Shown here: in pieces, positions 1 to 64,000 of the stretch
Layout: every line of letters begins with the position of its first letter
How positions within the stretch are numbered: position 1 is the first letter of the stretch
Assembly: GCA_031292555.1 (NCBI GenBank)
Contig: JARLGV010000051.1
Span: 62,001-126,000, forward strand
Length of the DNA stretch: 64,000 bases
Direction of reading: 5' to 3'
From: Fimbriimonas sp.
Lineage (GTDB): Bacteria > Armatimonadota > Fimbriimonadia > Fimbriimonadales > Fimbriimonadaceae
The notes under the pieces: model-generated
Seen by the model: the letters and a program-made list of their open reading frames with translations, nothing else
Database searches by the model: none
Told to the model about the DNA's origin: nothing
Position numbers and translations under genes: made by a program

Positions 1-1
1 T

Positions 2-940
2 GACGGCAAGATGTCGGCCGACTTCTCTCGATTCGATACCTGGGTGCGAATCTTCAAGGATGCCGGCGTCATTGGACGGATCGAGGGGGGGCATATCGGA
101 GGCCGCGTATCCGAAGCGTGGGAGTCCCAGTTCGGCGTGACCGTGAAATCCGCCGGAAAGGACGGAGTGGTCTCCAAGCAGGTTGCGCCGGATAGTCCGG
201 AGGCGACCGCCTTCTACTCTCAATACTTGCCGCTTCTCGTCAAGCACCTTAAGGTCAAGAGGCTGCTGTCGGCGTATATGCAGCACCTCGGCGACGAGCC
301 GATTGACGCGAACCACGGCACCTACATGGCGATGGCCGCTCTGGTCCGTCGCTATGCTCCCGAGCTCAAGATCATCGAAGCCACCCATACGCGCGAAGTG
401 GCAGGAGCCATTCAGATCTGGGTGCCCCAACTCAACTATGCACACGAAGGTTATGACTTCTATCGGGAGCAACAAACCAAGGGGGACGAGTTCTGGACCT
501 ACACCTGCGTGTGGCCGGAGGGCGAATACGCAAATCGGTTCATCGAACTGCCGCTGATCAAGACTCGGCTCTTGCACTGGATCAACTACCGGTATGGAAT
601 GACCGGATACCTTCACTGGGGATTCAACTACTGGGTCAAGGACGATCCATTCAGCGACGTGACGCGAACGAAGGCGAAGGACGGGTGGGGAGGGTTTTTG
701 CCCGCCGGCGATTCGTGGATCGTCTATCCCAAGGACGGCAGGCTTCTCGACTCGATTCGGTACGAGACTATGCGGGACGGCATCGCAGACTACGAATTGC
801 TATCGATGTTGGGTGAGCGAGATCCGGCAGCGGCCCACCGGCTGGCAGAGGAACTGATCCTGGCTTTCGACCATTACGTGACCGATGTTTCGGCGTTCCG
901 GAGGGTCAGACACCGATTGCTCGAACGTCTCTTGCCGTAG
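2..940 (+). CDS. DUF4091 / GH123-like glycoside hydrolase, 5' end cut by window
   Basis: The reading frame is open to the window edge (codons D-G-K before the first Met at 11), so the N-terminus is missing. About 312 residues are visible. A GDEP motif followed by an aromatic-rich barrel-like stretch (YGMTGYLHWGFNYW) and an end segment RDGIADYELL are typical of the DUF4091 domain, the catalytic C-terminal part of GH123-type beta-N-acetylgalactosaminidases; the D-E pair in GDEP would be the catalytic pair. Substrate is not known. It is followed 58 bases later by a secreted protein on the same strand. The family call is fairly sure; the enzymatic specificity is inference. Confidence 0.75.
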   Translation, partial: DGKMSADFSRFDTWVRIFKDAGVIGRIEGGHIGGRVSEAWESQFGVTVKSAGKDGVVSKQVAPDSPEATAFYSQYLPLLVKHLKVKRLLSAYMQHLGDEPIDANHGTYMAMAALVRRYAPELKIIEATHTREVAGAIQIWVPQLNYAHEGYDFYREQQTKGDEFWTYTCVWPEGEYANRFIELPLIKTRLLHWINYRYGMTGYLHWGFNYWVKDDPFSDVTRTKAKDGWGGFLPAGDSWIVYPKDGRLLDSIRYETMRDGIADYELLSMLGERDPAAAHRLAEELILAFDHYVTDVSAFRRVRHRLLERLLP

Positions 941-998
941 TAACGAATAGTCGCTTGGTGTCGCCCGACATCGAACGCATACTGTATGGGGAGTGTCT

Positions 999-3188
999 GT
1001 GAAAAGAATCGCTATCGGCGCCGGTCTATTGTGGTTGGTTTGCACCGCGGTGTCGTCGCTTGGCCCAACGAAGGGCTTTGAGCCGACCGCCACGATCACC
1101 CTGCAAGCCACAAGTGCCAAGCAGGCGCTGAAGGCGCTCAGCGACGCTTATCAGACTCGCTTGGAAGCCACTCCCCAGACAGCGGCCGAAACCGTCACGA
1201 TTCGCTTCAAGGCCGTCCCGCTTTCGGAAGCGATGAGGCGAATTGCAGACGCGGTCGACGGAAGTTGGAAGCAGGAGGGTGAGTCCTTTTTGCTGATTCG
1301 GACCGCCGACCAGCAACGGGCGGAGCGCAAGTCCGAGTTCGATCTAGACGTCGCCGGGATTCGCAAGGCGATTCAGAAGAGGGTCGAAGATATGGGCAAG
1401 ATGCAGGCATGGAACGCCGATGAGGCAGATAAGCTGGCAACGAAGGTCAAGAACCTCGTCAAGACATTCAATCCAAACGCCCAGCAGCAAGCATTCTATC
1501 GACAGGCGACCCAACTGAGTCAGGAGGCACCGATCGGCCGGGCAGTGTCCCAGATCGCTGCGATCATGGACCCCCAGGAGCTTGCCGCCGTACCGCCCTA
1601 CTATAAGACGGTCTGGTCTACGAATCCAACCGCGATGCAGCGTCCGTTGCCTGCCGCGGTCGCGCCCATCATCGAACAGTTCATCAGCAACCAGGCCCAA
1701 TGGGCGGCGGCCATCGAGAACCACCATTTGACCGCCCCCACCGTCGGAGGTACGACCTATTGGGTAGGTGATCTCGGCGACTTCCAGAACATGGAGTCCT
1801 CGGGCAAAGTTGAGGTCGTCTTGCTAACGGTTCAGCGATGGAATGAGTCGTCGTCGTTCAACTTCGAGCTTTCTGCTTACGACTCGAAGGGCAAGCGGAT
1901 CGCCCAGACCCAAAGTTCTCTGGGCAACATTGTCGAGAACTACATGGAGTCCATGAAGGACGTTCCGCCTCAGCCAGGTGAGAAAGGCATAACTCAGACG
2001 CCGGAGGCTGCCGAACTGCTCGCGTCACGCATGGCCAACCCAACTCAAAGCAGCAAGCCGATCTCGCCGGCCCTCCACGACGAGTTGATTCATCCCGAAT
2101 CGGTCGATCCACTCAGCTACTTTCTGTCGTCGTCGTTGATCCAGGCCGCCGAGTTAAAGGAAGTAAACATGGTCGCCTGCCTCACGGATAATGCGTTCTA
2201 CAGCACGTTCATGGGTACGGCAAAGGAGGTCCCGGTTGACCGATTCCTCAAGCGCCTCGAGTATTTCGACGAAGCGTCCAAGATTGCGGATGGCTGGCTA
2301 ACTCTCAAGCCGACTCGCCCTTACCGGAGCAGGACCAATCGAGTGGATCGTAAGGAACTTGGGAAATATCTGCGCCGGATTGAAGTCAAGCGCCCGCTGT
2401 CCATCGAAGAGCGAGCCGCATTTGCCCTCGCTCTGCCGGAACCCCAGGCGAATTACCTTCCAACCGTAATGGCATCCCTTGTCAAGGCTCGAAGCGAGGA
2501 CAACTTCGATAACAACATGCTGCGACTCTATGGTCTAACGACTCCGGAACAGCGGGCCAAGATGAGCTCATCGGGACTCCCGTTCGAAGCTTTGACCGAT
2601 CAACAGATGGAGTACGTGAGCCGTATGGTCTACGGCGTGAACTCCAATATCCAGTTCATGCCTCCTCCGCAAGCGCGAAACGCTCAGCAGATCGATTTCA
2701 ACCTCTACTACAACGGACTGCTACGCGAACCGACCGAATCTCTGCCGACCGGCATCCCCCGCCGAGGCGTCATCAAACTCAAGAGTGACTCATCTTACGT
2801 CGTGATGGCGGGCCCCACAAGGAACCAGCCGTACGATATGGCGCCACGCGAGTTGGACGCCAACTCACTTGCGTGGCAGAAGTACTCACAGGAGCGAATC
2901 GATTTGTTTCCTTGGATGAGCGACGAAATGCAGAAGGTGGACCTCACTCGCCTGCAATTTGGAAAACGGCTGCAGATTACGATTACGCTGCAGTTCACCC
3001 CGTCTCTGTCGATCGGGCAGTCGTTCGACGAGCACGATCCGGACCAATTCCAGACCGTGACAATCGACGACCTGAGCGGAGACTTCAAGAAGCAGTTCAC
3101 CGACGCGTACGCCAATCTCGCTCAAGCCTATGCTTCGGCAAAGCCTGGCACGTTCAACCGAGGTGGGGGGGCGAACCCGCCCCCCTAG
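999..3188 (+). CDS. secreted protein with STN-like N-terminal domain, function unknown
   Basis: 729 residues. I chose GTG at 999 over GTG at 993 because GGGGAG at 988-993 then lies 5 bases upstream. A signal peptide (K-R, then IAIGAGLLWLVCTAV) is followed at about residues 30-105 by a segment with the pattern of the secretin/TonB short N-terminal (STN) domain: ITLQATSAKQALKALSDA, then FKAVPLSEAMRRIADAV. The remaining 600 residues are not recognised; they are rich in charged helices and end in a Gly/Pro tail. No secretin barrel follows, so it is not a secretin. The extreme 3' end encodes a GC-rich hairpin, described separately as a terminator. Confidence 0.7.
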   Translation: MKRIAIGAGLLWLVCTAVSSLGPTKGFEPTATITLQATSAKQALKALSDAYQTRLEATPQTAAETVTIRFKAVPLSEAMRRIADAVDGSWKQEGESFLLIRTADQQRAERKSEFDLDVAGIRKAIQKRVEDMGKMQAWNADEADKLATKVKNLVKTFNPNAQQQAFYRQATQLSQEAPIGRAVSQIAAIMDPQELAAVPPYYKTVWSTNPTAMQRPLPAAVAPIIEQFISNQAQWAAAIENHHLTAPTVGGTTYWVGDLGDFQNMESSGKVEVVLLTVQRWNESSSFNFELSAYDSKGKRIAQTQSSLGNIVENYMESMKDVPPQPGEKGITQTPEAAELLASRMANPTQSSKPISPALHDELIHPESVDPLSYFLSSSLIQAAELKEVNMVACLTDNAFYSTFMGTAKEVPVDRFLKRLEYFDEASKIADGWLTLKPTRPYRSRTNRVDRKELGKYLRRIEVKRPLSIEERAAFALALPEPQANYLPTVMASLVKARSEDNFDNNMLRLYGLTTPEQRAKMSSSGLPFEALTDQQMEYVSRMVYGVNSNIQFMPPPQARNAQQIDFNLYYNGLLREPTESLPTGIPRRGVIKLKSDSSYVVMAGPTRNQPYDMAPRELDANSLAWQKYSQERIDLFPWMSDEMQKVDLTRLQFGKRLQITITLQFTPSLSIGQSFDEHDPDQFQTVTIDDLSGDFKKQFTDAYANLAQAYASAKPGTFNRGGGANPPP
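3166..3185. terminator. bidirectional hairpin inside the 3' end of a coding sequence
   Basis: GGGGGGCG (3166-3173), loop AACC, CGCCCCCC (3178-3185) form a perfect 8-bp stem ending just before the TAG of the upstream gene. The convergent gene stops at 3192, 3 bases further on, so both transcripts would read through this hairpin. There is no long T-tract, so intrinsic termination is inferred from position and stem strength only. Confidence 0.5.
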
Positions 3189-3191
3189 AAC

Positions 3192-4319
3192 CTAGTTGAT
3201 CCAGTCGGCCACGAAGATGTTCGTTTCGTGGGGCTTGCTGCCGTATCGGTTGGAAGCAAACACGAGCTTCTTCCCGTCGCGGCTGAACATCGGGAAACCA
3301 TCGAACTCGGGCGCGGTGGTGATTCGCTCGAGGCCGGTGCCGTCCAAGTTGATCATGTAGATGTCGAACTCCCGACCTTGAGGATCGGCGAAGTTCGTGC
3401 TGAAGATGACCCGTTTGCCGTCGGGGTGAATAAACGGCGCGAAGGAGGCTCCGCCCAGATGCGTTACCTGCCGCTTGTGGCTGCCGTCCGGATTCATAAC
3501 CCAGATCTCGAGCTTGCCAGGTCGAACGAGGCTCTGGTGCAGCAGGTCCAGATAGTCCTTCTTCTCCGTATCGTTCGTGACGGCCTGCCGGCGATAGGCC
3601 ACCGTCTTGGAGTCCCAACTTACGAACGGACCGCCGTCATATCCGATCTCGTCGGTAAGCCGCTTGATATGCGAGCCATCAAGGTTGGCGCGGTAGATGT
3701 CTAGATCACCGTCGAAACTGCCGGTGAAGACCATGTACTTGCCGTTCGGGGCGATCGTCGTCTCCGCCACGTAACCGTCCTTCTTGATGATCGGAGTCAG
3801 TTCGGAGCCGTCCGGCTTGGCCCGATAAAGCGCGAAGTCGGGATTAACCATCCACACATAGCCTTTGCTGTGGTCGATGGGCGCTTGCGGACCGGGGTTT
3901 CGCTCGTGGGTGGAACTGAAGTAGATGTGCTTGCCGTCCGGCGCGAAGTAGCTGCAAGTACATCTGCCTTTGCCGGTGCTGACGAGGTGCTTGTTCGACC
4001 CGTCCGCATTCATGATGAATATCTGTTCATCGGGATATTGGGGCTGCGCCGTCTGATAGATCAGTTGCTTGCAGTCGGGGCTCCAATACGCCTCGGCATT
4101 CTCGCCGCCAAAGGTCAGTTGGCGTACATTCTTGAGGTGCTTTTCCCCCGGGAACAGAGGGACAAGCCGCGAGTCCGGAGCCTGACCGCGGCCCAGGACG
4201 AAACATATCACTAGAGGAAGCATGAAGCCATATGATGCGAAAGCGACCCGATTGTTCCCTCTAGCCTCCTGATGAACTGATTGCGAATCTGATGCTTTTT
4301 CGCTGATCGCTTTCAGCAC
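3192..4319 (-). CDS. PD40/TolB-like beta-propeller protein
   Basis: Up to 375 residues. Repeated blades read as 'SPDGK.I.FSS' followed by 'DIYRANLDGS..RLT' (for example ADGSNKHL, LDGSHIKRLTDE, PDGSHKRQVTHL, LDGTGLERIT), the hallmark of PD40/WD40-like propellers related to TolB. A hydrophobic stretch MLPLVICFVLG near residue 33 suggests export. The start is uncertain: GTG at 4319 opens the frame, but a good AGGAGG at about 4270-4265 is not followed by a usable start at normal distance, and ATG (MLPLV) lies further in. Such proteins act as periplasmic or surface protein-binding scaffolds; the partner is unknown. It is convergent with the STN-like gene. Confidence 0.75.
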   Translation of the reverse strand: MLKAISEKASDSQSVHQEARGNNRVAFASYGFMLPLVICFVLGRGQAPDSRLVPLFPGEKHLKNVRQLTFGGENAEAYWSPDCKQLIYQTAQPQYPDEQIFIMNADGSNKHLVSTGKGRCTCSYFAPDGKHIYFSSTHERNPGPQAPIDHSKGYVWMVNPDFALYRAKPDGSELTPIIKKDGYVAETTIAPNGKYMVFTGSFDGDLDIYRANLDGSHIKRLTDEIGYDGGPFVSWDSKTVAYRRQAVTNDTEKKDYLDLLHQSLVRPGKLEIWVMNPDGSHKRQVTHLGGASFAPFIHPDGKRVIFSTNFADPQGREFDIYMINLDGTGLERITTAPEFDGFPMFSRDGKKLVFASNRYGSKPHETNIFVADWIN

Positions 4320-4332
4320 AATAACGACATTT

Positions 4333-5310
4333 TTACCGGGAGGCCCACTCGATCATCCTATCGAATAACCCATCGACTCGCGCGTCGACCTGTTGCCGGG
4401 CCGGATCGGCGAGATGCCAATTGACGATCTCGCGCGCTCCAATCGAGAACGGTACGGTGCACTGGAACTCGGGAACCGCCCGTTTGATCTTCGAATTGTC
4501 GAAGATCGAGCTGTTCGCTTTGTCTCCCAATAGGCCCGCTTCCCACTCCGGCACGAATCGCCCGATCACTTCGGAGGGAACATGGACCTTCTTCGCCTCG
4601 ACGCCGGCTGCTGCCGCCACGAGGTCGTAGATCTGATCCCACGTGAGCCATTCGTCGGACGTGATGTGGTAGGACTCGCCAATCGCATGGGAATTCCCCA
4701 GCAAACCGATGAAGCCCTTGGCGAAATCCGAATGGTGAGTCAGCGTCCAGATCGACGTACCATCGCCGAGAACGACGACCGGCTTCCCAGCCCGCATGCG
4801 CTCGACGACGGTATATCCCCCCTCGAAGGGCAGCAACGTCTTGTCGTACGTGTGGGAGGGGCGCACGATTGTATAAGGGAACTTGCGCTTCTGGTAGGCA
4901 TCGACGAGCATCTCCTCACAGGCAATCTTGTTTCGCGAATACTGCCAATGTGGGTTGTCCAGCAAGGTGGATTCAGTGATCGGGAGCGTCGACGGCGGAG
5001 TCTGATAGGCCGAAGCGGACGAAATGAACACGAATTGCCCCGTCTTGCCCTCGAACAGATCGATGCCGTTCTGAATATGGTCGGTTGTGAAGGCGATCCA
5101 GTCGACGACCGCATCCCACGTGTGTCCTTTCAAGGCGGCTTCTGCCGATGCGCGGTCGCGAATATCGCCGTTCAGCACCTTCACCCCCTGGGGCGTTGGC
5201 CGGTCGCTGTGCCCGCGATTGAGCAGGTAGAGGTCGATCCCCTTGGTGAGGGCCAATGGAGTGCAAGCCGAGCTGATGATTCCGGTGCCACCGATGAAAA
5301 GGACCTTCAT
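4333..5310 (-). CDS. NAD(P)-dependent epimerase/dehydratase, extended SDR family
   Basis: 325 residues. It begins MKVLFIGGTGIISS, a glycine-rich Rossmann nucleotide-binding loop, followed by LLNRG at the end of strand beta2 and by a conserved SSASAY segment. The catalytic pair is visible as YSRNK (Y-x-x-x-K) near residue 124, and VRPSHTY follows as in sugar-nucleotide epimerases. The C-terminal half carries substrate-binding features (YHITSDEWLTWDQIYDLVAAAAG). The substrate cannot be told; family members act on nucleotide sugars or related small molecules in the cytoplasm. It sits 13 bases upstream of the PD40 gene on the same strand, so the two may be co-transcribed. Confidence 0.85.
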   Translation of the reverse strand: MKVLFIGGTGIISSACTPLALTKGIDLYLLNRGHSDRPTPQGVKVLNGDIRDRASAEAALKGHTWDAVVDWIAFTTDHIQNGIDLFEGKTGQFVFISSASAYQTPPSTLPITESTLLDNPHWQYSRNKIACEEMLVDAYQKRKFPYTIVRPSHTYDKTLLPFEGGYTVVERMRAGKPVVVLGDGTSIWTLTHHSDFAKGFIGLLGNSHAIGESYHITSDEWLTWDQIYDLVAAAAGVEAKKVHVPSEVIGRFVPEWEAGLLGDKANSSIFDNSKIKRAVPEFQCTVPFSIGAREIVNWHLADPARQQVDARVDGLFDRMIEWASR

Positions 5311-5426
5311 GTCGCTATTCTGGCGGATTTACAGAGCAAGAGACTTGGGTCTGTCGGTCGGGATGAAACTCGCGCCAACGGGACAGGAATCGGACAGTCG
5401 CTTGAGTTCGTCTGTAGCTAGGACCC

Positions 5427-7301
5427 TTGATCACACCGAACACTGCAAACACAAAGAAAGAGCGATTCTTCACGAACTGGCGGATTGGTCTGATCGGCGT
5501 CTTTGCGTTGACGGTTGTCCTTTACCTGCCATCGCTCATGGGCTTCCCGTTCTGGGACGACCCCGGCCTGATCAACGGCGAGGAGTTCGGGGGCAACACG
5601 ATCGCCGCCGCGCTGACTCACTCCCTCGGGAATTACTACCGCCCTCTGACGTCGCTATCGTTCGTGGTGGATACCATCTACGCCAAGGGCAACCCGTTCT
5701 TCTACCACCAGACGAACATCCTGTTCCATGCCTTTACCGCCGTTCTCATCAGTTGCCTGGCGCTCTTGATCACAAAGAGCCGAGTCGCCGGCATCCTCTC
5801 GGGCGCGTTCTTTGCGGCTCAGCCGCTGCAGCTTGGGGCGGCCGCTTGGATCGGCGGACGGACCGACGTGCTTTCCTCGTTCTTCCTCCTGGGTTTCGTT
5901 ACGGCCCTGGTTCTCTACTTGCGGTCGCCCAAGCCCGGTTGGCTCGTCGTCTCGGTCGTTTCCTTCGTATTGGCGGCATTGGCCAAAGAGCAGGCGATCG
6001 CGATTCTGCCCGTCATTCCGCTCTCGGTGTTTGTCTTTGGAAGCGGTAAGTGGAAGGACGCCGGCAAGCTGTGCATCCCCTTCGGCACGGTCACTGTCCT
6101 CTACTTGCTTCTTTGGGTCACCCACGCGCCACTCCCACCGGCGGCCCATAACACTCTGATCGGCACCGTTACCCTAGCCTTGCGGACGGCAGCTTTCTAT
6201 GGCCTTGGCCTACTTGTCCCCAACCGGCCGTCGCTTGTGACGTTCACACTGGAGAACTACGCGACCGTCCCGTGGATACTTTTCGGAGCCGTGCTGGTTG
6301 CCGTCGGTGCGCTGCTCCTGCGAATGGCGTGGCAGCGAAATCGACCGGTCGCCTTTATCGCGGTTTGCGCCCTTCTGGTCTACATCCCGATCTCGAATTT
6401 CCCAACGATTCCGTCGATGGTCATCGCCTCGTACCGGCTAGGCGAGTCGGGAGCATTCGCCGCCTGCCTGTTCGGCATCTTGGGAGCATGGGCTCTGTCG
6501 ACAAAACGGCAAGCTCTGGGTTGGATCTTGGGCGGCAATCTGGTTCTCGGTCTTGCCGTAACTTGGTGGGGCGTGCATCTATGGCTCACTCCCATGACGT
6601 TCTTTTCGCACGTCGCAAGGACGGATCCGCACTTCATCGTGGGCGACCAGTTCTATGCCAAAGTGCTCGAGACCGCCGGCCGAACGGCGGAGGCGGAGGC
6701 ATGCACGGCCAAGACGGTCGACTGGATCTTTGGTACACCCAACTGGATCGACTTGATCCAGCGGAAGCGAAGTTTGGCAATCGATGAGGACGTGATGCAG
6801 CGTCTTCGCACCAACCTGGGCGTGCCGGTCATTCCGGCCGTCGGCACGTTCATAGGTGAAGACGCGTTCTATCTTGCTCGACTCAACCAGATGGAGAAAG
6901 CCCAGCACATCGCCGCCGACGCACTCGTGATCGCCCCGCGCGACCCTTGGCTGAATTACCTGTACGGGAGGATGACCCTCCACACCGATAGGAGGAAGGC
7001 AATAGGCTACTGGCGAACCGCCATGATGCTTGCACCCGGCTATGCCGATTGCGCCGCTTCCTTGGCTCACGAATTGGTGGTCGACAAGCAGTTCAGGGAA
7101 GCAGCAACTCTGCTCGACAAGGCCCTCGAACCGGGCGACTATCGCGGCGGCGCCTGGCTCGACCTGGCGGATGCCAAGATCGCCCTTGGCGACCCATCCG
7201 GCGCAACCGCCGCGCTAGATAATGCTGAGAAGGCTCTGTTCGCTCCAGCCAAGGCGGATATCCAGAAAAGGCGCGGCACGATCCGGTCGCTTCGCCGGTA
7301 G
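5427..7301 (+). CDS. polytopic membrane protein with C-terminal TPRs, glycosyltransferase (GT39/TMTC)-like
   Basis: 624 residues starting at TTG, with an AGGACC-like ribosome binding site. Around ten hydrophobic segments fill residues 20-400. The first luminal loop contains FWDDPG and then NYYRPLTSLSF, the arrangement seen in GT39/TMTC-type O-mannosyltransferases, where the acidic pair binds the lipid-linked donor. Residues about 470-620 form helical TPR-like repeats (WLNYLYGRMTLH, YADCAASLAHELV, GAWLDLADAKIALGD). The expected role is transfer of a sugar from a polyprenyl phosphate outside the membrane, with the TPR part binding acceptor or partner. It stands at the head of the polysaccharide region. 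The activity is inferred from topology. Confidence 0.7.
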   Translation: MITPNTANTKKERFFTNWRIGLIGVFALTVVLYLPSLMGFPFWDDPGLINGEEFGGNTIAAALTHSLGNYYRPLTSLSFVVDTIYAKGNPFFYHQTNILFHAFTAVLISCLALLITKSRVAGILSGAFFAAQPLQLGAAAWIGGRTDVLSSFFLLGFVTALVLYLRSPKPGWLVVSVVSFVLAALAKEQAIAILPVIPLSVFVFGSGKWKDAGKLCIPFGTVTVLYLLLWVTHAPLPPAAHNTLIGTVTLALRTAAFYGLGLLVPNRPSLVTFTLENYATVPWILFGAVLVAVGALLLRMAWQRNRPVAFIAVCALLVYIPISNFPTIPSMVIASYRLGESGAFAACLFGILGAWALSTKRQALGWILGGNLVLGLAVTWWGVHLWLTPMTFFSHVARTDPHFIVGDQFYAKVLETAGRTAEAEACTAKTVDWIFGTPNWIDLIQRKRSLAIDEDVMQRLRTNLGVPVIPAVGTFIGEDAFYLARLNQMEKAQHIAADALVIAPRDPWLNYLYGRMTLHTDRRKAIGYWRTAMMLAPGYADCAASLAHELVVDKQFREAATLLDKALEPGDYRGGAWLDLADAKIALGDPSGATAALDNAEKALFAPAKADIQKRRGTIRSLRR

Positions 7302-7340
7302 CCGGCAGGGTAAACAGGCGTCGGACCGGCTCGGGAATCA

Positions 7341-7394
7341 CCCGTGAAAGCTTCCTTTTCAGCCCGTGAAACTGTTTCTAGTTTGAGGTCAAAC
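7341..7394 (+). promoter_or_regulatory. candidate operator region upstream of the sugar isomerase gene
   Basis: Between the TPR membrane protein and the isomerase start at 7434 lie a direct repeat CCCGTGAAA (7341-7349 and 7363-7371, 22 bp apart, two helical turns) and two adjacent palindromes: GAAACTGTTTC (7368-7378) and GTTTGA-GG-TCAAAC (7381-7394). This is the texture of a regulator binding region; no cognate regulator is adjacent. The sequence pattern is seen directly; the role is inference. Confidence 0.35.
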
Positions 7395-7433
7395 AATGCC
7401 AAATCTTGAGGTGGATGCGGTAAACCTGGAAGC

Positions 7434-8285
7434 ATGTACATCGGTCTGAGTCCAGGCGCAATTGGCGTCCGCGTCGAGAATTTATCGCAGAGAATCGCAG
7501 CCGCTAAGAACCACGGGTTTGCCGGAGTTGAGATCGATGTCCATGAAGTTGCCAAGCTCGTCGAAGAGGGTGGCGCTGAAAAGATCATCGGCCAATTTCA
7601 AGAAGCCGACGTCATCGCATGCGGCTGGGGACTGCCCACCGATTGGCGGTCGTCTGAGGAAAACTGGAAGCGCGACCTCCAGGAGCTCCCTAAGCTCGCC
7701 AAGGCGGCGGCCGAGATCGGCTGCTATCGCGTCTCAACCTGGATCATGCCTGCTTCGAACGACTTGGAATTCGACGCGAATCTGAAGTTTCACGTCGAGC
7801 GGTTCAAGCCGATCGCCGAGATCGTAGGTGAGTACGGCCACCGTCTGGGACTCGAGTTCGTCGGGCCCAAGACCCTCCGGGATAAGTTCAAGCACGAGTT
7901 CGTGTACGACCTGCCGGGCATGATGAACATGGCCAACTGGATCGGTCCGAATGTCGGACTGCTGTTGGATAGCTGGCACCTCTATACGTCCCATGGCTCG
8001 ATTGCCCAGGTCGAAGAGCTTAGCGAAACCGACATCGTCTACGTCCATGTTAACGACGGCCCCTTGGGCGTACCGGTCGACGAACAGCTTGACGGAGTGC
8101 GTGGCTTACCTGGCGAAACCGGCCTGATCGATATGGCGGGATTCCTTGGCGCCCTCAAGCGAATCGGCTATTCCGGTCCCGTCGTTCCCGAGCCGTTCAA
8201 GAAAGAGCTTGGCGATTTGCCCGACGATTCCGCAAGACTGGATCTGGTCGCCGAGAGCATGAGGAAGATTTTCAACCTGATTTAG
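7434..8285 (+). CDS. sugar phosphate isomerase/epimerase (xylose isomerase-like TIM barrel)
   Basis: 283 residues. ATG at 7434 follows a GGAAG ribosome binding site. The sequence follows the AP-endonuclease-2/xylose-isomerase-like TIM barrel: LGLEFVGP (metal-ligand Glu on a strand), LLLDSWHLY (Asp and His ligands), IVYVHVNDG (strand with His) and YSGPVVPEPF (last strand with Glu). These four positions normally bind one divalent metal for aldose-ketose or epimerase chemistry, or inositol catabolism. The exact substrate is unknown. It lies between two membrane proteins of the polysaccharide region but has its own regulatory-looking upstream segment. Confidence 0.85.
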   Translation: MYIGLSPGAIGVRVENLSQRIAAAKNHGFAGVEIDVHEVAKLVEEGGAEKIIGQFQEADVIACGWGLPTDWRSSEENWKRDLQELPKLAKAAAEIGCYRVSTWIMPASNDLEFDANLKFHVERFKPIAEIVGEYGHRLGLEFVGPKTLRDKFKHEFVYDLPGMMNMANWIGPNVGLLLDSWHLYTSHGSIAQVEELSETDIVYVHVNDGPLGVPVDEQLDGVRGLPGETGLIDMAGFLGALKRIGYSGPVVPEPFKKELGDLPDDSARLDLVAESMRKIFNLI

Positions 8286-8382
8286 GCTCGCACAGCGACG
8301 CATAACCTCGCACCGAAACGTCAAATCATACGGTGGTTGCTCAGAAAAGCGTGAATTTAACCGCTTAAACGATGCAATACTT

Positions 8383-8456
8383 GAGCCGTGTGCGGGAGTG
8401 CTGGCGCTATGCCCGGTAAACGAGTACGGCTCTTCATTGAGAACGCGGTTGAAGAG
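8383..8456 (+). promoter_or_regulatory. candidate structured leader upstream of the MBOAT gene
   Basis: GAGCCGT (8383-8389) can pair with ACGGCTC (8426-8432). Inside it CGGG (8393-8396) pairs with CCCG (8412-8415), and AGTG (8397-8400) with CGCT (8405-8408). The right arm of the outer stem overlaps a second stem, CTCTTCA (8430-8436) with TGAAGAG (8450-8456), whose right arm covers the GAAGAG ribosome binding site of the gene at 8463. The two stems are mutually exclusive. It matches no riboswitch class I can recall, and no clear promoter is visible upstream. Confidence 0.3.
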
Positions 8457-8462
8457 TAACGG

Positions 8463-9935
8463 ATGGTATTCAGTTCCCAGATTTTCGCGTTCTACTTTCT
8501 GCCCCTTTCACTAGCCGTTTACTATTCCCTGTATCGCGCGTCTCAACGTGCCCGCAATCTCTGTCTGGCCGTCCTCGGCTACATCTTCTATGGATGGGTG
8601 AACCCCAAGTTCATCTTCCTCATGTTCGGAACCACGTTCCTGGACTGGCTCCTAAGCCTCGTGATCGCCTATAACTCCTGGCGGTTTTGGTCTCAATGGA
8701 AGGGCGTCCTCGGCGAACTGCCCAAGGCGGAACGAACCAAACGTCAACGAACGGCGCTCACGCTGTCGATCGTTTCGAACCTGTTGATGCTCGGGTTCTT
8801 CAAGTATTTCAACTTCTTCCTCGACACCTACAATGGAGCCGTCGTCGCATCGGGCGCCCCGCAACTGCATTGGGACACGTTCTTTCGCGTAGTCCTGCCG
8901 TTAGGGATCAGCTTCTACACCTTTCAATCGCTGAGCTATATCATCGACGTCTATCGTGGCGACGCGAAGGCGATGCGCAACTTCGTCGACTTCTCGTGTT
9001 TCGTGTCGATGTTCCCGCACCTGGTCGCCGGTCCGATCCTAAAGTTCTCCTTCCTGGCCGGACAGATCGAGCACCGTGCCCTCACCCTGGACAAGTTCTC
9101 GCGCGGTTCCGCGTTTTTTATGCTGGGAATGGCCAAGAAGATTCTGTTGGCGAATCCGTGCGGGAAGGTCGCAGACATCGCCTTCAATGCCCATTCGGTC
9201 CATCCCGCCGACGCCTGGTTTGGGGTGGTCAGCTATGCCTTCCAGATATTTATCGACTTCAGCGCCTATTCCGACATGGCGATCGGCCTCGGCCTCATGT
9301 TCGGGTTTGTGTTTGCCAGGAACTTCGACTCCCCCTACCGCTCCGCGTCGATCGGAGAGTTCTGGCGCCGCTGGCACATCTCGCTCTCCACGTGGCTTCG
9401 CGAATATCTTTATATTCCCCTCGGCGGCAACCGAAAAGGCAAGGTTCGAACCTATATCAACCTCTTCCTCACGATGCTCCTTGGCGGTCTTTGGCATGGC
9501 GCGTCGTGGAACTTCGTCATATGGGGCGGAATCCACGGCACGTCACTCGCGGCTGAGAGGGGCCTAGGCGACGATCACGCCTACTTCAAACTTCCCAAAT
9601 TGCTTCGCGGCGCCATCACTTTCTTCATCGTCCTCGTCGGCTGGGTGTTCTTCCGGGCCGCCGATTTCCCGAAGGCGGCAACCTACCTGGCCTCGATGTT
9701 CGGACTGGGCCCCCGCCACGCGGAAGCCTCTCTCATTGCCGGGATCCTATACAAGCCGTACTACCTTCTGGCGTTTGGCCTCGCCGCCGTCATGATCTGG
9801 TTCGTCCAAGACACGTGGGAGTGGACTCAGAACCTGACGAAAGCCAAGTCGCTCTGCTGCGTCGGCGTCTTCCTCGTCGCCATTGCCGTCCTCGTAACTC
9901 AAGAATACAACCCGTTCATCTACTTCATCTTCTAA
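8463..9935 (+). CDS. MBOAT family O-acyltransferase, AlgI-like
   Basis: 490 residues with about ten membrane segments. It starts with FSSQIFAFYFLPLSL, the usual start of AlgI-type membrane-bound O-acyltransferases. The conserved active-site region reads LLGGLWHGASWN with His345 as the expected catalytic histidine; upstream are RRWHISLSTWLREYLYIPLGGNR (shown in parts: RRWHISLS, YIPLGGNRKG) and DFSAYSDMAIGL, all family signatures. In alginate and cellulose systems AlgI/WssH passes acetyl groups across the inner membrane to periplasmic SGNH acetyltransferases. Two such SGNH proteins follow directly (gap of 4 bases), so an O-acetylation unit for an exported polysaccharide is strongly suggested; the polymer is unknown. 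Confidence 0.93.
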   Translation: MVFSSQIFAFYFLPLSLAVYYSLYRASQRARNLCLAVLGYIFYGWVNPKFIFLMFGTTFLDWLLSLVIAYNSWRFWSQWKGVLGELPKAERTKRQRTALTLSIVSNLLMLGFFKYFNFFLDTYNGAVVASGAPQLHWDTFFRVVLPLGISFYTFQSLSYIIDVYRGDAKAMRNFVDFSCFVSMFPHLVAGPILKFSFLAGQIEHRALTLDKFSRGSAFFMLGMAKKILLANPCGKVADIAFNAHSVHPADAWFGVVSYAFQIFIDFSAYSDMAIGLGLMFGFVFARNFDSPYRSASIGEFWRRWHISLSTWLREYLYIPLGGNRKGKVRTYINLFLTMLLGGLWHGASWNFVIWGGIHGTSLAAERGLGDDHAYFKLPKLLRGAITFFIVLVGWVFFRAADFPKAATYLASMFGLGPRHAEASLIAGILYKPYYLLAFGLAAVMIWFVQDTWEWTQNLTKAKSLCCVGVFLVAIAVLVTQEYNPFIYFIF

Positions 9936-9939
9936 CGCC

Positions 9940-11886
9940 ATGAGCGACGCCCAACCCACCAAACCGACGCGGAGACTTCACAAGACTCGTGAAGAGGAAG
10001 CGGACCGGTGCCTGAATCACACGAGCTTCTCACCGGGAAGCCAGGCGATTCTGGCCGGGTTCTTTCTGCTGATCGTCTTCGGCATACCGTTGCTCCAGCA
10101 TGTCGTCGAGATTCGGCGAAATGTCGATGCACGGCAACATTGGAGCCCCAAGGGCGGAGAGCCCGAGCCCAAGCTGCTTCCTCAGGTCTACGACGTCCTT
10201 TCGCTGTTGCCGTCCAAGGAGCGAATCGACGAGGCGAAGGGATTCTGGGGCTACTGGTCGCTGATCCCGAGCGGCGAGAGCATCAGTGCCTTCGAGACAT
10301 CGCTCAAGGAAAACTCGATCCTGACCAAAGCCCTGCTGGCCCCCGCCCAAGCGGCCATGAGCGGCACGCTGGGGGTTGGAAACGAGAAGGCCTATTGCGG
10401 CCGTGACGGATGGCTTTTCTATCGGCCTGACGTCGAATACCTGACGTCGGACGGCTTCCTCGACCCCAAGCGACTATCCTCGCGCGCCCGGGGTGCGACG
10501 CCGATCCAACCCGATCCGGTGGTCGCGATCCTAGATTTGGGCTCGCAATTGCGCGAGCGCGGAATCTCGCTCGTCGTTGTGCCGGTAACCACCAAGCCGA
10601 TGATCGAGCCAGACATGCTGGCCGGCCCCTCGGCTGCCGGCATCGAACTCCAAAACCCCTCGTTCGGCAAGTTTGAGAGTGCGCTTCGCGCCGGCGGCGT
10701 TACTGTGTTCGACCCGACCCCCGTCTTGCGGGAAGAGGAGGCTAGCACAGGCCATCGGCAATATCTCACGACCGACACCCACTGGACGCCCGAGGGGTTG
10801 GAGGCGGTCGCCCAAGGGCTCGCCGCGATACTCGAAACCAAAGGGATGCAGCCCAAGACGCACTCGAACGCCTACTCGTCCAAGCGACAGCCTGTTGCAA
10901 ACGTGGGCGACATCGCGGAGATGCTAAAGCTCCCGCCAGGCCAAACGCTATTTCCCAAGCAAGAAGTACTCGTCAGGCACGTTTCCAATCCCGACGGATC
11001 AGACTGGAAGCCGGACCGCCGCGCAGACGTTCTGCTCCTGGGAGACAGTTTCTCGAACATCTACTCGGTGGAAAGGATGGGATGGGGCCGCAGCGCCGGA
11101 TTGGCCGAGCAACTGAGCTACTCGCTGGGTCGGCCGGTCGATACGATCGCAATCAACGCCGGCGGCTCGTTCGCCTCGCGGCGGGCCCTCGCTCAGCAGC
11201 TTGCCCAAGGCGTCGACCGGCTCGCCGGAAAGAAGGTAGTCGTCTACGAATTCTCGATGCGCGACCTGACGGAGGGCGATTGGAAGCTCATTCGATTGGC
11301 TCATCCCGCTCCCACGTCCCAACCTGTCCCACCGGCGCCGAAGCAACCGGCGGTGAACCCCCAGGGACCAAACACTCCAAGCCAAACGGTAGTCAAGCCT
11401 ACTCAGCCGGCTAATCAAGCCACTCAGGTAACCACCCCCGTGAAGCCGACTGCCCAACCGCCTACCAAGCCCCTGACCGGTACGAAGCCGCCGGTCGCCA
11501 ACCCGGCGAAGGGACTGAAACCTCCTGCCAACCCGCCGTCGCACCCGGCGAAATCGGAGGGATTGGTCGTTGCCGGGCGGATCGTTGCCAAGGCAAATGC
11601 TCCCAAGCCGGGCTCGGTACCCTACAAGGACTGCTTGATCGCGCTGCAGATCAGCGACCTGAAAGTCACGGGAGGCAACATTAAGGGTCCCAATATCGTT
11701 GTGTACGTGTGGGGAATGAAGGATAACCAACTGGTCGACGGAGCGTATTCGGCCGGGCAGACAGTCACCATCAAGCTGGTCCCATGGGCGTCCGTCGACT
11801 CCAAATACGGCGGACTCAACCGACAGGAACTGGATTCCGACGATTCGCTGTCTTGGGAAGCGTTCTGGGGCGAACTAAACAGATGA
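9940..11886 (+). CDS. AlgJ/AlgX-like SGNH acetyltransferase with Pro/Thr-rich linker and extra C-terminal domain
   Basis: 648 residues, starting 4 bases after the MBOAT stop. A single membrane anchor lies at about residues 32-50. The SGNH-like AlgX/AlgJ domain shows GRDGWLFY (about 148), DTHW (Asp279-His281) and LLGDSF (Ser370 as nucleophile), which supply the Ser-His-Asp set that moves acetyl groups to polysaccharide. Residues about 455-545 are a linker very rich in Pro, Thr and Lys. The last 100 residues are a separate domain that resembles the C-terminus of the LamG-like protein at 14652-15626 (see findings). It is probably periplasmic and membrane anchored, receiving acetyl from the MBOAT partner. 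Confidence 0.85.
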   Translation: MSDAQPTKPTRRLHKTREEEADRCLNHTSFSPGSQAILAGFFLLIVFGIPLLQHVVEIRRNVDARQHWSPKGGEPEPKLLPQVYDVLSLLPSKERIDEAKGFWGYWSLIPSGESISAFETSLKENSILTKALLAPAQAAMSGTLGVGNEKAYCGRDGWLFYRPDVEYLTSDGFLDPKRLSSRARGATPIQPDPVVAILDLGSQLRERGISLVVVPVTTKPMIEPDMLAGPSAAGIELQNPSFGKFESALRAGGVTVFDPTPVLREEEASTGHRQYLTTDTHWTPEGLEAVAQGLAAILETKGMQPKTHSNAYSSKRQPVANVGDIAEMLKLPPGQTLFPKQEVLVRHVSNPDGSDWKPDRRADVLLLGDSFSNIYSVERMGWGRSAGLAEQLSYSLGRPVDTIAINAGGSFASRRALAQQLAQGVDRLAGKKVVVYEFSMRDLTEGDWKLIRLAHPAPTSQPVPPAPKQPAVNPQGPNTPSQTVVKPTQPANQATQVTTPVKPTAQPPTKPLTGTKPPVANPAKGLKPPANPPSHPAKSEGLVVAGRIVAKANAPKPGSVPYKDCLIALQISDLKVTGGNIKGPNIVVYVWGMKDNQLVDGAYSAGQTVTIKLVPWASVDSKYGGLNRQELDSDDSLSWEAFWGELNR

Positions 11887-12914
11887 TTCAAGCACTAGCA
11901 TTCATGATTGCATCAGGCGGCGCCCTGGCACGGCCTCCGCTCGCCGGACCCGCGGACTTCCGTGCGGCCATCTCGCAACTCGTCGACAAGGCCACGAAGG
12001 ACGCCTCCAACGTCGTTCAGGGAAAGGACGGCTGGCTGTTCTTCGTGCCCGAACTGCACCACCTGAGCGTGAGCGCCTTCTGGGGCGATGCGGCGGCCAA
12101 AGTGAGCAAGGCGGCGAACCCCGCGTATGCCGACCCGCTCCCCGCGATTCTGGATTTCAAGTCGCAACTCGACAAGAAAGGGATCACGCTTTTGGTTGTG
12201 CCCGTCCCGGCGAAGGCCTCCATCTATCCGGACAAGCTGGTCGACGGCGCCGCCAATACGGCAGAGGCGCGCCTCGACTCGGCCGATGCGGAATTCCTCC
12301 AGATGCTCAAGGGGGACTCGATTCCGGTGATTGACCTCACGCCGGACTTTCTCGCTTACCGGGCGGCCCACCCGGCAAATCCGCTCTACTGCCAGGAGGA
12401 CACGCACTGGTCCGGATACGGCATCGCGTTGGCGACCGACCGAATCGCAAAGGCCATCCAGGCACAGTCCTGGCTCTCCGGCGTAGAAAAGGCGAAGCTG
12501 ACAAGCGCTCCCCTGACCATCACCGCATCCGGCGACTTGGTCACGATGCTGACGGGGGCGAAACCGGCGCCCGAACGAATTGCCTTGACCAAGGTCACCG
12601 ACGCCAAAGGAGCGGTCGTAACCTCATGGCGCGAGAGTCCGGTTGTGCTGCTGGGTGATAGCCACAACCTGATCTACTCGATCGGAGACGACATGCTGGC
12701 GGTCGGATCGGGTTTGCCGGAAAACCTCGCGGCCAAGCTCGGATTCGCACCTGACGTCGTCGCGGTCCGCGGATCGGGAGCGACGCCGGCGCGAGTGAAC
12801 CTCGCTCGCCGTGGAGACAGCCTGGCGGGCAAAAGAATCGTCGTATGGTGTTTCACCGTGAGGGAATTCACCGAAGGGCAAGGGTGGCGCAAAGTCCCCG
12901 TCATCAAGCCATGA
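11883..12914 (+). CDS. second AlgJ/AlgX-like SGNH protein
   Basis: 343 residues. The true start is ATG at 11883, overlapping the upstream TGA (ATGA), which signals translational coupling. An N-terminal hydrophobic stretch IQALAFMIASGGALA is a likely signal peptide. The same motif order as the upstream protein is present: GKDGWLFF, DTHW (Asp173-His175) and LLGDSH (Ser260). It is shorter, lacking the Pro-rich linker and C-terminal domain. Two SGNH enzymes next to one AlgI-like protein recall the AlgJ/AlgX pair in alginate acetylation, where both are needed for acetylation. Whether this copy is an acetyltransferase or an acetylesterase cannot be told from motifs. Confidence 0.82.
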   Translation: MIQALAFMIASGGALARPPLAGPADFRAAISQLVDKATKDASNVVQGKDGWLFFVPELHHLSVSAFWGDAAAKVSKAANPAYADPLPAILDFKSQLDKKGITLLVVPVPAKASIYPDKLVDGAANTAEARLDSADAEFLQMLKGDSIPVIDLTPDFLAYRAAHPANPLYCQEDTHWSGYGIALATDRIAKAIQAQSWLSGVEKAKLTSAPLTITASGDLVTMLTGAKPAPERIALTKVTDAKGAVVTSWRESPVVLLGDSHNLIYSIGDDMLAVGSGLPENLAAKLGFAPDVVAVRGSGATPARVNLARRGDSLAGKRIVVWCFTVREFTEGQGWRKVPVIKP

Positions 12915-12922
12915 ACAGAATC

Positions 12923-12937
12923 GCTGGCGGAGCCAGC
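12923..12937 (+). other. short intergenic hairpin
   Basis: GCTGGC-GGA-GCCAGC is a perfect 6-bp stem with a 3-base loop in the 46-base gap between the second SGNH gene and the esterase-like gene. There is no T-tract; it may protect the upstream mRNA 3' end or attenuate read-through. Confidence 0.4.
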
Positions 12938-12960
12938 AAACCTAGGGATCGTCGACATTA

Positions 12961-14655
12961 ATGCGGAATTTTTATTTCTTTATCCAACTCAGAACAGCAA
13001 TTTGCCTGACAGTTGCGTCACTTGCCGTCTGTTCGTTTGCGGCCGGCTCCGGTAGCCAGAGCCTCGATCAGATCGGGATGTTCGATCTCAAAGCGATTCG
13101 CCAAGTCCCTCTGGACGTCGAGACACTTTCGAAAACGAAGCAAGGTGACGTAACCATCGAGGAGGTCCGGTACACCTCCCTTCCCGGAGTTCGGATCTAC
13201 GCGATCCTCACCTACAAAGAGAGTCTGAAGGCGGCGCCCGGATACATGGTCGTCGAGCGATTCCGGGTCAAGCCCTTGGTCGCGGAAGCGAAGAACGGGT
13301 TCTTTGGCATCGCGGTCGCGCCCCCCACCGGCAATACGGACCCTACCAAGCACGACTCGGTAGGTGGCCCCAAGTACAAGCAGCCATTCAGCATCAACCA
13401 GCAGTTCCTGGAAGATAAAAATGAGAGCTACATCTACCAGTACACGGTTGCCCTCCTAAGGATGCTGGACTACTTGTCGACTCGGTCCGAGGTGAATCTC
13501 GCGACTACGATGGTTTCCGGTTACTCATGGGCGGGAACGATGGTCGGCTTGCTCCATGCGCTGGACGACCGGCCGAATTGCTACTTCATCTATCACGGTC
13601 TCGGCTATCACACCGACGAGAACGGCCTTTCCGGCGGCGTACCTGCCGTGATGAGCCGGAAGCTCTATGAGATGTACTGCCCGGCCGCCTATGCACAGTA
13701 CGGGACAAAGCCGCTATGGGTCGGCGTTGCCCTCGACGACTACTACACCAAAATCGACTCGATCATGGAGACCTACGATCACCTCAAATGCGAAAAGGTG
13801 TTCGTGTACGTACCGAACCGCCATCACACCGAGACGGCGCGGCACGAATTCAAGGGCTACGTGAACTGGGAATCGCACTGGCAGTTCGGCCTCGACAAGC
13901 CCAGTTCGATCAGTGACGGGACGGTGAAAGCGAGCAACGGGAAGCTAGTCTACACCTGCTCAATCGACGCCAAAGACGCGATCGTGCACTCCGAGATCTT
14001 CGTCAGCTATGGCAAGGCGGGGGACTGGATGGGCCGCACTTGGCATCGGTTCGCGCTTGTCAAAAGAGGCGACGGCTACGAGGCGGAGATTCCGGTCTAT
14101 AGCCCGTCGGTTCCCCTCTACGTCGTGGCCCAGATCGAGACTGAGAAGTTCGGCACCGTCGGCAACGGTATCCAATACGTCGAGCCCACGGCCCTCGGAA
14201 TCGCCGCATTGAACGCCGCCTATCCCAGCGCACTCTTCGATCCGTCGCTCAAGGACGACCTTTACATCCGCACTGGCGATATCACGTGGAGTGACGACGG
14301 GCCGGAAGGTAAGGGCTCCGCGATCGTATCGCCCGGACAGGAGGGAACGATCACCTTCCAGAACATCGACGGTGACCTCTGGGAGGGCAAGCAAGTTCTA
14401 GACATCTGGCTCAAGGGCGACGGTCAACCCGGTCCCATCCGCGCCTATTTTGCCTCGCACCCCAACTACTATGTCGAGATCGGAAAGGGGAACACGACGG
14501 AAATCGACCTCGTGCCCACGGGATTCAAGTTCGCGAACGGTTGGAAGGAGTACGCAATTCCGCTCCGCACAATCAAGAACCTCTCGCAAGTGTCTACTCT
14601 GTTCCTCGACGCGAACAAGCGCAACCTTCAGATCGGCCCCATCACCCTCCGATGA
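12961..14655 (+). CDS. secreted alpha/beta-hydrolase (esterase-like) with C-terminal beta-sandwich
   Basis: 564 residues with an N-terminal signal peptide (LRTAICLTVASLAVCSFAAG). The first two thirds read as an alpha/beta hydrolase: the nucleophile elbow GYSWAG has Ser189, an acidic residue follows in GVALDDYYT, and a histidine lies in NRHHTET. This resembles PhoPQ-activated/acetyl-xylan-esterase-like hydrolases. The last 120 residues (from about GTITFQNIDGDLWEG) look like a carbohydrate-binding beta-sandwich. In context it could remove acetyl or other ester groups from the polymer modified by the upstream enzymes; that is inference. Its stop overlaps the next start (ATGA at 14652). Confidence 0.7.
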   Translation: MRNFYFFIQLRTAICLTVASLAVCSFAAGSGSQSLDQIGMFDLKAIRQVPLDVETLSKTKQGDVTIEEVRYTSLPGVRIYAILTYKESLKAAPGYMVVERFRVKPLVAEAKNGFFGIAVAPPTGNTDPTKHDSVGGPKYKQPFSINQQFLEDKNESYIYQYTVALLRMLDYLSTRSEVNLATTMVSGYSWAGTMVGLLHALDDRPNCYFIYHGLGYHTDENGLSGGVPAVMSRKLYEMYCPAAYAQYGTKPLWVGVALDDYYTKIDSIMETYDHLKCEKVFVYVPNRHHTETARHEFKGYVNWESHWQFGLDKPSSISDGTVKASNGKLVYTCSIDAKDAIVHSEIFVSYGKAGDWMGRTWHRFALVKRGDGYEAEIPVYSPSVPLYVVAQIETEKFGTVGNGIQYVEPTALGIAALNAAYPSALFDPSLKDDLYIRTGDITWSDDGPEGKGSAIVSPGQEGTITFQNIDGDLWEGKQVLDIWLKGDGQPGPIRAYFASHPNYYVEIGKGNTTEIDLVPTGFKFANGWKEYAIPLRTIKNLSQVSTLFLDANKRNLQIGPITLR

Positions 14656-15626
14656 TCTCCTTCACTCTCGCCGCATCGCTCGTCCTCTACGGATTCTCGC
14701 AAGGGAATCCGGCCCCCGGCCCCCACTGGCCGCTGGTCCCGGATCCCCTCTTTGCGGTGAACGGGATCGCCCACGGCGAGGCCGGATTGCAGCATGTCTC
14801 GGTCGCCGTCCGGAATGACGGCGCAACCGTGGTGAAGCCGGCGGAGCTCAAAGACCCGACCAGTTCCGAGGTCACGCTTCCGCCCGGGCTGTCCCGTTGG
14901 CGGACGATCGAGGTGATGTTCACGTCCGCCGCCGACGGCACCCTCCTTTCCTTCGGGGACCTTTCTGTTGCGGTCAAGCAGGGACGCCTCTGGTTTGCGC
15001 GAAACGGGCACATGTGGGATATTGCCCCGCTCAAAGCGGACAGCCTGAACGACGTCCAACTGGTCACCCATCTGGACTCCTATTTGGCGTACGTCAACGG
15101 CCAGCGCTCGGCCCAGACGATCACGGTACCGGCGGCCATCGTTCCGATGCAAGTTGGACTGGATACCTGGAAGGGCTCGGTGATCGGGGTGTGCGGCTAT
15201 GCCAAGGAGCTATCGGAAGACGAGGTCGTCGCCAACCTGCACGCCGGCCAGGCGGTCGCCAAGGCGGTCTACGCGGATACCAAGACGGTGACGATTGAGG
15301 CCGAGCTTGGCGCTTTCACCGCCGTTCCCGAACTGAGCCAGATCGCTCCGTATCGGAGTGCGTTGGTCGCCGAGGAGTACAAAATCCTTCGCATCTCCAA
15401 AGGCCGGATGGCGGCCCTCAAAGAAGGCATGAAGGTCCGAATCTTCCGATGGGGCCTCAAGGCAGGCGACAAAACCGACATTGCCAAGATCAAAACCGGC
15501 GACAAGGCGACAATGGTCATCCAACCCCTAAGCGCCGATCCGAAGTACGAAAAGGAGTTCCAGGTCGACACTCTGGACGGCGACATCTCCGCCCTCTATT
15601 TCGTAGACGTAACCCCAGCGCCGTAA
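14652..15626 (+). CDS. secreted LamG/concanavalin-like protein with locus-specific C-terminal domain
   Basis: 324 residues. The start at 14652 overlaps the previous stop as ATGA, so it is coupled to the esterase-like gene. A signal peptide (MISFTLAASLVLYGFSQG) precedes a LamG-like jelly roll: WRTIEVMFTSAADGTLLSFGD, LNDVQLVTHLDSYLAYVNGQ and QVGLDTWKGSVIGVCGY are the usual strands of that fold, seen in laminin-G/pentraxin-like carbohydrate-binding domains. The final 110 residues form a separate domain related to the C-terminus of the SGNH protein at 9940-11886. The likely role is binding the exported polysaccharide or assembling the acetylation complex; this is inference. Confidence 0.65.
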   Translation: MISFTLAASLVLYGFSQGNPAPGPHWPLVPDPLFAVNGIAHGEAGLQHVSVAVRNDGATVVKPAELKDPTSSEVTLPPGLSRWRTIEVMFTSAADGTLLSFGDLSVAVKQGRLWFARNGHMWDIAPLKADSLNDVQLVTHLDSYLAYVNGQRSAQTITVPAAIVPMQVGLDTWKGSVIGVCGYAKELSEDEVVANLHAGQAVAKAVYADTKTVTIEAELGAFTAVPELSQIAPYRSALVAEEYKILRISKGRMAALKEGMKVRIFRWGLKAGDKTDIAKIKTGDKATMVIQPLSADPKYEKEFQVDTLDGDISALYFVDVTPAP

Positions 15627-15643
15627 GCGAGCCAGGGCCTCGT

Positions 15644-15662
15644 GCAGCCCCAACGGGGCTGC
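15644..15662. terminator. bidirectional terminator hairpin between convergent genes
   Basis: GCAGCCCC-AAC-GGGGCTGC is a perfect 8-bp stem with a 3-base loop, lying between the stop at 15626 and the convergent stop at 15674. CTTTT follows at 15670-15674 on the plus side. Placement between convergent genes supports termination in both directions. Confidence 0.65.
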
Positions 15663-15673
15663 AAATGCTGCTT

Positions 15674-16507
15674 TTACTTATCCCAACCGGTCGAAACGAT
15701 GAGGGTGGGGTTGAAGAACGACTTGTCGGGGATGGATCCCTTGAACGAGTAGCCGCCCCTCATTTCGAGGTTGACGGATAGATTGAGCTTCTTGAAAACG
15801 TAAGCGAGACCGGGGCCGGCTTCTACTCGGTTCTCCGTGCCGACGGTGTCCCGGCCGGAGATCCAGCCCTGACCGACAAGGTAGAGCCAGAAGTAGTTGC
15901 CGTCCTTGTCTTTCGTGAGGATCTGGCCGCTTCGGAACCGCAAATCGGCAAATGTATCCGACTGGAGCGCGATGTAGAACAATTCGCCGTACACGTCGGT
16001 AAACGCCTTATCGTGGGTCCAGTTTGTGTATCCGACCATGCCGTACCGGGTGTCGGTGCGACCCGAAAAAGGACCGGCGATCGTGTCGCCCGTTTCGACG
16101 GTGGCGAACATCTGGTTGCCCGGGAACCAGTGGCGGGCGGCGATTCCGATCGTCGTTCCCTGCACGGCCTGCGGATACGGAAGGCCGGTGCCACGCGTGT
16201 CCAGCGTCGTGTTGCGGAAAAAGCCGGTAAGGTCGTCTTGGCCGTATCGGACGCCCGCGTGAATGATCTGGTCGCTGAAGACGCCGATCAGTTTCTCGTA
16301 TCCGGCGTCAAAGTAACCCGACTCGATGAACCGCAGCTTGGGAGGCGGCGCGGCGGGCTTGGCCGCCGTTTGGGCCGCCGTCTTCGGCGCACTCACCGCC
16401 GGCACACCCATGCCTCCCGGCATAGCCGGTACTAGGGTTGGGAGGGAGGGGGCGACAGCCGCGTAGCTTGCCACCAACTTGGCCGATGCGAGAACTGTGG
16501 GGATCAT
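15674..16507 (-). CDS. probable outer-membrane beta-barrel protein
   Basis: 277 residues. An N-terminal hydrophobic region is followed by an Ala/Pro/Lys-rich linker (residues about 30-55). The rest alternates polar and hydrophobic residues with many aromatic girdle residues (YFDAGYEKL, IHAGVRYG, AYVFKKLNLSVNLEMRGGYSF) and ends with LIVSTGWDK, as in small beta-barrels. The aromatic pattern recalls the C-terminal barrel domain of NfrA-type polysaccharide exporters, but this is only a resemblance. It is convergent to the acetylation cluster and could be its export pore; function is inferred from context. Confidence 0.5.
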   Translation of the reverse strand: MIPTVLASAKLVASYAAVAPSLPTLVPAMPGGMGVPAVSAPKTAAQTAAKPAAPPPKLRFIESGYFDAGYEKLIGVFSDQIIHAGVRYGQDDLTGFFRNTTLDTRGTGLPYPQAVQGTTIGIAARHWFPGNQMFATVETGDTIAGPFSGRTDTRYGMVGYTNWTHDKAFTDVYGELFYIALQSDTFADLRFRSGQILTKDKDGNYFWLYLVGQGWISGRDTVGTENRVEAGPGLAYVFKKLNLSVNLEMRGGYSFKGSIPDKSFFNPTLIVSTGWDK

Positions 16508-16599
16508 TGAGCGGAGTTCCTGACCTGAGTCGTCATGTTATCTTACCAGTCCCCCCCCAACCTGACAGGGGTCACGTTTTTCCAGTACAGTCCACGCAC

Positions 16600-18318
16600 C
16601 TACTTCAAGTTCTGAGCCGGATAGAACCGCCAAGCCGCCTTGAAATCGGTCGTCAGGGGCAAGTTTTCCAGGCTCGCGCGAACCATCTCGATCGGAATCG
16701 AGTTCTCGTGGAGGATGGAGTCGTGGAATTGCTTGTTCGTCATCTTCCCGCTGTCCACCAACTCGTGACGGAGGGAGCGGATCTGCAGACCGCCCAGCAT
16801 GTAGGCCGCCTGGTAGAGCGGCTCGTAGCCGCCCCCGAACGAGCGCCGGACCTCGGCCGCCGCATTGTCCCGTTCGTGCCCCACTCGGTCGACCAGGAAA
16901 TCGACGCACTGCTGCGGTGACATCTTGCCGGTGTGGAAGCTGAAGGAGAAGATGATGCGGGCGCAACGGTGCATGCGCCAAAACAGCATGCCGATGCGAT
17001 CCTCGGGCGACTTCGGAAACCCGAGATCCCACATGAGCATCTCCCAGTACAGCGCCCAACCTTCGATCCAAAACGGTGTGTCGAACATCTGCCGGTACGA
17101 CCGGTAACGCTCCTGCATGTAGCCCTGTAGGTGGTGCCCCGGAATCAACTCGTGGAAAACGGTGGCGCGCGCGAAATGGCGGTTATTCCCGCGCATGCTC
17201 ATCATCTTCTGGTCGTGCGACATCGTGTCGGTGGGGTACGAGACCTGGATCTCTTCGCCGCCCAGGAAGAACGGATTGACCAGTTGCCGTTCAGGGGACA
17301 TCATGCTCATGCGATACCCCTCGATCGCGAGGGGAGGAACCGTGACGAGGTCCCGTTCGGTGACGAATTTGGTCGCCTCTTCGGCAAGGAAGCGGATGAG
17401 TTCCGGCTGCTTTCCGGGCTCGACGTACTGCTGCTTCACATGTTCGAGCGCCCTTTTCCAGTCGTCGCCGTAGCCGAGGTCGTGAGACGCCCTCTTCATC
17501 TCGCCCTCGCACCAGGCGAATTCCTTGTTGGTGATCGCGATCAGTTCTTCCGGCTTGTACGGAATCATCGCGTCGTCCAGCGCCTCTTGTAGGGCCGCCT
17601 CGCCGATCGGGTCGCCGATGATCGTCGTCTTGTCGTCCGCTTTGATCCCGACAAGTTTGTCGCGCACCGCGTTGGCGTACTCGTCCAAGGCCTTGTCCGC
17701 CTCTTTGTACGGTTCGGCCACCCACCAAGAGAACAGGGGATCGTAGCCGTTGTAGAACTTGAACCAGTCGCCGAACGAGCTTCGAAGCCGGTGAAGGGTG
17801 GAGACGGCCCGGTTGGCGACGGTGCGATCGATCTTGACGCCCTTCTCCACCGTCTGCTGGGAGGAGTGGATCTGCTTGATCAGGTCGTTGATCTGGGTCG
17901 CGCACTTCTGCGGCTCGACCGGCGACATGTTCTGCCAAGCCTCCTCCAAGCCCACGATTACTTTTGCGAACGGCAGGATCGGCACCATCTCGTCCTGGCG
18001 CTTCTTCGCCTGGCCCAGGAGCTTCACCTCGTGTTCGAGATAGTTCTTGAAGAGCAGGTAGTCCACCTGGCCGGGGTGGCTCATCGACGCGAACGGGTGC
18101 TTGGGCAGGTCGGCGAGCCAGCCGCGGTAGAACGTCGCCATCCGGTCGTGCTGCACCGTCGAGAGCGGTACGGTATAGCGTCGCCGGAGCACTTCGAGGT
18201 CGGCCTGGAATCGTTCGAGTGTGAACCTCATCTCACTCGAGGACGGATCGGAAGTTTGAGCGGAAGCGTTCATCGCGACGAACGATACCAGAATGATTGA
18301 AGCTTGAACCATTCGCAT
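16600..18318 (-). CDS. DUF885 family secreted zinc peptidase-like protein
   Basis: 572 residues with a signal peptide (MVQASIILVSFVAMNASAQ). The DUF885 signature is clear: HELIPGHH (His389, Glu390, His395/His396), then WIEGWALYWE with Glu419 as the expected third zinc ligand. The family is annotated as putative metallopeptidases with the HExxxGH arrangement; substrates are mostly unknown, and its closest enzymology is dipeptidase-like. The length is near the family norm. It lies 36 bases before proS on the same strand order (proS upstream), so the two may be co-transcribed, although the functions do not obviously connect. Confidence 0.88.
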   Translation of the reverse strand: MRMVQASIILVSFVAMNASAQTSDPSSSEMRFTLERFQADLEVLRRRYTVPLSTVQHDRMATFYRGWLADLPKHPFASMSHPGQVDYLLFKNYLEHEVKLLGQAKKRQDEMVPILPFAKVIVGLEEAWQNMSPVEPQKCATQINDLIKQIHSSQQTVEKGVKIDRTVANRAVSTLHRLRSSFGDWFKFYNGYDPLFSWWVAEPYKEADKALDEYANAVRDKLVGIKADDKTTIIGDPIGEAALQEALDDAMIPYKPEELIAITNKEFAWCEGEMKRASHDLGYGDDWKRALEHVKQQYVEPGKQPELIRFLAEEATKFVTERDLVTVPPLAIEGYRMSMMSPERQLVNPFFLGGEEIQVSYPTDTMSHDQKMMSMRGNNRHFARATVFHELIPGHHLQGYMQERYRSYRQMFDTPFWIEGWALYWEMLMWDLGFPKSPEDRIGMLFWRMHRCARIIFSFSFHTGKMSPQQCVDFLVDRVGHERDNAAAEVRRSFGGGYEPLYQAAYMLGGLQIRSLRHELVDSGKMTNKQFHDSILHENSIPIEMVRASLENLPLTTDFKAAWRFYPAQNLK

Positions 18319-18354
18319 GCGGAATAGGATAACGGGTTTTTCAGAACCGTGGTC

Positions 18355-20112
18355 CTAGCCGTCCCAAGTCGGAACGTCCACAAGGCTCCGCTCGATCTCG
18401 CCAAACTGCTCGGCGATGAACCGCTTGAGCGTAGCCGCCGCTTCTTCGACCGGCACGAACTCCCGCCGGCCGTCCTTCCGGAAGATCACCTCGACGTTGC
18501 CGCCCTTCAGCGAACGCTCGGAGATGACCACCTGAATGGGAAGGCCACGAAGCTCCGAATCGGCGAACTTCACGCCTGCCGATGCCTCGCGATCGTCGTA
18601 AAGCACTTCGATTCCGGCATCCACCAGTTCGCGGTACAGCGCCTCCGGACGCTCCGTCTGCCGGCATAGCGAGACCAACGACACGTGATACGGGGCGATC
18701 GAAATCGGTATGCATAGCCCCTTGTCGTCGAGGTGCTCTTCGACCACGCACGCGAAGAGGCGGCCGACACCGATGCCGTACGAACCCATGACGATCGGGC
18801 GCGCTTCGCCGTTCTCGTCGGTGTAGGTCGCCTTGTTCGCCTCCGTGTATTTCGTTCCCAACTGGAAGATGTTGCCGACTTCGACGCCGCGCTTGAGGTG
18901 AAGCGGATCGCCGGAGACCACGCTGAGATCGCCTTCCTGCGCCTCCGCGATATCGCCCACCCGATCCGCTTCGTAGTCCCGGCCGTAGTTCGTGCCGGTC
19001 AGGTGCCATCCCTCGCGGTTGGCGCCCGCGACCAGGTTGCTCTGCCCGGCGACCGACGTATCGGCCACCACGATCGCGAGGGACCGGTCGACGCCAATCG
19101 CCGATCCGTAGCCGGGCACCGCTCCGCCCGCGAGGATCTCTTCGCGATCCGCCGGGCGAAGGTTGAGAACGCCGGCGAGATTGCGAAGCTTTATCAGGTT
19201 GACCTCCATGTCCCCGCGGATCAAGGCGATGACGAGCATTTCCTTGCCACCGACCAACGACCCCATCTGAAACACCGCTTTGGCCGTCTGGCAAGGCGAG
19301 ATTGCGAGGAACGCCGCCAAATCCGCGATCGTCGTGACGTTCGGGGTTTCGACCTCCTTCATAGACTCGGGCTCGCCTCCATCGAACGGCTTCCTCTGGA
19401 ATACCGCCGCCTCCTGGTTGGCCGCGTAGTCTCCCGACTCGGAGATCGCCAGAGTGTCCTCCCCGATCGGCGTCAGATACATGAACTCGTGGGCCTGCTT
19501 GCCGCCCATCATCCCGACGTCGCTGCCCACCGCAACCAACGGCAGGCACACCCGGCGGCCGATCCGGTGGTAGGCCTGGTAGTGCCGGGAGTATTGGCGT
19601 TTGAGGCCGGCCTCGTCGACGTCCAGGGAGTACGAGTCCTTCATGACGAACTCACGAACGCGGATCAGTCCGCCGCGCGCCCGAGCCTCGTCGCGGAACT
19701 TGGTCTGGATTTGGTAGACCAGCATCGGCAGCTGACGATAGGACTTCACGAACGAAGCCGCCAGCGCCCCCACGACCTCTTCGTGCGTCATCGCGAGCGC
19801 CATGTCGTGCCCGCGACGGTCCTTGAATCGGACCATCGATTCGTCGATCTCGTCCCACCGGCCGGTTCTCTGCCAGATCTCGGCGGGATGAACGACCGGC
19901 ATGTTCAGCTCTTGCCCCCCGATCGCGTCGATCTCTTCGCGTAAGATCTGCTCCACCTTGCGAAGCGACCTCCACGCGAGCGGGAGATAGGAGAAGATGC
20001 CGGTCGCCAACTTGTCGACGTAACCCGCCCGCACAAGCATTTGCTGGGACGGGATCTGCTCCTCTGCCGGGGCATCGCGTCGTGTATCGCCGAACAGGTG
20101 GGAGACTCTCAT
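18355..20112 (-). CDS. proS: proline--tRNA ligase
   Basis: 585 residues, the length of bacterial-type ProRS with an editing insertion. It begins MRVSHLFGDTRRDAPAEEQI, matching the common start (xxSxxFxxTxRExPxDAE). Motif 2 is seen as RVREFVMKDSYS. The INS editing domain occupies about residues 225-390, and motif 3 is GSYGIGVGR, followed by the anticodon-binding domain. It charges tRNA-Pro with proline in the cytoplasm and hydrolyses mischarged alanyl-tRNA-Pro through the INS domain. It is divergent from the NUDIX gene, with 89 bases between them. This is a housekeeping gene and gives a good phylogenetic marker for the contig. Confidence 0.97.
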   Translation of the reverse strand: MRVSHLFGDTRRDAPAEEQIPSQQMLVRAGYVDKLATGIFSYLPLAWRSLRKVEQILREEIDAIGGQELNMPVVHPAEIWQRTGRWDEIDESMVRFKDRRGHDMALAMTHEEVVGALAASFVKSYRQLPMLVYQIQTKFRDEARARGGLIRVREFVMKDSYSLDVDEAGLKRQYSRHYQAYHRIGRRVCLPLVAVGSDVGMMGGKQAHEFMYLTPIGEDTLAISESGDYAANQEAAVFQRKPFDGGEPESMKEVETPNVTTIADLAAFLAISPCQTAKAVFQMGSLVGGKEMLVIALIRGDMEVNLIKLRNLAGVLNLRPADREEILAGGAVPGYGSAIGVDRSLAIVVADTSVAGQSNLVAGANREGWHLTGTNYGRDYEADRVGDIAEAQEGDLSVVSGDPLHLKRGVEVGNIFQLGTKYTEANKATYTDENGEARPIVMGSYGIGVGRLFACVVEEHLDDKGLCIPISIAPYHVSLVSLCRQTERPEALYRELVDAGIEVLYDDREASAGVKFADSELRGLPIQVVISERSLKGGNVEVIFRKDGRREFVPVEEAAATLKRFIAEQFGEIERSLVDVPTWDG

Positions 20113-20201
20113 GATTGAGCCCTATTCTGTACCCCATCCGGCACTCCGGTGGCGATTGCTGAGTCGAACCCCCGAACGACACCAGGTATTCTTAATGTCC
20201 C

Positions 20202-20660
20202 GTGCGCGAGGTCACCCCCAAACCAGAAATCCAACGCCTCGCGGCCTATGGACTCATTGTCAAGGACGGAAAGATCCTGCTGTGCCGGCTGACCAACCTC
20301 ACCGGTTCCGAAGGCATGTGGACTTTGCCGGGCGGCAAGGTCGAATTCGGGGAGCATCCAGACAGCACGCTCGTGCGGGAAGTGCTGGAAGAGACCGGTT
20401 TGAAGGTGTCGCACCAGGGCATTCTCACCGTGAACTCGGAGCTTTTCCACTTCTCGGACGCGCGCATGCATGCGATCCGACTGATCTACCGAGCCAGAGT
20501 CGAAGGCGGCAAGTTGGCCTACGAGAAGGGCGGCACCACCGACATCTGCGAGTGGTTCACCCCGGATGAAGTGCGGCATCTTCCCCTCGTCTCCCTCGCC
20601 AAACTCGGCATGAGGCTCGCCAAAGAGCACGGTCTGTTCACGCCCCTAGAAGCCCAGTGA
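20202..20660 (+). CDS. NUDIX hydrolase
   Basis: 152 residues. The Nudix box is complete: G-K-V-E-F-G-E, seven residues, then REVLEETGL (G-x5-E-x7-REUxEExGU), spanning about residues 45-67. Such enzymes hydrolyse nucleoside diphosphates linked to another group; the substrate is not predictable here. The start is GTG at 20202 with no visible ribosome binding site; a TATTCT hexamer ends 9 bases before it, so a leaderless transcript is possible. An unrelated housekeeping gene (proS) lies divergently upstream and a membrane transporter follows with its own promoter. Confidence 0.92.
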   Translation: MREVTPKPEIQRLAAYGLIVKDGKILLCRLTNLTGSEGMWTLPGGKVEFGEHPDSTLVREVLEETGLKVSHQGILTVNSELFHFSDARMHAIRLIYRARVEGGKLAYEKGGTTDICEWFTPDEVRHLPLVSLAKLGMRLAKEHGLFTPLEAQ

Positions 20661-20711
20661 GCTTCGCCCGGCAGACCCGCGCGAAACCGCTTCGTTTTCC
20701 CGCAACTTCCT

Positions 20712-20740
20712 TTGCAGGAATCCCCCGGATCTCTTAGAAT
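20712..20740 (+). promoter_or_regulatory. sigma70-type promoter giving a near-leaderless mRNA
   Basis: TTGCAG (20712-20717), a 17-base spacer, and TAGAAT (20735-20740). Transcription would start near 20747, within a few bases of the ATG at 20750, leaving no room for a ribosome binding site. Hexamers and spacing are seen directly; the start site is inferred. Confidence 0.55.
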
Positions 20741-20749
20741 CTATATTCG

Positions 20750-22741
20750 ATGCCCCGCGAGCCAGCGCCGCAGAAAGCGGCGCCCATACCTGAAGCGATC
20801 GAAAGTCCAACGAGACCGGATTTCGAAGAGGGCTTCACTCTTAAAACCTTCATCGGGGCGTTGTTTATCGCGTTGTTCATGCTTCCTGGCGGCATGTACC
20901 TCGGCCTCGTCGCCGGACAAGGAGTCGGCGACGCCGCCGAATGGGTCACCATCGTTCTGTTCGCCGAGGTAGCCCGCCGATCCTATGCGCCGCTCAAGAA
21001 GCAGGAGATCTACATCCTCTTCTACATGGCGGCCTCGCTCACGGCGGTGGTGAACGCGGAACGGGGCTTGGCGGGCGGTCCGTTTTCCAACCTGATCTGG
21101 AACGCCTATTTCGTCAGTTCGGCGGCGGCCAAGCCGATCGCGAGCCAGATTCCGCACTGGGCGGTGCCCGGCGCGCTCAGCCACGCCGTCATGAATCGGG
21201 AGTTGTGGCACCCCGACTGGTGGCGCCCGATCGGCCTGCTCCTGTTGACCGACCTGTGCGGGCGGCTCAGCTATCTGGGAATGGGGTACGCGCTGTTCCG
21301 CGTCACCAACGACATCGAGAAGCTGCCGTTCCCGTACGCGCCGGTCGCGGCGTCGGGCGCGACCGCCCTCAGCGAAGCCGGAACCGAAAGCTGGCGCTGG
21401 GGCATCTTCTCCACCGGCACCGTCATCGGGCTCCTGTTCGGCCTCCTGTACGTCGGCGTTCCCGTCCTCACCGGCACCCTTTTCGGACATTCCTTCGAAC
21501 TGCTGCCCATCCCGTTCGCCGACTACACGACGAACGTTCAGAACATCGCCCCCGCCGCGATCGTCGGCCTGAGTTTCAGCCTCGGCAACGTGTTTCTGGG
21601 GTTTGTGCTGCCCTACGAGATCGTGCTGGGCTCGATGGTGGCCAGCGTGTTCGCGATGGTGCTGATGAACCCGCTGCTGTATCACGCCGGGTTGTTGCCC
21701 AGCTATCGTCCAGGGTCGGACGCGCTTACCGCCAAGATCAGCGTGGACATGGATTTCTGGCTGTCGATCGGCATCGGCGTAAACATGGCGATCGCCTGCA
21801 TCGGCATCGGCCTGGTCTACAAGACGTTCCGGGACGCCCGGCGCTTCCGGACGGAGCGCAATTTCAGTCTGGCGCCGCCGCCCGGCCGCGGCGACGTGCC
21901 GATCTTCGTGGCGATCGCCTGTTGGCTCAGCTCCACGACCATCCTCGTGGTGCTTTCCCACTATCTCGTGCCCGGCTTCCCGACTTGGCTGCTGATCGCC
22001 TTCGGCTTCTTCTGGAGTCCGCTCAACTCGTACATCTCGGCCCGTATGGTCGGCCTCACCGGCCGGGGCGTCTCGTTCCCGTACCTCAAGGAGATGAGCG
22101 TTATTGCGACCGGGTACAAGCGGGTGGACGTTTGGTACGCCCCCATCCCGTTGCAGGACCAGGGCGGCGCGGCCCAACGGTTCCGGGAGGTCGAACTGAC
22201 CGGCACCAAGCTGCACAGCATCTTCAAAGCCGAGTTGGTGATGTACCCGCTCATCTTCATCGCGTCGTTCGGGTTCTGGGCCTTCTTTTGGAACTCGAAC
22301 GCGCTGCCAAGCGGCCAGTTCCCTTACGCCCAGAAGTTCTGGCCGATTCAGGCGCAGTGGCAGGCGGTGCTCCAGCAGATCAACGTGCCACACCCGAACG
22401 GCGAGATCGGTTGGTTCGCGAAGGCGATCAAGCCCGCCTACATCGCCATCGGAACGGCGGGTGGCCTCGTGCTCTACGGCCTTTGCGGCGTGTTCAAGAT
22501 CCCGCTCATGTTCTTCTACGGCTTCGCAGGCGGCCTCGGGCTGTTCCCGGCCAACACCCTCCCCCAGTTCCTGGGCGCCTGGGCGGGAAAGCGGTACCTC
22601 GCGAAGCGCTACGGCTATGAGAACTGGCTGCGCTACGCGCCGGTCCTGCTAGCCGGATTCAGTTGCGGCACCGGCCTGATCGCCCTCGCCTCGATCTCGA
22701 TCGCCCTCATCTCGCGCGCCGTCGCCAAGCTTCCGTACTGA
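20750..22741 (+). CDS. OPT-superfamily-like multi-pass transporter
   Basis: 663 residues with about 14-16 hydrophobic segments. A cytoplasmic N-terminus is followed by LKTFIGALFIALFMLPGGMYLGL, and the segment EKLPFPYAPVAASGATAL resembles the conserved region of oligopeptide transporter (OPT/YSL) family proteins, as do the closing GLGLFPANTLPQFLGAW and the small-residue-rich helices. OPT proteins import peptides or metal chelates by proton symport. The sequence is divergent from classical members, so the substrate is unknown. The gene stands alone with its own promoter and is followed by a gene-poor region. Confidence 0.65.
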   Translation: MPREPAPQKAAPIPEAIESPTRPDFEEGFTLKTFIGALFIALFMLPGGMYLGLVAGQGVGDAAEWVTIVLFAEVARRSYAPLKKQEIYILFYMAASLTAVVNAERGLAGGPFSNLIWNAYFVSSAAAKPIASQIPHWAVPGALSHAVMNRELWHPDWWRPIGLLLLTDLCGRLSYLGMGYALFRVTNDIEKLPFPYAPVAASGATALSEAGTESWRWGIFSTGTVIGLLFGLLYVGVPVLTGTLFGHSFELLPIPFADYTTNVQNIAPAAIVGLSFSLGNVFLGFVLPYEIVLGSMVASVFAMVLMNPLLYHAGLLPSYRPGSDALTAKISVDMDFWLSIGIGVNMAIACIGIGLVYKTFRDARRFRTERNFSLAPPPGRGDVPIFVAIACWLSSTTILVVLSHYLVPGFPTWLLIAFGFFWSPLNSYISARMVGLTGRGVSFPYLKEMSVIATGYKRVDVWYAPIPLQDQGGAAQRFREVELTGTKLHSIFKAELVMYPLIFIASFGFWAFFWNSNALPSGQFPYAQKFWPIQAQWQAVLQQINVPHPNGEIGWFAKAIKPAYIAIGTAGGLVLYGLCGVFKIPLMFFYGFAGGLGLFPANTLPQFLGAWAGKRYLAKRYGYENWLRYAPVLLAGFSCGTGLIALASISIALISRAVAKLPY

Positions 22742-22840
22742 GGTGCGACGGCGGTTACCCGCCAACGTTAGGGCTTGGCTCAAGGACCACCCTCGATTCG
22801 TCCTTCACTTCGTTCCCACGTCCTGCTCCTGGCTACATGA

Positions 22841-23326
22841 TCATTCGCCTTCTTTTATTACCTCCTCAATGCGGCTCATCCAAGGCTCAGGGAGCCTCAT
22901 CTTGCACTCCGGCTCAATGAGAGTAGATATCCTGATGATGCGGAGACGTCGACGTTTGCGACTGCGCAGTCTCATTTTCAGGATCTTGTCAAGGTATTTG
23001 AGGGTCTTGGCCTCATCACCAGCGCAATGCGCGGCATAGGTCAGTAACTGTCCCGTATAACTTAGGTTCGCCGCGGGCGATCTTGTATCCTCGTATGAAA
23101 TGCTTGCCTCAAGTTCCTGCAGAGCCTGAGCTGGCCTACCCGACCTGTCGAAGATGTAGTACCCTGCCAAATGAAGCCTTCCGAGATCCGCTGCTTGCAA
23201 TGCCGAACCGTCGGGACTTGCGATCGAGCGAAGTTCCTCCCATTCGCCTAGGACATTTGGACCAAAGTCTTCCCTAAAGCAGGCTTCTAGGAGGAGACGT
23301 ATCCGTTCTGAAGCATTGTGGTTCAT
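22841..23326 (-). CDS. small helical hypothetical protein
   Basis: 161 residues from ATG at 23326 (MNHNASER); the frame extends 34 codons further upstream but that part has no protein-like character. It is mostly alpha-helical and TPR-like in texture (DLGRLHLAGYYIFDRSG, LSYTGQLLTYAAHCAGDEAKTLKYLDKIL) with a basic patch RSRKRRRLRIIR near residue 125. No family is recognised. It lies in a gene-poor, less GC-rich patch with a broken neighbour on the same strand, so recent arrival or decay is possible. The helical content resembles immunity or bystander proteins, but there is no toxin gene nearby. Confidence 0.45.
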   Translation of the reverse strand: MNHNASERIRLLLEACFREDFGPNVLGEWEELRSIASPDGSALQAADLGRLHLAGYYIFDRSGRPAQALQELEASISYEDTRSPAANLSYTGQLLTYAAHCAGDEAKTLKYLDKILKMRLRSRKRRRLRIIRISTLIEPECKMRLPEPWMSRIEEVIKEGE

Positions 23327-23647
23327 TGTCGCGCTCTGCATTCCCGGTGTGCGCTTGACTTGCCGCGCGCTAGCTGGCGTAGGGCTGCTATCGGCGTTGT
23401 CGCTGCATTCAACGGTTGCAATGCACACCTCGAAGATTTGCCTGATGCCTGCACCGGCTGGTATAGCACACTAATCCCTTTGCAGAGCTTCTTGATGAGA
23501 TGGAACTATATGCCCACGTGTGCTCCTTGCTCCGCGCCTGGCAAAGGGACGAGCCAGAATAGAGAAATGGCATAAGAAAGTTCAGGGCTATTCTGCAAAT
23601 GATCCTATCGGTTCGACAACCCAGTAGGAGGCAAAGCCACAGGTCCA
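23327..23647. other. gene-free stretch
   Basis: Open frames here are short, with Cys/Ser/Arg-rich translations and no recognisable motif. I see no hairpin, promoter or repeat that I would defend. Confidence 0.4.
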
Positions 23648-23923
23648 TTATCGCTCCGTCGCGCCAAAATCCACTAATCTGTGGTCGCGATCGAAGAGGA
23701 TGACCAGTTCTTGTTTTCACTCAGTATTCTCAATAATACGGTGGTAGCTACCCATGCTGTACACGAGGGCTACGTCCAAGCGAGCGTCTCCGCTGTAGTG
23801 AATGGACTCTGCCAGGTCCGCCAAATCATCACCCGAACTCACTGAATCTGGAGTGCCGAGGAGGCCGACTACCTGGTCCAACGAAGCTACTTTTCCCAGT
23901 TCCGTAAGTGCACCGCTCTGCAT
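23648..23923 (-). pseudogene. small gene interrupted by one in-frame TGA
   Basis: From ATG at 23923 (possibly 23977) the frame reads LTELGKVASLDQVVGLLG, TPDSVSSGDDLADL, LDVALVYSMGSYHRIIENTE, then TGA at 23719-23717. Without any frame change it continues KQELVILFDRDHRLVDFGATER to TAA at 23648. The sequence after the stop is protein-like and of the same character, so a single Trp (TGG) or Arg (CGA) to TGA change is the simplest reading. The intact product would be about 91 residues. The pattern 'LG.PD ... Y ... FD...RL.DFG' is like small SmpA-like or immunity-type proteins, but I cannot assign a family. A sequencing error is the alternative. Confidence 0.55.
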
Positions 23924-23977
23924 TCCAGATTCGTACCTACGGCCCGAGCAACTTGGCAAGTGGGGTCGCGACAACAT

Positions 23978-24483
23978 CAGCGGACACTACTGCAGTCTTT
24001 GCCATCGGTCTCATGACAACGCCCTCCAGATTCGCGTTGTGGCGTGGGTACCGATGTGCCGAAAACTCCAAGGCACAGAGCTGTGGCACGTCAAACAGCA
24101 GCGTAGGCAATGAAAATTACCCAGGATGAAGCTCAACCCCACTCCCCCGTTGAGCCCATTGCGTCACTGCGTGACATTTCTTCCCACGCCCTGATACCGC
24201 CTTCGAATCAAGTGTAGCGAAGGAGCGACAACAACACAGTAGTAGATCGTAAACCGCCTTGAAGCGGTTTGACAGATTGCGACCAAGTGCAATACGGTAG
24301 CGGGGAAGGATTGCGGTGTGGAAGGATATAGTCGGGTGTGGCGGGCGGCTGCCAACGGCAGTTGCCGCTAGTCGCCTTATATTGCCCTCGATACGACTTA
24401 GCGATGGCACACCCAGCGAAGGAAGGCGCTGGAAGAGGTGTGGCCATCAAGCCCGCTCACCGCCTGCTTATGTACCTGTCGCC
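23978..24483. other. gene-free stretch with small hairpins
   Basis: No convincing gene. It contains AAACCGC-CTTGAA-GCGGTTT (24249-24268), a perfect 7-bp stem; CTGCC-AAC-GGCAG (24349-24361); and, near 24160-24180, a segment 'GTCACTGCGTGACAT' followed by TTCTTCCC that resembles 'GTCGCTGCGCGACAT...TTCCCC' at about 26370-26395 in the other repeat-rich gap. This suggests decayed copies of a dispersed intergenic element. Confidence 0.4.
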
Positions 24484-26061
24484 CTACTCTTGCCGGACCT
24501 GGATGTGGAACTCTAGCCGCGCTTCGTAGGGGCGGGGCCAGGGGAGCCAGACTTTGGCGTCGGAAATGCCGGCGAACTGATAGGAGCGGTCTCCGGCGAC
24601 GAACGAGTGGCCGAGGAAGCCTTGATCGAAGAACACGCGCAGGTGCTTCAGCAGGTCGCGCGAGACGTAAGTGTTCACCTCGTCCCACTCCTCGCCGTAA
24701 ATCTCATCGTGATGGCCCGGTTCGATGAGGGCATAGGCGGACGGGCGGGTGAACTTGTGGTAAGCGTAGTCGTTGATGAACCGGTGGATCAGGAACTCGC
24801 GCTGCGCCACCTCCCGTACGAGCGGATCGACGTCCGAACGTTTGGCGAGAAGGTAGATGTTCGCGGCCGGAATCGCGGTGCCGATCGTGTTGCCGGCGGT
24901 GTTCCAGCCCGCATAGGACAGAAGCCTCGTCAAGCGGTCTTGATCCCATAGAGCGTCGAACAACTCGGGATCGGCGGTGCCGTCGTTCGCAAAGTTGATG
25001 TCCGCAACGGCGGTCGGCTCCCCTTTGTCGAGGTCGCTCTTGAGGTTTTCGACGAACTTCTTGAATTGGGTTTCCCGCCGGCCCGGGGTGTTCAGGTACA
25101 GCGTGTAATCGTACAAACCGTCTTTCCCGACCGGACGCGCGCCGCTCGCCAGCAGTTGCTCGGAAAGGCTCTGCTCGATCCGCTGCGACTCGAAGTTCGC
25201 AAAGGTGAGCCTGCCCTCCTCATCCGAAAACACGACGCGGACGCGCGGGGTCCAATCGGCCTCCTTGAGCAGGGCCCGGCTCAGCAGAACGGTCGAATGC
25301 TGGTCCACGCCCTCGCAGAAATACACTTTCCATCCGAGCGAATACTGACGGACGAGCTGTTTGAGATCCTCCGTCTCCGGGACGTGAGGGCCGAAAGGCT
25401 TCGCATCGTCTTGGCCGATCACGAGGAAGTCGATGAGCGCGTCCTTCGTGAGTTGGATGAGGAGCCTCTGAAGGCGATGGTTGCGCTGCCGCGTCAGTTC
25501 GTACTGCTCGATCTCGCCGATCGGGATCTTCTTCTTCAGGGCGAGCATCTGGATCCGGGCGTTCGCGTCGCCGTTCCGGAACGCCATGTCCTTGAGTTCC
25601 TCGTAGCGCGCCAACCTCAGGCGAAACTTGGACGCCTTCATCGTCGCAGTGGGCGCCAAGCGCATCGTGGAGCTAAAAAGATACAGCTTTACCCTGGGAA
25701 ACCTGCGCTTAATGTCGAGCAGGCGGTTGATGCGGCGTGCGGCGACCACCGAAGAGACATCGTAGATGCGCGAGGCGATCAGGCCGCCGTAGCAGATCAT
25801 GTCCGTGCTGGCGACGATCGAGGTGACGTCCGACATGTCCTGGTCTTCGAGCCAGTCCAGAATCCGGTCGGAATTGCCGGGAGTAGTGAAGCGGCCGAGG
25901 GTTTCGAAGGGAGGCATCCGCACATCGACGCCATCGATACGGCCGATCATCTGGGCAAATTGCCCCGCGGCCGGACGGCTGTCGAGCGGTACCAGGAGGA
26001 TTCGATTTCCAAAAGCGGCGGCTGCGATCAGCAGACACACCAGGGAAAGAAACCACCTCAT
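24484..26061 (-). CDS. DUF4127 family secreted protein
   Basis: 525 residues with a signal peptide (MRWFLSLVCLLIAAAAFGN). The family start ILLVPLDSRPAAGQF is clear ('LDSRP' is the DUF4127 hallmark), followed by MICYGGLIASR, LYLFSSTMRLAPT, LVIGQDDAKPFGPH and AGWNTAGNTIGTAIP, all in the expected order. Length agrees with the family. DUF4127 proteins are exported and of unknown biochemical role; the conserved Asp, His and Asn residues suggest a hydrolase. No related gene is adjacent: upstream is a repeat-rich gap and downstream the gene-poor patch. Confidence 0.88.
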   Translation of the reverse strand: MRWFLSLVCLLIAAAAFGNRILLVPLDSRPAAGQFAQMIGRIDGVDVRMPPFETLGRFTTPGNSDRILDWLEDQDMSDVTSIVASTDMICYGGLIASRIYDVSSVVAARRINRLLDIKRRFPRVKLYLFSSTMRLAPTATMKASKFRLRLARYEELKDMAFRNGDANARIQMLALKKKIPIGEIEQYELTRQRNHRLQRLLIQLTKDALIDFLVIGQDDAKPFGPHVPETEDLKQLVRQYSLGWKVYFCEGVDQHSTVLLSRALLKEADWTPRVRVVFSDEEGRLTFANFESQRIEQSLSEQLLASGARPVGKDGLYDYTLYLNTPGRRETQFKKFVENLKSDLDKGEPTAVADINFANDGTADPELFDALWDQDRLTRLLSYAGWNTAGNTIGTAIPAANIYLLAKRSDVDPLVREVAQREFLIHRFINDYAYHKFTRPSAYALIEPGHHDEIYGEEWDEVNTYVSRDLLKHLRVFFDQGFLGHSFVAGDRSYQFAGISDAKVWLPWPRPYEARLEFHIQVRQE

Positions 26062-26251
26062 CAGACGTTGTAGGGTACCTCCAATCGCTCTAGGATAATC
26101 AAATCTTCGGGATCAGGCAACCGCCATGAATGCATTTTGCTTGCGTCAGTCCAACAGCCTGCCGCGAGGGTATGGAGCCGATGGGTGCGGTAGTCGAAAT
26201 ACTTGCCCCGCGGCCCCCTCTAATGGCAGCCGGGGCCACGTTCTCGCCTTT

Positions 26252-26346
26252 CCGAGGGAGAGATTCCGTAGGCAGAGAGGAGGCAAGTTCGAAACTGGAG
26301 AAGTCCGCTCTGACTTCGGCATTACCGGAGACATGGACTCTTGGCG
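26252..26346. repeat. 95-bp direct repeat, copy 1
   Basis: Begins CCGAGGGAGAGATTCCGTAG and ends ATGGACTCTTGGCG. It matches copy 2 at 26496-26590 with only a few differences (ATTCC/ATGCC, AGGAGG/AGGGGG, CATTA/CGTTA). The start CCGAGGGAGAG is shared with the palindromic family elsewhere in the window. Confidence 0.85.
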
Positions 26347-26495
26347 TTCAACGAATTGTCCCCCTTTCTGTCGCTGCGCGACATCTTCCCCTCGGTGGGG
26401 GAAGAATGGGCGCTCGGCAAGTCGAGTTCGTGGCGCACCGATTAGCTCGTATGGTGGCGCTCACGAGAGCTGCCACGGCACCCATTCCCCGCCCT

Positions 26496-26590
26496 CCGAG
26501 GGAGAGATGCCGTAGGCAGAGAGGGGGCAAGTTCGAAACTGGAGAAGTCCGCTCTGACTTCGGCGTTACCGGAGACATGGACTCTTGGCG
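26496..26590. repeat. 95-bp direct repeat, copy 2
   Basis: Second copy of the element at 26252-26346, 244 bases downstream (start to start), same orientation. The 244-base offset equals the period of the tandem repeat at 39433. Confidence 0.85.
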
Positions 26591-26698
26591 CAACGCCGAC
26601 TTCGCCCCGCTCCCGATTCGCAAGCTCACCGACGCCTATCCGGCGGCATCGGACACGCTCGGACCCGCTCCCCGCGCCCCGCGCGTAGCCCGATGCGC

Positions 26699-27574
26699 CT
26701 ACCGCCTCGATCGGGCGCGGGCGCGTAGGAAAATGGCAAGCGAGTTGAAGACGAGGAGGACGATCATCAGGACGAGGATTGCGGCGGCGGCGTCTTCGTT
26801 GAAGCCCCGCTTGGCCTCTCCTGCCCAATCGAAGATCTTGATGGGCAGCACCGTGTATCGGTCGTCCAGACTGTGGGGCAAAAACGACACGTAGGCGGCG
26901 GCCCCGACTACGATGAGGGGGGCGGTTTCGCCGATCGCCCTCGAGATCGCGAGAATGATGCCGGTGAAGATGCCGGGCGCTGCCGATGGTAGAACCTGAT
27001 ACCGGATCGCCTGCCAGTACGTGGACCCGAGCGCGAGCGAGCCGTCTCGATACCCCTTCGGAACGGCTCGGAGAGCTTCCTGAGTGATCAGAATCACCAT
27101 CGGCAGCACAAGCAGGCTCATCGTCAAGGCGCCGCTGAGCACCGTCTCCTTTAGCGCCATCCAGCGGACGAAGACCGCCAACCCGAGCATGCCGTAGACG
27201 ATGGACGGCACGCCGGCCAGATTCGCGATGTTCAACTGGATGAACTCGGTCAGACGGCTCTTGCGAGTGTTGAACTCCTCGAGATACACGGCGGCGGCAA
27301 CCCCGATCGGCACCGAGATCACGCCGGTCAGTCCCATCACGTAGGTGCTGCCCACGACCGCCGGCCAAATGCCGGTTCGTCCCGGTCTTGACGAGAGGTT
27401 GGACACGATGAACGTCCAGCTGAACCGCTGCACGCCGTCGATGAGAACCTTGTAGAGAAACAGGGCGAGCAGAAGGACGCCCAACCCGGCCGCCCCAAAA
27501 CACAGCGCGTGAAAGAGACGGTCGATCCGCTTTCTTCGGCGAAGCAAGCCGTTGTCGGCCGGCATCAGGCCCAT
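26699..27574 (-). CDS. pstA: phosphate ABC transporter permease PstA
   Basis: 291 residues with six membrane segments. The binding-protein-dependent permease signature is seen as EALRAVPKGYRDGSLALGSTYWQ (EAA-type loop contacting the ATPase), followed by RAIGETAPLIVVG, the PstA-specific block. It forms the inner-membrane channel with PstC. Its start overlaps the end of pstC by 10 bases, giving translational coupling. pstB, the ATPase usually next, is not here: a repeat-rich gap follows instead. Confidence 0.94.
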   Translation of the reverse strand: MGLMPADNGLLRRRKRIDRLFHALCFGAAGLGVLLLALFLYKVLIDGVQRFSWTFIVSNLSSRPGRTGIWPAVVGSTYVMGLTGVISVPIGVAAAVYLEEFNTRKSRLTEFIQLNIANLAGVPSIVYGMLGLAVFVRWMALKETVLSGALTMSLLVLPMVILITQEALRAVPKGYRDGSLALGSTYWQAIRYQVLPSAAPGIFTGIILAISRAIGETAPLIVVGAAAYVSFLPHSLDDRYTVLPIKIFDWAGEAKRGFNEDAAAAILVLMIVLLVFNSLAIFLRARARSRR

Positions 27575-28518
27575 GAATACACCTGCCGGAACTTCTTTAC
27601 CAGGCGGGCGGCGACAAGGTTCATAACCATCGTGACCACGAACAGGGTGATTCCAACGGCGAAGATCGAGTTATAGCGAACGGTCCCGACCTCGGCGTCT
27701 CCTTTGGTCGTCTCCACGATATAGGCGGTCATCGTCTCGATCGCCCGAGCCGGATTGAACGTCAGGGCGGGGTTGGCGCCCGCCGCCAGCGTGACCGCCA
27801 TCGTCTCGCCAAGGGCGCGGGAGAGCGCGAGGATAAAGGAGGCCATGATGCCGGAGAGCGCGGCCGGCAGCACGATCTTTCCGGTCACCTCCGCCTTGGT
27901 TGCGCCGAGGCCGTAGGCTCCCTCACGAAGCGACCTCGGCACCGCGCTGATCGCATCCTCGCAGAGCGACGAAACCAGCGGCAAGATCATGATCCCCACC
28001 ACGATCGCGCCGGACGTTACGTTCGAACTCTGGATGTCGGGCACGAACCGCCGCAACAGCGGGGTCACGAAGAAGAGCCCGAAATAGCCGTAGACCACGG
28101 TGGGAATGCCGGCAAGGAGTTCGAGCGCGGGCTTCAGAACGTTGCGGACGCGGGGTGAGGCGTATTCGCTGAGAAAAACGGCGCTCAATAGACCCATCGG
28201 GATGGCGAAGACGCCCGCGCCGACCGTGATCATGAGGGTGCCGGCGACCAGCGGTAGAACCCCGAACTTCCCCGGCTCCGGCGTCGGACTCCATACCGAA
28301 CCGGTAAAAAAGTCGACGGGAGACACGTTTCGAAAGAACGGGATGGACTGGCTGATCAGCACGTACAGAATCCCGAACGTCGTCAGCACCGAGATCAGGG
28401 CGCAGACAAAGCAGAACCACCGGACAATGCCCTCGCTCAGATAGCGGCCAACGAGAGCTCTCCGAAATCGAACGGGCATATTCCGGGGCCCCAAGTTCGG
28501 TCTAGTCGTACCGTCCAT
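27565..28518 (-). CDS. pstC: phosphate ABC transporter permease PstC
   Basis: 317 residues with six membrane segments. PstC features: VYGYFGLFFVTPLLR, EDAISAVPRSLREGAYGLGAT (EAA loop) and ALSRALGETMAV. The start at 28518 lies 7 bases after the pstS stop; an alternative ATG (MPVRFRR) lies 13 codons in, and neither has a good ribosome binding site, consistent with coupling to pstS translation. Partner of PstA in high-affinity phosphate import. Confidence 0.94.
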   Translation of the reverse strand: MDGTTRPNLGPRNMPVRFRRALVGRYLSEGIVRWFCFVCALISVLTTFGILYVLISQSIPFFRNVSPVDFFTGSVWSPTPEPGKFGVLPLVAGTLMITVGAGVFAIPMGLLSAVFLSEYASPRVRNVLKPALELLAGIPTVVYGYFGLFFVTPLLRRFVPDIQSSNVTSGAIVVGIMILPLVSSLCEDAISAVPRSLREGAYGLGATKAEVTGKIVLPAALSGIMASFILALSRALGETMAVTLAAGANPALTFNPARAIETMTAYIVETTKGDAEVGTVRYNSIFAVGITLFVVTMVMNLVAARLVKKFRQVYSWA

Positions 28519-28525
28519 CTGCGTT

Positions 28526-29623
28526 TTAGTCGTGAGCTACGCGCGAGTATAGATCGTCCAGACGCGATCCAGGGCGGACGCTGGCAAAGAACGTGCCCGT
28601 CTTCTCCGCCATCACGTTCTGCGCCACGTTGGCCCTCAGCGCCTTGGGCAACGAGACGTATTTCGAATCCGCAATTGCCTGCTCCCCTCGGTCTCCCAAC
28701 ACGAACCAGACGAATGCCTTCACCTGAGGCTTCGTGTCGTACGACCGCTTGCTGACGTACAGGAACAGCGGCCTCGAGAGGGGCGAATAGGATCCGTTCG
28801 CGATCGTTTCCGACGACGGCTCGACGCCCCCGTTTCCCGAATCGATCGGCACGGCGCGCACCTTCTGCTTGTTCTCGTCGAAGTAGTTGAATCCCACATA
28901 GGCCAGCGCATCTTTGTCCGTGCTGACTGCCTGAATGACCGCATTGTACTCCTGGTTTTTCTGGCAATCCTCCCTCAGGTCGTTCTTCCGCCGCATGATC
29001 GCTTCCGTGAAGTACTCGTAAGTCCCGTGGTTGTCGGTTGGCCCGTAGAATGAGACGCGTTCACGCGGAAAGGAGGGCCGAATATCGCTCCAATAGCGGA
29101 CGGTGCTGCGGGACGTCCAAGCCCGTGCCAGTTCGGATAGCGTCAGTTTGTCGGCCCATGTGTTCTGAGGGTTGACGATCACGGAGACGCCGTCGTAGGC
29201 GATCGGGATTTCGATGTAGGCGATGTGTTTGGCCCGGAGAGCCGCGTCCTCGTTCGGATCGATAGAGCGCGAGGCGGCGGCAATGTCGATATCGGCCCGG
29301 AGGAACTTCTGGAATCCGCTGCCGGTGCCTGACCGATTTACGGTGACCTTGACGTCAGGATAGACGCCGGCGAAATCCTCTCCCATTTGCTGAACGACGG
29401 GGAAAACGGTCGTGCTTCCATCGACGAGCAGGTCTCCGCCGAATGGCGCTTCCTCGCCTTGGGTTCGAGTTCCCGCCGCAATTGGGTCACCCGTGACGTC
29501 GGGACCGTGGCCGCATCCAATCGATGCGAACGCCACGAGCCAGATTGCTCGGAAGGCCGAAGAGCGCGACCACCGGTCAATCGTCCGTTTCAGGAGATTC
29601 GACGTCGGTCTCAAGGGTAACAA
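28526..29623 (-). CDS. pstS: phosphate-binding protein PstS (probable lipoprotein)
   Basis: 365 residues. N-terminal membrane segment AIWLVAFASIGC with Cys as a plausible though non-ideal lipobox. The mature part starts GGDLLVDGSTTVFPVVQQM and has TVNRSGTGSGFQKFLRADID, then DIAAASRSI, the phosphate-binding loops of PstS-type proteins, and later ALAYVGFNYF and PLFLYV. It captures phosphate and delivers it to PstCA. The start is uncertain: TTG at 29623 opens the frame and a second TTG is nearby, neither with a good ribosome binding site. A TTAAAA-N5-TTAACA repeat (29653-29637) just upstream resembles a PhoP box. Confidence 0.93.
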   Translation of the reverse strand: MLPLRPTSNLLKRTIDRWSRSSAFRAIWLVAFASIGCGHGPDVTGDPIAAGTRTQGEEAPFGGDLLVDGSTTVFPVVQQMGEDFAGVYPDVKVTVNRSGTGSGFQKFLRADIDIAAASRSIDPNEDAALRAKHIAYIEIPIAYDGVSVIVNPQNTWADKLTLSELARAWTSRSTVRYWSDIRPSFPRERVSFYGPTDNHGTYEYFTEAIMRRKNDLREDCQKNQEYNAVIQAVSTDKDALAYVGFNYFDENKQKVRAVPIDSGNGGVEPSSETIANGSYSPLSRPLFLYVSKRSYDTKPQVKAFVWFVLGDRGEQAIADSKYVSLPKALRANVAQNVMAEKTGTFFASVRPGSRLDDLYSRVAHD

Positions 29624-29636
29624 GCTACCGATATTG

Positions 29637-29653
29637 TGTTAAGGGAGTTTTAA
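29637..29653 (-). promoter_or_regulatory. possible Pho-box-like direct repeat upstream of pstS
   Basis: On the minus strand TTAAAA (29653-29648), CTCCC, TTAACA (29642-29637). The Firmicutes PhoP box is built of TTAACA-like repeats with 4-6 base spacers, which this fits. It sits only 14 bases before the assumed start, which is close for an activator site, so a downstream pstS start or coincidence is possible. Confidence 0.25.
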
Positions 29654-29754
29654 GCAGTTGGACATCCTGAAGGCGCAAATAGGTTCAAAAACTGGCTCGG
29701 GAACCACCGGTTTCGGTCGCTCGGCCAAGGAAGAAAGGATACACTCTAGGCAGC

Positions 29755-30777
29755 ATGAGACGGGAATGGAGCAGCTGGATTCGGACTCGCCAGTGGAGCG
29801 AATTTGAAAAGCTCGCAAAAGCTGACCCGAGCCAAAGCTTGGCCGACACGATCGCCGAGTTGGAGCTTGGTTTTCCCGAAAAGACGGACAAGCGGGCGCT
29901 GCGAAAGGTCCTCTATCTGCTGTCTCAGGCCGGGTTCGAACCGCGCGAAATCGAAGAGTTCGCGGCCAGCCTCGATGTGCCGATCATGCCGATCGAAGCG
30001 GCGTTCATGGTCAGCTCCGACGGCCTGGGCGACACGGTCATCACCTACGGCCGTGAGGATCGTGGCCGAGTCGGATGGCTGGTGGCGCACCTCAACTATC
30101 GGCGAGGCGTCACCCGAGCAGTGGAGGACGCCACTACCCTCGACGAGGCGAACACAAAGCTCATCCGCCTGCGCAATCTGACCCCTACGCCCTTCGTATC
30201 GGCCGAGGTCCCGGTCGAGTTCGCGCTCTCCCGGCTCGCGCATGCCGTGTCGATCTCCCGGAGCCTTCCGCCAGTCGTCGCCTATTGGCGAGCCTGCCTC
30301 CCCAAGGAGCCGGCGAGCGCACATCCGATGGACTCCTACCCGCGCACCGAGTTCACCGATCAGGAACTGCTATCGTTCCTCGGCTCGGAAGAGGCCTTGC
30401 AGCCTTGGCGGCTGGAACTCGGTTCCCTGGCGCCCCTCATCACCGAGCTTGCGGAAGACGGCATGGGAAAGGCCACAGAGGATTCGGATCGTCCGGAAAA
30501 GATGAACGCCTTGATCGCGGCAGCCCGGAAGGACCTGTTCACGGCCGAGGCGGTAGAGGATCACCGCACCCGCCTGCTCGACTTGGCCTACCTCTATCGC
30601 ATCAAGGGAATTGCTTCGGCCGACAAGCTGGTCGCCCTGGCGGACAACCTGCGCGAATGCGGTCCGGCAAGCCACTACGCGGACGTCATCACGATCCGGT
30701 CCATGCTTCTCTACATCCACACGTTACGGGCCGCGAACTCAAGGGACAACGAACGCGTTACTGATAGTGGTACCTAG
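29755..30777 (+). CDS. hypothetical cytoplasmic protein
   Basis: 340 residues, no signal peptide or membrane segment. Mostly helical with charged surfaces. An N-terminal helical part (residues 1-70: EFEKLAKADPSQSLADTIAELELG, KRALRKVLYLLSQAGF) is followed by a middle part with beta character (FMVSSDGLGDTVITYGREDRGRVGWLVAHLNY) and a helical C-terminus. No family recognised. A TACACT hexamer ends 10 bases before the ATG, so a leaderless transcript is possible. It is divergent from pstS and 14 bases before a phosphoesterase gene on the same strand, so it probably heads that operon. Confidence 0.7.
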   Translation: MRREWSSWIRTRQWSEFEKLAKADPSQSLADTIAELELGFPEKTDKRALRKVLYLLSQAGFEPREIEEFAASLDVPIMPIEAAFMVSSDGLGDTVITYGREDRGRVGWLVAHLNYRRGVTRAVEDATTLDEANTKLIRLRNLTPTPFVSAEVPVEFALSRLAHAVSISRSLPPVVAYWRACLPKEPASAHPMDSYPRTEFTDQELLSFLGSEEALQPWRLELGSLAPLITELAEDGMGKATEDSDRPEKMNALIAAARKDLFTAEAVEDHRTRLLDLAYLYRIKGIASADKLVALADNLRECGPASHYADVITIRSMLLYIHTLRAANSRDNERVTDSGT

Positions 30778-30791
30778 CGAAGGTTGTATCT

Positions 30792-31625
30792 TTGTCTCCG
30801 AAACGTCCCAAACCCGAATCGACCCGTCGCGATTTCTTGCGATGGATGACGGCAGGCGCCTTGACCTCGATGGTCTCGACGTCCTATGCCAACTACGCCA
30901 CCGGCGCGCTCTGCGTCGAACGCCATGAACTTGCCGTTCCGAAGTGGGATGCGGATGGGTTTCGAATTGCGGTGCTGGCCGACATGCACATCGATTCGTC
31001 CACCGAAGCCGACCACACGAAATCGGCGATCCGGTTAGCGCTCGCCGAGAAGCCGGACCTGATCGCCCTGCCGGGTGACTTTGCGGTGATCGGCATGAGG
31101 CCTGACGCGCGGCTCATTATGGACGCCCTCGCCCCTTTGCGCGATGCCCAATGCCCGGTGATCGGCTCGCTAGGCAACCACGACTACGACCACAACGGCG
31201 AGTGTCACGTTCGTTCGACGCTGGCCCAAACGGCGGTGCGCCTCCTCGTCAACGAGACGGTCGACGTTCGCGGAGTGACGATTGCCGGCATCGACGACGG
31301 CATCCGGGGCGACGCGGATCCTTCGTTCCTGAAGGAGGGCCAGTTCTCGCGATCCACCCTTGCGCTCTTCCACGAGCCGGACTACGTGCCGTTCGTCCCC
31401 AAGACGGTCAGTCTTCAGATTAGCGGTCACAGCCACGGGGGGCAGATTTGCTACCCGGGCGGCATCCGCATCCACGCGACGAGGGGGTCGGAGGACTATT
31501 GCTCCGGCTTCTACCCTAACGCTGACGTTCCGTTGTACGTGACCCGCGGCATCGGCACGACGGGGCCGCGATGGCGGCTGTTCTGCCCTCCCGAAGTGTC
31601 GATCCTGACCATACGTCGGGCCTAA
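30792..31625 (+). CDS. Tat-exported calcineurin-like metallophosphoesterase (YaeI/YkuE type), copy 1
   Basis: 277 residues from TTG with GAAGG upstream. The N-terminus has a twin-arginine signal (STRRDFLRW then MTAGALTSMVS). Metal-binding motifs are in order: DMHID (D-x-H), PGDF (GD), GNHDYD (GNHD), and GHSHGGQ (GHxH). These are the two-metal centre of calcineurin-type phosphoesterases; the YaeI/YkuE subgroup acts on membrane-linked phosphate esters outside the membrane. The next gene is a paralogue in tandem (see below). Substrate unknown. Confidence 0.9.
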   Translation: MSPKRPKPESTRRDFLRWMTAGALTSMVSTSYANYATGALCVERHELAVPKWDADGFRIAVLADMHIDSSTEADHTKSAIRLALAEKPDLIALPGDFAVIGMRPDARLIMDALAPLRDAQCPVIGSLGNHDYDHNGECHVRSTLAQTAVRLLVNETVDVRGVTIAGIDDGIRGDADPSFLKEGQFSRSTLALFHEPDYVPFVPKTVSLQISGHSHGGQICYPGGIRIHATRGSEDYCSGFYPNADVPLYVTRGIGTTGPRWRLFCPPEVSILTIRRA

Positions 31626-31651
31626 CCGGCGATTGCCGCATCCTTCCTTCC

Positions 31652-31666
31652 GAGGCGTTCCGCCTC
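31652..31666 (+). other. intergenic hairpin between tandem phosphoesterase genes
   Basis: GAGGCG-TTC-CGCCTC, a perfect 6-bp stem, lies in the 56-base gap, 15 bases before the second ATG. It may tune relative expression of the two paralogues. Confidence 0.35.
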
Positions 31667-31681
31667 AGGTAAAACGAAGCC

Positions 31682-32503
31682 ATGCGATTGCGCAATTTGG
31701 CTTTTGTGCTTGGGGCGGCGGGAGTGGCCACCCTGGCATACGGAGCCGTCGTCGAAGCCCGGACCCTCGTGTTGGAAAGGCGGACCTTGGCGTTGCCAAG
31801 TTGGCCGGAGCGACTTCGCGGCTACCGCATCGCACTGCTTTCCGACTTCCACATCGGCTCGCGCCTCTCAGTGGACATCACCCGACGAGCGATCGCGATG
31901 GCGTTGGACGAGGAGCCGGATGCGGTTGTCATCGCAGGCGACTTCGTTCAGGTTTGGCGGCACGAGTCCCCTTGGTTGCTCGGTGAATGCCTCGAACCTC
32001 TACTGATGATGGAGGGGAACGTTATCGCCGTTCCCGGCAACCACGACTACAACCACGGCGACCCCGAATTTCTGCGCATGATCTGCGACGAACTCAACAT
32101 CAAGCTCTTGCGCAACGAAGTTTGGAAGCATGCGGGGATCAACTGGGTCGGAATCGACTCGGGGACCGAGCAACGCGCCGATCCGGTGGGCGCGATGGCG
32201 CAGACTTCAAGCGGTCCGTGCATCGCGGTGTGGCATGAGCCCGATCTGGTCGACTATCTGCCGGTGGGCTGCTCTCTTCAACTGAGCGGCCATAGCCACG
32301 GCGGGCAATTCCGCTTTCCGGGCGGGTTCACCCCGATGTACACCAAGCACGGCCGCAAGTACCCCCGCGGGTTCTATCCCGATGCGCCGACACCGCTCTA
32401 CGTGTCTCGCGGAATCGGGACGACGTTCGTGCCGTCCCGGTTCCTCTGTCCGCCCGAGGTAACGATCCTCACCCTCGTCCCCGACGATCAGTTCGCGGTG
32501 TAG
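31682..32503 (+). CDS. calcineurin-like metallophosphoesterase (YaeI/YkuE type), copy 2
   Basis: 273 residues, a paralogue of the preceding gene: the motifs are DFHIG, AGDF, GNHDYN and GHSHGGQ, and both end with LYV(T/S)RGIGTT followed by LCPPEV or FCPPEV. In place of a Tat signal it has an N-terminal hydrophobic helix (LAFVLGAAGVATLAYGAV), so it is likely membrane anchored or Sec exported. The pair probably arose by tandem duplication followed by a change of export route. The downstream gene is convergent, with an 11-base gap. Confidence 0.9.
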   Translation: MRLRNLAFVLGAAGVATLAYGAVVEARTLVLERRTLALPSWPERLRGYRIALLSDFHIGSRLSVDITRRAIAMALDEEPDAVVIAGDFVQVWRHESPWLLGECLEPLLMMEGNVIAVPGNHDYNHGDPEFLRMICDELNIKLLRNEVWKHAGINWVGIDSGTEQRADPVGAMAQTSSGPCIAVWHEPDLVDYLPVGCSLQLSGHSHGGQFRFPGGFTPMYTKHGRKYPRGFYPDAPTPLYVSRGIGTTFVPSRFLCPPEVTILTLVPDDQFAV

Positions 32504-32514
32504 AGTCCGCGAGG

Positions 32515-33918
32515 CTAGATCTTCTTGGGCGCCGGCTTCGGGCCTCGGGGCAGCATCGTGTCGGCGCAGGCCAGGTTGTAGGACACCACGGCATGATTCG
32601 TGGACGCCTGCACCAGATACTCGGGGATCGCCTCCTCGTACCGGTCGAATTGGGTGTGCCACACGTGGCCATAGTTCTGCCGACCGGATTGGCGGCAGCT
32701 CAGGCCGGGGATGCCCACGTAGTTGAACGGCGCCTGGTCGCTCCCGCCGTCGTTCGCCATGTTCGATGAGACGTCGAACTTCTGCGGCATCTCTGGAAAC
32801 GCCTTGACAGTGGGCGCATAGGCTTGTTCGAGCATCGGCTTCATGACCGCGTACCCCCAGTAGCCGGACTGGTAGTTGCTGCCTTCGTCGTCGTTGAGGA
32901 CGGCGGAGATCTTGTCCCACTCCGCCTCGTGGTTCTTGACGTAGGCCAGCGAACCCAGCAGGCCCTGCTCTTCGCCGGACCACAGGATGAAGCGGATCGT
33001 CCGCTTCGGCTTGGCGTGGGCGGCGGATAGGATCCTCGCCGCTTCCAGGGCGGTGACCGTCCCGGTGCCGTTGTCGTTGGCCCCTTGCGAGCCGGGCGAA
33101 TTCCACGAATCGAGGTGTCCGCAGACGATGACTACCTCGTCCGGCTTCTCTGTCCCCTTGATCTCAGCCACGACGTTGTACTGGGGGATCGGCCCCTTGA
33201 ACCACTCGTTCTCCGCCTGAAATTCTAGGACGGTTTTGCGCCCGAACCCGACGTTGCGGGCGATGCGGTCGTAGTCCGGCCGGCTCACAACGATCTGAAC
33301 CTCGGTGGGCCGATTCTCGAAAGTCTTGTCCTTATAGGTTCCGTGAGACCACACGCGCTCGTCCTGCGAGCCATAGATCCGTCCCGCGATGCCGAGGTCG
33401 TCCAGCGCCTTCTTGATATCGGGATCCTCGACCTTTGTCGGGCCGCGCATCCCGGTCCCGGCATACTCGACGATCCAGGCGCCTTTGAGCTTGACCTTGT
33501 CCCGATCGAAATCAGCCATCGTCTTGGGCGCCATAACAGCTTCCGCCCGTACCAGGCCCTTCGTGCCCGGCATCCAGTTCATCGTCGTGAACGTGATATT
33601 CGACTCGAACGGCTCGACCATCCGGCCGACCTGATGGGCGCCGCGTTCGAAGCCGACCGGCACTTCTCCCCACTGTTCCAAATGAATATTGGTCAGCCCC
33701 CAAGTCCGGAACTTGCCCATCGCCCACCGCTGAGCCTTGGCGAGCTTAGGAGACCCGGTGACCCGGGGGCCAATATCGAGGCACAGCTCATGCAACCGGC
33801 TCATCACCTGGTTGTGATGCTTGCCCTGGTCAATTATGCGATCCAGCACCGCCGGATCCCCTTGAGCACGGGCGAGAGGAGCGAGAAGGAGGGTGAGAAG
33901 GAGAGGACTAGGTTTCAT
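32515..33918 (-). CDS. secreted M28 family metallopeptidase, copy 1
   Basis: 467 residues from ATG at 33918, chosen because it gives a clean signal peptide (MKPSPLLLTLLLAPLARAQG); the frame extends 37 codons upstream into a GC-rich repeat and that part is unlikely to be translated. Zinc ligands of the M28 fold are visible: GHLDSW, GANDNGTGT, WSGEEQG, NDDEG and VWHTQFD, giving the expected His/Asp/Glu-Glu/Asp/His set. A PA-type domain is probably inserted at about residues 130-210. It acts outside the cytoplasm as an aminopeptidase or carboxypeptidase. It is closely related to the next gene upstream. Confidence 0.9.
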   Translation of the reverse strand: MKPSPLLLTLLLAPLARAQGDPAVLDRIIDQGKHHNQVMSRLHELCLDIGPRVTGSPKLAKAQRWAMGKFRTWGLTNIHLEQWGEVPVGFERGAHQVGRMVEPFESNITFTTMNWMPGTKGLVRAEAVMAPKTMADFDRDKVKLKGAWIVEYAGTGMRGPTKVEDPDIKKALDDLGIAGRIYGSQDERVWSHGTYKDKTFENRPTEVQIVVSRPDYDRIARNVGFGRKTVLEFQAENEWFKGPIPQYNVVAEIKGTEKPDEVVIVCGHLDSWNSPGSQGANDNGTGTVTALEAARILSAAHAKPKRTIRFILWSGEEQGLLGSLAYVKNHEAEWDKISAVLNDDEGSNYQSGYWGYAVMKPMLEQAYAPTVKAFPEMPQKFDVSSNMANDGGSDQAPFNYVGIPGLSCRQSGRQNYGHVWHTQFDRYEEAIPEYLVQASTNHAVVSYNLACADTMLPRGPKPAPKKI

Positions 33919-33988
33919 TGGCGGGTCGAGGGGCAGAACGGAGGGTCGAGGGGAAGTTGGCGAGGGGAGGGAGTCGGACCCGAGTCGT

Positions 33989-34005
33989 GCGGGCCCACGG
34001 CCCGC
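33989..34005. other. GC-rich hairpin and repeat remnant between the two M28 genes
   Basis: GCGGGCC-CAC-GGCCCGC, a perfect 7-bp stem, lies in the 210-base gap. Nearby at 34065-34110 are CCTCCGAGGGAGAGG and CGGGAGAGGGGGAGAG, related to the CTCTCCCTCCG palindromic family elsewhere in the window. It may end the upstream M28 transcript. Confidence 0.45.
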
Positions 34006-34128
34006 CACCAACCGGGCCAGTCGGAGCACCTCAACGCGCGAAAAGATGAATATAACGTCAAGCCTCCGAGGGAGAGGTCGGTGAGCTTGCGAACCGGGAG
34101 AGGGGGAGAGAGCATCATCAAGAGAAAC

Positions 34129-35646
34129 CTAGTTCACCGGTTTGGGTTCTCGGGGGAGGAGGGTTTCGGCGCAGGCCAGGTTGTAGGACACGACAGCGTG
34201 GTTCGTGCCGGACTGGACCAGGTACTCGGGGATCGTCGTTTCGAAGCGATCATGCTGAGTGTGGTGCACGAACGTGTAATCCAGTTTGCCTGTTTCCTTG
34301 GTGAAGAAGCCGGGGACGCCGACGGCGTTGAACGGGGCGTGATCACTGCCTCCGCCTCGGGGCATCCGGGTGCTGCTCAGCACGGAGATCGTCTCGGGAA
34401 GATCCTGGAACGCCTTGGCCATGGGCTGAATCGCCTCCTCCATCATCGCCTTCATCTGCGGCAGGACGCTGTAGCCGCCCTGGTAGTTGCCGCCGCCGTC
34501 GTCGACCAATACAGCGCTGATCTTGTCCAACTCGTCCTTGTGCATCTTCACGTAGTTCGTCGAGCCGAAGATCCCTTGCTCCTCGCCGGACCACAGGATA
34601 ATCCGGATCGTGCGCTTGGGCTTGGCATGGGCTGCGCAAAGAATCCGCGCGCACTCCATCGCGGTCATGGCGCCCACGCCGTTGTCCTGGGCGCCCTGGG
34701 AACCGGGGCCGTTCCACGAGTCGAAGTGGCCGCTTACAATTACCATCTCATCAGGCTTCTCCGTCCCTTTGATGTCCGCGATCACGTTGTAGCAGGGAAC
34801 CGGTCCCTTGAACCATCGATTCTCGGCATCGATCTCGACCACCACCTTGCGCTTGAACTCCAGGTTGCGGGCCAATCGCTCGTAGTCCGACCGGCGGACG
34901 GTCACCTGGACCGTGCCAGGATGTTTCTCGAAGGTCACCGAGTTCCAACGGGGACCGCTCGTGACCACCAGTTCGTTACGCGACCCGGCGATCCGGCCTG
35001 CAATTCCGATCTTGTCCAGCGCGTCCAAAACGTCGCGGTCGACGCTCGACTGCCCTATTGCGCCGCCGCCTTGGCCACGACGGCCGCTGGCGGGAGCCCC
35101 ACCGGAGGGCGCCGCCTGCCGAATTGCCATCGTGCCGGGCGAACCGGGAACGGGCGCCGTGCCGCCCGGCGGGGGCATCAGAACCCACCTGCCCTTGAAT
35201 TCCTGTTCGTGCCCTTTCAACATATCCATCGTCAGGGGTACGGCCACGACCTCGGCGCGGACAAGACCGTTCGTGCCGTTGGACCATGCGGGGGTCGTGA
35301 ACTCCATGTCCGACTCGAACGGCTCGACCATGCGCGCAACCTGATTCGGCCCTCGGTCGAAACCGACCGGGAAGGTTCCCCACTGCTCCAGATGAACGTT
35401 AGTGCATCCGAACTTCTTGAATTGGCTCACCGCCCACTTCTGAGCCTTCAACAACTCGGGAGAACTCGTCAGTCGAGCGCCGATGTCGAAGCACAAGTAG
35501 TGGAATCGATCGACGATCTGGCTATGGTTCTTGCCCTGGTCCACAATCCGAGACAACGTGTCGGGGTCGCCTTGGGCTTGAGCAACTAAACAAGCGGGAA
35601 GAAGCGCCGATAGAACGGCCAGTCTATAGGTACACGAGAATTTCAT
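34129..35646 (-). CDS. secreted M28 family metallopeptidase, copy 2
   Basis: 505 residues from ATG at 35646, with GAGG 9 bases upstream. Signal peptide MKFSCTYRLAVLSALLPACLVAQAQ. Metal-binding motifs: GHFDSWNGPGSQ, GAQDNGVGA, WSGEEQGIFG, VDDGGG and VHHTQHD. It shares long stretches with the downstream copy (EQWG..PVGF.RG, NHAVVSYNLACA). An extra Gly/Pro/Ala-rich insert (about residues 160-205: PPPGGTAPVPGSPG, SGGAPASGRRGQGGG) is absent from copy 1 and looks like a flexible loop or linker. It is divergent from a TrmB-type regulator, which may control it. Confidence 0.9.
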   Translation of the reverse strand: MKFSCTYRLAVLSALLPACLVAQAQGDPDTLSRIVDQGKNHSQIVDRFHYLCFDIGARLTSSPELLKAQKWAVSQFKKFGCTNVHLEQWGTFPVGFDRGPNQVARMVEPFESDMEFTTPAWSNGTNGLVRAEVVAVPLTMDMLKGHEQEFKGRWVLMPPPGGTAPVPGSPGTMAIRQAAPSGGAPASGRRGQGGGAIGQSSVDRDVLDALDKIGIAGRIAGSRNELVVTSGPRWNSVTFEKHPGTVQVTVRRSDYERLARNLEFKRKVVVEIDAENRWFKGPVPCYNVIADIKGTEKPDEMVIVSGHFDSWNGPGSQGAQDNGVGAMTAMECARILCAAHAKPKRTIRIILWSGEEQGIFGSTNYVKMHKDELDKISAVLVDDGGGNYQGGYSVLPQMKAMMEEAIQPMAKAFQDLPETISVLSSTRMPRGGGSDHAPFNAVGVPGFFTKETGKLDYTFVHHTQHDRFETTIPEYLVQSGTNHAVVSYNLACAETLLPREPKPVN

Positions 35647-35792
35647 ATCCAATAACCTCGGGTCTGGTCAACGCCGGTCATAGCGTTATACACCTTGGAG
35701 GCGGCTTTGCCCACCCCACATGTTGACGTTCGTCGGCATTCCTCCCCCACAGGTCGCATCCAAGCCACGAATAGGCTTAAAATGGTCGCAAG

Positions 35793-36605
35793 ATGGCCGT
35801 CCGAGAAAGTGTCAAGGCGCTAGCAGACTTAGGGTTCACGAACCTGGAGGCGGAGATTTATGCCTTTCTCCTGCAGGAGTCTCCGGCAACCGGTTACCGA
35901 GTGGCGCAATCGATCGGAAAGCCGGCCGCAAATACCTATAAGGCCATCCAGACGCTGGAGCAGAAGGGCGCGGTAATTGTGGAGGACGGCACGTCCCGAA
36001 TGTGTCGGGCCATTTCCCCGGACGAATTGCTGTCCCGGCTGGGGCGCGAATTCGAGCTCAAGCGAACGAGCGCGCATCAGAGCCTCAGTTCGCTCAACCA
36101 CCTGACGCCCGACGAGCGGATCTATCAGGTGCGGTCGCGCGACCAGATTCTGCAGCGGGTGCGCGAGATGCTGGGTGAGGCCAAGCAGGTGGTCTTGGCT
36201 ATCGTCGACGGTTCGATGATCCACATGTTTGCGGATGACTTCCTAGCCGCCGCCGCAAAGGGCGTGGACGTCGCCGTGATCTCCGATCAATCGGCGCGCA
36301 TCGAAGGGGTTGAGTTGGTGATCGAGTCCAAAGAGTCGTTGGCCAAAACGACTCTGCAGATCGTCGTCGACGGCGAGCAGACGCTGGTCGCCCATTTCGA
36401 CAGTACGGGCGCTCTATCGAGCGCCATCTGGAGCCGGAACCCGATGCTTGCGGTCACCCACCACGACGGCCTGGCCAACCGAATCTGCCTTTCAAATCTC
36501 GCGTCGCGCATCGAGGAAGGCGCGGGGCCCAAACGGATCGCCCGCACTTTGGCGTCGCTACGGCACGCTTCGACGACGGCCGGCTTTGCGCGCTTGAAGG
36601 GCTAG
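35793..36605 (+). CDS. TrmB-family transcriptional regulator
   Basis: 270 residues. The N-terminal 80 residues are a TrmB-type winged helix: ALADLGFTNLEAEIYAFLL, then GYRVAQSIGKPAANTYKAIQTLEQKGAV. The remainder (about 110-225) resembles the phospholipase-D-like effector part seen in TrmB relatives (VRSRDQILQRVREML, VVLAIVDGSMIHMF, GVDVAVISD). It probably binds DNA and senses a sugar or other ligand; the ligand is unknown. TAAAAT lies about 10 bases before the ATG, suggesting a leaderless mRNA. It is divergently arranged with the M28 gene at 35646, a natural candidate target. Confidence 0.83.
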   Translation: MAVRESVKALADLGFTNLEAEIYAFLLQESPATGYRVAQSIGKPAANTYKAIQTLEQKGAVIVEDGTSRMCRAISPDELLSRLGREFELKRTSAHQSLSSLNHLTPDERIYQVRSRDQILQRVREMLGEAKQVVLAIVDGSMIHMFADDFLAAAAKGVDVAVISDQSARIEGVELVIESKESLAKTTLQIVVDGEQTLVAHFDSTGALSSAIWSRNPMLAVTHHDGLANRICLSNLASRIEEGAGPKRIARTLASLRHASTTAGFARLKG

Positions 36606-36620
36606 GTCTCAAGCCAAGCC

Positions 36621-39287
36621 TCAGGGCATCGATTCGGCTCCGATCTCCGCCATCGGCAACCCGTAATCGCTCGGGTCCGGGAAGAAACGGGCAACTACCC
36701 GTCGGAGCTTGTCCTCGGAGATCGGTTTCGATACGAAGTCGTCCATCCCCGCCTCAAGGCATGCTTCCCGGTCACTCGTGAACGAACTGGCGGTCATGGC
36801 GATCACCGGAATCCGGTTCGCGCCCCCAATCTTCCGCTTGCGAATCTCGCGCGTCGACTCGTAGCCGTCCATCACCGGCATTTGGCAGTCCATGAAGACG
36901 AGATCGTAAGTTCCGGTAGACAGCTTGTCCACTGCCTGCCTTCCGTTTTGGGCAACGTCTACGATCATCCCCAGCCGGCTCAGAATTCGGGTTGCCACCA
37001 ACTGATTCACCTCGTTGTCCTCGGCGAGGAGCACATGCAGCATTCTCGCCGCCAGCGGCATTTCGCTGACTTTGATCGCAGGAGCCGGCTTGGGTCCCGA
37101 CAGCGCGTCGGCGATGACTCGATGCACATGGCCGCGACGGGCCGGCTTGAGCAGTACGTATGCCCCTTGGCAGGAGTGAGCGATCGCCAGAGCTTCGGAT
37201 TTGCCGATCATGCTCAAAAACAGCACCGGAAGTTCGTCGCCCCACCACGACCGAAGGTCGTTGAGCTTGCCGAACGCGTCCTTCACGTGGTCCAGATCGA
37301 TCACGATCAGGTCCGGCCTCACCGAACCACGGCCCAGATCGAAAGCCTCGCTTACCTTGATTCCACATTCATTGAAAAGGGGTTCCAGCACCGCCCTCAC
37401 CGTGGGGATCACGCCGACGATCCATGCCGCCTTCCCGACGTTTTGGGCGATCGGGCTTTGCCGGGCGCGAGCGCCGACCTCCATGTCGAGTTCGACCCAG
37501 AAAGTGCTCCCAACGCCGAGTTCGCTTTCCAGTCCGATGTCTCCGCGCATCGCGTCGACGAGGCCGCTGCAGATCGCCAGCCCCAAGCCGGTGCCCCCGT
37601 AGATCCGGCGAATCGTTCCGTCTGCTTGAGTGAAGCTGTCGAAGATCGCCCTGTGACGGTCGCGGGGAATCCCGATTCCGGAGTCGCAGACCTCCATCCG
37701 GATGCGCGCCATGTGCGCCCCCGGATCGCTCAAAGATCGCACCCTAACGACGATTTCGCCCTTGTCGGTGAACTTGATCGCATTCCCTACCAAGTTCGTG
37801 AGAATCTGGCGTACGCGTCCCTCGTCGCCGATGACGGAGGAAGGCGTACCCGGTTCCGCGATCGCATTCAACTCGACGTTCTTTACGTGGGCCCTTGCGG
37901 CAAGGGCGGCGGTGACGTCTTCGCACGTCTGGACGAGGTCGAAGTCCTTTGCGTCGAGCGTCACTTTGCCCTGCTCGACTTCGGACATGTCGAGCACGTT
38001 GCCGACCAGGCTCAGAAGCGCATCGCCCGAAACCCTGATCAGGTCCGCGTATTCCCTTTGCTCGGTCGTGAGTTCGGTTTCGAGCAGGATGGAGACCATG
38101 CCGAGCACCCCGTTCAGGGGAGTACGGATCTCGTGGCTGATATTGCCGATGAACTCAGTCTTCGCCCGGTTGGCGTTTTCGGCCTGCAACTTGGCCTCGC
38201 GTAGCAATTCGGACTCACGCCGGGCGAACTCGGATTCCTGGCGAATGAGAGCGTTGCGAATGCCGGTGTCGATATCGGAGCGCAACGTCGCCTCCATCAC
38301 GTCGTAGGATTCGTCAAGCTCCTCGATCGCCCGGTCGAGGTCGCCGAGTTCGCGGTAGGTTCGCGCTAAGTGGCGTCCAACGGTGCGCACGACGTTACGC
38401 ACGCCAAGGGCTTGGCCGGCGCTCTTGGCCCGATGGAAGCAGTCCAGCGCCCGCTCGGTCTTGCCTTGCTGAGCGTAGGCTACACCCAACTCTTCCATGA
38501 GGGTGGCGATCAATGCGGGATCGCGCCCCGTGTCTCCGATGATCTTCTCGACCTGGCCGACAATCTCCAAGACCTCCTCGAAGCTGCAGGTAGGCGACAT
38601 CGCCACCGCGCGGTTGGCAAGCAGGTAGGCGTTCGGGTGTTCGGGGGAGATCGCGTTTTGGATTTCGATTCCGCGATCCAGGCAGGGAATCGCCTCCTCA
38701 TACCGCCCCAGGTCGTTCAGACTGGCGCCGAGATTGCTCAGCAACGTGACTTTTCGACGATCCGGAATGCAGTCGGAGAAATGGTCGATCGCCCTCTGCA
38801 GATCTTTGAACGCCTCTTCGGCCATCCTCAGGCGACCGTAACACGCGGCCCGGGAGATCAGGACGTCGGCGACCTCGGTTCGGTATCCCGCCTCGAGTCC
38901 GATCGCTTCTGCATGGCCGAGTAGGTCGAAACAACTCGTCGGGTCGCCCGCGTCGACCAGGCTGATGCTCATCGAGCACAAGACGCGGACCTTTTCCTGA
39001 GTAAAGCCCATGCGATTGCAGATCTCGAGCGCGACTTCGCCCTGCTCGATCGCCTCGCGAGATCGCTGCGAGTCACGGTAGAGATAGACCAGGTTTCGCC
39101 GGAAGACCACCTGGGCCAAGGCATCGCCGAAGCTCTCCGCCACGTGGATCGCGTCGAGGTTCTGAGACTCCGCCTCGGTGATCGACTCGTTGGCCAAATT
39201 CCGAAGCAGTTCCCCGAACTGGTACGTTTCCGATTCGTCTCCGACCCACGACGGTCGTGTATCGGCGGCAACCGACCGGCTATTCAT
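36621..39287 (-). CDS. cytoplasmic hybrid histidine kinase with N-terminal TPR sensor and two receiver domains
   Basis: 888 residues from ATG at 39287. There are no membrane segments. Residues 1-340 are TPR-like helices ([49 protein letters not shown]). A coiled coil leads to HisKA with SHEIRTPL (His385), then a HATPase domain with [14 protein letters not shown] and [10 protein letters not shown] degenerate receiver-like domain follows (about 620-740), then a full receiver (about 755-875; [20 protein letters not shown] with Asp800, MTASSF, KPI). It should autophosphorylate and relay; the output regulator is not adjacent. TPRs suggest sensing through protein contacts. Confidence 0.93.
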
Positions 39288-39432
39288 AACTTGCAATCCC
39301 CGTATTGCATGTGTCCTTATTTAGCTACGCAGGAGAACGCGTTCTGTTTCCCCAGTATTTATAAGGATACAACGGATCGGGGGTGCGGGGTGCGGGGGAT
39401 GGCGAGCACTGCATGCGGCTCATGTAAACCCA
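39288..39432. other. upstream region of the hybrid kinase
   Basis: Gene-free. It contains a stretch GGGGGTGCGGGGTGCGGGGG near 39378-39399 and runs into the 244-bp tandem repeat. No promoter recognised. Confidence 0.35.
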
Positions 39433-39948
39433 CGAGTGGGCACGGAGCTGGCACTCGCGTTCTCTCGCCTTCCGCAAGAGGGAGTTCCCGTAGATCGCCG
39501 ACGAAATCAGAAGTCCTTGTTTGTATTCCGCCTCGTACAAGGCGCCGACTTACCGAAGACAGACGTTTGAGAGGAACACTGAGCCAGGGGCGCATTTACG
39601 AAGGCCTCCCTCACCCCACCCTCTCCCTCCGAGGACGGAAGGAGAGGGAGCGCATCGCACGGCCTAAGCGAAACTGCGAGTGGGCACGGAACTGGCACTC
39701 GCGTTCCCTCGCCTTCCGCAAGAGGGAGTTCCCGTAGATCGCCGACGAAATCGGAAGTCCTTGTTTGTATTCCGCCTCGTACAAGGCGCCGACTTACCGA
39801 AGACAGACGTTTGAGAGGAACACTGAGCCAGGGGCGCGTTTACGAAGGCCTCCCTCACCCCACCCTCTCCCTCCGAGGACGGAAGGAGAGGGAGCGCATC
39901 GCACGGCCTAAGCGAAACTGCGAGCTGGCACGGAGCTGGTACTCGCGC
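39433..39948. repeat. 244-bp tandem repeat, two copies plus a partial third
   Basis: Copy 1 spans 39433-39676, copy 2 39677-39920, and a partial copy starts at 39921 with diverged sequence. The copies differ at only a handful of bases (for example GGAGCTGG/GGAACTGG, CAGAAG/CGGAAG, GCGCAT/GCGCGT). Each contains a palindrome CCCTCTCCCTCCG-AGGA-CGGAAGGAGAGGG (39619-39648 and 39863-39892). CTCGCGC repeats follow at 39943-39965. Open frames here are artefacts of the repeat. It lies between the kinase and enolase genes. Confidence 0.92.
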
Positions 39949-39969
39949 CTCGCGCCTCGCGCCCCGCGT

Positions 39970-41633
<1,664 letters not shown>

Positions 41634-42245
41634 TCAGGAAATAGGGTGGCCGGTTGGCGCGTCCCAAACCCGATCCGCCAATTGCCACCGCGATCGGACG
41701 GCAGCCACCAACAGCTTGATCGCCTCATCGATTCCGGTCCGCGAGGTCGGCAGCACCATATCGTATTGAATCGGGTCGTTCCAGTCGACGTCGAAGAATC
41801 GACGGTGGAACGCGGCACGATCCCGGTCGCTCTCCCTGATGATCTCGCGCGCCCGTCGCTCGGTGACCCACCGAATTTCCATGACCCGTTTCAGCCGGAA
41901 CGGCAGATCGGCGATCAGTCGTACATGCAACGCGTCCCGATCTCTGAGAAAGAACCCGGCGCCTCGGCCGACGAGGACGACTTCACCTGACTTGGCATAT
42001 GACTCGCAGATGCTCTTGAGGGCGGAGAAATACCTCTCGACATCGCGCGACTGCGTCCACGACTCGATCATGCTGGGTGCGTGCTCGTCGAAGTGAGTGA
42101 TCTCCGGAAGCGTCACGCCGGTCTCTTCGACCTGTCGGTCGAGGATCTGGCGGTCGATGCACTGCCAGCCCAACTCATTGGCCACTGCCGACGCGATCGT
42201 AGTCTCGCCGGCTCCGATCTGACGGCAAACACAAAGAATGCCCAT
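41634..42245 (-). CDS. cytidylate kinase-like family protein
   Basis: 203 residues. Start ATG at 42245 with AGGAGG at 5-base spacing. The N-terminus MGILCVCRQIGAGETTIASAVANELGWQCIDRQIL is the pattern of cytidylate-kinase-like P-loop proteins, in which the phosphate loop is a relaxed GxGxT/S type (here IGAGETT). VVLVGRGAGFFL and HVRLIADLPFRLKRVM follow as expected. Whether it phosphorylates CMP is doubtful; members of this family are often found beside transport or stress genes. It is the third gene after the fluoride riboswitch, 21 bases downstream of the DUF190 gene. Confidence 0.85.
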   Translation of the reverse strand: MGILCVCRQIGAGETTIASAVANELGWQCIDRQILDRQVEETGVTLPEITHFDEHAPSMIESWTQSRDVERYFSALKSICESYAKSGEVVLVGRGAGFFLRDRDALHVRLIADLPFRLKRVMEIRWVTERRAREIIRESDRDRAAFHRRFFDVDWNDPIQYDMVLPTSRTGIDEAIKLLVAAVRSRWQLADRVWDAPTGHPIS

Positions 42246-42266
42246 CTTGCCTCCTAACTATTGGAC

Positions 42267-42608
42267 CTATTCCGAACTCGAATGGATGTATCTTTCGACG
42301 TTTACATCCCACGTGACCACCAAGCCCTCTTGAACCATCTCGTGGAGCTGCTCCAGGAACAGGTCGATCCGGGCCGGTTGGTCGAATATCTGAACCACGA
42401 CCGGCAAGTCTTCCGATAGTCGCAAAATCGCGGCGCTGTGAATGCGGCTGTTCGCGCCGAACCCCATCATGCCTCGGGTAGCGGTCGCGCCCGCGAGGCC
42501 CATCTCTCGCGCCCTCTCGACGATTGCAGCGTAGAGGGGTTTCCCGTGCCATCGGTCGGTTTCACTCACGTACACGGCAATCGCCTTTGCCTTCCCCTCG
42601 ATATTCAT
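42267..42608 (-). CDS. DUF190 family protein
   Basis: 113 residues from ATG at 42608, overlapping the crcB stop as ATGA and preceded by GGAGGCAGG, so translation is coupled. The DUF190 pattern is plain: AIAVYVSETDRWHGKPLYAAIVERAREMGLAGATATRG, GFGANSRIHSAAILRLSEDLPVVVQIFD (shown in part) and a C-terminal amphipathic stretch. It is a PII-like ferredoxin-fold protein. DUF190 genes are frequent neighbours of crcB, and a role in modulating fluoride export is suspected but not established. Confidence 0.92.
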   Translation of the reverse strand: MNIEGKAKAIAVYVSETDRWHGKPLYAAIVERAREMGLAGATATRGMMGFGANSRIHSAAILRLSEDLPVVVQIFDQPARIDLFLEQLHEMVQEGLVVTWDVNVERYIHSSSE

Positions 42609-43000
42609 ATCCTGCCTCCAACGAGCAGACGGGCAATCACCAGTCCGATCCAAGCTCCGAACACCGTGAACACGGCGGAACCCTCGATGTAGAAGAACGC
42701 CCGCCCATATTCCCGGTCTGCCACCATCCGAAGCGCCTCATAGGCAAAGCTCGAAAACGTCGTGTAGCCGCCGAGGATCCCAATCGCCCCAAAGAGACGC
42801 CAATTCGGATTCCAGTTCTGCCCTTCGATCAAGCCAAGCAGGAGCCCGATGATCATCGAGCCGGAAACATTGATGAACATCGTCTGCCACGGAAACGTAC
42901 TGCCCAGCCGACTTTGAATTAAACCGCCCAGCCAGTATCGGACATTCGCTCCGATAAACCCGCCGCCGCCTACAAGAAGAATCTTCGATACCGAGTCCAT
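42605..43000 (-). CDS. crcB: fluoride-specific ion channel CrcB/Fluc
   Basis: 131 residues from ATG at 43000 (a GTG at 43006 is possible); GGGAAG is the ribosome binding site. Four membrane helices. Family signatures: GGFIGANVRYWLG, FINVSGSMIIGLLLG (the conserved Asn) and ILGGYTTFSSFAYE (the TTFSSF track that lines the pore). It forms a dual-topology homodimer that lets fluoride leave the cell passively. It is directly preceded by a fluoride riboswitch and translationally coupled to DUF190. Confidence 0.96.
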   Translation of the reverse strand: MDSVSKILLVGGGGFIGANVRYWLGGLIQSRLGSTFPWQTMFINVSGSMIIGLLLGLIEGQNWNPNWRLFGAIGILGGYTTFSSFAYEALRMVADREYGRAFFYIEGSAVFTVFGAWIGLVIARLLVGGRI

Positions 43001-43010
43001 ATCCACTTCC

Positions 43011-43072
43011 CTGTAGGAGTCATCAGCCCCGTGTTATTAAGGCGGTTCGTTGACCGGGCGAACTCCATGCCC
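43011..43072 (-). promoter_or_regulatory. fluoride riboswitch (crcB motif)
   Basis: On the minus strand the leader reads GGGCATGGAGTTCGCCC, then AACGAACCGCC, and ends GGCTGATGACTCCTAC, 11 bases before the crcB start. These are the conserved blocks of the fluoride riboswitch: the GGGC/GCCC helix, the pseudoknot between GGAGT of the first loop and ACTCC at the end, and the invariant CTGATG. Binding of Mg2+-fluoride stabilises the pseudoknot and switches crcB on. The ACTCCTACAGGG end adjoins the ribosome binding site, so control may act at translation; no long U-tract is visible for a terminator. Confidence 0.93.
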
Positions 43073-43099
43073 AAGTTCATTCTACTGCCGGGGCGCCGG

Positions 43100-45622
43100 C
43101 TACGACACATATTCCATTCGCATATAGGTCACGACCCAATCGTCGCCGAACTTGCGTACCACCGCACGATAGCCCGTCCCGTTCAGGCCGCCAAAGTAGG
43201 TCGAAATGATGAACGTTGCCTCCGTATGATCCTTGTTCCAGGCGACCCACTCGTTTTGCACTTCCTTGGCGCCTTCGCGAGCGCCGTGAAAGCCGATGAA
43301 CGCGATTCCGTGCTCATAGCCGTCCCTAAGCGCCCGGAATCGGTCGGCGGCGTCCTCGCTGACACACAGCACCGGTCCGCGCCTCCCGATGAACTCAAAC
43401 GGCTTCATGCCCTTCGGCAGCGTAACCAGCGCCGGTCCCTCGCTTTGATCGTAGTGATACCGGGCCTCAAACGCGGCGGCAAGCACCTTTTCCAGATCCG
43501 TCTCGGGCGGACGGGCGGCGTTCGGACAGGGATCGACCCCGTCGGGATCTCCGTCCCCATCGGTATCGGCGCGGGCCGGGTCGGTTCCAAGCCGCTTCTC
43601 CACCAGATCGGTGAGTCCGTCGCCGTCCGAATCCGCTCGGATCTCCTTGTTGGTTAGGAGAACGTCGAACCATGCGCCGGCCACCAGTTGGTCGGCCGTT
43701 TTGCCGCCGATGGTTGGCATCGCGCGCTTCCCCCGCCACCGTGGGTCTTTATCGTTCGTCGAGACTCCGGTGAACAGAGGATGCGTCCACTTGCCGCCGA
43801 CCTTCTCGGCCAACCAGAGATCGCCCTCATCCCCGAGCACTCCGCTCTTGAGAAGGCCCCAATGCCGTCCGGACGAGTCGTCCCTTTGGGCAACCACCTT
43901 GGTGCTGGCGCCAAACTCGCCGGCGTTGAGGTACCCGGTAGTCACTCGTTGATCGAGCGGCCTCAGGAGCGTCCTCTTGTTCCGCATGCCGAGAACCGCG
44001 TTGAGCCCCTCCGCGCCTCCGGTGCCGGCGAGGTGGAGATAGGCCTTGAACCGGAGCGTGGAATCGGCCCTGGGGTTCCTGAGCTGTTTGAGCATGAACG
44101 CCACCGCCCGAGGATCGGACGAGTTGACGACGTACTCCCGGGCGACGAAGGTGTTGGACTCGTACATCTCGAAGCCGGGTGTCGCCGTGCCGTCGATCTC
44201 CCTGATGAAGTACGGCGTGATCACTTTGGGATCTCCGAATTTGGCCAAGAGCGTCAGCAAGAGCGGCTTTGCCGACGTGGCCCTTTGGTGCTTTGCCAGG
44301 GATCCGAGCAGGGCGCCCGAGTCGGCCTTCGTCGCCGTCTTCATCAGCAGGTCGCCGACATCGTGGAACTTGCGGTCGAGCGCCATGGAGTCACCGGATT
44401 TACTATGCGCGTCATAGGCTGCGCAGGCAAGCTCGAACGCCTTCAGCAGCGGTTCAAAGGCGTCGTGACCGAGATCGGCGACGCGCTTCTTGTCGGCGTC
44501 GTCGAGTTGATCGAAGCGACTTACGAGGTCGGCGGCCAGCGCACGGCGTTCCGCTTGTCCGGTTGGGATCGAGGGGGCCGATCCGTGTACATATCGGAGG
44601 AGCCGCTGACCATCGAAGGCGACGAGTTGGGTCCCATCCGACCAAACCGGACGTGGAAACGCTTGCTCCGACGGCCCGCCCCAGACCTCTTTGCCACCGG
44701 GAGTGTAGATGGCGACGCGCGTTATCCCCCGGGCGAACAGCCGGTTTCCGACAAAAGATCCAAACTGTGAGCCACCGCTCTCGTTGCGCGGGCCGACGTC
44801 ATGCGACCAGGCAACCCGTCCAGAAATGGGATCGTAAGCACTCAATACTCCAGAGTTAAGGCCAACGAACCAAGGGCCGCACACGCCCCCATAGTCGCCA
44901 TACCCCGAAGTGGAGTGCCAAAGCACTCGACCCGACTTGATTTCAATCGCAACCGATCCGGTGTCATCCTCGACCCAAACGACGCCGCGCAAAACGGGAA
45001 AGGCCGTCCCAAGCATCGACGAATGCGGCCAACTCCACAGAATACGCCCCGTTCGCTCGTCAAGCCCGTAGCTGGTCTCGCCTACATTGACTACCAATCC
45101 GTTCGAGTCCGCGACGATGGACGCGAATCTCGCGCTCCAGCCACCATGCTCGGAGGTCTTCGGCCTTGTGCTTGTCCAGATCCGCCGGTGCTCTGAGATG
45201 GAAATCGCCGAGACCGACCGAGGCGCCAGGCTCGCAAAGATCAGATTGCCGGCGATTGCGATCGGTCCCCCATCGCTCGAACTGGGCATGCTCCAGAGCG
45301 AACGGCCCGTTTTCAGGTCCAGGCAATACAGGCGCCCGTTCGCTTTCTCGGACTCGCTCGTGAGATAGACCCGCGACCGATCGATCGCCACCTTCGACGC
45401 ATACTCCCCTTTCGCCGGCTGGAAGTCCCAGATTCGGTGGCCCGACACGAGGTCGAAGAGATAGCAGTGGTGTACGGACGCCGCACAGAACAGCCGGCCC
45501 TGAATCGCAACGCCCGGCTCGTAGGTGTCCTCGAATATGGTGGTTGTGGCGATCCGTCGGTACGGTGGCAAAGGAGCCATAGCCCCCGACTGAAGAACCA
45601 ACGCAGCTAAAACAGAAACCAA
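43100..45622 (-). CDS. large secreted PQQ-propeller protein with thrombospondin-type-3 calcium repeats
   Basis: 840 residues if it starts at TTG 45622, which has GGAGG 9 bases upstream and yields VSVLAALVLQSGAMA as signal segment; the frame itself opens 40 codons earlier at 45742. Residues about 20-350 are PQQ-like blades (GRLYCLDLKTGRSLWSMP, GLDERTGRILWSWP, VAIEIKSGRVLWH). A helical HEAT-like middle follows. Near residues 680-725 is DSDGDGLTDLVEKRLGTDP, ADTDGDGDPDGVDPCPN, a calcium-binding thrombospondin-type-3 repeat. The C-terminal 120 residues are unassigned. It is probably a surface or periplasmic scaffold. Its 3' end is 28 bases from the fluoride riboswitch, so transcription into it must be separate or read through. 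Confidence 0.8.
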   Translation of the reverse strand: MVSVLAALVLQSGAMAPLPPYRRIATTTIFEDTYEPGVAIQGRLFCAASVHHCYLFDLVSGHRIWDFQPAKGEYASKVAIDRSRVYLTSESEKANGRLYCLDLKTGRSLWSMPSSSDGGPIAIAGNLIFASLAPRSVSAISISEHRRIWTSTRPKTSEHGGWSARFASIVADSNGLVVNVGETSYGLDERTGRILWSWPHSSMLGTAFPVLRGVVWVEDDTGSVAIEIKSGRVLWHSTSGYGDYGGVCGPWFVGLNSGVLSAYDPISGRVAWSHDVGPRNESGGSQFGSFVGNRLFARGITRVAIYTPGGKEVWGGPSEQAFPRPVWSDGTQLVAFDGQRLLRYVHGSAPSIPTGQAERRALAADLVSRFDQLDDADKKRVADLGHDAFEPLLKAFELACAAYDAHSKSGDSMALDRKFHDVGDLLMKTATKADSGALLGSLAKHQRATSAKPLLLTLLAKFGDPKVITPYFIREIDGTATPGFEMYESNTFVAREYVVNSSDPRAVAFMLKQLRNPRADSTLRFKAYLHLAGTGGAEGLNAVLGMRNKRTLLRPLDQRVTTGYLNAGEFGASTKVVAQRDDSSGRHWGLLKSGVLGDEGDLWLAEKVGGKWTHPLFTGVSTNDKDPRWRGKRAMPTIGGKTADQLVAGAWFDVLLTNKEIRADSDGDGLTDLVEKRLGTDPARADTDGDGDPDGVDPCPNAARPPETDLEKVLAAAFEARYHYDQSEGPALVTLPKGMKPFEFIGRRGPVLCVSEDAADRFRALRDGYEHGIAFIGFHGAREGAKEVQNEWVAWNKDHTEATFIISTYFGGLNGTGYRAVVRKFGDDWVVTYMRMEYVS

Positions 45623-46244
45623 CGTTCTCGCCCTCCAAACACCGCAATTGTACGGCGAAACGCGAAGCTCTAGGTTAGGGCATCGCAAGGCCGGCTGCGA
45701 TCCAATATCGAGACGCCCCAAACCTTCAGTCTTTGGCCGCAAAGCGGAGCATCCAGCCCATATAGTAGCGCCGAAGGTGCGAGCCTCTGCCAGCGAAGGG
45801 CGTCAGCCCTGGTACCGATGGCCGGTGACCACCCAGTCCCGAAGGGACGGATTCAGCGGCCGGCCGTAATCATCGACCGGCACGCATGAATCGCCTTCAC
45901 AGCCGTCGAATCGTCCCCTTCAGGGCCGGTTTGCCTGGCACCGTCTGGTCCCAGGGCTGACGCCACTGGGCTGGCAGAGTCTCGCCCTCTTCGGGGCTGC
46001 AAACTGTGTCGAGACGCCAAGCAAGGTTAGGGACCTCTCCGGTGAGATGCACTGGCGAGCCAAGCCTGCGCCTCGGGACGATGCTGAAACTCGTCCCCGG
46101 ACTTTCCAAGGGTCGATTCTATGCTCGGACGTGACTCATGTGCGCGTAGCCGGAGTTCGGAGAATAGATGCGCTTCTGTGAAGATAGGATTGGAACGTCT
46201 TCGGCGGCTAACGTCAAGGCACTGAACGTGGTTCAATAGGGCTG
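45623..46244. other. gene-free region carrying the palindromic element
   Basis: Apart from the palindrome (45763-46003) I see no gene. The stretch 46004-46244 includes the presumed upstream region of the nucleotidyltransferase-like gene; no strong promoter stands out. Confidence 0.5.
45763..46003. repeat. about 240-bp imperfect palindromic element
   Basis: The element is symmetric around 45882. CTCTGCCAG-N5-GGCGTCAGCCCTGG (45785-45812) is mirrored by CCAGGGCTGACGCC-N6-CTGGCAGAG (45951-45979). Further in, TCCCGAAGGGACGGATTC (about 45837-45854) mirrors GAATCGTCCCCTTCAGGG (about 45909-45926); further out, GCGCCGAAGGTGCGAG mirrors CTCGCCCTCTTCGGGGCT. There is no gene inside. It looks like a MITE- or REP-type element, or a long hairpin RNA. 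Confidence 0.75.
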
Positions 46245-47084
46245 ATGAGAAGAATCGAGCAGGCTCGGACGGCGGAACGAAAAGCCTTGTTGGCGAGCAT
46301 CGTCAGGAAATTCCATGACGATCAGAGGCTGCTTGCGTTTTGGCTCGAAGGTTCGCTTGGGCGCGGACGGTTCGACGCTTGGAGCGACCTGGACATGTGG
46401 ACCGTCGCCCGGGACGAGGACTTCGAGAGCGTCGTCGCGGATCGCTATCGGATCATCGAAACGATTGGGGATCTCGTTCTGACGGTGGAATCCCCGCAGA
46501 ACGGACCGTCGGGCGGCTTCTACCTGATGGCCGGATTCGACTGTCCGACCGGTATCCAACTGGTCGACTGGTATTGTCAGCCGGCTAGCAAGGCGTGTCA
46601 ACCCCGTTCAGAGAGCGTCGTGTTCGTCCGACCCGAACTGGCCGAATCGAAGCGGTGGCAGTCGACGACGCCGGAAGACGGCATCGAATTGATCTTCCGC
46701 CGTCAAGAAGGCAGCGACGACTCGATCCGTCTCAACCAGCCCTACGTGGCATGGCATCCCAGCGAGGAGGAGGAGCGCGTCAACTCCGGGTACCTCGCCT
46801 GGGCGATGATCGCGATCCAAGCGAAGCAGATCGTCCGCGCACCCCATGCCGCCGGTCTGCAGTTCGAGACGTTTATCGCCAACCTGGTCGCCAAGGCGAG
46901 TTCTCACAAGCAGACCCTTCGCCCGTCGACCGTCGACGCCGCGAAACCGGGAGAGAAGCTGGACCGTTTAATCGACCTCTCCGGCGGGCTGATCCGAGTT
47001 CTGCCCGCGCACGTCAAACTCCAGGAGTCGATCCTTCGAACACTGAGCGCCGCCCGCCACTCCCTGCCGCGAGCCGATCGGTAG
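46245..47084 (+). CDS. nucleotidyltransferase-fold protein
   Basis: 279 residues. The N-terminal active-site pattern is FWLEGSLGRGRFDAWSDLDMW: G-S, then two Asp in D-A-W-S-D-L-D, as in polymerase-beta-like nucleotidyltransferases (MNT, aminoglycoside adenylyltransferases). The region from residue 180 is helical (LAWAMIAIQAKQIV, FETFIANLVAKA), as in the substrate-binding half of ANT-type enzymes. It may transfer a nucleotide to a small molecule or be a housekeeping relative; drug resistance cannot be claimed. No ribosome binding site is obvious. It stands alone after the palindromic element. Confidence 0.75.
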   Translation: MRRIEQARTAERKALLASIVRKFHDDQRLLAFWLEGSLGRGRFDAWSDLDMWTVARDEDFESVVADRYRIIETIGDLVLTVESPQNGPSGGFYLMAGFDCPTGIQLVDWYCQPASKACQPRSESVVFVRPELAESKRWQSTTPEDGIELIFRRQEGSDDSIRLNQPYVAWHPSEEEERVNSGYLAWAMIAIQAKQIVRAPHAAGLQFETFIANLVAKASSHKQTLRPSTVDAAKPGEKLDRLIDLSGGLIRVLPAHVKLQESILRTLSAARHSLPRADR

Positions 47085-47248
47085 CGGACGATCCATCATC
47101 TTCGCGTTCCGTCGAGGTCCGTTGCGTCAGAAGGTCGTTCCATGTTTCTCGCAACAGTTGGTGAAGGGGCGCTAAGATTCGCAAAGGGGACATTTGCTGA
47201 CGCTCGTGCGTCTTGACTTCTTTCCCGGTCCGTCGCCATAGTTCGGGC

Positions 47249-48346
47249 ATGGCATTCAACGGGCTTGGCATGCATCTCGGCAATCTGTCTCGGCTGTCAC
47301 ACGCAAAGACGCGTTCGATCTCTCCGGAGAATCTCAAGGGCGACAAGGGCAAAGGGGGAATGGCGACGACCGGCTCGGGAGAGCGCCCGGCACGGGACCT
47401 CGGCCAAGGCTGGAAGGTGAATCCGTGCGTGCGGATCGTGTCCGGCGAGACGTATGAAATCGCCGATATCGAGGGGCCAGGCGCGATCCAGCAGATCTGG
47501 ATGACGCCGACCGGCACCTGGCGCAACACGATCATCCGATTCTATTGGGACGACGAGGAAACCCCGTCGGTGGAGTGCCCGGTCGGAGACTTCTTCGCCT
47601 GCGGATGGGGCAAGTACGCTCAGGTCACGTCGCTAGCGGTTTGCGTGAACCCGGGAAGTGCGTTCAACTGCTACTGGGAGATGCCGTTCCGCAAGCGGTG
47701 CCGCATCACGATGGAGAACATCGGCGACGACATGACCCTGTACTACCAGGTCAACTACACCCTCACCGAGGTTCCGGAGGACGCGGCGTACTTCCACGCT
47801 CAGTTCCGGCGGACAAACCCGCTCCCATACAAGAACGTGTACACGATCCTCGAAGGGGTGAAGGGTCAGGGCCAGTACGTCGGCACCTACATGGCCTGGG
47901 GAGTCAATAACAACGGCTGGTGGGGCGAGGGCGAGATCAAGTTCTACTTGGACGGCGACGCCGACTTCGCGACCATCGTCGGCACCGGCACGGAAGACTA
48001 TTTCTGCGGCTCCTACGACTTCGACGTCAAGGGCAAGACCCAGTACGGAGTCGAAACCCTCGAGTATCAGGAGTTCAACACGCCCTACGCCGGACTGCCG
48101 CAAGTGATTCGAGGCGACGGCCACTACCAGGTCCAGCAGCGGTTCGGCCTCTACCGCTGGCACATCATGGATCCGATCCGCTTCGAAACCGACCTACACG
48201 TCACGATCCAAGCGCTCGGATGGCGCTCGGGCGGCCGATACCTGCCCCTGCAGGACGACATCGCATCGGTGGCCTTCTGGTATCAGTCCGAACCCCATGC
48301 CCCCTTCCCCGCCCTGCCGGACAAGGACTATTTGGAAGTGATATAG
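47249..48346 (+). CDS. DUF2961 (GH172-like) glycoside hydrolase
   Basis: 365 residues from ATG at 47249; a TTG 12 codons earlier is less likely. Typical start ARTRSISPENLKGDKGKGG-like (here TRSISPENLKGDKGKGGM), then GPGAIQQIWMT, FYWDDEETPSVECPVGDFF, and GTGTEDYFCGSYDF with the conserved acidic residues of DUF2961. Some members of this family are now classed as GH172 and act on fructofuranose or arabinofuranose linkages. No signal peptide is visible, so it is probably cytoplasmic. Length matches single-domain members. Convergent with a lipoprotein hydrolase. Confidence 0.9.
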   Translation: MAFNGLGMHLGNLSRLSHAKTRSISPENLKGDKGKGGMATTGSGERPARDLGQGWKVNPCVRIVSGETYEIADIEGPGAIQQIWMTPTGTWRNTIIRFYWDDEETPSVECPVGDFFACGWGKYAQVTSLAVCVNPGSAFNCYWEMPFRKRCRITMENIGDDMTLYYQVNYTLTEVPEDAAYFHAQFRRTNPLPYKNVYTILEGVKGQGQYVGTYMAWGVNNNGWWGEGEIKFYLDGDADFATIVGTGTEDYFCGSYDFDVKGKTQYGVETLEYQEFNTPYAGLPQVIRGDGHYQVQQRFGLYRWHIMDPIRFETDLHVTIQALGWRSGGRYLPLQDDIASVAFWYQSEPHAPFPALPDKDYLEVI

Positions 48347-48357
48347 GGGCGGGGAGC

Positions 48358-48463
48358 GGGTCGGAGCGGAGGGGCGGAACATGGGGTTCGGACGTAAAAC
48401 CAACAGCAGAACGTTGGGCGAGCCGACGCCTGTGCGGCTTGGCTGCACCCTCCGGTCCGACCC
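48358..48463. terminator. inverted repeat between convergent genes
   Basis: GGGTCGGAGCGGAGGG (48358-48373) pairs with CCCTCCGGTCCGACCC (48448-48463) at 15 of 16 positions, enclosing a 74-base loop with a further hairpin AGCCG...CGGCT (48421-48439). It lies exactly between stops at 48346 and 48471, so it could end both transcripts, or be a REP-type insertion. Confidence 0.5.
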
Positions 48464-48470
48464 TCTACCC

Positions 48471-49244
48471 TCAGCCAGTCCCGCCCTGCATCTTCAAAAA
48501 CGCCTGCACCTTTGCCATATAGGCATCGGCGGCTTTTGATTTTTCGGGGATTAGGGTGGAGGATCCGTGGACGCCGTCGGGGAGGACGACCGAAGTTTTA
48601 TCTTTGCTTGCCAGTTTGGCAAACAGGTCGGAGCGGCCGTCGCTCCATTCGTCTTGGGTGCAGGCTAGCAGCACAGGCTGAGTTACCTTCTTGGCCCAGG
48701 TTCCGACTACCGTCTTGTCGTCCATGTACTCGCCCGGCGAAAAGGCCAGAACAGCCGCAATGGATGGGTTCTCGGACGCCAGTTTGAGCACGAGCGATGC
48801 GCTATAGCTGCTGCCCCAGACCAGAATCTTTCCGTATTTCTTGCTTTCGGCGTATTTCAGGGTTCCAAGCAGGTCGTTGTAGGCCGCCATGTAGTCGCCG
48901 CTGCCCGATTTCGTGACGGTGCGGTTGTCTCGACCCCACATATCCCCTCCGGATCGCTGGTCGACGGCGATACAGTCGAAGCCGAGGGATGTGATTTTCG
49001 GCGCGATCGCGTCATATTCATTCGCGTTTGATCCGGCTTGGTGGAACATTAGAACGACCGATGCCGCTCCCGCCTTCGTGGAGGCGTAGAAGTCTGCATA
49101 GACCGCCTTTCCGTCGGCTGCCGCAAATCGAATCTCCTTGCCGGAGCGACTATCTGCGACCGGCCTTCCGTCCGCCGAATCCCTCGGAGAACCGCAGCCC
49201 CACACCGAAAGAACGATCGCGAATACCGGCCAAGACGATCTCAT
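48471..49244 (-). CDS. lipoprotein alpha/beta-hydrolase
   Basis: 257 residues. The N-terminus SSWPVFAIVLSVWGC gives a lipobox with Cys17. The alpha/beta fold is visible: VVLMFHQAGSNANEY (oxyanion strand), VWGSSYSAS with the nucleophile Ser (elbow G-S-S-Y-S, the last position being Ser rather than Gly), an acid in CTQDEWSDG and His in LPDGVHGSS. It is similar to dienelactone-hydrolase-like esterases. It is probably anchored in a membrane facing the periplasm. Substrate unknown. Confidence 0.82.
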   Translation of the reverse strand: MRSSWPVFAIVLSVWGCGSPRDSADGRPVADSRSGKEIRFAAADGKAVYADFYASTKAGAASVVLMFHQAGSNANEYDAIAPKITSLGFDCIAVDQRSGGDMWGRDNRTVTKSGSGDYMAAYNDLLGTLKYAESKKYGKILVWGSSYSASLVLKLASENPSIAAVLAFSPGEYMDDKTVVGTWAKKVTQPVLLACTQDEWSDGRSDLFAKLASKDKTSVVLPDGVHGSSTLIPEKSKAADAYMAKVQAFLKMQGGTG

Positions 49245-49610
49245 GGCCCATTATAGAGCCAGTAGGATTCGGCGTCCCATACTGATCGATGGGCTTGCTT
49301 GAGTCCATTCGACAACCAGAGACGGCACAAAAGCGGCATACTGTGCAGAACCGATTATGCTTGCAGACGGGTTATGCCAAGTCCCGGGCGTCAAAGCTAG
49401 TCAATTAATGTCATTTTGCTCAATTGGGCATTGAGACTGGCATTTTCCTGGCGGTACCTGTCAAATTCTCTAGGTGCCTGGCAGTACGGGATTTCATAAG
49501 TTAGGTTAGAATTGGAGTGAGGATGCAGAGAAGTGCGAACCGCTATTGGGAATCGTCGATTGAGATTGTCATGCGATAACCCAGTGATTCCGCATGATTA
49601 GGGAGTTCTT
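49245..49610. other. AT-richer gene-free stretch
   Basis: Visibly less GC-rich than its neighbours. It carries two copies of CCTGGC(G/A)GTAC, starting at 49447 and 49477 (30 bp apart). A tiny frame of 18 residues at 49523-49579, preceded by GGAGTGAGG, is possible but unsupported. It probably contains the promoter of the HEPN-type gene. Confidence 0.4.
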
Positions 49611-50036
49611 ATGGATTCTAGCCTTAGCTACCGGGAGGGTAGATTATTGTCCACTCACGTTCCACGAATTGAAAAACTACGACGTTCCTTAGTGGCTCTC
49701 CAGGAGTTTTTGGAGAAGCCGGCCAATTCCAAGCTCGATCATGCCGGAATCGTCTTCGGCTTTGTCGTCGCCTTCGAGCACGCCTGGAAGTGCTTGGAGG
49801 ACCGAGTCTCCGATCTCGGCTATGCCACTCGGAAAATCAAACCGATCCTCGACACAATCCTCAAAGCCGGTCTGATTCCCGCTTCGGACGAGAAGATCTG
49901 GATGCAGATGCTCGAAGACAAGAACCTATCGTGGCACGTCTACGACGAAGATCAAGCCTGCGAACTGGCGGGCCGAATTCGCAGCACTCACCTTGAGGCT
50001 CTGGATTCGCTTTACCATCGCCTTCGGGGCCGCTAG
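49611..50036 (+). CDS. nucleotidyltransferase substrate-binding (HEPN/HI0074-type) protein
   Basis: 141 residues, all helical. The family pattern is seen in KLRRSLVALQEFLEKP, then IVFGFVVAFEHAWKCLEDRVSDLGY and KIWMQMLEDKNLSWHVYDE. Members are the small helical partner of MNT-type nucleotidyltransferases, forming HepT/MntA-like toxin-antitoxin pairs or orphan complexes. Here no nucleotidyltransferase gene is adjacent on either side. GGGAG lies 5 bases before the ATG. Its stop and the stop of the convergent gene share one CTAG. Confidence 0.82.
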   Translation: MDSSLSYREGRLLSTHVPRIEKLRRSLVALQEFLEKPANSKLDHAGIVFGFVVAFEHAWKCLEDRVSDLGYATRKIKPILDTILKAGLIPASDEKIWMQMLEDKNLSWHVYDEDQACELAGRIRSTHLEALDSLYHRLRGR

Positions 50037-50677
50037 TCTATCTCCCTCCGTGCCGCTTGCTTGCGGATCGCCGCTCGAGCCGGCGATCCGTCACACCCGA
50101 CGATACGTAACGGGAATGCCACCAACTCGTAGTGCCCCGGCTCGACATGCCTCAGATCCAACCCTTCCAAGATAGGGATTCCCGCCCCAAGCAATATGTA
50201 GTGGCAGGGATACGTCGAAGTACCCCATTGGTCCACCGACAGATAATCGATGCCGACAAGTTTCGCGCCGCGGTCGACTAGAGCTTCGGCAGCATCTGCC
50301 TCGAAGTAGACATAGTTGGGCGAAAAGCGTGGGACGTCGCAGAGTGCCCCATTAAGGGTTTTGAATAGCATGCAGAGGCCCCTGCAATCGGACGGGATGT
50401 CCGCCAGCATGATCGATTCGCCCTCTACCTCCACAACAATCGCGTCTCCAGATACCGTGGTCAACGGTATAGAATCGATGCCCGCTCCGCCCTCGATAAA
50501 GTGAGCGGGAGCATCCATGTGGGTCGACATATGGGAGATCCAGTCCAGTTTGGTGATCTGGACAATCGATTCCCTTCCCACTTCGCAGATCCGAGACATC
50601 TGGATGGCTTCGTCTCCTGGCCACTGAGGAATGCCCTCTTCGATTGCGAGGCTGATATCGATCCAAGGGTTAGGCAT
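50033..50677 (-). CDS. cyclase family protein (kynurenine formamidase-like)
   Basis: 214 residues from ATG at 50677 (MPNPWIDISLAIEEGIPQWPGD); the frame extends further upstream but the family start is here. The metal-binding signature HxxTHxDxPxH appears as HMSTHMDAPAHF. KLVGIDYLSVDQWGTS and LEGLDLRHVEPGHYELVAFPLRI complete the fold. Members hydrolyse formyl-kynurenine, isatin and related amides. No tryptophan pathway genes are near. The reading frame overlaps the previous gene by the 4 bases of CTAG. Confidence 0.87.
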   Translation of the reverse strand: MPNPWIDISLAIEEGIPQWPGDEAIQMSRICEVGRESIVQITKLDWISHMSTHMDAPAHFIEGGAGIDSIPLTTVSGDAIVVEVEGESIMLADIPSDCRGLCMLFKTLNGALCDVPRFSPNYVYFEADAAEALVDRGAKLVGIDYLSVDQWGTSTYPCHYILLGAGIPILEGLDLRHVEPGHYELVAFPLRIVGCDGSPARAAIRKQAARREID

Positions 50678-50798
50678 CTTCCCGATGCTACTCCACCTTG
50701 TCCTGCTTCGCTGGTCGCCGGCCGCCATCGGCGCCGATTTATCGAGGAAGCGCCCTCCAAGTGTAGGATTCCAGGCAAATGCACCGTAAGTTATAGAC

Positions 50799-51104
50799 AT
50801 GATGAAGTTGTTCGTAATGGCTTCGGCACTCCTTGTTTGCTCAGTCGGACTCTGTCAGTCTCCAGATCACAACAAGAAAGACAAATCGGTTCATCACGCC
50901 GCGATGCATGCCGAGGATTGGGTGAACCGTCGCGTGAGCGCGCCCCACGGCAAGAACGCGATCCGACGGAAGAAGAACCTGAAACACAAGGCGAACGTCG
51001 TCCACCACGGAGCGATGCATACCGAACACTGGATCGACCACCACGTAAGCGCCCCGCACAAGAAGAAGGCAAAGGCTCCCCACAAGGGCGACAAAGGGCA
51101 ATAG
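50799..51104 (+). CDS. small secreted His-rich protein with two internal repeats
   Basis: 101 residues with a signal peptide (LFVMASALLVCSVGLC, cleavage near residue 20). The mature part is very basic and His-rich and holds two copies of one unit: VHHAAMHAEDWVNRRVSAPH (31-50) and VHHGAMHTEHWIDHHVSAPH (68-87), 37 residues apart. The conserved VHHxAMHxExW and VSAPH invite metal or polyanion binding. No family recognised. It is divergent from the cyclase gene. An obvious ribosome binding site is missing. The repeats argue that this is a real, selected protein and not a chance frame. Confidence 0.7.
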   Translation: MMKLFVMASALLVCSVGLCQSPDHNKKDKSVHHAAMHAEDWVNRRVSAPHGKNAIRRKKNLKHKANVVHHGAMHTEHWIDHHVSAPHKKKAKAPHKGDKGQ

Positions 51105-51203
51105 AGGCAAAGCGCGGGTCGCGGGACTGGTGGCCACGAGCCGGTTGCCATATCGCTGGCTCGAAGGGGCTGTTCGACGCATTCCCGAAATCCTCCCCCC
51201 ACG

Positions 51204-51233
51204 CTCTCCCTCCGCGGACGGAAGGAGAGGGAG
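51204..51233. repeat. dispersed palindromic element (REP-like), single copy
   Basis: CTCTCCCTCCG-CGGA-CGGAAGGAGAGGGAG is the same palindrome as in the 244-bp tandem repeat at 39619 and 39863, with the same flank GAGC(G/A)(C/T)(A/T)TCGC(A/G)CGGC. It lies between the His-rich protein and the BTAD regulator and may act as terminator or REP element. Confidence 0.7.
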
Positions 51234-51297
51234 CATTTCGCGCGGCCCGCTCCCCGCGACTAGGACTTTCGTGCCAATTGCCTCATATCTGGGTCGA

Positions 51298-51315
51298 GTG
51301 CACAACGTTGTGCAC
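51298..51315 (+). promoter_or_regulatory. perfect 18-bp palindrome upstream of the BTAD regulator
   Basis: GTGCACAACGTTGTGCAC is a perfect palindrome 85 bases before the regulator start. GTGCA recurs at 51322-51326. Its symmetry and place suggest a dimeric-regulator operator, possibly autoregulation. Confidence 0.5.
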
Positions 51316-51400
51316 GCCTTCGTGCATGGCCGTCCAATACGCTGTCCCTGTGTCCACCCAGCATACGTTGCATTGTTTGTTTGTAAAGGAGATAGTCTAG

Positions 51401-54322
51401 TTGTCTATCGTCGATTCCTTGTCCCACCTAGAGCCTGAAATCCTCCGGCAAGACCCTCTGAAGGACGGAGGTTTCCTCCTCCGCATGTTTGGTCCGATGG
51501 TTCTCGAGCGGGGAGCCAAGCGGCAGACCAAGTTCCCGACCAAGCGATCGGCTCTCTTGCTTGCGAGGCTGGCCGTCGCGAGGGATCGCCGGGTCTGCCG
51601 CGACGAATTGGCGGAGATGCTTTGGCCCGACGATTACCTCGACCTGACGAGAATTCGGCTTCGTCAGGAGCTTCGCCGGCTGCGCCAGGCGATCGACGGC
51701 CTCGGTTGCTGCCTTCGATCTGACCGGCAATGGGTGGAGATCGAGCCGGGTTGCCTCACCACCGACGTTCAGGCGTTCGACAAGGCGCTCGTTTGCGCGA
51801 GCGTCGCCCTGACCACCGCCTCGAAGATCGAATATCTGAACCGTGCGGTCGCCCTGCTTGGCGGTCCGTTCCTTGCGGGCCACCAAGAGCCTTGGGTCCA
51901 CGCTACGCGCCGCACGTACAGTGAAAAGGCAAGACGGGCGTGGCTCAGCCTGGCGGACGCACATCAAGAACTGGGCGAGCACGAGAAGGCGCTGGACGCT
52001 ACGATCAACGCGGTCAGGCACGATCCGCTCGACATTGACGCGAATGGCATGCTGGTTCGGCGGTTGATGGAGCGTGGTCAGGGCGCCCGAGCCCGTCAGG
52101 CATTTCTCGAATTCGATGCGATGATCTTCCGCGAGCTGGGTTACCACGCCCCGGCTTCCATTCGAGCGCTCCTTGGCGTGACCGGAGCAGAATCCGACGA
52201 ATCGTCCCTGCCGATGGAGAGGATTTCGAAGTCGATCGCACTCCGGCCGCTGCCTCTTTTCGGGCGCGATGATTTGCTTGGATCGCTCGAATGTTGCCTG
52301 TCCCGCCAAGGCGCCACTGTCTTGGTGGTAGGCATGGTCGGCGTCGGCAAGACGCACCTGATTCGGGAGGCGGCATGGCAATTCAGCCGCGTCAACAATC
52401 TGCCCGTTCAGTTCGGCGGTAAGCCGGAGCGGATCTCAGACGGACTGTACATCGTCGAAGAGCATCTCGATCGCGCCGCGCTCCTCAAGTCGATCGAGGT
52501 AGCAAGCTCTTTCGGCTGGCGGGTCCTGGCCGAATCTCGAATGCGGATCGCATCCGGTGCATTCGAAGAGATCCTCGTCAACCCATTGCCAGTTCCAGCG
52601 TGCAGCGATGTGTCGCCTGCCGTCCTGAACAACCCCTCGGTCCAGATTCTGATCTCACAGATGGCGAAGCCCGGCGCCGGTAAGGCGTGCGCGTCCGAGA
52701 TTGCCCCTTTGGCGGAAATCGCCCGCCGGTGTGACGGTCTGCCGACTATCCTGCGGTTCTTCTCGTCGCGTTTGACCATCGAAACGCCGAGCCACTTGGC
52801 CGGACAGATCGAAGAGGGAATGCACGAGTTTCTGAACGATCCCGGTCTCGACGGAGAAACTTTCGGCGCCACTGTCCACAGCATCGTCTCGGATCTGCCC
52901 AGCCACGCGTTCGAAGCCGTCGTCTCTCTCTCCCTCCTGGATGGGGCGTCGATTGAATTGGCCGGCACGATTGGACCGGCCATTGAGAACTCCGACCCTT
53001 GGCGCGTGCTGGAACGCCGGTCGCTCGTGACGGTTCAGGCGATCGGACAGTCTCGCCGAATTCGAGTTCCGGTGGCGATCGCGGTCGCTATTCAGGCGTT
53101 CGTCGAACCACACGTGATGGCAAGCCTTAATGCCCGCACATGGCACACGGTCGCTGATTGGACTTTCACTCATTCGCGCCGCCTAACCGGCCCGCAACAG
53201 GACCAGTCGTTCTCTGAGATCCATGCCGAGTTGGTCAACGTACGGCGTGGCATCGACTGGGCAATCGACAACGATCCCGAGTTGGCAGCCTATCTGGCAG
53301 TTGCCTCATGGAGAACCGTGTGTGCCAGGGGCAACCCTTCAGCCGACGGCGAGGCCCTGTATGGAGCAGCCAAAGCCGGCGCTCACTTGCTGGCTTCCGG
53401 ATTGGACGGCGAAGTTTGGACAGGCGCGGGGATCGCTCTCTCCATCGTCGGCCAGACGCAGCGGGCAGAGGACGCGTACCAAAGGGCAGTCGAGATCTAC
53501 AAGAAATCGAACAACCGGCACTTGTTGGCCTGGAACAACATGAACTACGCAGTTCACATCGTAGTGCACTCGGACAAGGAGCGGGCACTCGCGTTGCTGA
53601 AAGAAGCGGCGGAATTGACGACGAACCCCGATCTGCGGTTACTTGCACGGTCGGATTACGCCCTCGTTCTGGCTTCGGTTGGGTCGGTTCAGCAGGCCGT
53701 CCAAGTTGCGGAAGACGTGTTCGCGCATCGCCTGGCGTCGGAGGATTCGACGATATTGGCACGAGCCTATGTCGATCTTGGCGAACTCTATCATTTTGCC
53801 GGCCGGCACGAAGCTGCGAGGCCGCTTCTGCTCGAAGGCATTCGCCGTCTGCGCGAGACCGGCATCCAGAATATGCTGCTCGACCAGTTGGTGTTCTTCC
53901 TGCACACGGGGCTGGATCACGGCGATTCCGACGAAACCCTCAACCGGCAACTGCTCGATGAGGCGACCGAGATTGCGACCAGGATTGGCGTCAGGAAGCA
54001 GTTGCTCGCCGTCGCACGCATCCGAATGGCCATTGCGTCTAAGAGCGGGGATCGATGCGCGCTGATCGCTGCCATCGACGAGATGTTCCGATTGACCCAA
54101 GGAAGCTCGTGCGCTGAGGAACGCACCGCTTCGCTCCGCTTGCTCGCCACCGAACTAAGGAGACATGGCAAGATCGAATACGCCGACGCAATCAGTTGCT
54201 CGCTTGGCGAGGAGACCCAGGGGCAATGCCATCCGGGATGGCGATCGCTGATCTCGAGCGAGTCCCACGTAACGCTTTGCGTTTTGGCAACGGTGCTCGC
54301 CAAAGAAGCTCTGAACTCCTGA
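51401..54322 (+). CDS. BTAD-type transcriptional regulator with STAND-like ATPase and TPRs
   Basis: 973 residues from TTG, with AAAGGAG upstream. Residues 25-110 are an OmpR-like winged helix (FGPMVLERGAKRQTKFPTKRSALLLARLA, shown in part; IRLRQELRRLRQAID), and 115-255 a BTAD helical domain (AWLSLADAHQELGEHEKAL). A P-loop ATPase starts with Walker A GMVGVGKTHL (Lys317) and reads like AfsR/STAND regulators. Residues 640-960 form TPR repeats (YQRAVEIYKKSNN, YVDLGELYHFAGRHEAA). Such proteins are ligand- or partner-activated switches controlling nearby operons. The His-rich gene upstream and the oxidoreductase downstream are candidate targets. Confidence 0.88.
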   Translation: MSIVDSLSHLEPEILRQDPLKDGGFLLRMFGPMVLERGAKRQTKFPTKRSALLLARLAVARDRRVCRDELAEMLWPDDYLDLTRIRLRQELRRLRQAIDGLGCCLRSDRQWVEIEPGCLTTDVQAFDKALVCASVALTTASKIEYLNRAVALLGGPFLAGHQEPWVHATRRTYSEKARRAWLSLADAHQELGEHEKALDATINAVRHDPLDIDANGMLVRRLMERGQGARARQAFLEFDAMIFRELGYHAPASIRALLGVTGAESDESSLPMERISKSIALRPLPLFGRDDLLGSLECCLSRQGATVLVVGMVGVGKTHLIREAAWQFSRVNNLPVQFGGKPERISDGLYIVEEHLDRAALLKSIEVASSFGWRVLAESRMRIASGAFEEILVNPLPVPACSDVSPAVLNNPSVQILISQMAKPGAGKACASEIAPLAEIARRCDGLPTILRFFSSRLTIETPSHLAGQIEEGMHEFLNDPGLDGETFGATVHSIVSDLPSHAFEAVVSLSLLDGASIELAGTIGPAIENSDPWRVLERRSLVTVQAIGQSRRIRVPVAIAVAIQAFVEPHVMASLNARTWHTVADWTFTHSRRLTGPQQDQSFSEIHAELVNVRRGIDWAIDNDPELAAYLAVASWRTVCARGNPSADGEALYGAAKAGAHLLASGLDGEVWTGAGIALSIVGQTQRAEDAYQRAVEIYKKSNNRHLLAWNNMNYAVHIVVHSDKERALALLKEAAELTTNPDLRLLARSDYALVLASVGSVQQAVQVAEDVFAHRLASEDSTILARAYVDLGELYHFAGRHEAARPLLLEGIRRLRETGIQNMLLDQLVFFLHTGLDHGDSDETLNRQLLDEATEIATRIGVRKQLLAVARIRMAIASKSGDRCALIAAIDEMFRLTQGSSCAEERTASLRLLATELRRHGKIEYADAISCSLGEETQGQCHPGWRSLISSESHVTLCVLATVLAKEALNS

Positions 54323-54398
54323 ACCAGTCCGTACCGGCGCCGGCCGTTTAGCGTAGTGGAGCGGAGCTCCGGTGCGCCTCGGATGTCATGATGGATTC

Positions 54399-55484
54399 AT
54401 GGCAAATCGGGTTCATTTGGCGGTGGTTGGGATGGGTTTTGGTCGATCGTTCGTGCCTATCTACCAGCGACACCCCGCAGTCGAACGGGTCACAATCTGC
54501 GATACCAATCCCGACCTTGTAAGCGAAATCGGCGATCGCCATGGGATCGAGTCGCGCTTCACTCGGCTTGAGGACGTATTGTCGGACGCGTCGATCGATG
54601 CCGTTCACCTACTGACGCCGGTGCCCCTGCATGTCGAGCAGACGCTCGCCGTACTGCAATCCGGCAAGCACTGTGCCTGCGCCGTTCCCATGGCAACCGA
54701 CTTGGCCGACTTGGAGAGGATCGTGGCCGCCGAGAAGCAGACCGGGAAGGTCTACATGATGATGGAGACCTCCGCCTATTCCCGGCAGTACCTGTTCGTC
54801 AAAGATATGTACGACAAAGGATTATTCGGGAACCTAACCTTCTTGCGAGGAGCGCACATCCAAGACCTCGAGGGGGACTATCCGCTCTACTGGTCTGCCC
54901 AACCGCCCATGCACTATATTTGTCACGCGATTGCGCCTATCTTGGCGCTGACGCGCACGCGTGCCACGAGAGTGATCTGCCTTGGGGCAGGAAAGCTGCG
55001 TGCCGACATCCAACAGCCAGGCGGCAATTCGTTCCCCCTGCAGACGGCTCTGTTCCAGCTTGAGGGGACGGCGGCCGTCGCGGAGGTCACTCGATCGTGG
55101 TTTCAGGTCGCACGCAGCTTCATCGAGTCCTTCAGCGTCTACGGAGAACGGCGCGGTTTCGAGTGGCCCGTCATGGAGGACGAGGATCCGGTCGTCTTTA
55201 CGCTGGACCAAGAACGCCCGGCGCATCGCCGCAACGCGAGTGCTTGCCACGTTTCGGTGCCGTATCGCCCGGACTTGCTCCCGCCGGAACTAGCCGAGTT
55301 CGCCGATGGAGGACATGGCGGCTCACACCCGCATCTCGTTCACGAATTCATCTCAAGCATCGTGGAGAGTCGCCCCAGCGCCATCGACGCGGCCACCGCT
55401 GCAAACTGGACGGCGACCGGGATATGCGCCAACGAGTCGTCGTTACGCAACGGCGAGGCCGTCGTCATACCTAAATTCGACTAG
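54399..55484 (+). CDS. Gfo/Idh/MocA family oxidoreductase
   Basis: 361 residues from ATG at 54399. N-terminal Rossmann fold VHLAVVGMGFGRSFVPIY, then VERVTICDTN, DAVHLLTPVPLH and the lysine-type loop GKHCACAVPMATD. In most members the last block reads E-K-P (catalytic Lys); here CAVPMA lacks the Lys, as in some non-classical members. The C-terminal part is the usual alpha/beta dimerisation and substrate domain (RSWFQVARSFIESFSVYGERRGFEW, in part). It probably oxidises or epimerises a sugar or inositol with NAD(P). Start choice follows the family. Confidence 0.85.
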   Translation: MANRVHLAVVGMGFGRSFVPIYQRHPAVERVTICDTNPDLVSEIGDRHGIESRFTRLEDVLSDASIDAVHLLTPVPLHVEQTLAVLQSGKHCACAVPMATDLADLERIVAAEKQTGKVYMMMETSAYSRQYLFVKDMYDKGLFGNLTFLRGAHIQDLEGDYPLYWSAQPPMHYICHAIAPILALTRTRATRVICLGAGKLRADIQQPGGNSFPLQTALFQLEGTAAVAEVTRSWFQVARSFIESFSVYGERRGFEWPVMEDEDPVVFTLDQERPAHRRNASACHVSVPYRPDLLPPELAEFADGGHGGSHPHLVHEFISSIVESRPSAIDAATAANWTATGICANESSLRNGEAVVIPKFD

Positions 55485-55513
55485 TCGCTCGCAGCCGTTC
55501 TCGTATCCGCACC

Positions 55514-55546
55514 AAAAAAGGGGCGAAGCCCAAAGGACTTCGCCCC
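55514..55546 (-). terminator. rho-independent terminator for the pilin-lipoprotein operon
   Basis: On the minus strand GGGGCGAAG, a 9-base loop, CTTCGCCCC, then TTTTTT (plus-strand A-run 55514-55519). It lies 20 bases after the stop of the 56-residue lipoprotein. A strong intrinsic terminator. Confidence 0.88.
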
Positions 55547-55565
55547 GCCTGCCGTGTTCAGATTT

Positions 55566-55736
55566 CTATCTGCCTCTCGACTCCGGCTTCGGATCGCCAC
55601 TCTGGTCGGCGACCTTCTGTAGGGCGTCCTTCTTGGCCTTCTGCTGATCGACGGAAACTTCGCCCGACATCGCAGAACAGCCCATTGCAAACACCATAAG
55701 TGCCAATGCGCCAATTGCAAATAGCGCTCGCTTCAT
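55566..55736 (-). CDS. small lipoprotein, partner of pilin-like protein (module 1)
   Basis: 56 residues from ATG at 55736, whose A is the last base of the upstream TAA stop (TAATG), so the two genes are translationally coupled. The signal peptide KRALFAIGALALMVFAMGC ends in a lipobox Cys20. The mature peptide is about 37 residues, charged and helical (VSVDQQKAKKDALQKVAD) with a Pro-rich end. Its paralogue lies at 57014-57175. Function unknown; it might hold or chaperone the pilin-like protein at a membrane. Confidence 0.75.
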   Translation of the reverse strand: MKRALFAIGALALMVFAMGCSAMSGEVSVDQQKAKKDALQKVADQSGDPKPESRGR

Positions 55737-56683
55737 TACTGGAGGCCCCACATTGGCCAAGGCTGCGTCCAGGCCGGCGTTCCGTTGCCATAGTAGGCTG
55801 CGGTGATCGGGCAGAGATAGTGGTTGAAGCTCAGGCCGAACTGGGCTGCCGTCGGAGTGTTGGCAAGGAACTGACCAGCGGCGATCGTCTTTGCATGGCC
55901 GTCGCAGTAGCTAAGCGGCACCTGGCCTGCGAATGGAACCGTAGTGGCATCGATCTGGCCCACTTGCTCGCCGCAAGGACCGGATCCGCCCGGATTGTAG
56001 AAGTAACCCGACCAGTGCTCACGAACGGCCATCGGGTAGTAGGTTAGGCTGTAGCCGCCGGACGTCGTACCGGCTTCATAGCCGCCGACCACCGAGTAGG
56101 TCGTTTGCTCCATGATCAGCATCGTATCTGCCGGCTGCGGAACTGACGTCGTCGAGCCGCCGAGCCAAGAGGTGCGTCCGCCGAACTTCGCCAGGGCGCC
56201 AGTTGAGAGATTGACGTTCAGAGCGCCGGTGATCGCGATGTTGAGCGCATAGCCACCGTTAAGTTCGCCCTGAGCCCATCCCGTCGGATCCTTCTGAATC
56301 ACCGGGTGCATGAACAAGCCGTAGTTCTTGGTGTAGGGATAGGCCCACTTCTGCCACTCATAATGATTGTCCCGGAATGCGTATCCGCCATTGTTTCCGT
56401 TCGCACCGGTGCAGAAAGGCAACGGGCTTGTTCCGGCAGGCTGGTTATCGTAGGCCGTATTAATAGAGTCGTTCAACGTACATCCATCCTCTCGAGGATA
56501 CATGTCGTCGTAGTCGCCGGCATACATGATCAGGGCTAGGCCTTGCTGCTTTTGATTTGAGATGGAAACGGCTTTCTTGGCGGCCTGCTTTGCCTGGGCA
56601 AAGACCGGGAAGAGGATCGCCGCCAGAATCGCGATGATCGCGATGACGACAAGAAGCTCAATAAGAGTAAATGCTTTTTTCAT
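55736..56683 (-). CDS. prepilin-type (DUF1559-like) surface protein, module 1
   Basis: 315 residues from ATG at 56683 with GGAGAT upstream. The N-terminus [20 protein letters not shown] is a type IV prepilin signal (cleaved before Phe, Glu5 of the mature protein), continuing into FPVFAQAK. The C-terminal part carries YCDGHAK, the conserved DGH motif of this large Planctomycetes/Armatimonadota pseudopilin family, and Gly/Tyr/Asn-rich loops. It should be processed by a prepilin peptidase and assembled or anchored on the surface. A paralogue in tandem lies at 57181-58173. Assembly genes are not in the window. Confidence 0.92.
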
Positions 56684-57013
56684 GCTATCTCCGAAAGATT
56701 GCGCCACGTAGATTGATTATCTGGTCAAATTCGAGGGCTTCGGCGCCCCAATTCCTACGGGTGACATTATCTTCTCCGAATGTTAAGAGATTGTCAAGCA
56801 ACCGTCCGAATTAGCGCAAGAAAACCTCCCCGCCGACTCGCCAGTGAATCTGCGAGGAGGGAGATAGCAGCCACCCAACTGAAGCCTTCGCCTGCCTAGC
56901 GTCGACGCGATGTCGACGATAGGCGGGATTCGGTAAGAGCCAGGTGGCCCGATGTATCCGTCAAATTTAAGGAATGCGCAGACCGGGTTAGACGGTCCGC
57001 GCATTCCTATCGT
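56684..57013 (-). other. intergenic region between the two pilin modules
   Basis: Holds the terminator-like hairpin at 56971-57007 and, on the minus strand, TTGACA (56797-56792) with a weak -10, plus a CTTAACAT octamer that is also found upstream of the other pilin gene. No gene. Confidence 0.5.
56971..57007 (-). terminator. terminator-like hairpin after module 2
   Basis: GGAATGCGC-(A/G)-GACCG, loop GGTTAGA, CGGTC-(C)-GCGCATTCC: a 14-bp stem with one mismatch, 7 bases after the stop of the small lipoprotein at 57014. On the minus strand it is followed by TTAAATTT, a weak U-tract. Confidence 0.75.
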
Positions 57014-57175
57014 CTAGAGTTGGGTGTGTCCGTCCGATCGGCCCGGATGTTCTTTCAGCCACTTCTGCTGGTCGGCGGCATTCTTCTGAACGTCGTTGAC
57101 CGAAACACTGCCGGTGCATCCGCTAACAAACAGGCCAAAGACTGCCGCTGCCAATAGGAGCGCGATCGTCCTCAT
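57014..57175 (-). CDS. small lipoprotein, partner of pilin-like protein (module 2)
   Basis: 53 residues, ATG at 57175, 5 bases after the stop of the upstream pilin-like gene. Translation: signal peptide RTIALLLAAAVFGLFVSGC with lipobox Cys20, then TGSVSVNDVQKNAADQQKWL and a short polar end. It mirrors the 56-residue lipoprotein of module 1 in position, length, lipobox and a VSV-x-(D/N)-type start to the mature helix, so it is very likely a real gene missed by length cutoffs. Function unknown. Confidence 0.75.
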   Translation of the reverse strand: MRTIALLLAAAVFGLFVSGCTGSVSVNDVQKNAADQQKWLKEHPGRSDGHTQL

Positions 57176-57180
57176 CAGAC

Positions 57181-58173
57181 TTAGAGCCCCCACATCGGGA
57201 ACGCGCCTTGACCGATATTGAGCGCCGGCGTTACTTGCGCGCTACCGAATCCATAGGCTGCAAAGAACCCGCAAACGTGGGTATCGAGCGACTGACCGAC
57301 GTATTGCTGATAGGTCGGGGTGTTCGCGAGGAACTGACCGACCGGAATGGCCTTGGCATGTCCATCGCAGTACGTGATCGGCACTACGCCGAACGGCGCC
57401 TTGGTCGTATCGACAACGCCGGGCTGGACGCCGCAGTCGCCTGTGCCGCCGCTCTTCTCGTACATGAACTCCCAGTGCTCTTTGAACGCAGGCGGCCAGT
57501 ATGGAGTGGTCGAGCCGCCGTAGAAGGTCTCCCATCCCCCCGTCACGACTTCGAACCACTGCTCCGTAATGAGCAGAGCCTCAGCTGGAGACGGTACGCC
57601 AGTTTGAGTGCCACCGACGAACGACTGCCGAACGGCGCCGTAGTTCGTGTAAGGAGGTCCCGCATAGCCCCAAGTGTTCTGTGCGCCGGTAATCGCGATA
57701 TTCAGCGCGTAGCCGCTTGCAATCTCGCCTTGGTCCAGGTTGGTGGGTACGCCGTTTGAAACCACGGTGCCATAAATCGGAGGAAGCACGGGGTGATAGA
57801 AGATCTGCACATTCTTGATGTACGGCATGATCCACTTGCCCCATGAGTAGTGGTTGTCGCGGAACGCATAGCCGCCGAGGCCCCCAGCGCCAGTTCCATT
57901 GCAGAACGGCGTGGGATTTGAACCCGCCGGCTGATTGTTCCACTTCGTTTCGAGAGAATCGTTCAGGGAGCAGCCGTCGGTGTGCGGATACATGTCGTCG
58001 TAGTCCGCCGAGTACATCGTAATACCCAGGCCGAACTGCTTGTTGTTGGAGATCGAGACGGTCTTCTTGGCGGCGAGTTTCGCCTGGGCAAAGACCGGGA
58101 AAAGAATGGCGGCGAGAATCGCGATAATGGCGATGACGACGAGAAGTTCGATAAGCGTAAACGCTTTCTTCAT
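57181..58173 (-). CDS. prepilin-type (DUF1559-like) surface protein, module 2
   Basis: 330 residues from ATG at 58173, with GGAGGAAGT as ribosome binding site. N-terminal prepilin helix identical in pattern to module 1, running into [22 protein letters not shown]; later [36 protein letters not shown] and [20 protein letters not shown] match module 1 closely. The two genes are tandem duplicates with diverged middle parts. A promoter-like sequence lies upstream (58240-58268). Role: pseudopilin or minor surface filament subunit, by family. Confidence 0.93.
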
Positions 58174-58239
58174 ACTTCCTCCGGAAAGCAAAGTGAATCG
58201 GATTGCACAGAATTGCGGAGACCTGGACCAGCCTCCACG

Positions 58240-58268
58240 ATCTTAATATTACCGAGGATGCATGTTAA
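58240..58268 (-). promoter_or_regulatory. sigma70-like promoter of pilin module 2
   Basis: On the minus strand TTAACA (58268-58263), 17-base spacer, TAAGAT (58245-58240). Transcription would start about 60 bases upstream of the pilin ATG. The CTTAACAT overlapping the -35 recurs upstream of module 1. Confidence 0.45.
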
Positions 58269-58305
58269 GCATAAGTAAAGAATCACCAACTAGGAACCGC
58301 AATTA

Positions 58306-60162
58306 TCAGTCATTCATCAGATTCCGAAATTCGCCCAACCAAGGCTCGTAGCGCCGCCAACGCTCTATCGAGGTCGTATAGATCGGCTGGCGCACCTGCC
58401 ACAAACTTGGAGTGTTGACGTTCCGGTCATTCGACTCGTGGTGAAGCATCGCATCGTCCCAAGGAAGGCCCGCCAGGTTCAAAATCCGCTCCAACTGAGT
58501 GCGCCGATCGGTAACGACATCCTCGTAGTTCACTTCGATGAACCGATCCTCCGGCAAAACCAGACGCCAGTGCTCCATCAAGCGCAGATACTGCCGGTAG
58601 GCGAACACGATGTTGCCCCGATCGTAGGCGAAGTCGACAGGAACCCGATTCGGAGTGGCGTAGATCGACACGCACGTGTCCAGGGCGTTGCGCCGCATGT
58701 GGACGATCCTGGCGTTCGGGAGGGCGACATGGATAGGCCCGAGGAATTCGTAGTTGGCCGGATTCTTGTCCGTTACGTGCCCGTAGCCGGGAGCGACGCC
58801 CTTGAGTTTGTCGACGTAGGTCTTTCCCATTCTGGCCAGGCTCTCCGGCTTGAACGAATTCCAGTTCTGCCCGAAGAGCCGTGGGCATCCCTCGGGCCAA
58901 AAGCGGTCTTCGCCGGCCCCGCCAATCTCGGCATGGGAGGAGAGCATCTGCTCACAAAGGGTGGTGCCGGACCGCATCATTCCTACGATCACGATCGGCA
59001 GTTCGCTTGGGCATCCGTCGGCGCGAAAGCGACGGATGAATTCACCAGAGAACGTCTGAATCAGCCAGTCGATCCTCTCGGTATAGGCTTCTCTATCGAA
59101 CGGCTTGTCGCCGAACTTGATCTTCCGAGCAAGCCTATTCGCCTCGTCGAAGTGGCCCATCGCCCTCTCGTACTCCCTAAGGCCCTCATAGGCGCGACCC
59201 AGACCGTAATGAAGAAAGTCCATCTCGCGAGGAGGCAGTCCCCCTTCTTGCGCCAGTTCAGCCATCTTCTCGACCATTGGCCGATCGCTCTCGGTCACCT
59301 TGTTGTTGTGGACATAGGCGAAGTAGGCGAAACCTTGACGCGGCTCCAACTCCATCGACCGCCAAAGGTGCCGGTTGGCCTCTTCGAATCGCCCAAGCGA
59401 CTGATACCGCTGTCCGAGCAGAGCTTGCGCCTGCGCATCCTGCGGGTTGAGGTCGACCGCCTTCTTGAGATGCTTCTCTGCCTCGCCAGTTAGGTTGTTT
59501 TCGACCAAAGCACTGGCCATAAGCAGCTGAGCGGGCGCCGACTTGCCATCGATCGCGATCGCCTTTCGAGCGCATGCGATCGCCGCGTCCGGTTGGGTTT
59601 GGCTGATCATCACCTGTCCAAGTCCCAGGCACGAGTCGGTCGAATGCGGCGCCAGCATCAGAGCCCGGTCGAAGGCCATCCCTGCTTCATAATCGCGTCC
59701 AATCAAGTGAAGGGCGGTTCCGAGGTTGTGGAAGATTGGTGCCATGTCCCCCCGAATCGAGGCTGCCTTGGCAAAACTGGCGGCGGACTCTTCGAGCCGC
59801 AAGAGGTCCAGATAGCACATGCCCAGGCCGTTATGGGCGTGGGCGTCGTTCGGCCTTAGTCGAACTGCTCGTTCCGCGTATCCAAGCGCCTGTTCCAACT
59901 CCTTGGTGCGGCGATGGAGGACGGCGAGCCAAAATAGCGCCTCAAACGACTCAGGATTGAGCGTGAGTACTCGCCCAAGATGCTCGAACGCCATGTCGTT
60001 CCGCCCGGTCTTGCCCGCGAGCACGCCCAGAAGTAGGTGCGCTTGAACTTGGTCAGGCTCTATCGCCAAGACACGGCGGGTGTGCGCCTCCGATTCCGCC
60101 AACCTTCCCGCGGCGTGGGCGGCATTCGCCAAACGCAGAAGCTCATCCACTTGTCCCGGCAT
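58306..60162 (-). CDS. TPR protein with C-terminal sulfotransferase domain
   Basis: 618 residues. Residues 1-370 are about ten TPR units (AHLLLGVLAGKTGRNDMAFEHLGRVL, AHNGLGMCYLDLLRLEESAASF, each in part). The C-terminal domain starts LPIVIVGMMRSGTTLCEQML, with the 5'-phosphosulfate loop around Arg397-Ser-Gly-Thr-Thr, and later IVHMRRNALDTCVSIYA, the 3'-phosphate-binding block, and FIEVNYEDVVTDRRTQLERIL. It should transfer sulfate from PAPS to a protein or sugar, with TPRs binding the acceptor. It follows the pilin modules on the same strand order and is divergent from a glycosidase-like gene. Confidence 0.92.
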   Translation of the reverse strand: MPGQVDELLRLANAAHAAGRLAESEAHTRRVLAIEPDQVQAHLLLGVLAGKTGRNDMAFEHLGRVLTLNPESFEALFWLAVLHRRTKELEQALGYAERAVRLRPNDAHAHNGLGMCYLDLLRLEESAASFAKAASIRGDMAPIFHNLGTALHLIGRDYEAGMAFDRALMLAPHSTDSCLGLGQVMISQTQPDAAIACARKAIAIDGKSAPAQLLMASALVENNLTGEAEKHLKKAVDLNPQDAQAQALLGQRYQSLGRFEEANRHLWRSMELEPRQGFAYFAYVHNNKVTESDRPMVEKMAELAQEGGLPPREMDFLHYGLGRAYEGLREYERAMGHFDEANRLARKIKFGDKPFDREAYTERIDWLIQTFSGEFIRRFRADGCPSELPIVIVGMMRSGTTLCEQMLSSHAEIGGAGEDRFWPEGCPRLFGQNWNSFKPESLARMGKTYVDKLKGVAPGYGHVTDKNPANYEFLGPIHVALPNARIVHMRRNALDTCVSIYATPNRVPVDFAYDRGNIVFAYRQYLRLMEHWRLVLPEDRFIEVNYEDVVTDRRTQLERILNLAGLPWDDAMLHHESNDRNVNTPSLWQVRQPIYTTSIERWRRYEPWLGEFRNLMND

Positions 60163-60233
60163 AATGGTTGGACAGGATTATATCTGCAACCCAGAAACCG
60201 ATCCTCTCAAACCGTAAGGAACGAACGTGAGCG

Positions 60234-62324
60234 ATGATCAACGCGATTCTGCTCGTATTGGCCGGTGGCTTGATGAATAGTCCGACGCCTCAAGAAACCC
60301 GAAAGGTGGAAGTCGCCGCCTACTACTTCCCCGGCTATCACGCCGACCCAAAGAACGACCGCCGAAAGGGCGTGGGATGGACGGAGTGGGATCTCGTCAA
60401 GGCAGCCCGTCCCCAATTTGCCGGCCACGATCAACCTCGCACCCCCAGTTGGGGCTATCAAGACGAATCCGATCCGAAGGAGATGGCCAAGAAGATCGAG
60501 GCGGCGGCGAGCCACGGAGTCGACGCGTTCATCTTCGACTGGTATTGGTATGAAGATGCCCCCTATCTGTTCGGCGGGCTGGATCGGGGCTTTTTGAAAG
60601 CACCGAACCGCAACCGGATGAAGTTCGCCCTAATGTGGGCCAACCACGACTGGCACGATTGCCATCCGGCCCATAGGGACCAACCACTTCCCCTGATCTA
60701 TACAGGCGCCACCGATGCCCGCGTATTTGATCATGTCGCCGATGCTGCCATCCGGTACTTCAAGAAGCCGAACTACTGGAAGATCGACGGCAATCCCTAT
60801 TTCTCGATTTATGAGGTCATGACGCTCGTCGACGGCCTTGGCGGAATCTCCAACGCCCGTCATGCTCTGGACCGATTCCGAGCGAAGGCCAAAGCGGCCG
60901 GATTTCCCGATATTCACCTTAACGCGGTCGGTTGGGGGCCGTTGACTCCAGAAGCCGTCACCTCCCTCGGTTTCGACAGTGTCACCGACTACGTCTGGGT
61001 GCACCACCTTGCGCCCGAGAAATACAGCGAGTGGGCGCGCAAATCAGAGGCGCAGTGGCCCGAATTCGAGTCGAAGTGGCCAGTGCCGTACTTCCCGAAC
61101 GTGAGCGTCGGGTGGGACAACACGCCGCGATATTCGTGGCTCACCAACGTAACCGGCAGCACCCCCCTCGAATTCGAGTCGTCGCTCCGCGCGGCGAAAC
61201 AATACTTGGCAGAAAGAAGGAGCGGCCCCAAAATCCTGACGATCAACTCGTGGAACGAGTGGACAGAGGGGAGCTACCTGGAGCCGGACATGACCTATGG
61301 CATGGGACACTTGGATGCGATCCGCCGAGTTTTTGGAAAGGGGCCGTCCGCTCCGCGCTATCCGGACGGACGGCCGGAGGCAACCCTCCGGCTCGAAGCG
61401 ATCGATCAAGGGATCGTCCTCAAGCATGGCGACGGGCCGAACCGATGCGACGAACTCGGAGCACGCGAAGCGATCGTCTTCGAGTCGAACGGGACTTACT
61501 ATCTCCATTACGACGGCGCAGGTCCCACCGCTTGGCTCGCCTGCTTGGCCACAAGCAAGGACCTCGAGCACTGGACGAAGCATGGTCCGATTCTCTCGCT
61601 CGGTGCGCCCGGTGCTCCCGATTCGGCAACAGCAACGGCACCTTGGGTGATTCAGGAGGGAGACGAGTGGCATATGTTCTACATGGGGTCGCCCCACGCA
61701 ACTCCGCCCCCTGACCGTATACCGTCCTTTCCCTACCTAACATTGAAGGCCAAGAGCGTTGGCCCTTCGGGCCCTTGGATCAAGCAGCCAGACGTCGTGC
61801 CGTTTCACGTCCAACCGGGAACCTACTACGCCGAAACTGCTAGCCCCGGCCAAGTCATCAAGCGAGGTGACGGATACCTGATGTTCTTCAGCGCATCGAT
61901 GCCCCGAACGCTGGCAATTGCCCACACCAACGATCTGGACCGCCCGTGGCGGCTCGATCCACAGCCGATACTCCCGCGAGCCGAACAGATCGAGAACTCG
62001 TCGCTCTACTACGAGCCTTCGAACAAGACCTGGTTCCTGTTTACGAATCACATCGGCTTGGATGAGCGAGGAGAGTACACCGACTCGATCTGGGTTTACT
62101 GGAGCAAGAATTGCGAGCAATGGGACCCTAATGACAAGGCTATCGTGCTCGATCGCAAGAACTGCCGCTGGAGCCATGCCTGCATCGGAATGCCGTCAGT
62201 GATCAAGGTCGGAAACCGGCTGGCGGTGCTGTACGACGCGCCGGGCGGCGACAGCGTCAGCCACATGGGGCGAGACATCGGACTGGCGTGGCTGAAGCTG
62301 CCTCTTTTGCCTCCCAAGCGATAG
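60234..62324 (+). CDS. WbsX/GH99-like domain fused to a five-bladed glycosidase-type propeller
   Basis: 696 residues. A short hydrophobic start (INAILLVLAGGLMNS) suggests export. Residues 25-370 follow the WbsX/GH99-like pattern: VEVAAYYFPGYHAD, GWTEWDLVKAARP, GVDAFIFDWYWYED, LMWANHDW and INSWNEWTEGSYLEPD, with acidic residues typical of that barrel. From about residue 395 a second domain (HYDGAGPTAWLACLATSKDLEHW, WHMFYMG, GYLMFFSASM) resembles the GH43/GH130-type propeller. The fusion suggests processing of a complex glycan by two activities. The nearest neighbour is a TPR sulfotransferase, divergent. Substrate unknown. Confidence 0.8.
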   Translation: MINAILLVLAGGLMNSPTPQETRKVEVAAYYFPGYHADPKNDRRKGVGWTEWDLVKAARPQFAGHDQPRTPSWGYQDESDPKEMAKKIEAAASHGVDAFIFDWYWYEDAPYLFGGLDRGFLKAPNRNRMKFALMWANHDWHDCHPAHRDQPLPLIYTGATDARVFDHVADAAIRYFKKPNYWKIDGNPYFSIYEVMTLVDGLGGISNARHALDRFRAKAKAAGFPDIHLNAVGWGPLTPEAVTSLGFDSVTDYVWVHHLAPEKYSEWARKSEAQWPEFESKWPVPYFPNVSVGWDNTPRYSWLTNVTGSTPLEFESSLRAAKQYLAERRSGPKILTINSWNEWTEGSYLEPDMTYGMGHLDAIRRVFGKGPSAPRYPDGRPEATLRLEAIDQGIVLKHGDGPNRCDELGAREAIVFESNGTYYLHYDGAGPTAWLACLATSKDLEHWTKHGPILSLGAPGAPDSATATAPWVIQEGDEWHMFYMGSPHATPPPDRIPSFPYLTLKAKSVGPSGPWIKQPDVVPFHVQPGTYYAETASPGQVIKRGDGYLMFFSASMPRTLAIAHTNDLDRPWRLDPQPILPRAEQIENSSLYYEPSNKTWFLFTNHIGLDERGEYTDSIWVYWSKNCEQWDPNDKAIVLDRKNCRWSHACIGMPSVIKVGNRLAVLYDAPGGDSVSHMGRDIGLAWLKLPLLPPKR

Positions 62325-62327
62325 CGG

Positions 62328-63593
62328 TCAGTCGCGTCCGTATGCGGTGGCATACGCCGCCATGGGATCGAACATCGCTTCGATGGGACCGAGTTCACGT
62401 TCGAGCCGGCACGGAGGTTCGTATCGCTCCAAGTCTTCGCCTTGGGCGTACCCCTGAATCAGTTCGACCATATAGAGGAAATTCCGGATCGGCACGTCCG
62501 GTGGCACGCCGTGGTCCATGGTCGGCACGTAGTTGGGAAACCGCCTCGCGAGCCGGTATCGGCGCAACACTTCCTTTCGGGTGCGTTCCTTGGTCGTCTG
62601 CAATTCGCGCTTGTCGATTCCCCCAAAGACGACCAGCTTCGGCCAGGCGCACAAGTACACCTCCGGGTCGTTGTTGGCCGCGATTTCCATCGGCGAGATG
62701 CCTTCGATCGATGCCGGATAGAAGGTGTTGATCACTTGGCTGCAATGACCATCGGTGTCCATGGTCATGCAGTGGACCTTCTTGGATCGGAAGAACTCAC
62801 GTAGGCGGAGGTAATTCGGAATCATGAATCGGCGCATCATCGCCGGCGAGAGCATCGGCCCGGTCTTATACGCCATGTCCTCATTCATTAGTACATGGTC
62901 GACTTGGATAGCTGAAAGCGGCTCATCGAGCACTTGAATAATGAAATCCGTCCAGAAGCGCATCATCTCGTCGACAAGTTCGGGTTCGTCGACGCACAGT
63001 TCGCACAACCCCTCGAATCCGCACCAGTCGCGCAGGGTCCACCACAACCCAGGGACCGTGATGCTCACCGGCTCGTCGCCGTCGTTACATGCGTCCACCG
63101 ATTCCTTCCAGTGAACGTTGCCTTGCTCGACGCGATAGCCGTCCGGGTTTGCGGTTTCCCGATCGTTTTCGCCCGGAACCGGGAAGAAGCGTTCGGGGGT
63201 ACGAGGATCGTAGCGCTCTGAATACCCTCGAAACGTTGCTTCGTCTTTGACCGGAAACTCGAGGTACTTCCGGGTCGCAAAGCCCGACGTGGGCTGGTGA
63301 ATCGCATCGATCCGCTTGACCCCGTAATGGTCGATCCAAGTTCGTTCGTTGCCGCTCTCCGCTAGGATTACTTCCTCGAATCGGGGCAGCGGCTCGAAGT
63401 CGAGTTTGCCGATCCCGTGGAAGCCCTCTTCCGAAACGAACTCGGACCAGTGATGCACCAGTTCCTCGGACAGACCTTGTCTGCGCCATGCCGCAAACGT
63501 GGAGCTACGCGGACCGCCATACCAAAAAGGCATCCGGTCCGGACGCTCGCCGGCAACAACCGAATGGAACCGATCACGTTGGGTCATGCCCAT
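62328..63593 (-). CDS. uroporphyrinogen decarboxylase (URO-D)-like protein
   Basis: 421 residues. It starts MTQRDRFHSVVAGERPDRMPFWYGG, the usual start of URO-D/MtaA-type proteins, and has a TIM-barrel texture with VLMNEDMAYKTGPMLSPAMMRRFMIPNY (in part), CMTMDTDGHCSQVI and VFGGIDKREL at conserved strand ends. True HemE is shorter (about 350 residues) and has a different arginine-rich pocket, so this is more likely a member of the MtaA/CmuA or uncharacterised URO-D branch linked to methyl transfer or sugar-related gene sets. It is convergent with the glycosidase-like gene, with a 3-base gap. Confidence 0.8.
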   Translation of the reverse strand: MGMTQRDRFHSVVAGERPDRMPFWYGGPRSSTFAAWRRQGLSEELVHHWSEFVSEEGFHGIGKLDFEPLPRFEEVILAESGNERTWIDHYGVKRIDAIHQPTSGFATRKYLEFPVKDEATFRGYSERYDPRTPERFFPVPGENDRETANPDGYRVEQGNVHWKESVDACNDGDEPVSITVPGLWWTLRDWCGFEGLCELCVDEPELVDEMMRFWTDFIIQVLDEPLSAIQVDHVLMNEDMAYKTGPMLSPAMMRRFMIPNYLRLREFFRSKKVHCMTMDTDGHCSQVINTFYPASIEGISPMEIAANNDPEVYLCAWPKLVVFGGIDKRELQTTKERTRKEVLRRYRLARRFPNYVPTMDHGVPPDVPIRNFLYMVELIQGYAQGEDLERYEPPCRLERELGPIEAMFDPMAAYATAYGRD

Positions 63594-63637
63594 TAGAGTC
63601 GGTCACCCATCAAACGGTTTCCCGACCCTCCGCCGGC

Positions 63638-64000
63638 TCACTCGCCCAGCGGCTTCCTTGGCAGCATCTCGTCTCGCATTGCGGTGTTGTAGAGGAACGA
63701 TGCCATGATCACCGAGGCTTGCTTCAGGTCGTCTCCTTGGATCCGATCGAAGACATCCTGGTTCGAGTGGTGGGTTCGCGAATCGTATTCGATGACGTCC
63801 TGGATGAACTGGAAACCGGGCACTCCGACTGCATCGAACGACACGTGGTCGGTGCTGCCGGTATTGCGAATCGTGACGGTGGTGGCCCCCATGTCCTCGA
63901 AAGGTTTCAGCCATTCGGAGAAGATTGGGCCGACCTCCTTGTTACCTTGCAGATAGATGCCGCGGATCTTGCCGGTGCCGTTGTCCAGGTTGTAGTAAGC
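63638..64000 (-). CDS. M28 family peptidase (carboxypeptidase Q-like), cut by window end
   Basis: The frame is open to the last base (64000), so the N-terminal part lies outside the window; 120 residues are visible. [19 protein letters not shown] is the conserved block of carboxypeptidase-Q-like M28 peptidases, followed by [23 protein letters not shown] and [12 protein letters not shown]-like (here [12 protein letters not shown]), which contains the last zinc ligand histidine. It is a third M28 protein in the window but of another subgroup than the tandem pair at 32515-35646. Stop at 63638, 45 bases from the URO-D-like gene. Confidence 0.88.

Follow-up and report, generated by a model that had tools for sequence, protein, structure and literature searches.

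The locus described here raises the question of which polymer is modified by an acetylation machine whose operon encodes no glycosyltransferase, and whether the esterase and lectin-like genes that follow belong to the same system. The window analysed was a 64,000-nucleotide stretch from Fimbriimonas sp. (phylum Armatimonadota; GCA_031292555.1, contig JARLGV010000051.1). The operon probably adds acetyl groups to a secreted sugar polymer and also strips them from it; that polymer is most likely the product of an unlinked synthase of the NfrB/BcsB type.

Analysis of the open reading frames confirmed five genes on the forward strand between 8463 and 15626. These encode an MBOAT O-acyltransferase of the AlgI/PatA type (8463..9935, 490 aa; PF03062, E 4.4e-26); SGNH1, an AlgJ-like membrane-anchored SGNH acetyltransferase (9940..11886; PF16822 ALGX, E 1.9e-32), which continues through a Pro-rich linker into a C-terminal domain, here termed CD (11536..11883, ~115-116 aa); SGNH2, a second AlgJ/AlgX-type SGNH protein (11883..12914; PF16822 ALGX, E 3.2e-29); a secreted alpha/beta hydrolase with a predicted acetyl-xylan-esterase fold (12961..14655); and a secreted protein with a LamG/concanavalin-A-like lectin domain followed by a further CD (14652..15626, CD at 15258-15623). 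The starts adopted for SGNH2 (11883) and the LamG protein (14652) are shorter than the mechanical ORF starts at 11784 and 14541. An earlier note on this DNA described the genes as ATGA-coupled or closely spaced and as lacking glycosyltransferase and alginate genes, and both statements held for the five genes. Four-base ATGA overlaps were found in the sequence between SGNH1 and SGNH2 and between the hydrolase and LamG genes, the latter also present in L161 and L162, with gaps of 4 bases between MBOAT and SGNH1 and of 46 bases between SGNH2 and the hydrolase. The gene order was found again in four further genomes of the genus (n = 5 including the genome of origin), and the five-gene set is therefore more than a chance association. 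Two features went beyond the earlier note: the CD common to SGNH1 and the LamG protein, and a barrel-like gene (15674..16507, reverse strand) convergent to the operon. Upstream lies a gene for a xylose-isomerase-like TIM barrel protein (7434..8285, forward strand; PF01261, E 1.3e-25). A gene of the same length precedes MBOAT in four of the five genus genomes and is not there in G123; these genes were equated by length and place only, and a tie between the TIM barrel protein and acetylation is unproven.

The AlgI/AlgJ/AlgX-type plan proposed previously was supported by the Pfam families, by catalytic motifs and by the relatives of known structure. MBOAT carries the conserved His345 of the WHG motif and ends in FIYFIF (residues 485-490, with Tyr487), a match to the FXYXXF acyl-shuttle motif; its closest solved relatives in a PDB search were DltB chains (E 2.9e-24). 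The same histidine and C-terminal motif feature in the mechanism shown for PatA in the available portion of PMC12148441. Both SGNH proteins contain the DxH and GDS-type serine motifs (D279, H281 and S370 in SGNH1; D173, H175 and S260 in SGNH2) and are paralogues that align over about 306 residues at 31% identity (E 1e-37). The best PDB match of SGNH1 was AlgJ (E 1e-8), followed by AlgX (E 1e-4); its N-terminal membrane anchor was assigned by eye. Judged from sequence, the acetyl-relay motifs of the operon look intact. The set resembles the Pseudomonas AlgI-AlgJ-AlgF-AlgX machine, in which an MBOAT protein is combined with one membrane-anchored and one free SGNH acetyltransferase, and has the catalytic motifs of that machine; two SGNH proteins beside MBOAT are common to alginate and cellulose acetylation (AlgIJFX, WssHIGF). 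Unlike AlgX, however, SGNH2 (343 aa) stops where its SGNH domain does and has no carbohydrate-binding module; the Pfam ALGX match runs to residue 323 of the 344-residue query, so that no space is left for a further domain. In G097 the C-terminal MBOAT motif was missing from the open frame, the divergent end of which may represent a frame break.

SGNH1 and the LamG protein have CD in common, as a two-sequence comparison showed (E 4e-6). A 26-row alignment of CD gave no PDB match below E 1 and no AlgF chain, and the 26 domains matched no Pfam family, AlgF included. CD appears to be an undescribed C-terminal domain of ~115 residues belonging to no known family. It was present at 16 of 18 MBOAT loci, fused to SGNH1 at eight and adjacent at eight (at L101 only in part). 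The 18 loci represent 17 of the 37 genomes with ALGX and do not include L088, the second MBOAT of the window's own genome, which has no ALGX. L091 and L096 reach contig edges, and at L091 the apparent start of a CD lipoprotein was seen by eye. The operon is like the alginate machine in encoding a small, presumably non-enzymatic fourth part alongside, with CD as the candidate for the AlgF position, and unlike it in that none of the five operon proteins matched the AlgF family in Pfam, CD is fused to SGNH1, and the set is extended by an esterase and a lectin.

The LamG-like protein of the window matched no Pfam family above its cut-off, whereas PF13385 was above cut-off in the homologues L034, L163 and L033:8345. 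Its model matched lectin domains over residues about 21-209; these matches are tentative because the model is weak (pLDDT 51), and it is too weak for judging CD. The LamG-like part named in the earlier note was thus upheld by the lectin-domain matches and by its relatives.

The predicted fold of the hydrolase (pLDDT 76) points to an acetyl esterase. When the model was compared with known folds (Foldseek and VIA-align), rows 1-20 consisted of acetyl xylan esterases and cephalosporin C deacetylases, aligned over 252-262 residues with Z 20.9-22.6 and rmsd 3.2-3.8; row 21 was a truncated variant (Z 19.5), and the next fell to 17.4. The comparison spans residues 33-311 in most rows, that is the N-terminal part. 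The CE7 label comes from the title of 7xmj and is presumed by us for the other rows. A Ser189-Asp260-His289 triad, in the Ser-Asp-His order of CE7 enzymes, was recognized, each residue being kept in 14 rows of a 15-row alignment; all three are gone together in one G123 paralogue. These data argue for the secreted esterase-like enzyme suggested previously. Unlike CE7 enzymes, to which it is similar in fold (Z up to 22.6), the hydrolase had no match to AXE1 (PF05448) among its Pfam matches at E <= 1, is 11-15% identical in the aligned rows, and carries an additional beta-rich region of about 250 residues at its C-terminus, possibly carbohydrate-binding. The sequence matched PF10142 (PhoPQ_related) at E 8.7e-4, with 18.5 bits against a curated cut-off of 20.3. 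The fold by itself does not establish the substrate.

Full-length esterase homologues (E <= 1e-20) were found in seven of 291 genomes of the phylum, every one of which has ALGX proteins, and were missing from 30 of the 37 ALGX genomes. The extra parts therefore appear to be a clade-specific addition rather than a phylum feature, and the earlier description of a system of this phylum was too broad. The idea that esterase and LamG genes are kept with MBOAT in relatives held within the genus, where they occur with the acetylation machine in all five ALGX-bearing genomes, and failed for the 30 ALGX genomes elsewhere in the phylum. In two other genomes the pair of esterase and LamG genes is detached from the machine: ~9 kb away on the same contig in G068, and on a different contig in G097. 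In the MBOAT tree, sequences from esterase-bearing genomes did not form a single clade (three changes): the five sequences of the genus formed one clade (100/100), G068 paired with G077 of family f29, a genome without any esterase match at E <= 1e-20, and G097 was placed apart from both groups. The esterase as a phylum-wide part was rejected, since the 27 of 151 genomes that match at E <= 0.001 do so mostly in part; among these 151, matches outside G000 (the window's own genome), G123, G068 and G097 covered no more than about 365 residues of the query and had E 3e-13 or weaker. A contig scan beyond the phylum set returned at least 73 esterase loci. Among the matches listed, four were long relatives (L161-L164, 42-61%), all titled Armatimonadetes, and the remaining 69 were partial (E 3e-8 or weaker); the listed loci miss G068, G123 and G183 and so do not prove absence outside the phylum.

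Candidates for polymer synthesis and export emerged from presence patterns. Barrel homologues (E <= 0.001) occur in 11 of 291 genomes and NfrB-type GT2 proteins (E <= 1e-60) in the identical 11; BcsB was found in ten of these (E <= 4.4e-17), G115 having barrel and GT2 and no BcsB match. Beyond the 11, only G232, G057 and G122 gave weak BcsB matches (E 1.2e-4 to 7.3e-4), which were judged to be chance, G057 lying barely above cut-off (21.5 vs 21 bits). The barrel-like gene is adjacent to the operon in G000, G123 and G183, stands immediately 5' of MBOAT in G068 and G097, and neighbours GT2 in G105 and G115; its neighbours in G223 and G224 include no synthase. Phe is the final residue in seven of the 11 homologues. 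The window protein matched no Pfam family and no TPR, and hhalign gave no support for homology to NfrA, BcsC or PgaA (probability below 1%). Its presence pattern and neighbours make it a candidate outer-membrane export pore.

The window's own genome holds three GT2/BcsB sets, all on contigs other than that of the operon. The BcsB matches (PF03170) beside the three GT2 genes had E values of 6.4e-40, 5.6e-37 and 6.5e-36, and all three GT2 copies carry the signatures DAED, TEDY and QKxRW. Three GT2 proteins compared with E. coli NfrB showed 37-39% identity across about 460-474 residues; the NCBIfam NfrB model matched below its cut-off. HEAT repeats stand where NfrB has its C-terminal MshEN c-di-GMP domain, the Pfam matches of three GT2 proteins included no MshEN-type and no PilZ family, and three GT2 proteins gave no BcsA match at E <= 1e-3. 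A GH42 gene was noted next to one synthase locus. ManNAc as substrate was considered from the presence of WecB, but PF02350 (UDP-GlcNAc 2-epimerase, ManNAc supply) occurred in all of 24 genomes irrespective of whether they have the synthase, and is uninformative.

Within the genus, ALGX, esterase, barrel, NfrB-type GT2 and BcsB occur in the same five of 20 genomes, and the other 15 have none of them. Because of this co-occurrence, the polymer of the operon is most likely the NfrB/BcsB-type product, and the 'unknown polymer' of the earlier note could be narrowed to that extent by presence pattern and barrel neighbour. Across the phylum ALGX was present in 7/11 GT2 genomes vs 30/280 others (Fisher p 7e-5, kinship ignored); the 11 genomes fall in four genera of two families and so represent few independent events. 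Four of the 11 lack ALGX, from which it follows that the synthase is not dependent on the acetylation machine, and the 30 genomes with ALGX and without this GT2 indicate that such MBOAT/SGNH genes serve other polymers too.

The system so assembled resembles several known ones in part. Like E. coli Nfr (NGR; NfrB-NfrA-YbcH) it combines an NfrB-related synthase, with TED and QxxRW signatures, with a putative partner resembling an outer-membrane barrel; unlike Nfr it has HEAT repeats in place of an MshEN match, a BcsB-type partner and scattered genes, and its barrel, a short protein, has no TPR part and gave no alignment with NfrA. BcsB and, presumably, MBOAT-SGNH acetylation of a synthase-made polymer are shared with Bcs/WssFGHI cellulose systems, but the catalytic subunit is NfrB-like rather than BcsA-like, and neither PilZ nor a BcsC-type TPR pore was seen. 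In contrast to alginate and cellulose acetylation, the synthase is not co-encoded. Alginate-type acetyltransferase genes within an nfr cluster have been published for Simplicispira suum, in the portion of PMC8669469 available.

On balance we favour, with moderate confidence, a machine that carries out O-acetylation in the periplasm, comes with a deacetylase and a lectin of its own, and acts on the exopolysaccharide of an unlinked NfrB-type synthase. The genes, with their motifs, folds, conserved order and presence patterns, are what the data show directly; the substrate, acetyl as the transferred group, docking by CD, the barrel's role as pore and the direction of the esterase are inferences. 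MBOAT would pass the acetyl of acetyl-CoA to Tyr487 of its C-terminal tail, and inner-membrane-held SGNH1 and free periplasmic SGNH2 would transfer it to hydroxyls of the growing chain, as in the AlgI-AlgJ-AlgX relay. CD may take the place of AlgF as docking part of the complex. The chain would be polymerized by GT2 with its BcsB-type periplasmic partner and leave through the adjoining barrel. The esterase would trim acetyl groups while the LamG protein holds the polymer, and CD in both LamG protein and transferase may bring them to the same complex. The separation of the synthase genes from the operon counts against this model.

That separation also fits the unlikely case that the machine has peptidoglycan or some other polymer of the envelope as its O-acetylation target (PatA/PatB or secondary-polymer type), with NfrB/BcsB and barrel merely sharing a larger-genome clade. 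MBOAT-SGNH pairs do so elsewhere, according to the available portion of PMC12148441, the genomes with GT2 form a small group of relatives, and ALGX occurs in 30 genomes that lack this GT2; the two SGNH proteins with their AlgJ/AlgX division, the barrel beside the operon or MBOAT in five genomes, and the identical patterns of barrel and GT2 argue otherwise. An exopolysaccharide made by another route, whether Wzy-type or through some other synthase, with NfrB/BcsB making a second polymer, would also account for an operon without glycosyltransferase; three GT2/BcsB sets in one genome suggest several polymers, and MBOAT/SGNH/CD loci exist without this GT2 in other phylum members. We consider this improbable, as machine and synthase are all-or-none within the genus and the barrel connects the two sets. 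The proposal that esterase and LamG protein scavenge plant or algal acetylated polysaccharide, with no substrate in common with the acetylation genes, draws on the acetyl xylan esterase fold, the GH42 gene, and an AXE1 gene and unlinked esterase copies (G068, G097) that look catabolic. It too is given little weight, given the conserved esterase/LamG overlap, the strict co-occurrence of esterase and ALGX (7/7) and the CD common to LamG protein and SGNH1.

Going further, it is conceivable, if rather doubtful, that CD is an unrecognised docking module doing the work of AlgF in Armatimonadota, its sharing bringing SGNH1 and the lectin, with the translationally coupled esterase, into a single complex that controls how far the polymer of a hybrid NfrB-BcsB synthase is acetylated, the genes of this synthase being scattered but co-inherited.

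Armatimonadota are hardly studied, and no account of their extracellular polymers was found in the portions of the literature searched. The favoured model, if true, would connect, in a testable way, the modification machine with its synthase and pore; as their genes lie apart, searches confined to gene clusters would miss such a system. It would also mean that the MBOAT-SGNH plan has gained an acetyl esterase of its own and, in CD, a shared module, and would offer a natural comparison for why the acetylation of alginate and cellulose needs the non-enzymatic AlgF/WssG part.

An earlier note had proposed an O-acetylation system with esterase-like and lectin-like parts at 8463-15626 of the window, which derives from a draft genome of 6.46 Mb. 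The system is real and its parts were well named: the operon encodes an acetylation machine that belongs to the MBOAT-SGNH class, though not to the alginate and cellulose acetylation systems proper, and that has two clade-specific additions, an enzyme of acetyl-esterase fold and a lectin. As read from the sequence, two of the junctions between its five forward-strand genes are ATGA overlaps and the other two are gaps of 4 and 46 bases. Pfam named the first three MBOAT (8463-9935), ALGX (SGNH1, 9940-11886) and ALGX (SGNH2, 11883-12914); the hydrolase (12961-14655) and the LamG protein (14652-15626) follow. Elsewhere in the window, 58306-60162 encodes a TPR protein with a sulfotransferase domain (PF13469, E 8.6e-36), and two genes at 55736-58191 have nearly identical prepilin-like N-termini.

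Motif reading indicated that the MBOAT protein keeps the WHG histidine and ends in FIYFIF, the same C-terminal motif as the FXYXXF of PatA, which a passage of PMC12148441 describes as an acetyl-tyrosine carrier, with such a role suggested for the alginate and cellulose systems too. DTHW and GDS are retained in both SGNH1 and SGNH2, which are paralogues by sequence comparison; the best PDB match of SGNH1 was AlgJ (E 1e-8). A second MBOAT gene of the same genome (L088:10226-12495, contig C19), with C-terminal FIYFQF, overlaps a gene for a 295-aa protein with a GDS motif and no ALGX match; the two probably represent another acylation system.

Sequence comparison matched the C-terminal ∼115 residues of the LamG protein to those of SGNH1, defining a shared domain, CD. 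CD was fused to or adjoined SGNH1 in 16 of 18 MBOAT loci read, which came from 17 of the 37 ALGX genomes; both loci without it run out at a contig edge. The separate form was lipoprotein-like as judged by eye (L090, L095 and L098). A 26-row CD alignment matched neither a Pfam family nor a solved structure. In alginate systems, part of PMC10641220 reports, AlgJ-AlgX contact is mediated by AlgF, a small, non-enzymatic protein, a role that CD may by analogy have here. The LamG-CD pairing extends beyond the esterase clade: close to the MBOAT locus of G066, from another family, is a gene for a larger protein of PKD-LamG-CD architecture (L098:13740-16112). The window's own genome also has a lone CD, in an open frame of 136 residues on contig C79 (L087:10215-10622). 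On contig C9 of G097, CD-like domains end a 476-aa protein beginning with a GDS motif (L102:2581-4011) and a 1065-aa protein that weakly matches LamG (L102:4738-7935).

The window's LamG protein reached no Pfam cut-off, including that of Laminin_G_3, which was exceeded by homologues in G068, G097 and one of two in G123. Its weak model resembled concanavalin-A-like lectin domains (Z up to 15.4, 171 residues, rmsd 3.1).

The hydrolase had a marginal match to PhoPQ_related in Pfam and was no member of the AXE1 family in that search. In Foldseek, its structure model (8 alignment rows, mean pLDDT 76) came closest to acetyl xylan esterases and cephalosporin C deacetylases (E 8.6e-13); in the VIA-align comparison these filled rows 1-20 at Z 20.9-22.6, with a truncated variant at 19.5 and other hydrolases and S9 peptidases at ≤17.4. 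As modelled, the fold may be compatible with peptidase activity. S189, D260 and H289 were present in 14 of 15 aligned rows, and the sole deviating row, a G123 paralogue, lost all three together, which argues from sequence for these residues as the catalytic triad. This triad-less paralogue (L033:13939-15663), in tandem with intact copies, is perhaps now a binding protein.

Among 291 phylum genomes the esterase was detected in seven (E ≤ 1e-20), all with ALGX, and was absent from 30 of 37 ALGX genomes at the same threshold. Five genomes of the genus share the order MBOAT, SGNH1-CD, SGNH2, esterase, LamG-CD, with one, one, two, two and three esterase copies; in G123 the third copy comes after the first LamG gene, and the row closes with another LamG-CD gene. 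A barrel-like gene, a candidate outer-membrane export pore (15674-16507, reverse strand, in the window), comes next and is convergent to the operon in the window's genome, G123 and G183. Contig ends lie close to both the operon cluster and the barrel gene of G182 and G185, and the two may still adjoin there. The barrel gene of G068 and G097 is directly upstream of MBOAT, and esterase and LamG lie ∼9 kb upstream with an AXE1 gene between (G068) or on a separate contig from MBOAT (G097). Between two esterase copies of G068 (L034:7739-13095) are this acetyl xylan esterase gene (PF05448) and one for a 747-aa glycosidase-like protein without a Pfam match. In the MBOAT tree, esterase-bearing loci from the two families represented fell in different places, so the association goes beyond a single inherited block of MBOAT.

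The barrel-like protein occurred in 11 of 291 genomes, four lacking ALGX, and a GT2 synthase gene in exactly the same 11 (E ≤ 1e-60); none was found in the five barrel-less genus genomes searched at E ≤ 1e-10. Of the four genomes lacking ALGX, G105 and G115 have the two genes as neighbours and G223 and G224 do not. In a comparison of three proteins, GT2 was NfrB-like (37-39% to E. coli NfrB) and had no match to BcsA or PgaC at E ≤ 1e-3; the c-di-GMP domain of NfrB is replaced by HEAT repeats. A BcsB gene adjoined GT2 in 10 of 15 loci read (Pfam run on three), and BcsB matched at E ≤ 4.4e-17 in 10 of the 11 barrel and GT2 genomes, with three weak matches in other genomes. Within the genus, at the thresholds used, ALGX, esterase, barrel, GT2 and BcsB were all present in 5 of 20 genomes and all absent from 15, counts in which relatedness reduces the number of independent events. 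The nfr locus of Simplicispira suum, in which part of PMC8669469 places an alginate-type acetylation cluster, is an independent precedent. For E. coli NfrB, a passage of PMC8669472 postulates a polymer of ManNAc; PF02350, the family of the UDP-GlcNAc 2-epimerase (WecB) that supplies ManNAc, occurred in 24 of 24 genomes irrespective of whether they carry the synthase, a distribution uninformative about that substrate. The substrate of the acetylation machine is most likely the product of the unlinked NfrB/BcsB-type synthase.

Follow-up and report, generated by a model that had tools for sequence, protein, structure and literature searches.

We found that two unlike proteins encoded in one operon of Fimbriimonas sp. 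(Armatimonadota), an AlgX/AlgJ-type SGNH protein (P0001) and a LamG-like protein (P0002), end in homologous domains of ~110 residues, here called tail A and tail B. The family to which they belong has no Pfam or NCBIfam model and is so far unnamed; it is predicted to adopt an OB-like fold and occurs in two phyla, mostly beside genes for SGNH acyl-transfer systems. The window, which is the whole stretch of DNA that was analyzed, comprises 64,000 nucleotides. A first-pass annotation of this sequence had proposed that one C-terminal domain is carried by two unlike proteins of the same operon, and our results uphold that proposal, together with the open reading frame calls and coordinates of the two proteins. 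The features of the operon are as follows.

8463..9935, + strand: MBOAT membrane O-acyltransferase, AlgI/PatA/DltB-like, P0005 (PF03062, E 4.4e-26)
9940..11886, + strand: AlgX/AlgJ-type SGNH protein P0001, 648 aa (PF16822, E 1.9e-32)
11287..11559, + strand: Pro/Thr-rich linker between the SGNH domain and tail A (composition: 25 Pro in 92 residues)
11560..11883, + strand: tail A, predicted OB-like domain, AlgX-borne subfamily (BLASTP, hhalign, AlphaFold2, tree)
11883..12914, + strand: second AlgX/AlgJ-type SGNH protein, which lacks the tail (PF16822, E 4.3e-29)
12961..14655, + strand: exported alpha/beta-hydrolase-like protein (weak PhoPQ_related match, PF10142, E 8.7e-4, below the cut-off)
14652..15626, + strand: LamG-like (ConA-like lectin fold) exported protein P0002, 324 aa (AlphaFold2 model and Foldseek)
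15279..15623, + strand: tail B, predicted OB-like domain, LamG-borne subfamily, residues 210-324 of P0002 (BLASTP, hhalign, AlphaFold2, tree)

The operon has the features of an MBOAT-SGNH cell-envelope acyltransferase: an MBOAT domain, an intact FXYXXF acyl-shuttle motif (defined in PMC12148441) at the C terminus of P0005 (...NPFIYFIF), and adjoining AlgX/AlgJ-type SGNH proteins with D-x-H and catalytic Ser motifs. These motifs, which correspond to the catalytic triads of AlgJ and AlgX (PMC4148444), are intact in both proteins (DTHW at 279 and GDSF at 368 in P0001; DTHW and GDSH in the second protein). P0001 consists of a membrane anchor, an SGNH domain (~153-439), a Pro-rich linker (~450-541), and the tail (541-648); in relatives, the linker region can hold FlgD-like Ig repeats. 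The second AlgX/AlgJ-type gene likely starts at an ATGA that overlaps the P0001 stop (11883-11886), and the P0002 gene starts at an ATGA that overlaps the stop of the hydrolase gene (14652-14655), which is also the partner of the LamG-tail gene in relatives. The N-terminal part of P0002 matched ConA-like lectin domains in Foldseek (E ~1e-6; sialidase lectin domains, CBM40, and laminin LG4-5); it has no Pfam LamG match, and Laminin_G_3 was found in relatives of the same layout. The operon resembles PatA-PatB, AlgI-AlgX, and DltB-DltD in combining an MBOAT protein that has a C-terminal FXYXXF motif with AlgX-type SGNH proteins that have the catalytic motifs, and differs from them in having two AlgX-type proteins, an alpha/beta hydrolase, and a LamG-tail protein. 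The operon would transfer acyl groups to an exported polymer.

In a single BLASTP comparison, tail A and tail B were 28% identical over 68 columns (E 2e-6). The conserved features of the tails include a patch made up of PY, WG, and acidic and aromatic residues near the C terminus. When profiles of LamG-borne tails (n=6) and AlgX-borne tails (n=5) were built at the genus level and compared with hhalign, the score was 34.8 (P 1.2e-5), and the top score among 200 column-shuffled profiles was 19.5. With wider sets that included relatives, the score rose to 74.2 (P 3.9e-13) against a top shuffle of 18.3. The possibility that the likeness is due to chance, or to the common composition of unrelated beta-rich ends, draws some support from the wide alignment, in which the two tails are only ~20% identical. 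It is contradicted by the shuffle controls and the wider profile comparison, by intermediate lipoprotein tails that bridge both types, and by the equal predicted topology of the two tails, and we regard it as refuted and exceedingly improbable. Thus, in the pairwise profile comparison and the structure predictions that had been suggested as checks, the real scores lay above those of shuffled profiles and the predicted folds agreed in their order of secondary structure.

AlphaFold2 modeled the tail of P0001 with a pLDDT of 90.9 and a pTM of 0.84, and in the model of full-length P0002, the blocks of the tail mostly had a pLDDT of 88-96, falling to 76 at the extreme end. The models were compared by secondary-structure order, which is E-E-E-h-E-H-E-H-E in both; the P0002 tail has one extra 4-residue helix between strands 1 and 2. 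The tail is best read from these models as an OB-like barrel of ~105-115 aa. The strand order fits the OB fold, a five-stranded barrel that has a helix between strands, the pLDDT is ~91, and OB-fold proteins dominate the structural neighbors found with VIA, headed by the PolC OB domain (Z 6.2) and agrin NtA (Z 6.0) and including PriB, SSB, RecO, TIMP-2, and the meteorin NTR domain. The individual matches are weak: no VIA Z exceeds 6.2, within a range that the tool calls common, and the best Foldseek E is 0.039. The tails resemble the OB/NTR-type extracellular domains (agrin NtA, N-TIMP, meteorin NTR, and complement C345C) in their predicted barrel arrangement and in being exported, and differ from them in sequence and in lacking the conserved NTR disulfides. 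None of 31 tails had an NTR/TIMP match in Pfam at E up to 1, and tail B contains no cysteine and tail A one; membership in the NTR/TIMP family, which the structural neighbors had suggested, is ruled out by the sequences and the cysteines. Agrin also joins an NtA-type domain with LamG domains.

The tail had been described as unassigned to a known domain family, and this stands: searches of Pfam-A and NCBIfam gave no match with a meaningful E value, and the tail profile found no relative of solved structure among PDB chains. A plasmid collection yielded no relatives besides one non-significant match in a catalase, and a narrow tail pattern found four loci in a genome-contig collection, one of them in Acidobacteria. 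Literature searches returned nothing that joins MBOAT with LamG for exopolysaccharides and nothing on acetylation loci of the source phylum; the sole match for MBOAT, SGNH, and OB-fold together was a study of the lipocone superfamily. In the literature searched, a tail module of this kind is not described for MBOAT-SGNH acyltransferase systems.

Of the genomes searched, 26 of 291 from the source phylum, Armatimonadota, and 11 of 297 from Acidobacteriota carried the tail. Within the source phylum, AlgX-type proteins were encoded in 25/26 tail genomes and in 10/265 others (Fisher 5e-27), and the link persisted at the genus level (19/20 versus 9/136, 1e-16). An AlgX-type domain lay within 10 kb of 31 of the 43 tails, and in Acidobacteriota, tail loci adjoined MBOAT and/or AlgX-type genes in all 10 strongly matching genomes (L072 included). 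The proposed search for further tail proteins beside MBOAT genes found most of them lying by MBOAT and AlgX-type genes in two phyla. The tail occurs as a fused domain or as a separate, often lipoprotein-like gene directly adjoining an AlgX-type gene, and one open reading frame of L099 (Acidobacteriota) fuses AlgX, LamG, and the tail. It also occurs on a GDSL-type SGNH hydrolase that is paired with a LamG-tail protein, at a locus where we saw no MBOAT or AlgX-type gene nearby, and the source genome has a stand-alone tail adjoining a GDSL-like gene. The idea that the tail is specific to the machine of this operon is borne out insofar as the tail is tied to MBOAT/AlgX-type loci in two phyla, but it is too narrow, because the tail also occurs with neither gene nearby. 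The common denominator of tail loci is best read as an SGNH enzyme and a presumed glycan, rather than MBOAT.

In a midpoint-rooted tree, the tails split by carrier and neither by locus nor by phylum (support at the base between the two sides, 90/65). A recent duplication within the operon is ruled out as the origin of the tails, as the tree groups them by carrier across two phyla; judged from these sequences, tails A and B appear to be an ancient paralogous pair that has followed its carriers.

The best explanation, in which we place about even confidence, is that the tail is exported, has an OB fold, and serves SGNH acyl-transfer/esterase systems as an accessory module that positions polymer. 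The MBOAT protein would load acetyl onto its own C-terminal Tyr, which lies in the FIYFIF motif, and hand it on to the AlgX-type SGNH protein in the periplasm; this protein would acetylate an exported polysaccharide. Tail A, tethered to the SGNH domain by a flexible Pro-rich linker, would keep the polymer in place at the active site or steer it there, and tail B, which follows the LamG lectin domain, would recruit a second lectin-like protein to that polymer. A polysaccharide as substrate, acetyl as the transferred group, and the polymer as ligand of the tail are presumed here. The role at the active site is proposed by likeness to the C-terminal CBM of Pseudomonas aeruginosa AlgX (residues 348-463), which is presumed to hold polymer (PMC4148444; PMC9734138). 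Like tail A, that CBM follows an AlgX-type SGNH domain, belongs to a locus for MBOAT-dependent acetylation, and is of similar size. Tail A is set apart by its long Pro-rich linker and its predicted OB-like fold, and the tail is also found on LamG proteins, lipoproteins, and GDSL hydrolases. No AlgX chain was among the PDB matches of the tail profile, and VIA did not list AlgX; the two modules may nonetheless be homologous.

The matching position of the AlgX CBM speaks for polymer positioning, as does the GDSL-type lineage, in which the tail is again paired with a LamG-tail protein. Also in its favor are the homology and equal predicted topology of the tails, their OB-fold neighbors, the link to AlgX-type genes, the fusions, and the intact MBOAT and SGNH motifs. 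Against it stand the weakness of the individual structural matches and the carriers themselves: no ordinary glycoside hydrolase or lyase of the genomes examined was seen to bear the tail, as might be expected of a promiscuous CBM. In addition, the ligands of OB domains are proteins and nucleic acids as often as glycans. The non-catalytic AlgF of alginate acetylation, moreover, mediates protein-protein contacts rather than binding polymer (PMC10641220). AlgF is the precedent for a serious rival that we consider possible, if rather doubtful: tails A and B may bind each other or a common partner (the SGNH enzyme, the MBOAT protein, or an export component) and so bring the AlgX-type enzyme, the LamG protein, and the MBOAT protein together in a single complex, in the periplasm or at the surface, in the way that AlgF mediates between AlgJ and AlgX. 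The strong restriction of tails to SGNH loci, the carrier-specific paralogues, the fusion to or proximity of AlgX-type genes, and the separate tails borne on lipoproteins all fit such docking, and many extracellular OB/NTR folds bind proteins (NtA and TIMP-2 are among the structural neighbors). AlgF is likewise a non-catalytic periplasmic accessory of an MBOAT-SGNH system, and separate tail genes likewise adjoin AlgX-type genes; however, AlgF consists of two tandem eight-stranded beta-sandwich domains (PMC10641220), features that the tail, a single OB-like domain of ~110 aa with about five main strands that is often fused to an enzyme, does not have. An obligate A-B heterodimer is unlikely, because several genomes in both phyla carry one of the two tails without the other, and because the GDSL/LamG locus repeats the layout without MBOAT or AlgX, only the SGNH enzyme is left as a partner common to all. 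A structural or protective role for the tail, as a cap without a specific ligand (a spacer, or an aid to surface retention or protease resistance), we consider improbable. Its place at the extreme C terminus behind low-complexity linkers and its existence as a separate small protein, secreted or lipoprotein-like, would suit that role; the loop residues P, PY, G, and G kept across two phyla, the stand-alone form itself, and the maintenance of two carrier-bound subfamilies argue instead for a specific surface.

Returning to polymer positioning, we tentatively suggest, at somewhat below even confidence, that SGNH acyl-transfer/esterase systems share this family as a targeting element. It would have been joined separately to AlgX-type enzymes (with MBOAT) and to GDSL-type enzymes (without), each time with a second copy on a partner LamG lectin, and the carrier-specific paralogues would have been kept over phylum-level distances, with enzyme and lectin meeting on the same polymer. 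How MBOAT-SGNH systems recognize and hold their polymers is poorly understood beyond alginate and peptidoglycan, and the tail is a small soluble unit suited to direct study of glycan binding and complex assembly. An unnamed domain that marks the enzyme, its partner lectin, and small lipoproteins alike offers a way to find the components still missing from such systems in phyla that have been little studied.

P0001, an AlgX-type SGNH protein, and P0002, a LamG-like exported protein, are encoded in one operon of the window, which reads in order as follows.

8463-9935: MBOAT (membrane O-acyltransferase) gene, first of the operon
9940-11886 (+): P0001, AlgX-type SGNH gene, second of the operon, with tail A (residues 541-648, 11560-11883)
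likely start 11883: second AlgX-type SGNH gene, without a tail; ATGA overlap
12961-14655: alpha/beta-hydrolase-like gene; PhoPQ_related match below the cut-off
14652-15626 (+): P0002, LamG gene with tail B (residues 210-324, 15279-15623); ATGA overlap

The first-pass annotation, which had placed both reading frames correctly, had reported a likeness, noticed by eye, between the last ~100 residues of these two proteins, and the analysis confirmed it. Tails A and B matched by BLASTP in a single comparison (E 2e-6). Profiles built from genus-level relatives aligned in hhalign with a score of 34.8 (P 1.2e-5; top score of 200 column-shuffled comparisons, 19.5), and profiles from a wider set with a score of 74.2 (P 3.9e-13; best shuffled, 18.3). 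AlphaFold2 predicted the P0001 tail with a pLDDT of 90.9 and a pTM of 0.84; in full-length P0002, the tail scored mostly 88-96 per 10-residue block, falling to 76 at the very end. The predicted order of elements is common to both (three strands, short helix, strand, helix, short strand, helix, strand), with one additional 4-residue helix between strands 1 and 2 in P0002, and this order together with the profile alignment suggests that the tails have the same fold.

None of the 31 family members queried gave a meaningful Pfam-A or NCBIfam match to the tail. In structure comparison, the neighbours of the P0001 tail were nearly all OB folds (PolC OB domain, agrin NtA, PriB, SSB, RecO, TIMP-2, and meteorin NTR among them), each match being weak (Z ≤ 6.2; best Foldseek E 0.039), and we call the predicted domain OB-like. 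Membership of the NTR/TIMP family was ruled out by sequence and by the cysteines. The N-terminal part of P0002 has a ConA-like lectin fold.

Of 291 Armatimonadota genomes searched, 26 matched a profile of the tails and 35 matched PF16822, the Pfam model for AlgX-type SGNH domains. AlgX-type proteins were present in 25 of the 26 genomes with a tail versus 10 of the 265 without (Fisher 5e-27); because kinship among genomes inflates such P values, the genus-level count is fairer (19/20 versus 9/136, 1e-16). For 31 of 43 tails, an AlgX-type domain lay no more than 10 kb away on the same contig, and at least two others, on short contigs (L055 and L065), adjoin an MBOAT or a fragment of an AlgX-type gene. 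After a genome-contig match in Acidobacteria, Acidobacteriota were searched as a second phylum. The tail occurred in 11 of 297 genomes, and in all 10 strong matches it stood beside MBOAT and/or AlgX-type genes. Four of these loci (L091, L094, L097, and L098) have the two-carrier layout of the window, their second carriers being long proteins, some PKD-LamG and some without a Pfam domain.

The link to MBOAT and AlgX-type genes held. The first-pass proposal of a locus-specific module for docking or glycan binding was too narrow in its claim of specificity, because tails also occur at GDSL loci in G189, G000 (the genome of the window), and G020. In G189, a GDSL-type SGNH hydrolase ends in a tail (L102, contig G189:C9, 2581-4011) and has as divergent neighbour a 1065-residue LamG-tail protein (4738-7935); no MBOAT or AlgX-type gene was noticed on this 10.7-kb contig. 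L102 repeats the enzyme-plus-lectin pairing with a different SGNH lineage. The third tail of the window's genome is a stand-alone secreted protein of 129 residues (L015, G000:C79:10236-10625), divergent from a GDSL-like hydrolase gene. This pair recurs in G020 (L017, 8783-9175; tails of 129-130 residues) and so is conserved in two species. The common feature is an SGNH enzyme, which a LamG protein often accompanies.

Carriers comprise AlgX-type proteins, LamG or PKD-LamG proteins, and a PD40-bearing protein; tails also occur as stand-alone secreted domains and in short lipoprotein-like proteins with Pro-rich stretches beside an AlgX-type gene. In a maximum-likelihood tree of 50 tails, two supported groups separate the tails by carrier: the first (19 rows, 97/82) contains all 13 that are AlgX-borne, the second (24-25 rows, 100/99) all 17 that are LamG-borne. 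As each group holds both phyla, tails A and B are, by their phylogeny, old, carrier-specific paralogues. L099, an Acidobacteriota reading frame of 1248 residues beside an MBOAT gene, fuses AlgX, LamG, and a LamG-type tail, linking the two carriers in function. Another protein, of 935 residues (L052, 5449-8253), combines two tandem AlgX-type domains with a tail, a fusion of the two SGNH genes that are distinct genes in the window.

The MBOAT protein of the operon ends in FIYFIF, in keeping with the acyl-shuttle motif FXYXXF demonstrated in PatA (PMC12148441). DTHW and GDS motifs, consistent with the catalytic D-x-H and Ser of AlgJ/AlgX (PMC4148444), are retained in each of the two AlgX-type proteins. 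The linker ahead of tail A (92 residues, 25 prolines) is Pro-rich sequence only; by our own reading, some AlgX-type relatives (L012, L013, and L014) have FlgD-like Ig repeats here (pattern WDGKD..G..V..G.Y). Relatives (L016, L019, and L020) have between one and three tandem copies of the alpha/beta-hydrolase-like gene, which also adjoins LamG-tail genes away from the MBOAT in G189/G190. A second MBOAT gene of the window's genome lies at G000:C19:118592-119176; that contig carries no AlgX-type protein, both PF16822 matches of the genome falling inside the window.

The identity of the domain, its predicted fold, its associations, and the intact catalytic and shuttle motifs are shown by the analysis. 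In the mechanism that we infer, acetyl would pass from the MBOAT protein, by way of that protein's C-terminal Tyr, to the SGNH proteins for acetylation of an exported polysaccharide. Tail A would place this polymer at the enzyme, a role that the CBM has in AlgX, while the LamG protein would be tethered to it by tail B. The alpha/beta-hydrolase-like protein could be an esterase of the same polymer. A shared ligand, for example the glycan, is favoured by several observations: the tail follows the SGNH domain, a lectin is the partner protein, a second SGNH lineage uses the tail, and some genomes have only one tail type. The main rival is that the tail is a protein-docking module, for which AlgF provides a precedent (PMC10641220) and which could explain most of these same facts. 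The first-pass interpretation, docking or glycan binding, is partly supported. The tail is real and unnamed, and is best read as an accessory domain, OB-like in its predicted fold, of SGNH acyl-transfer/esterase systems.
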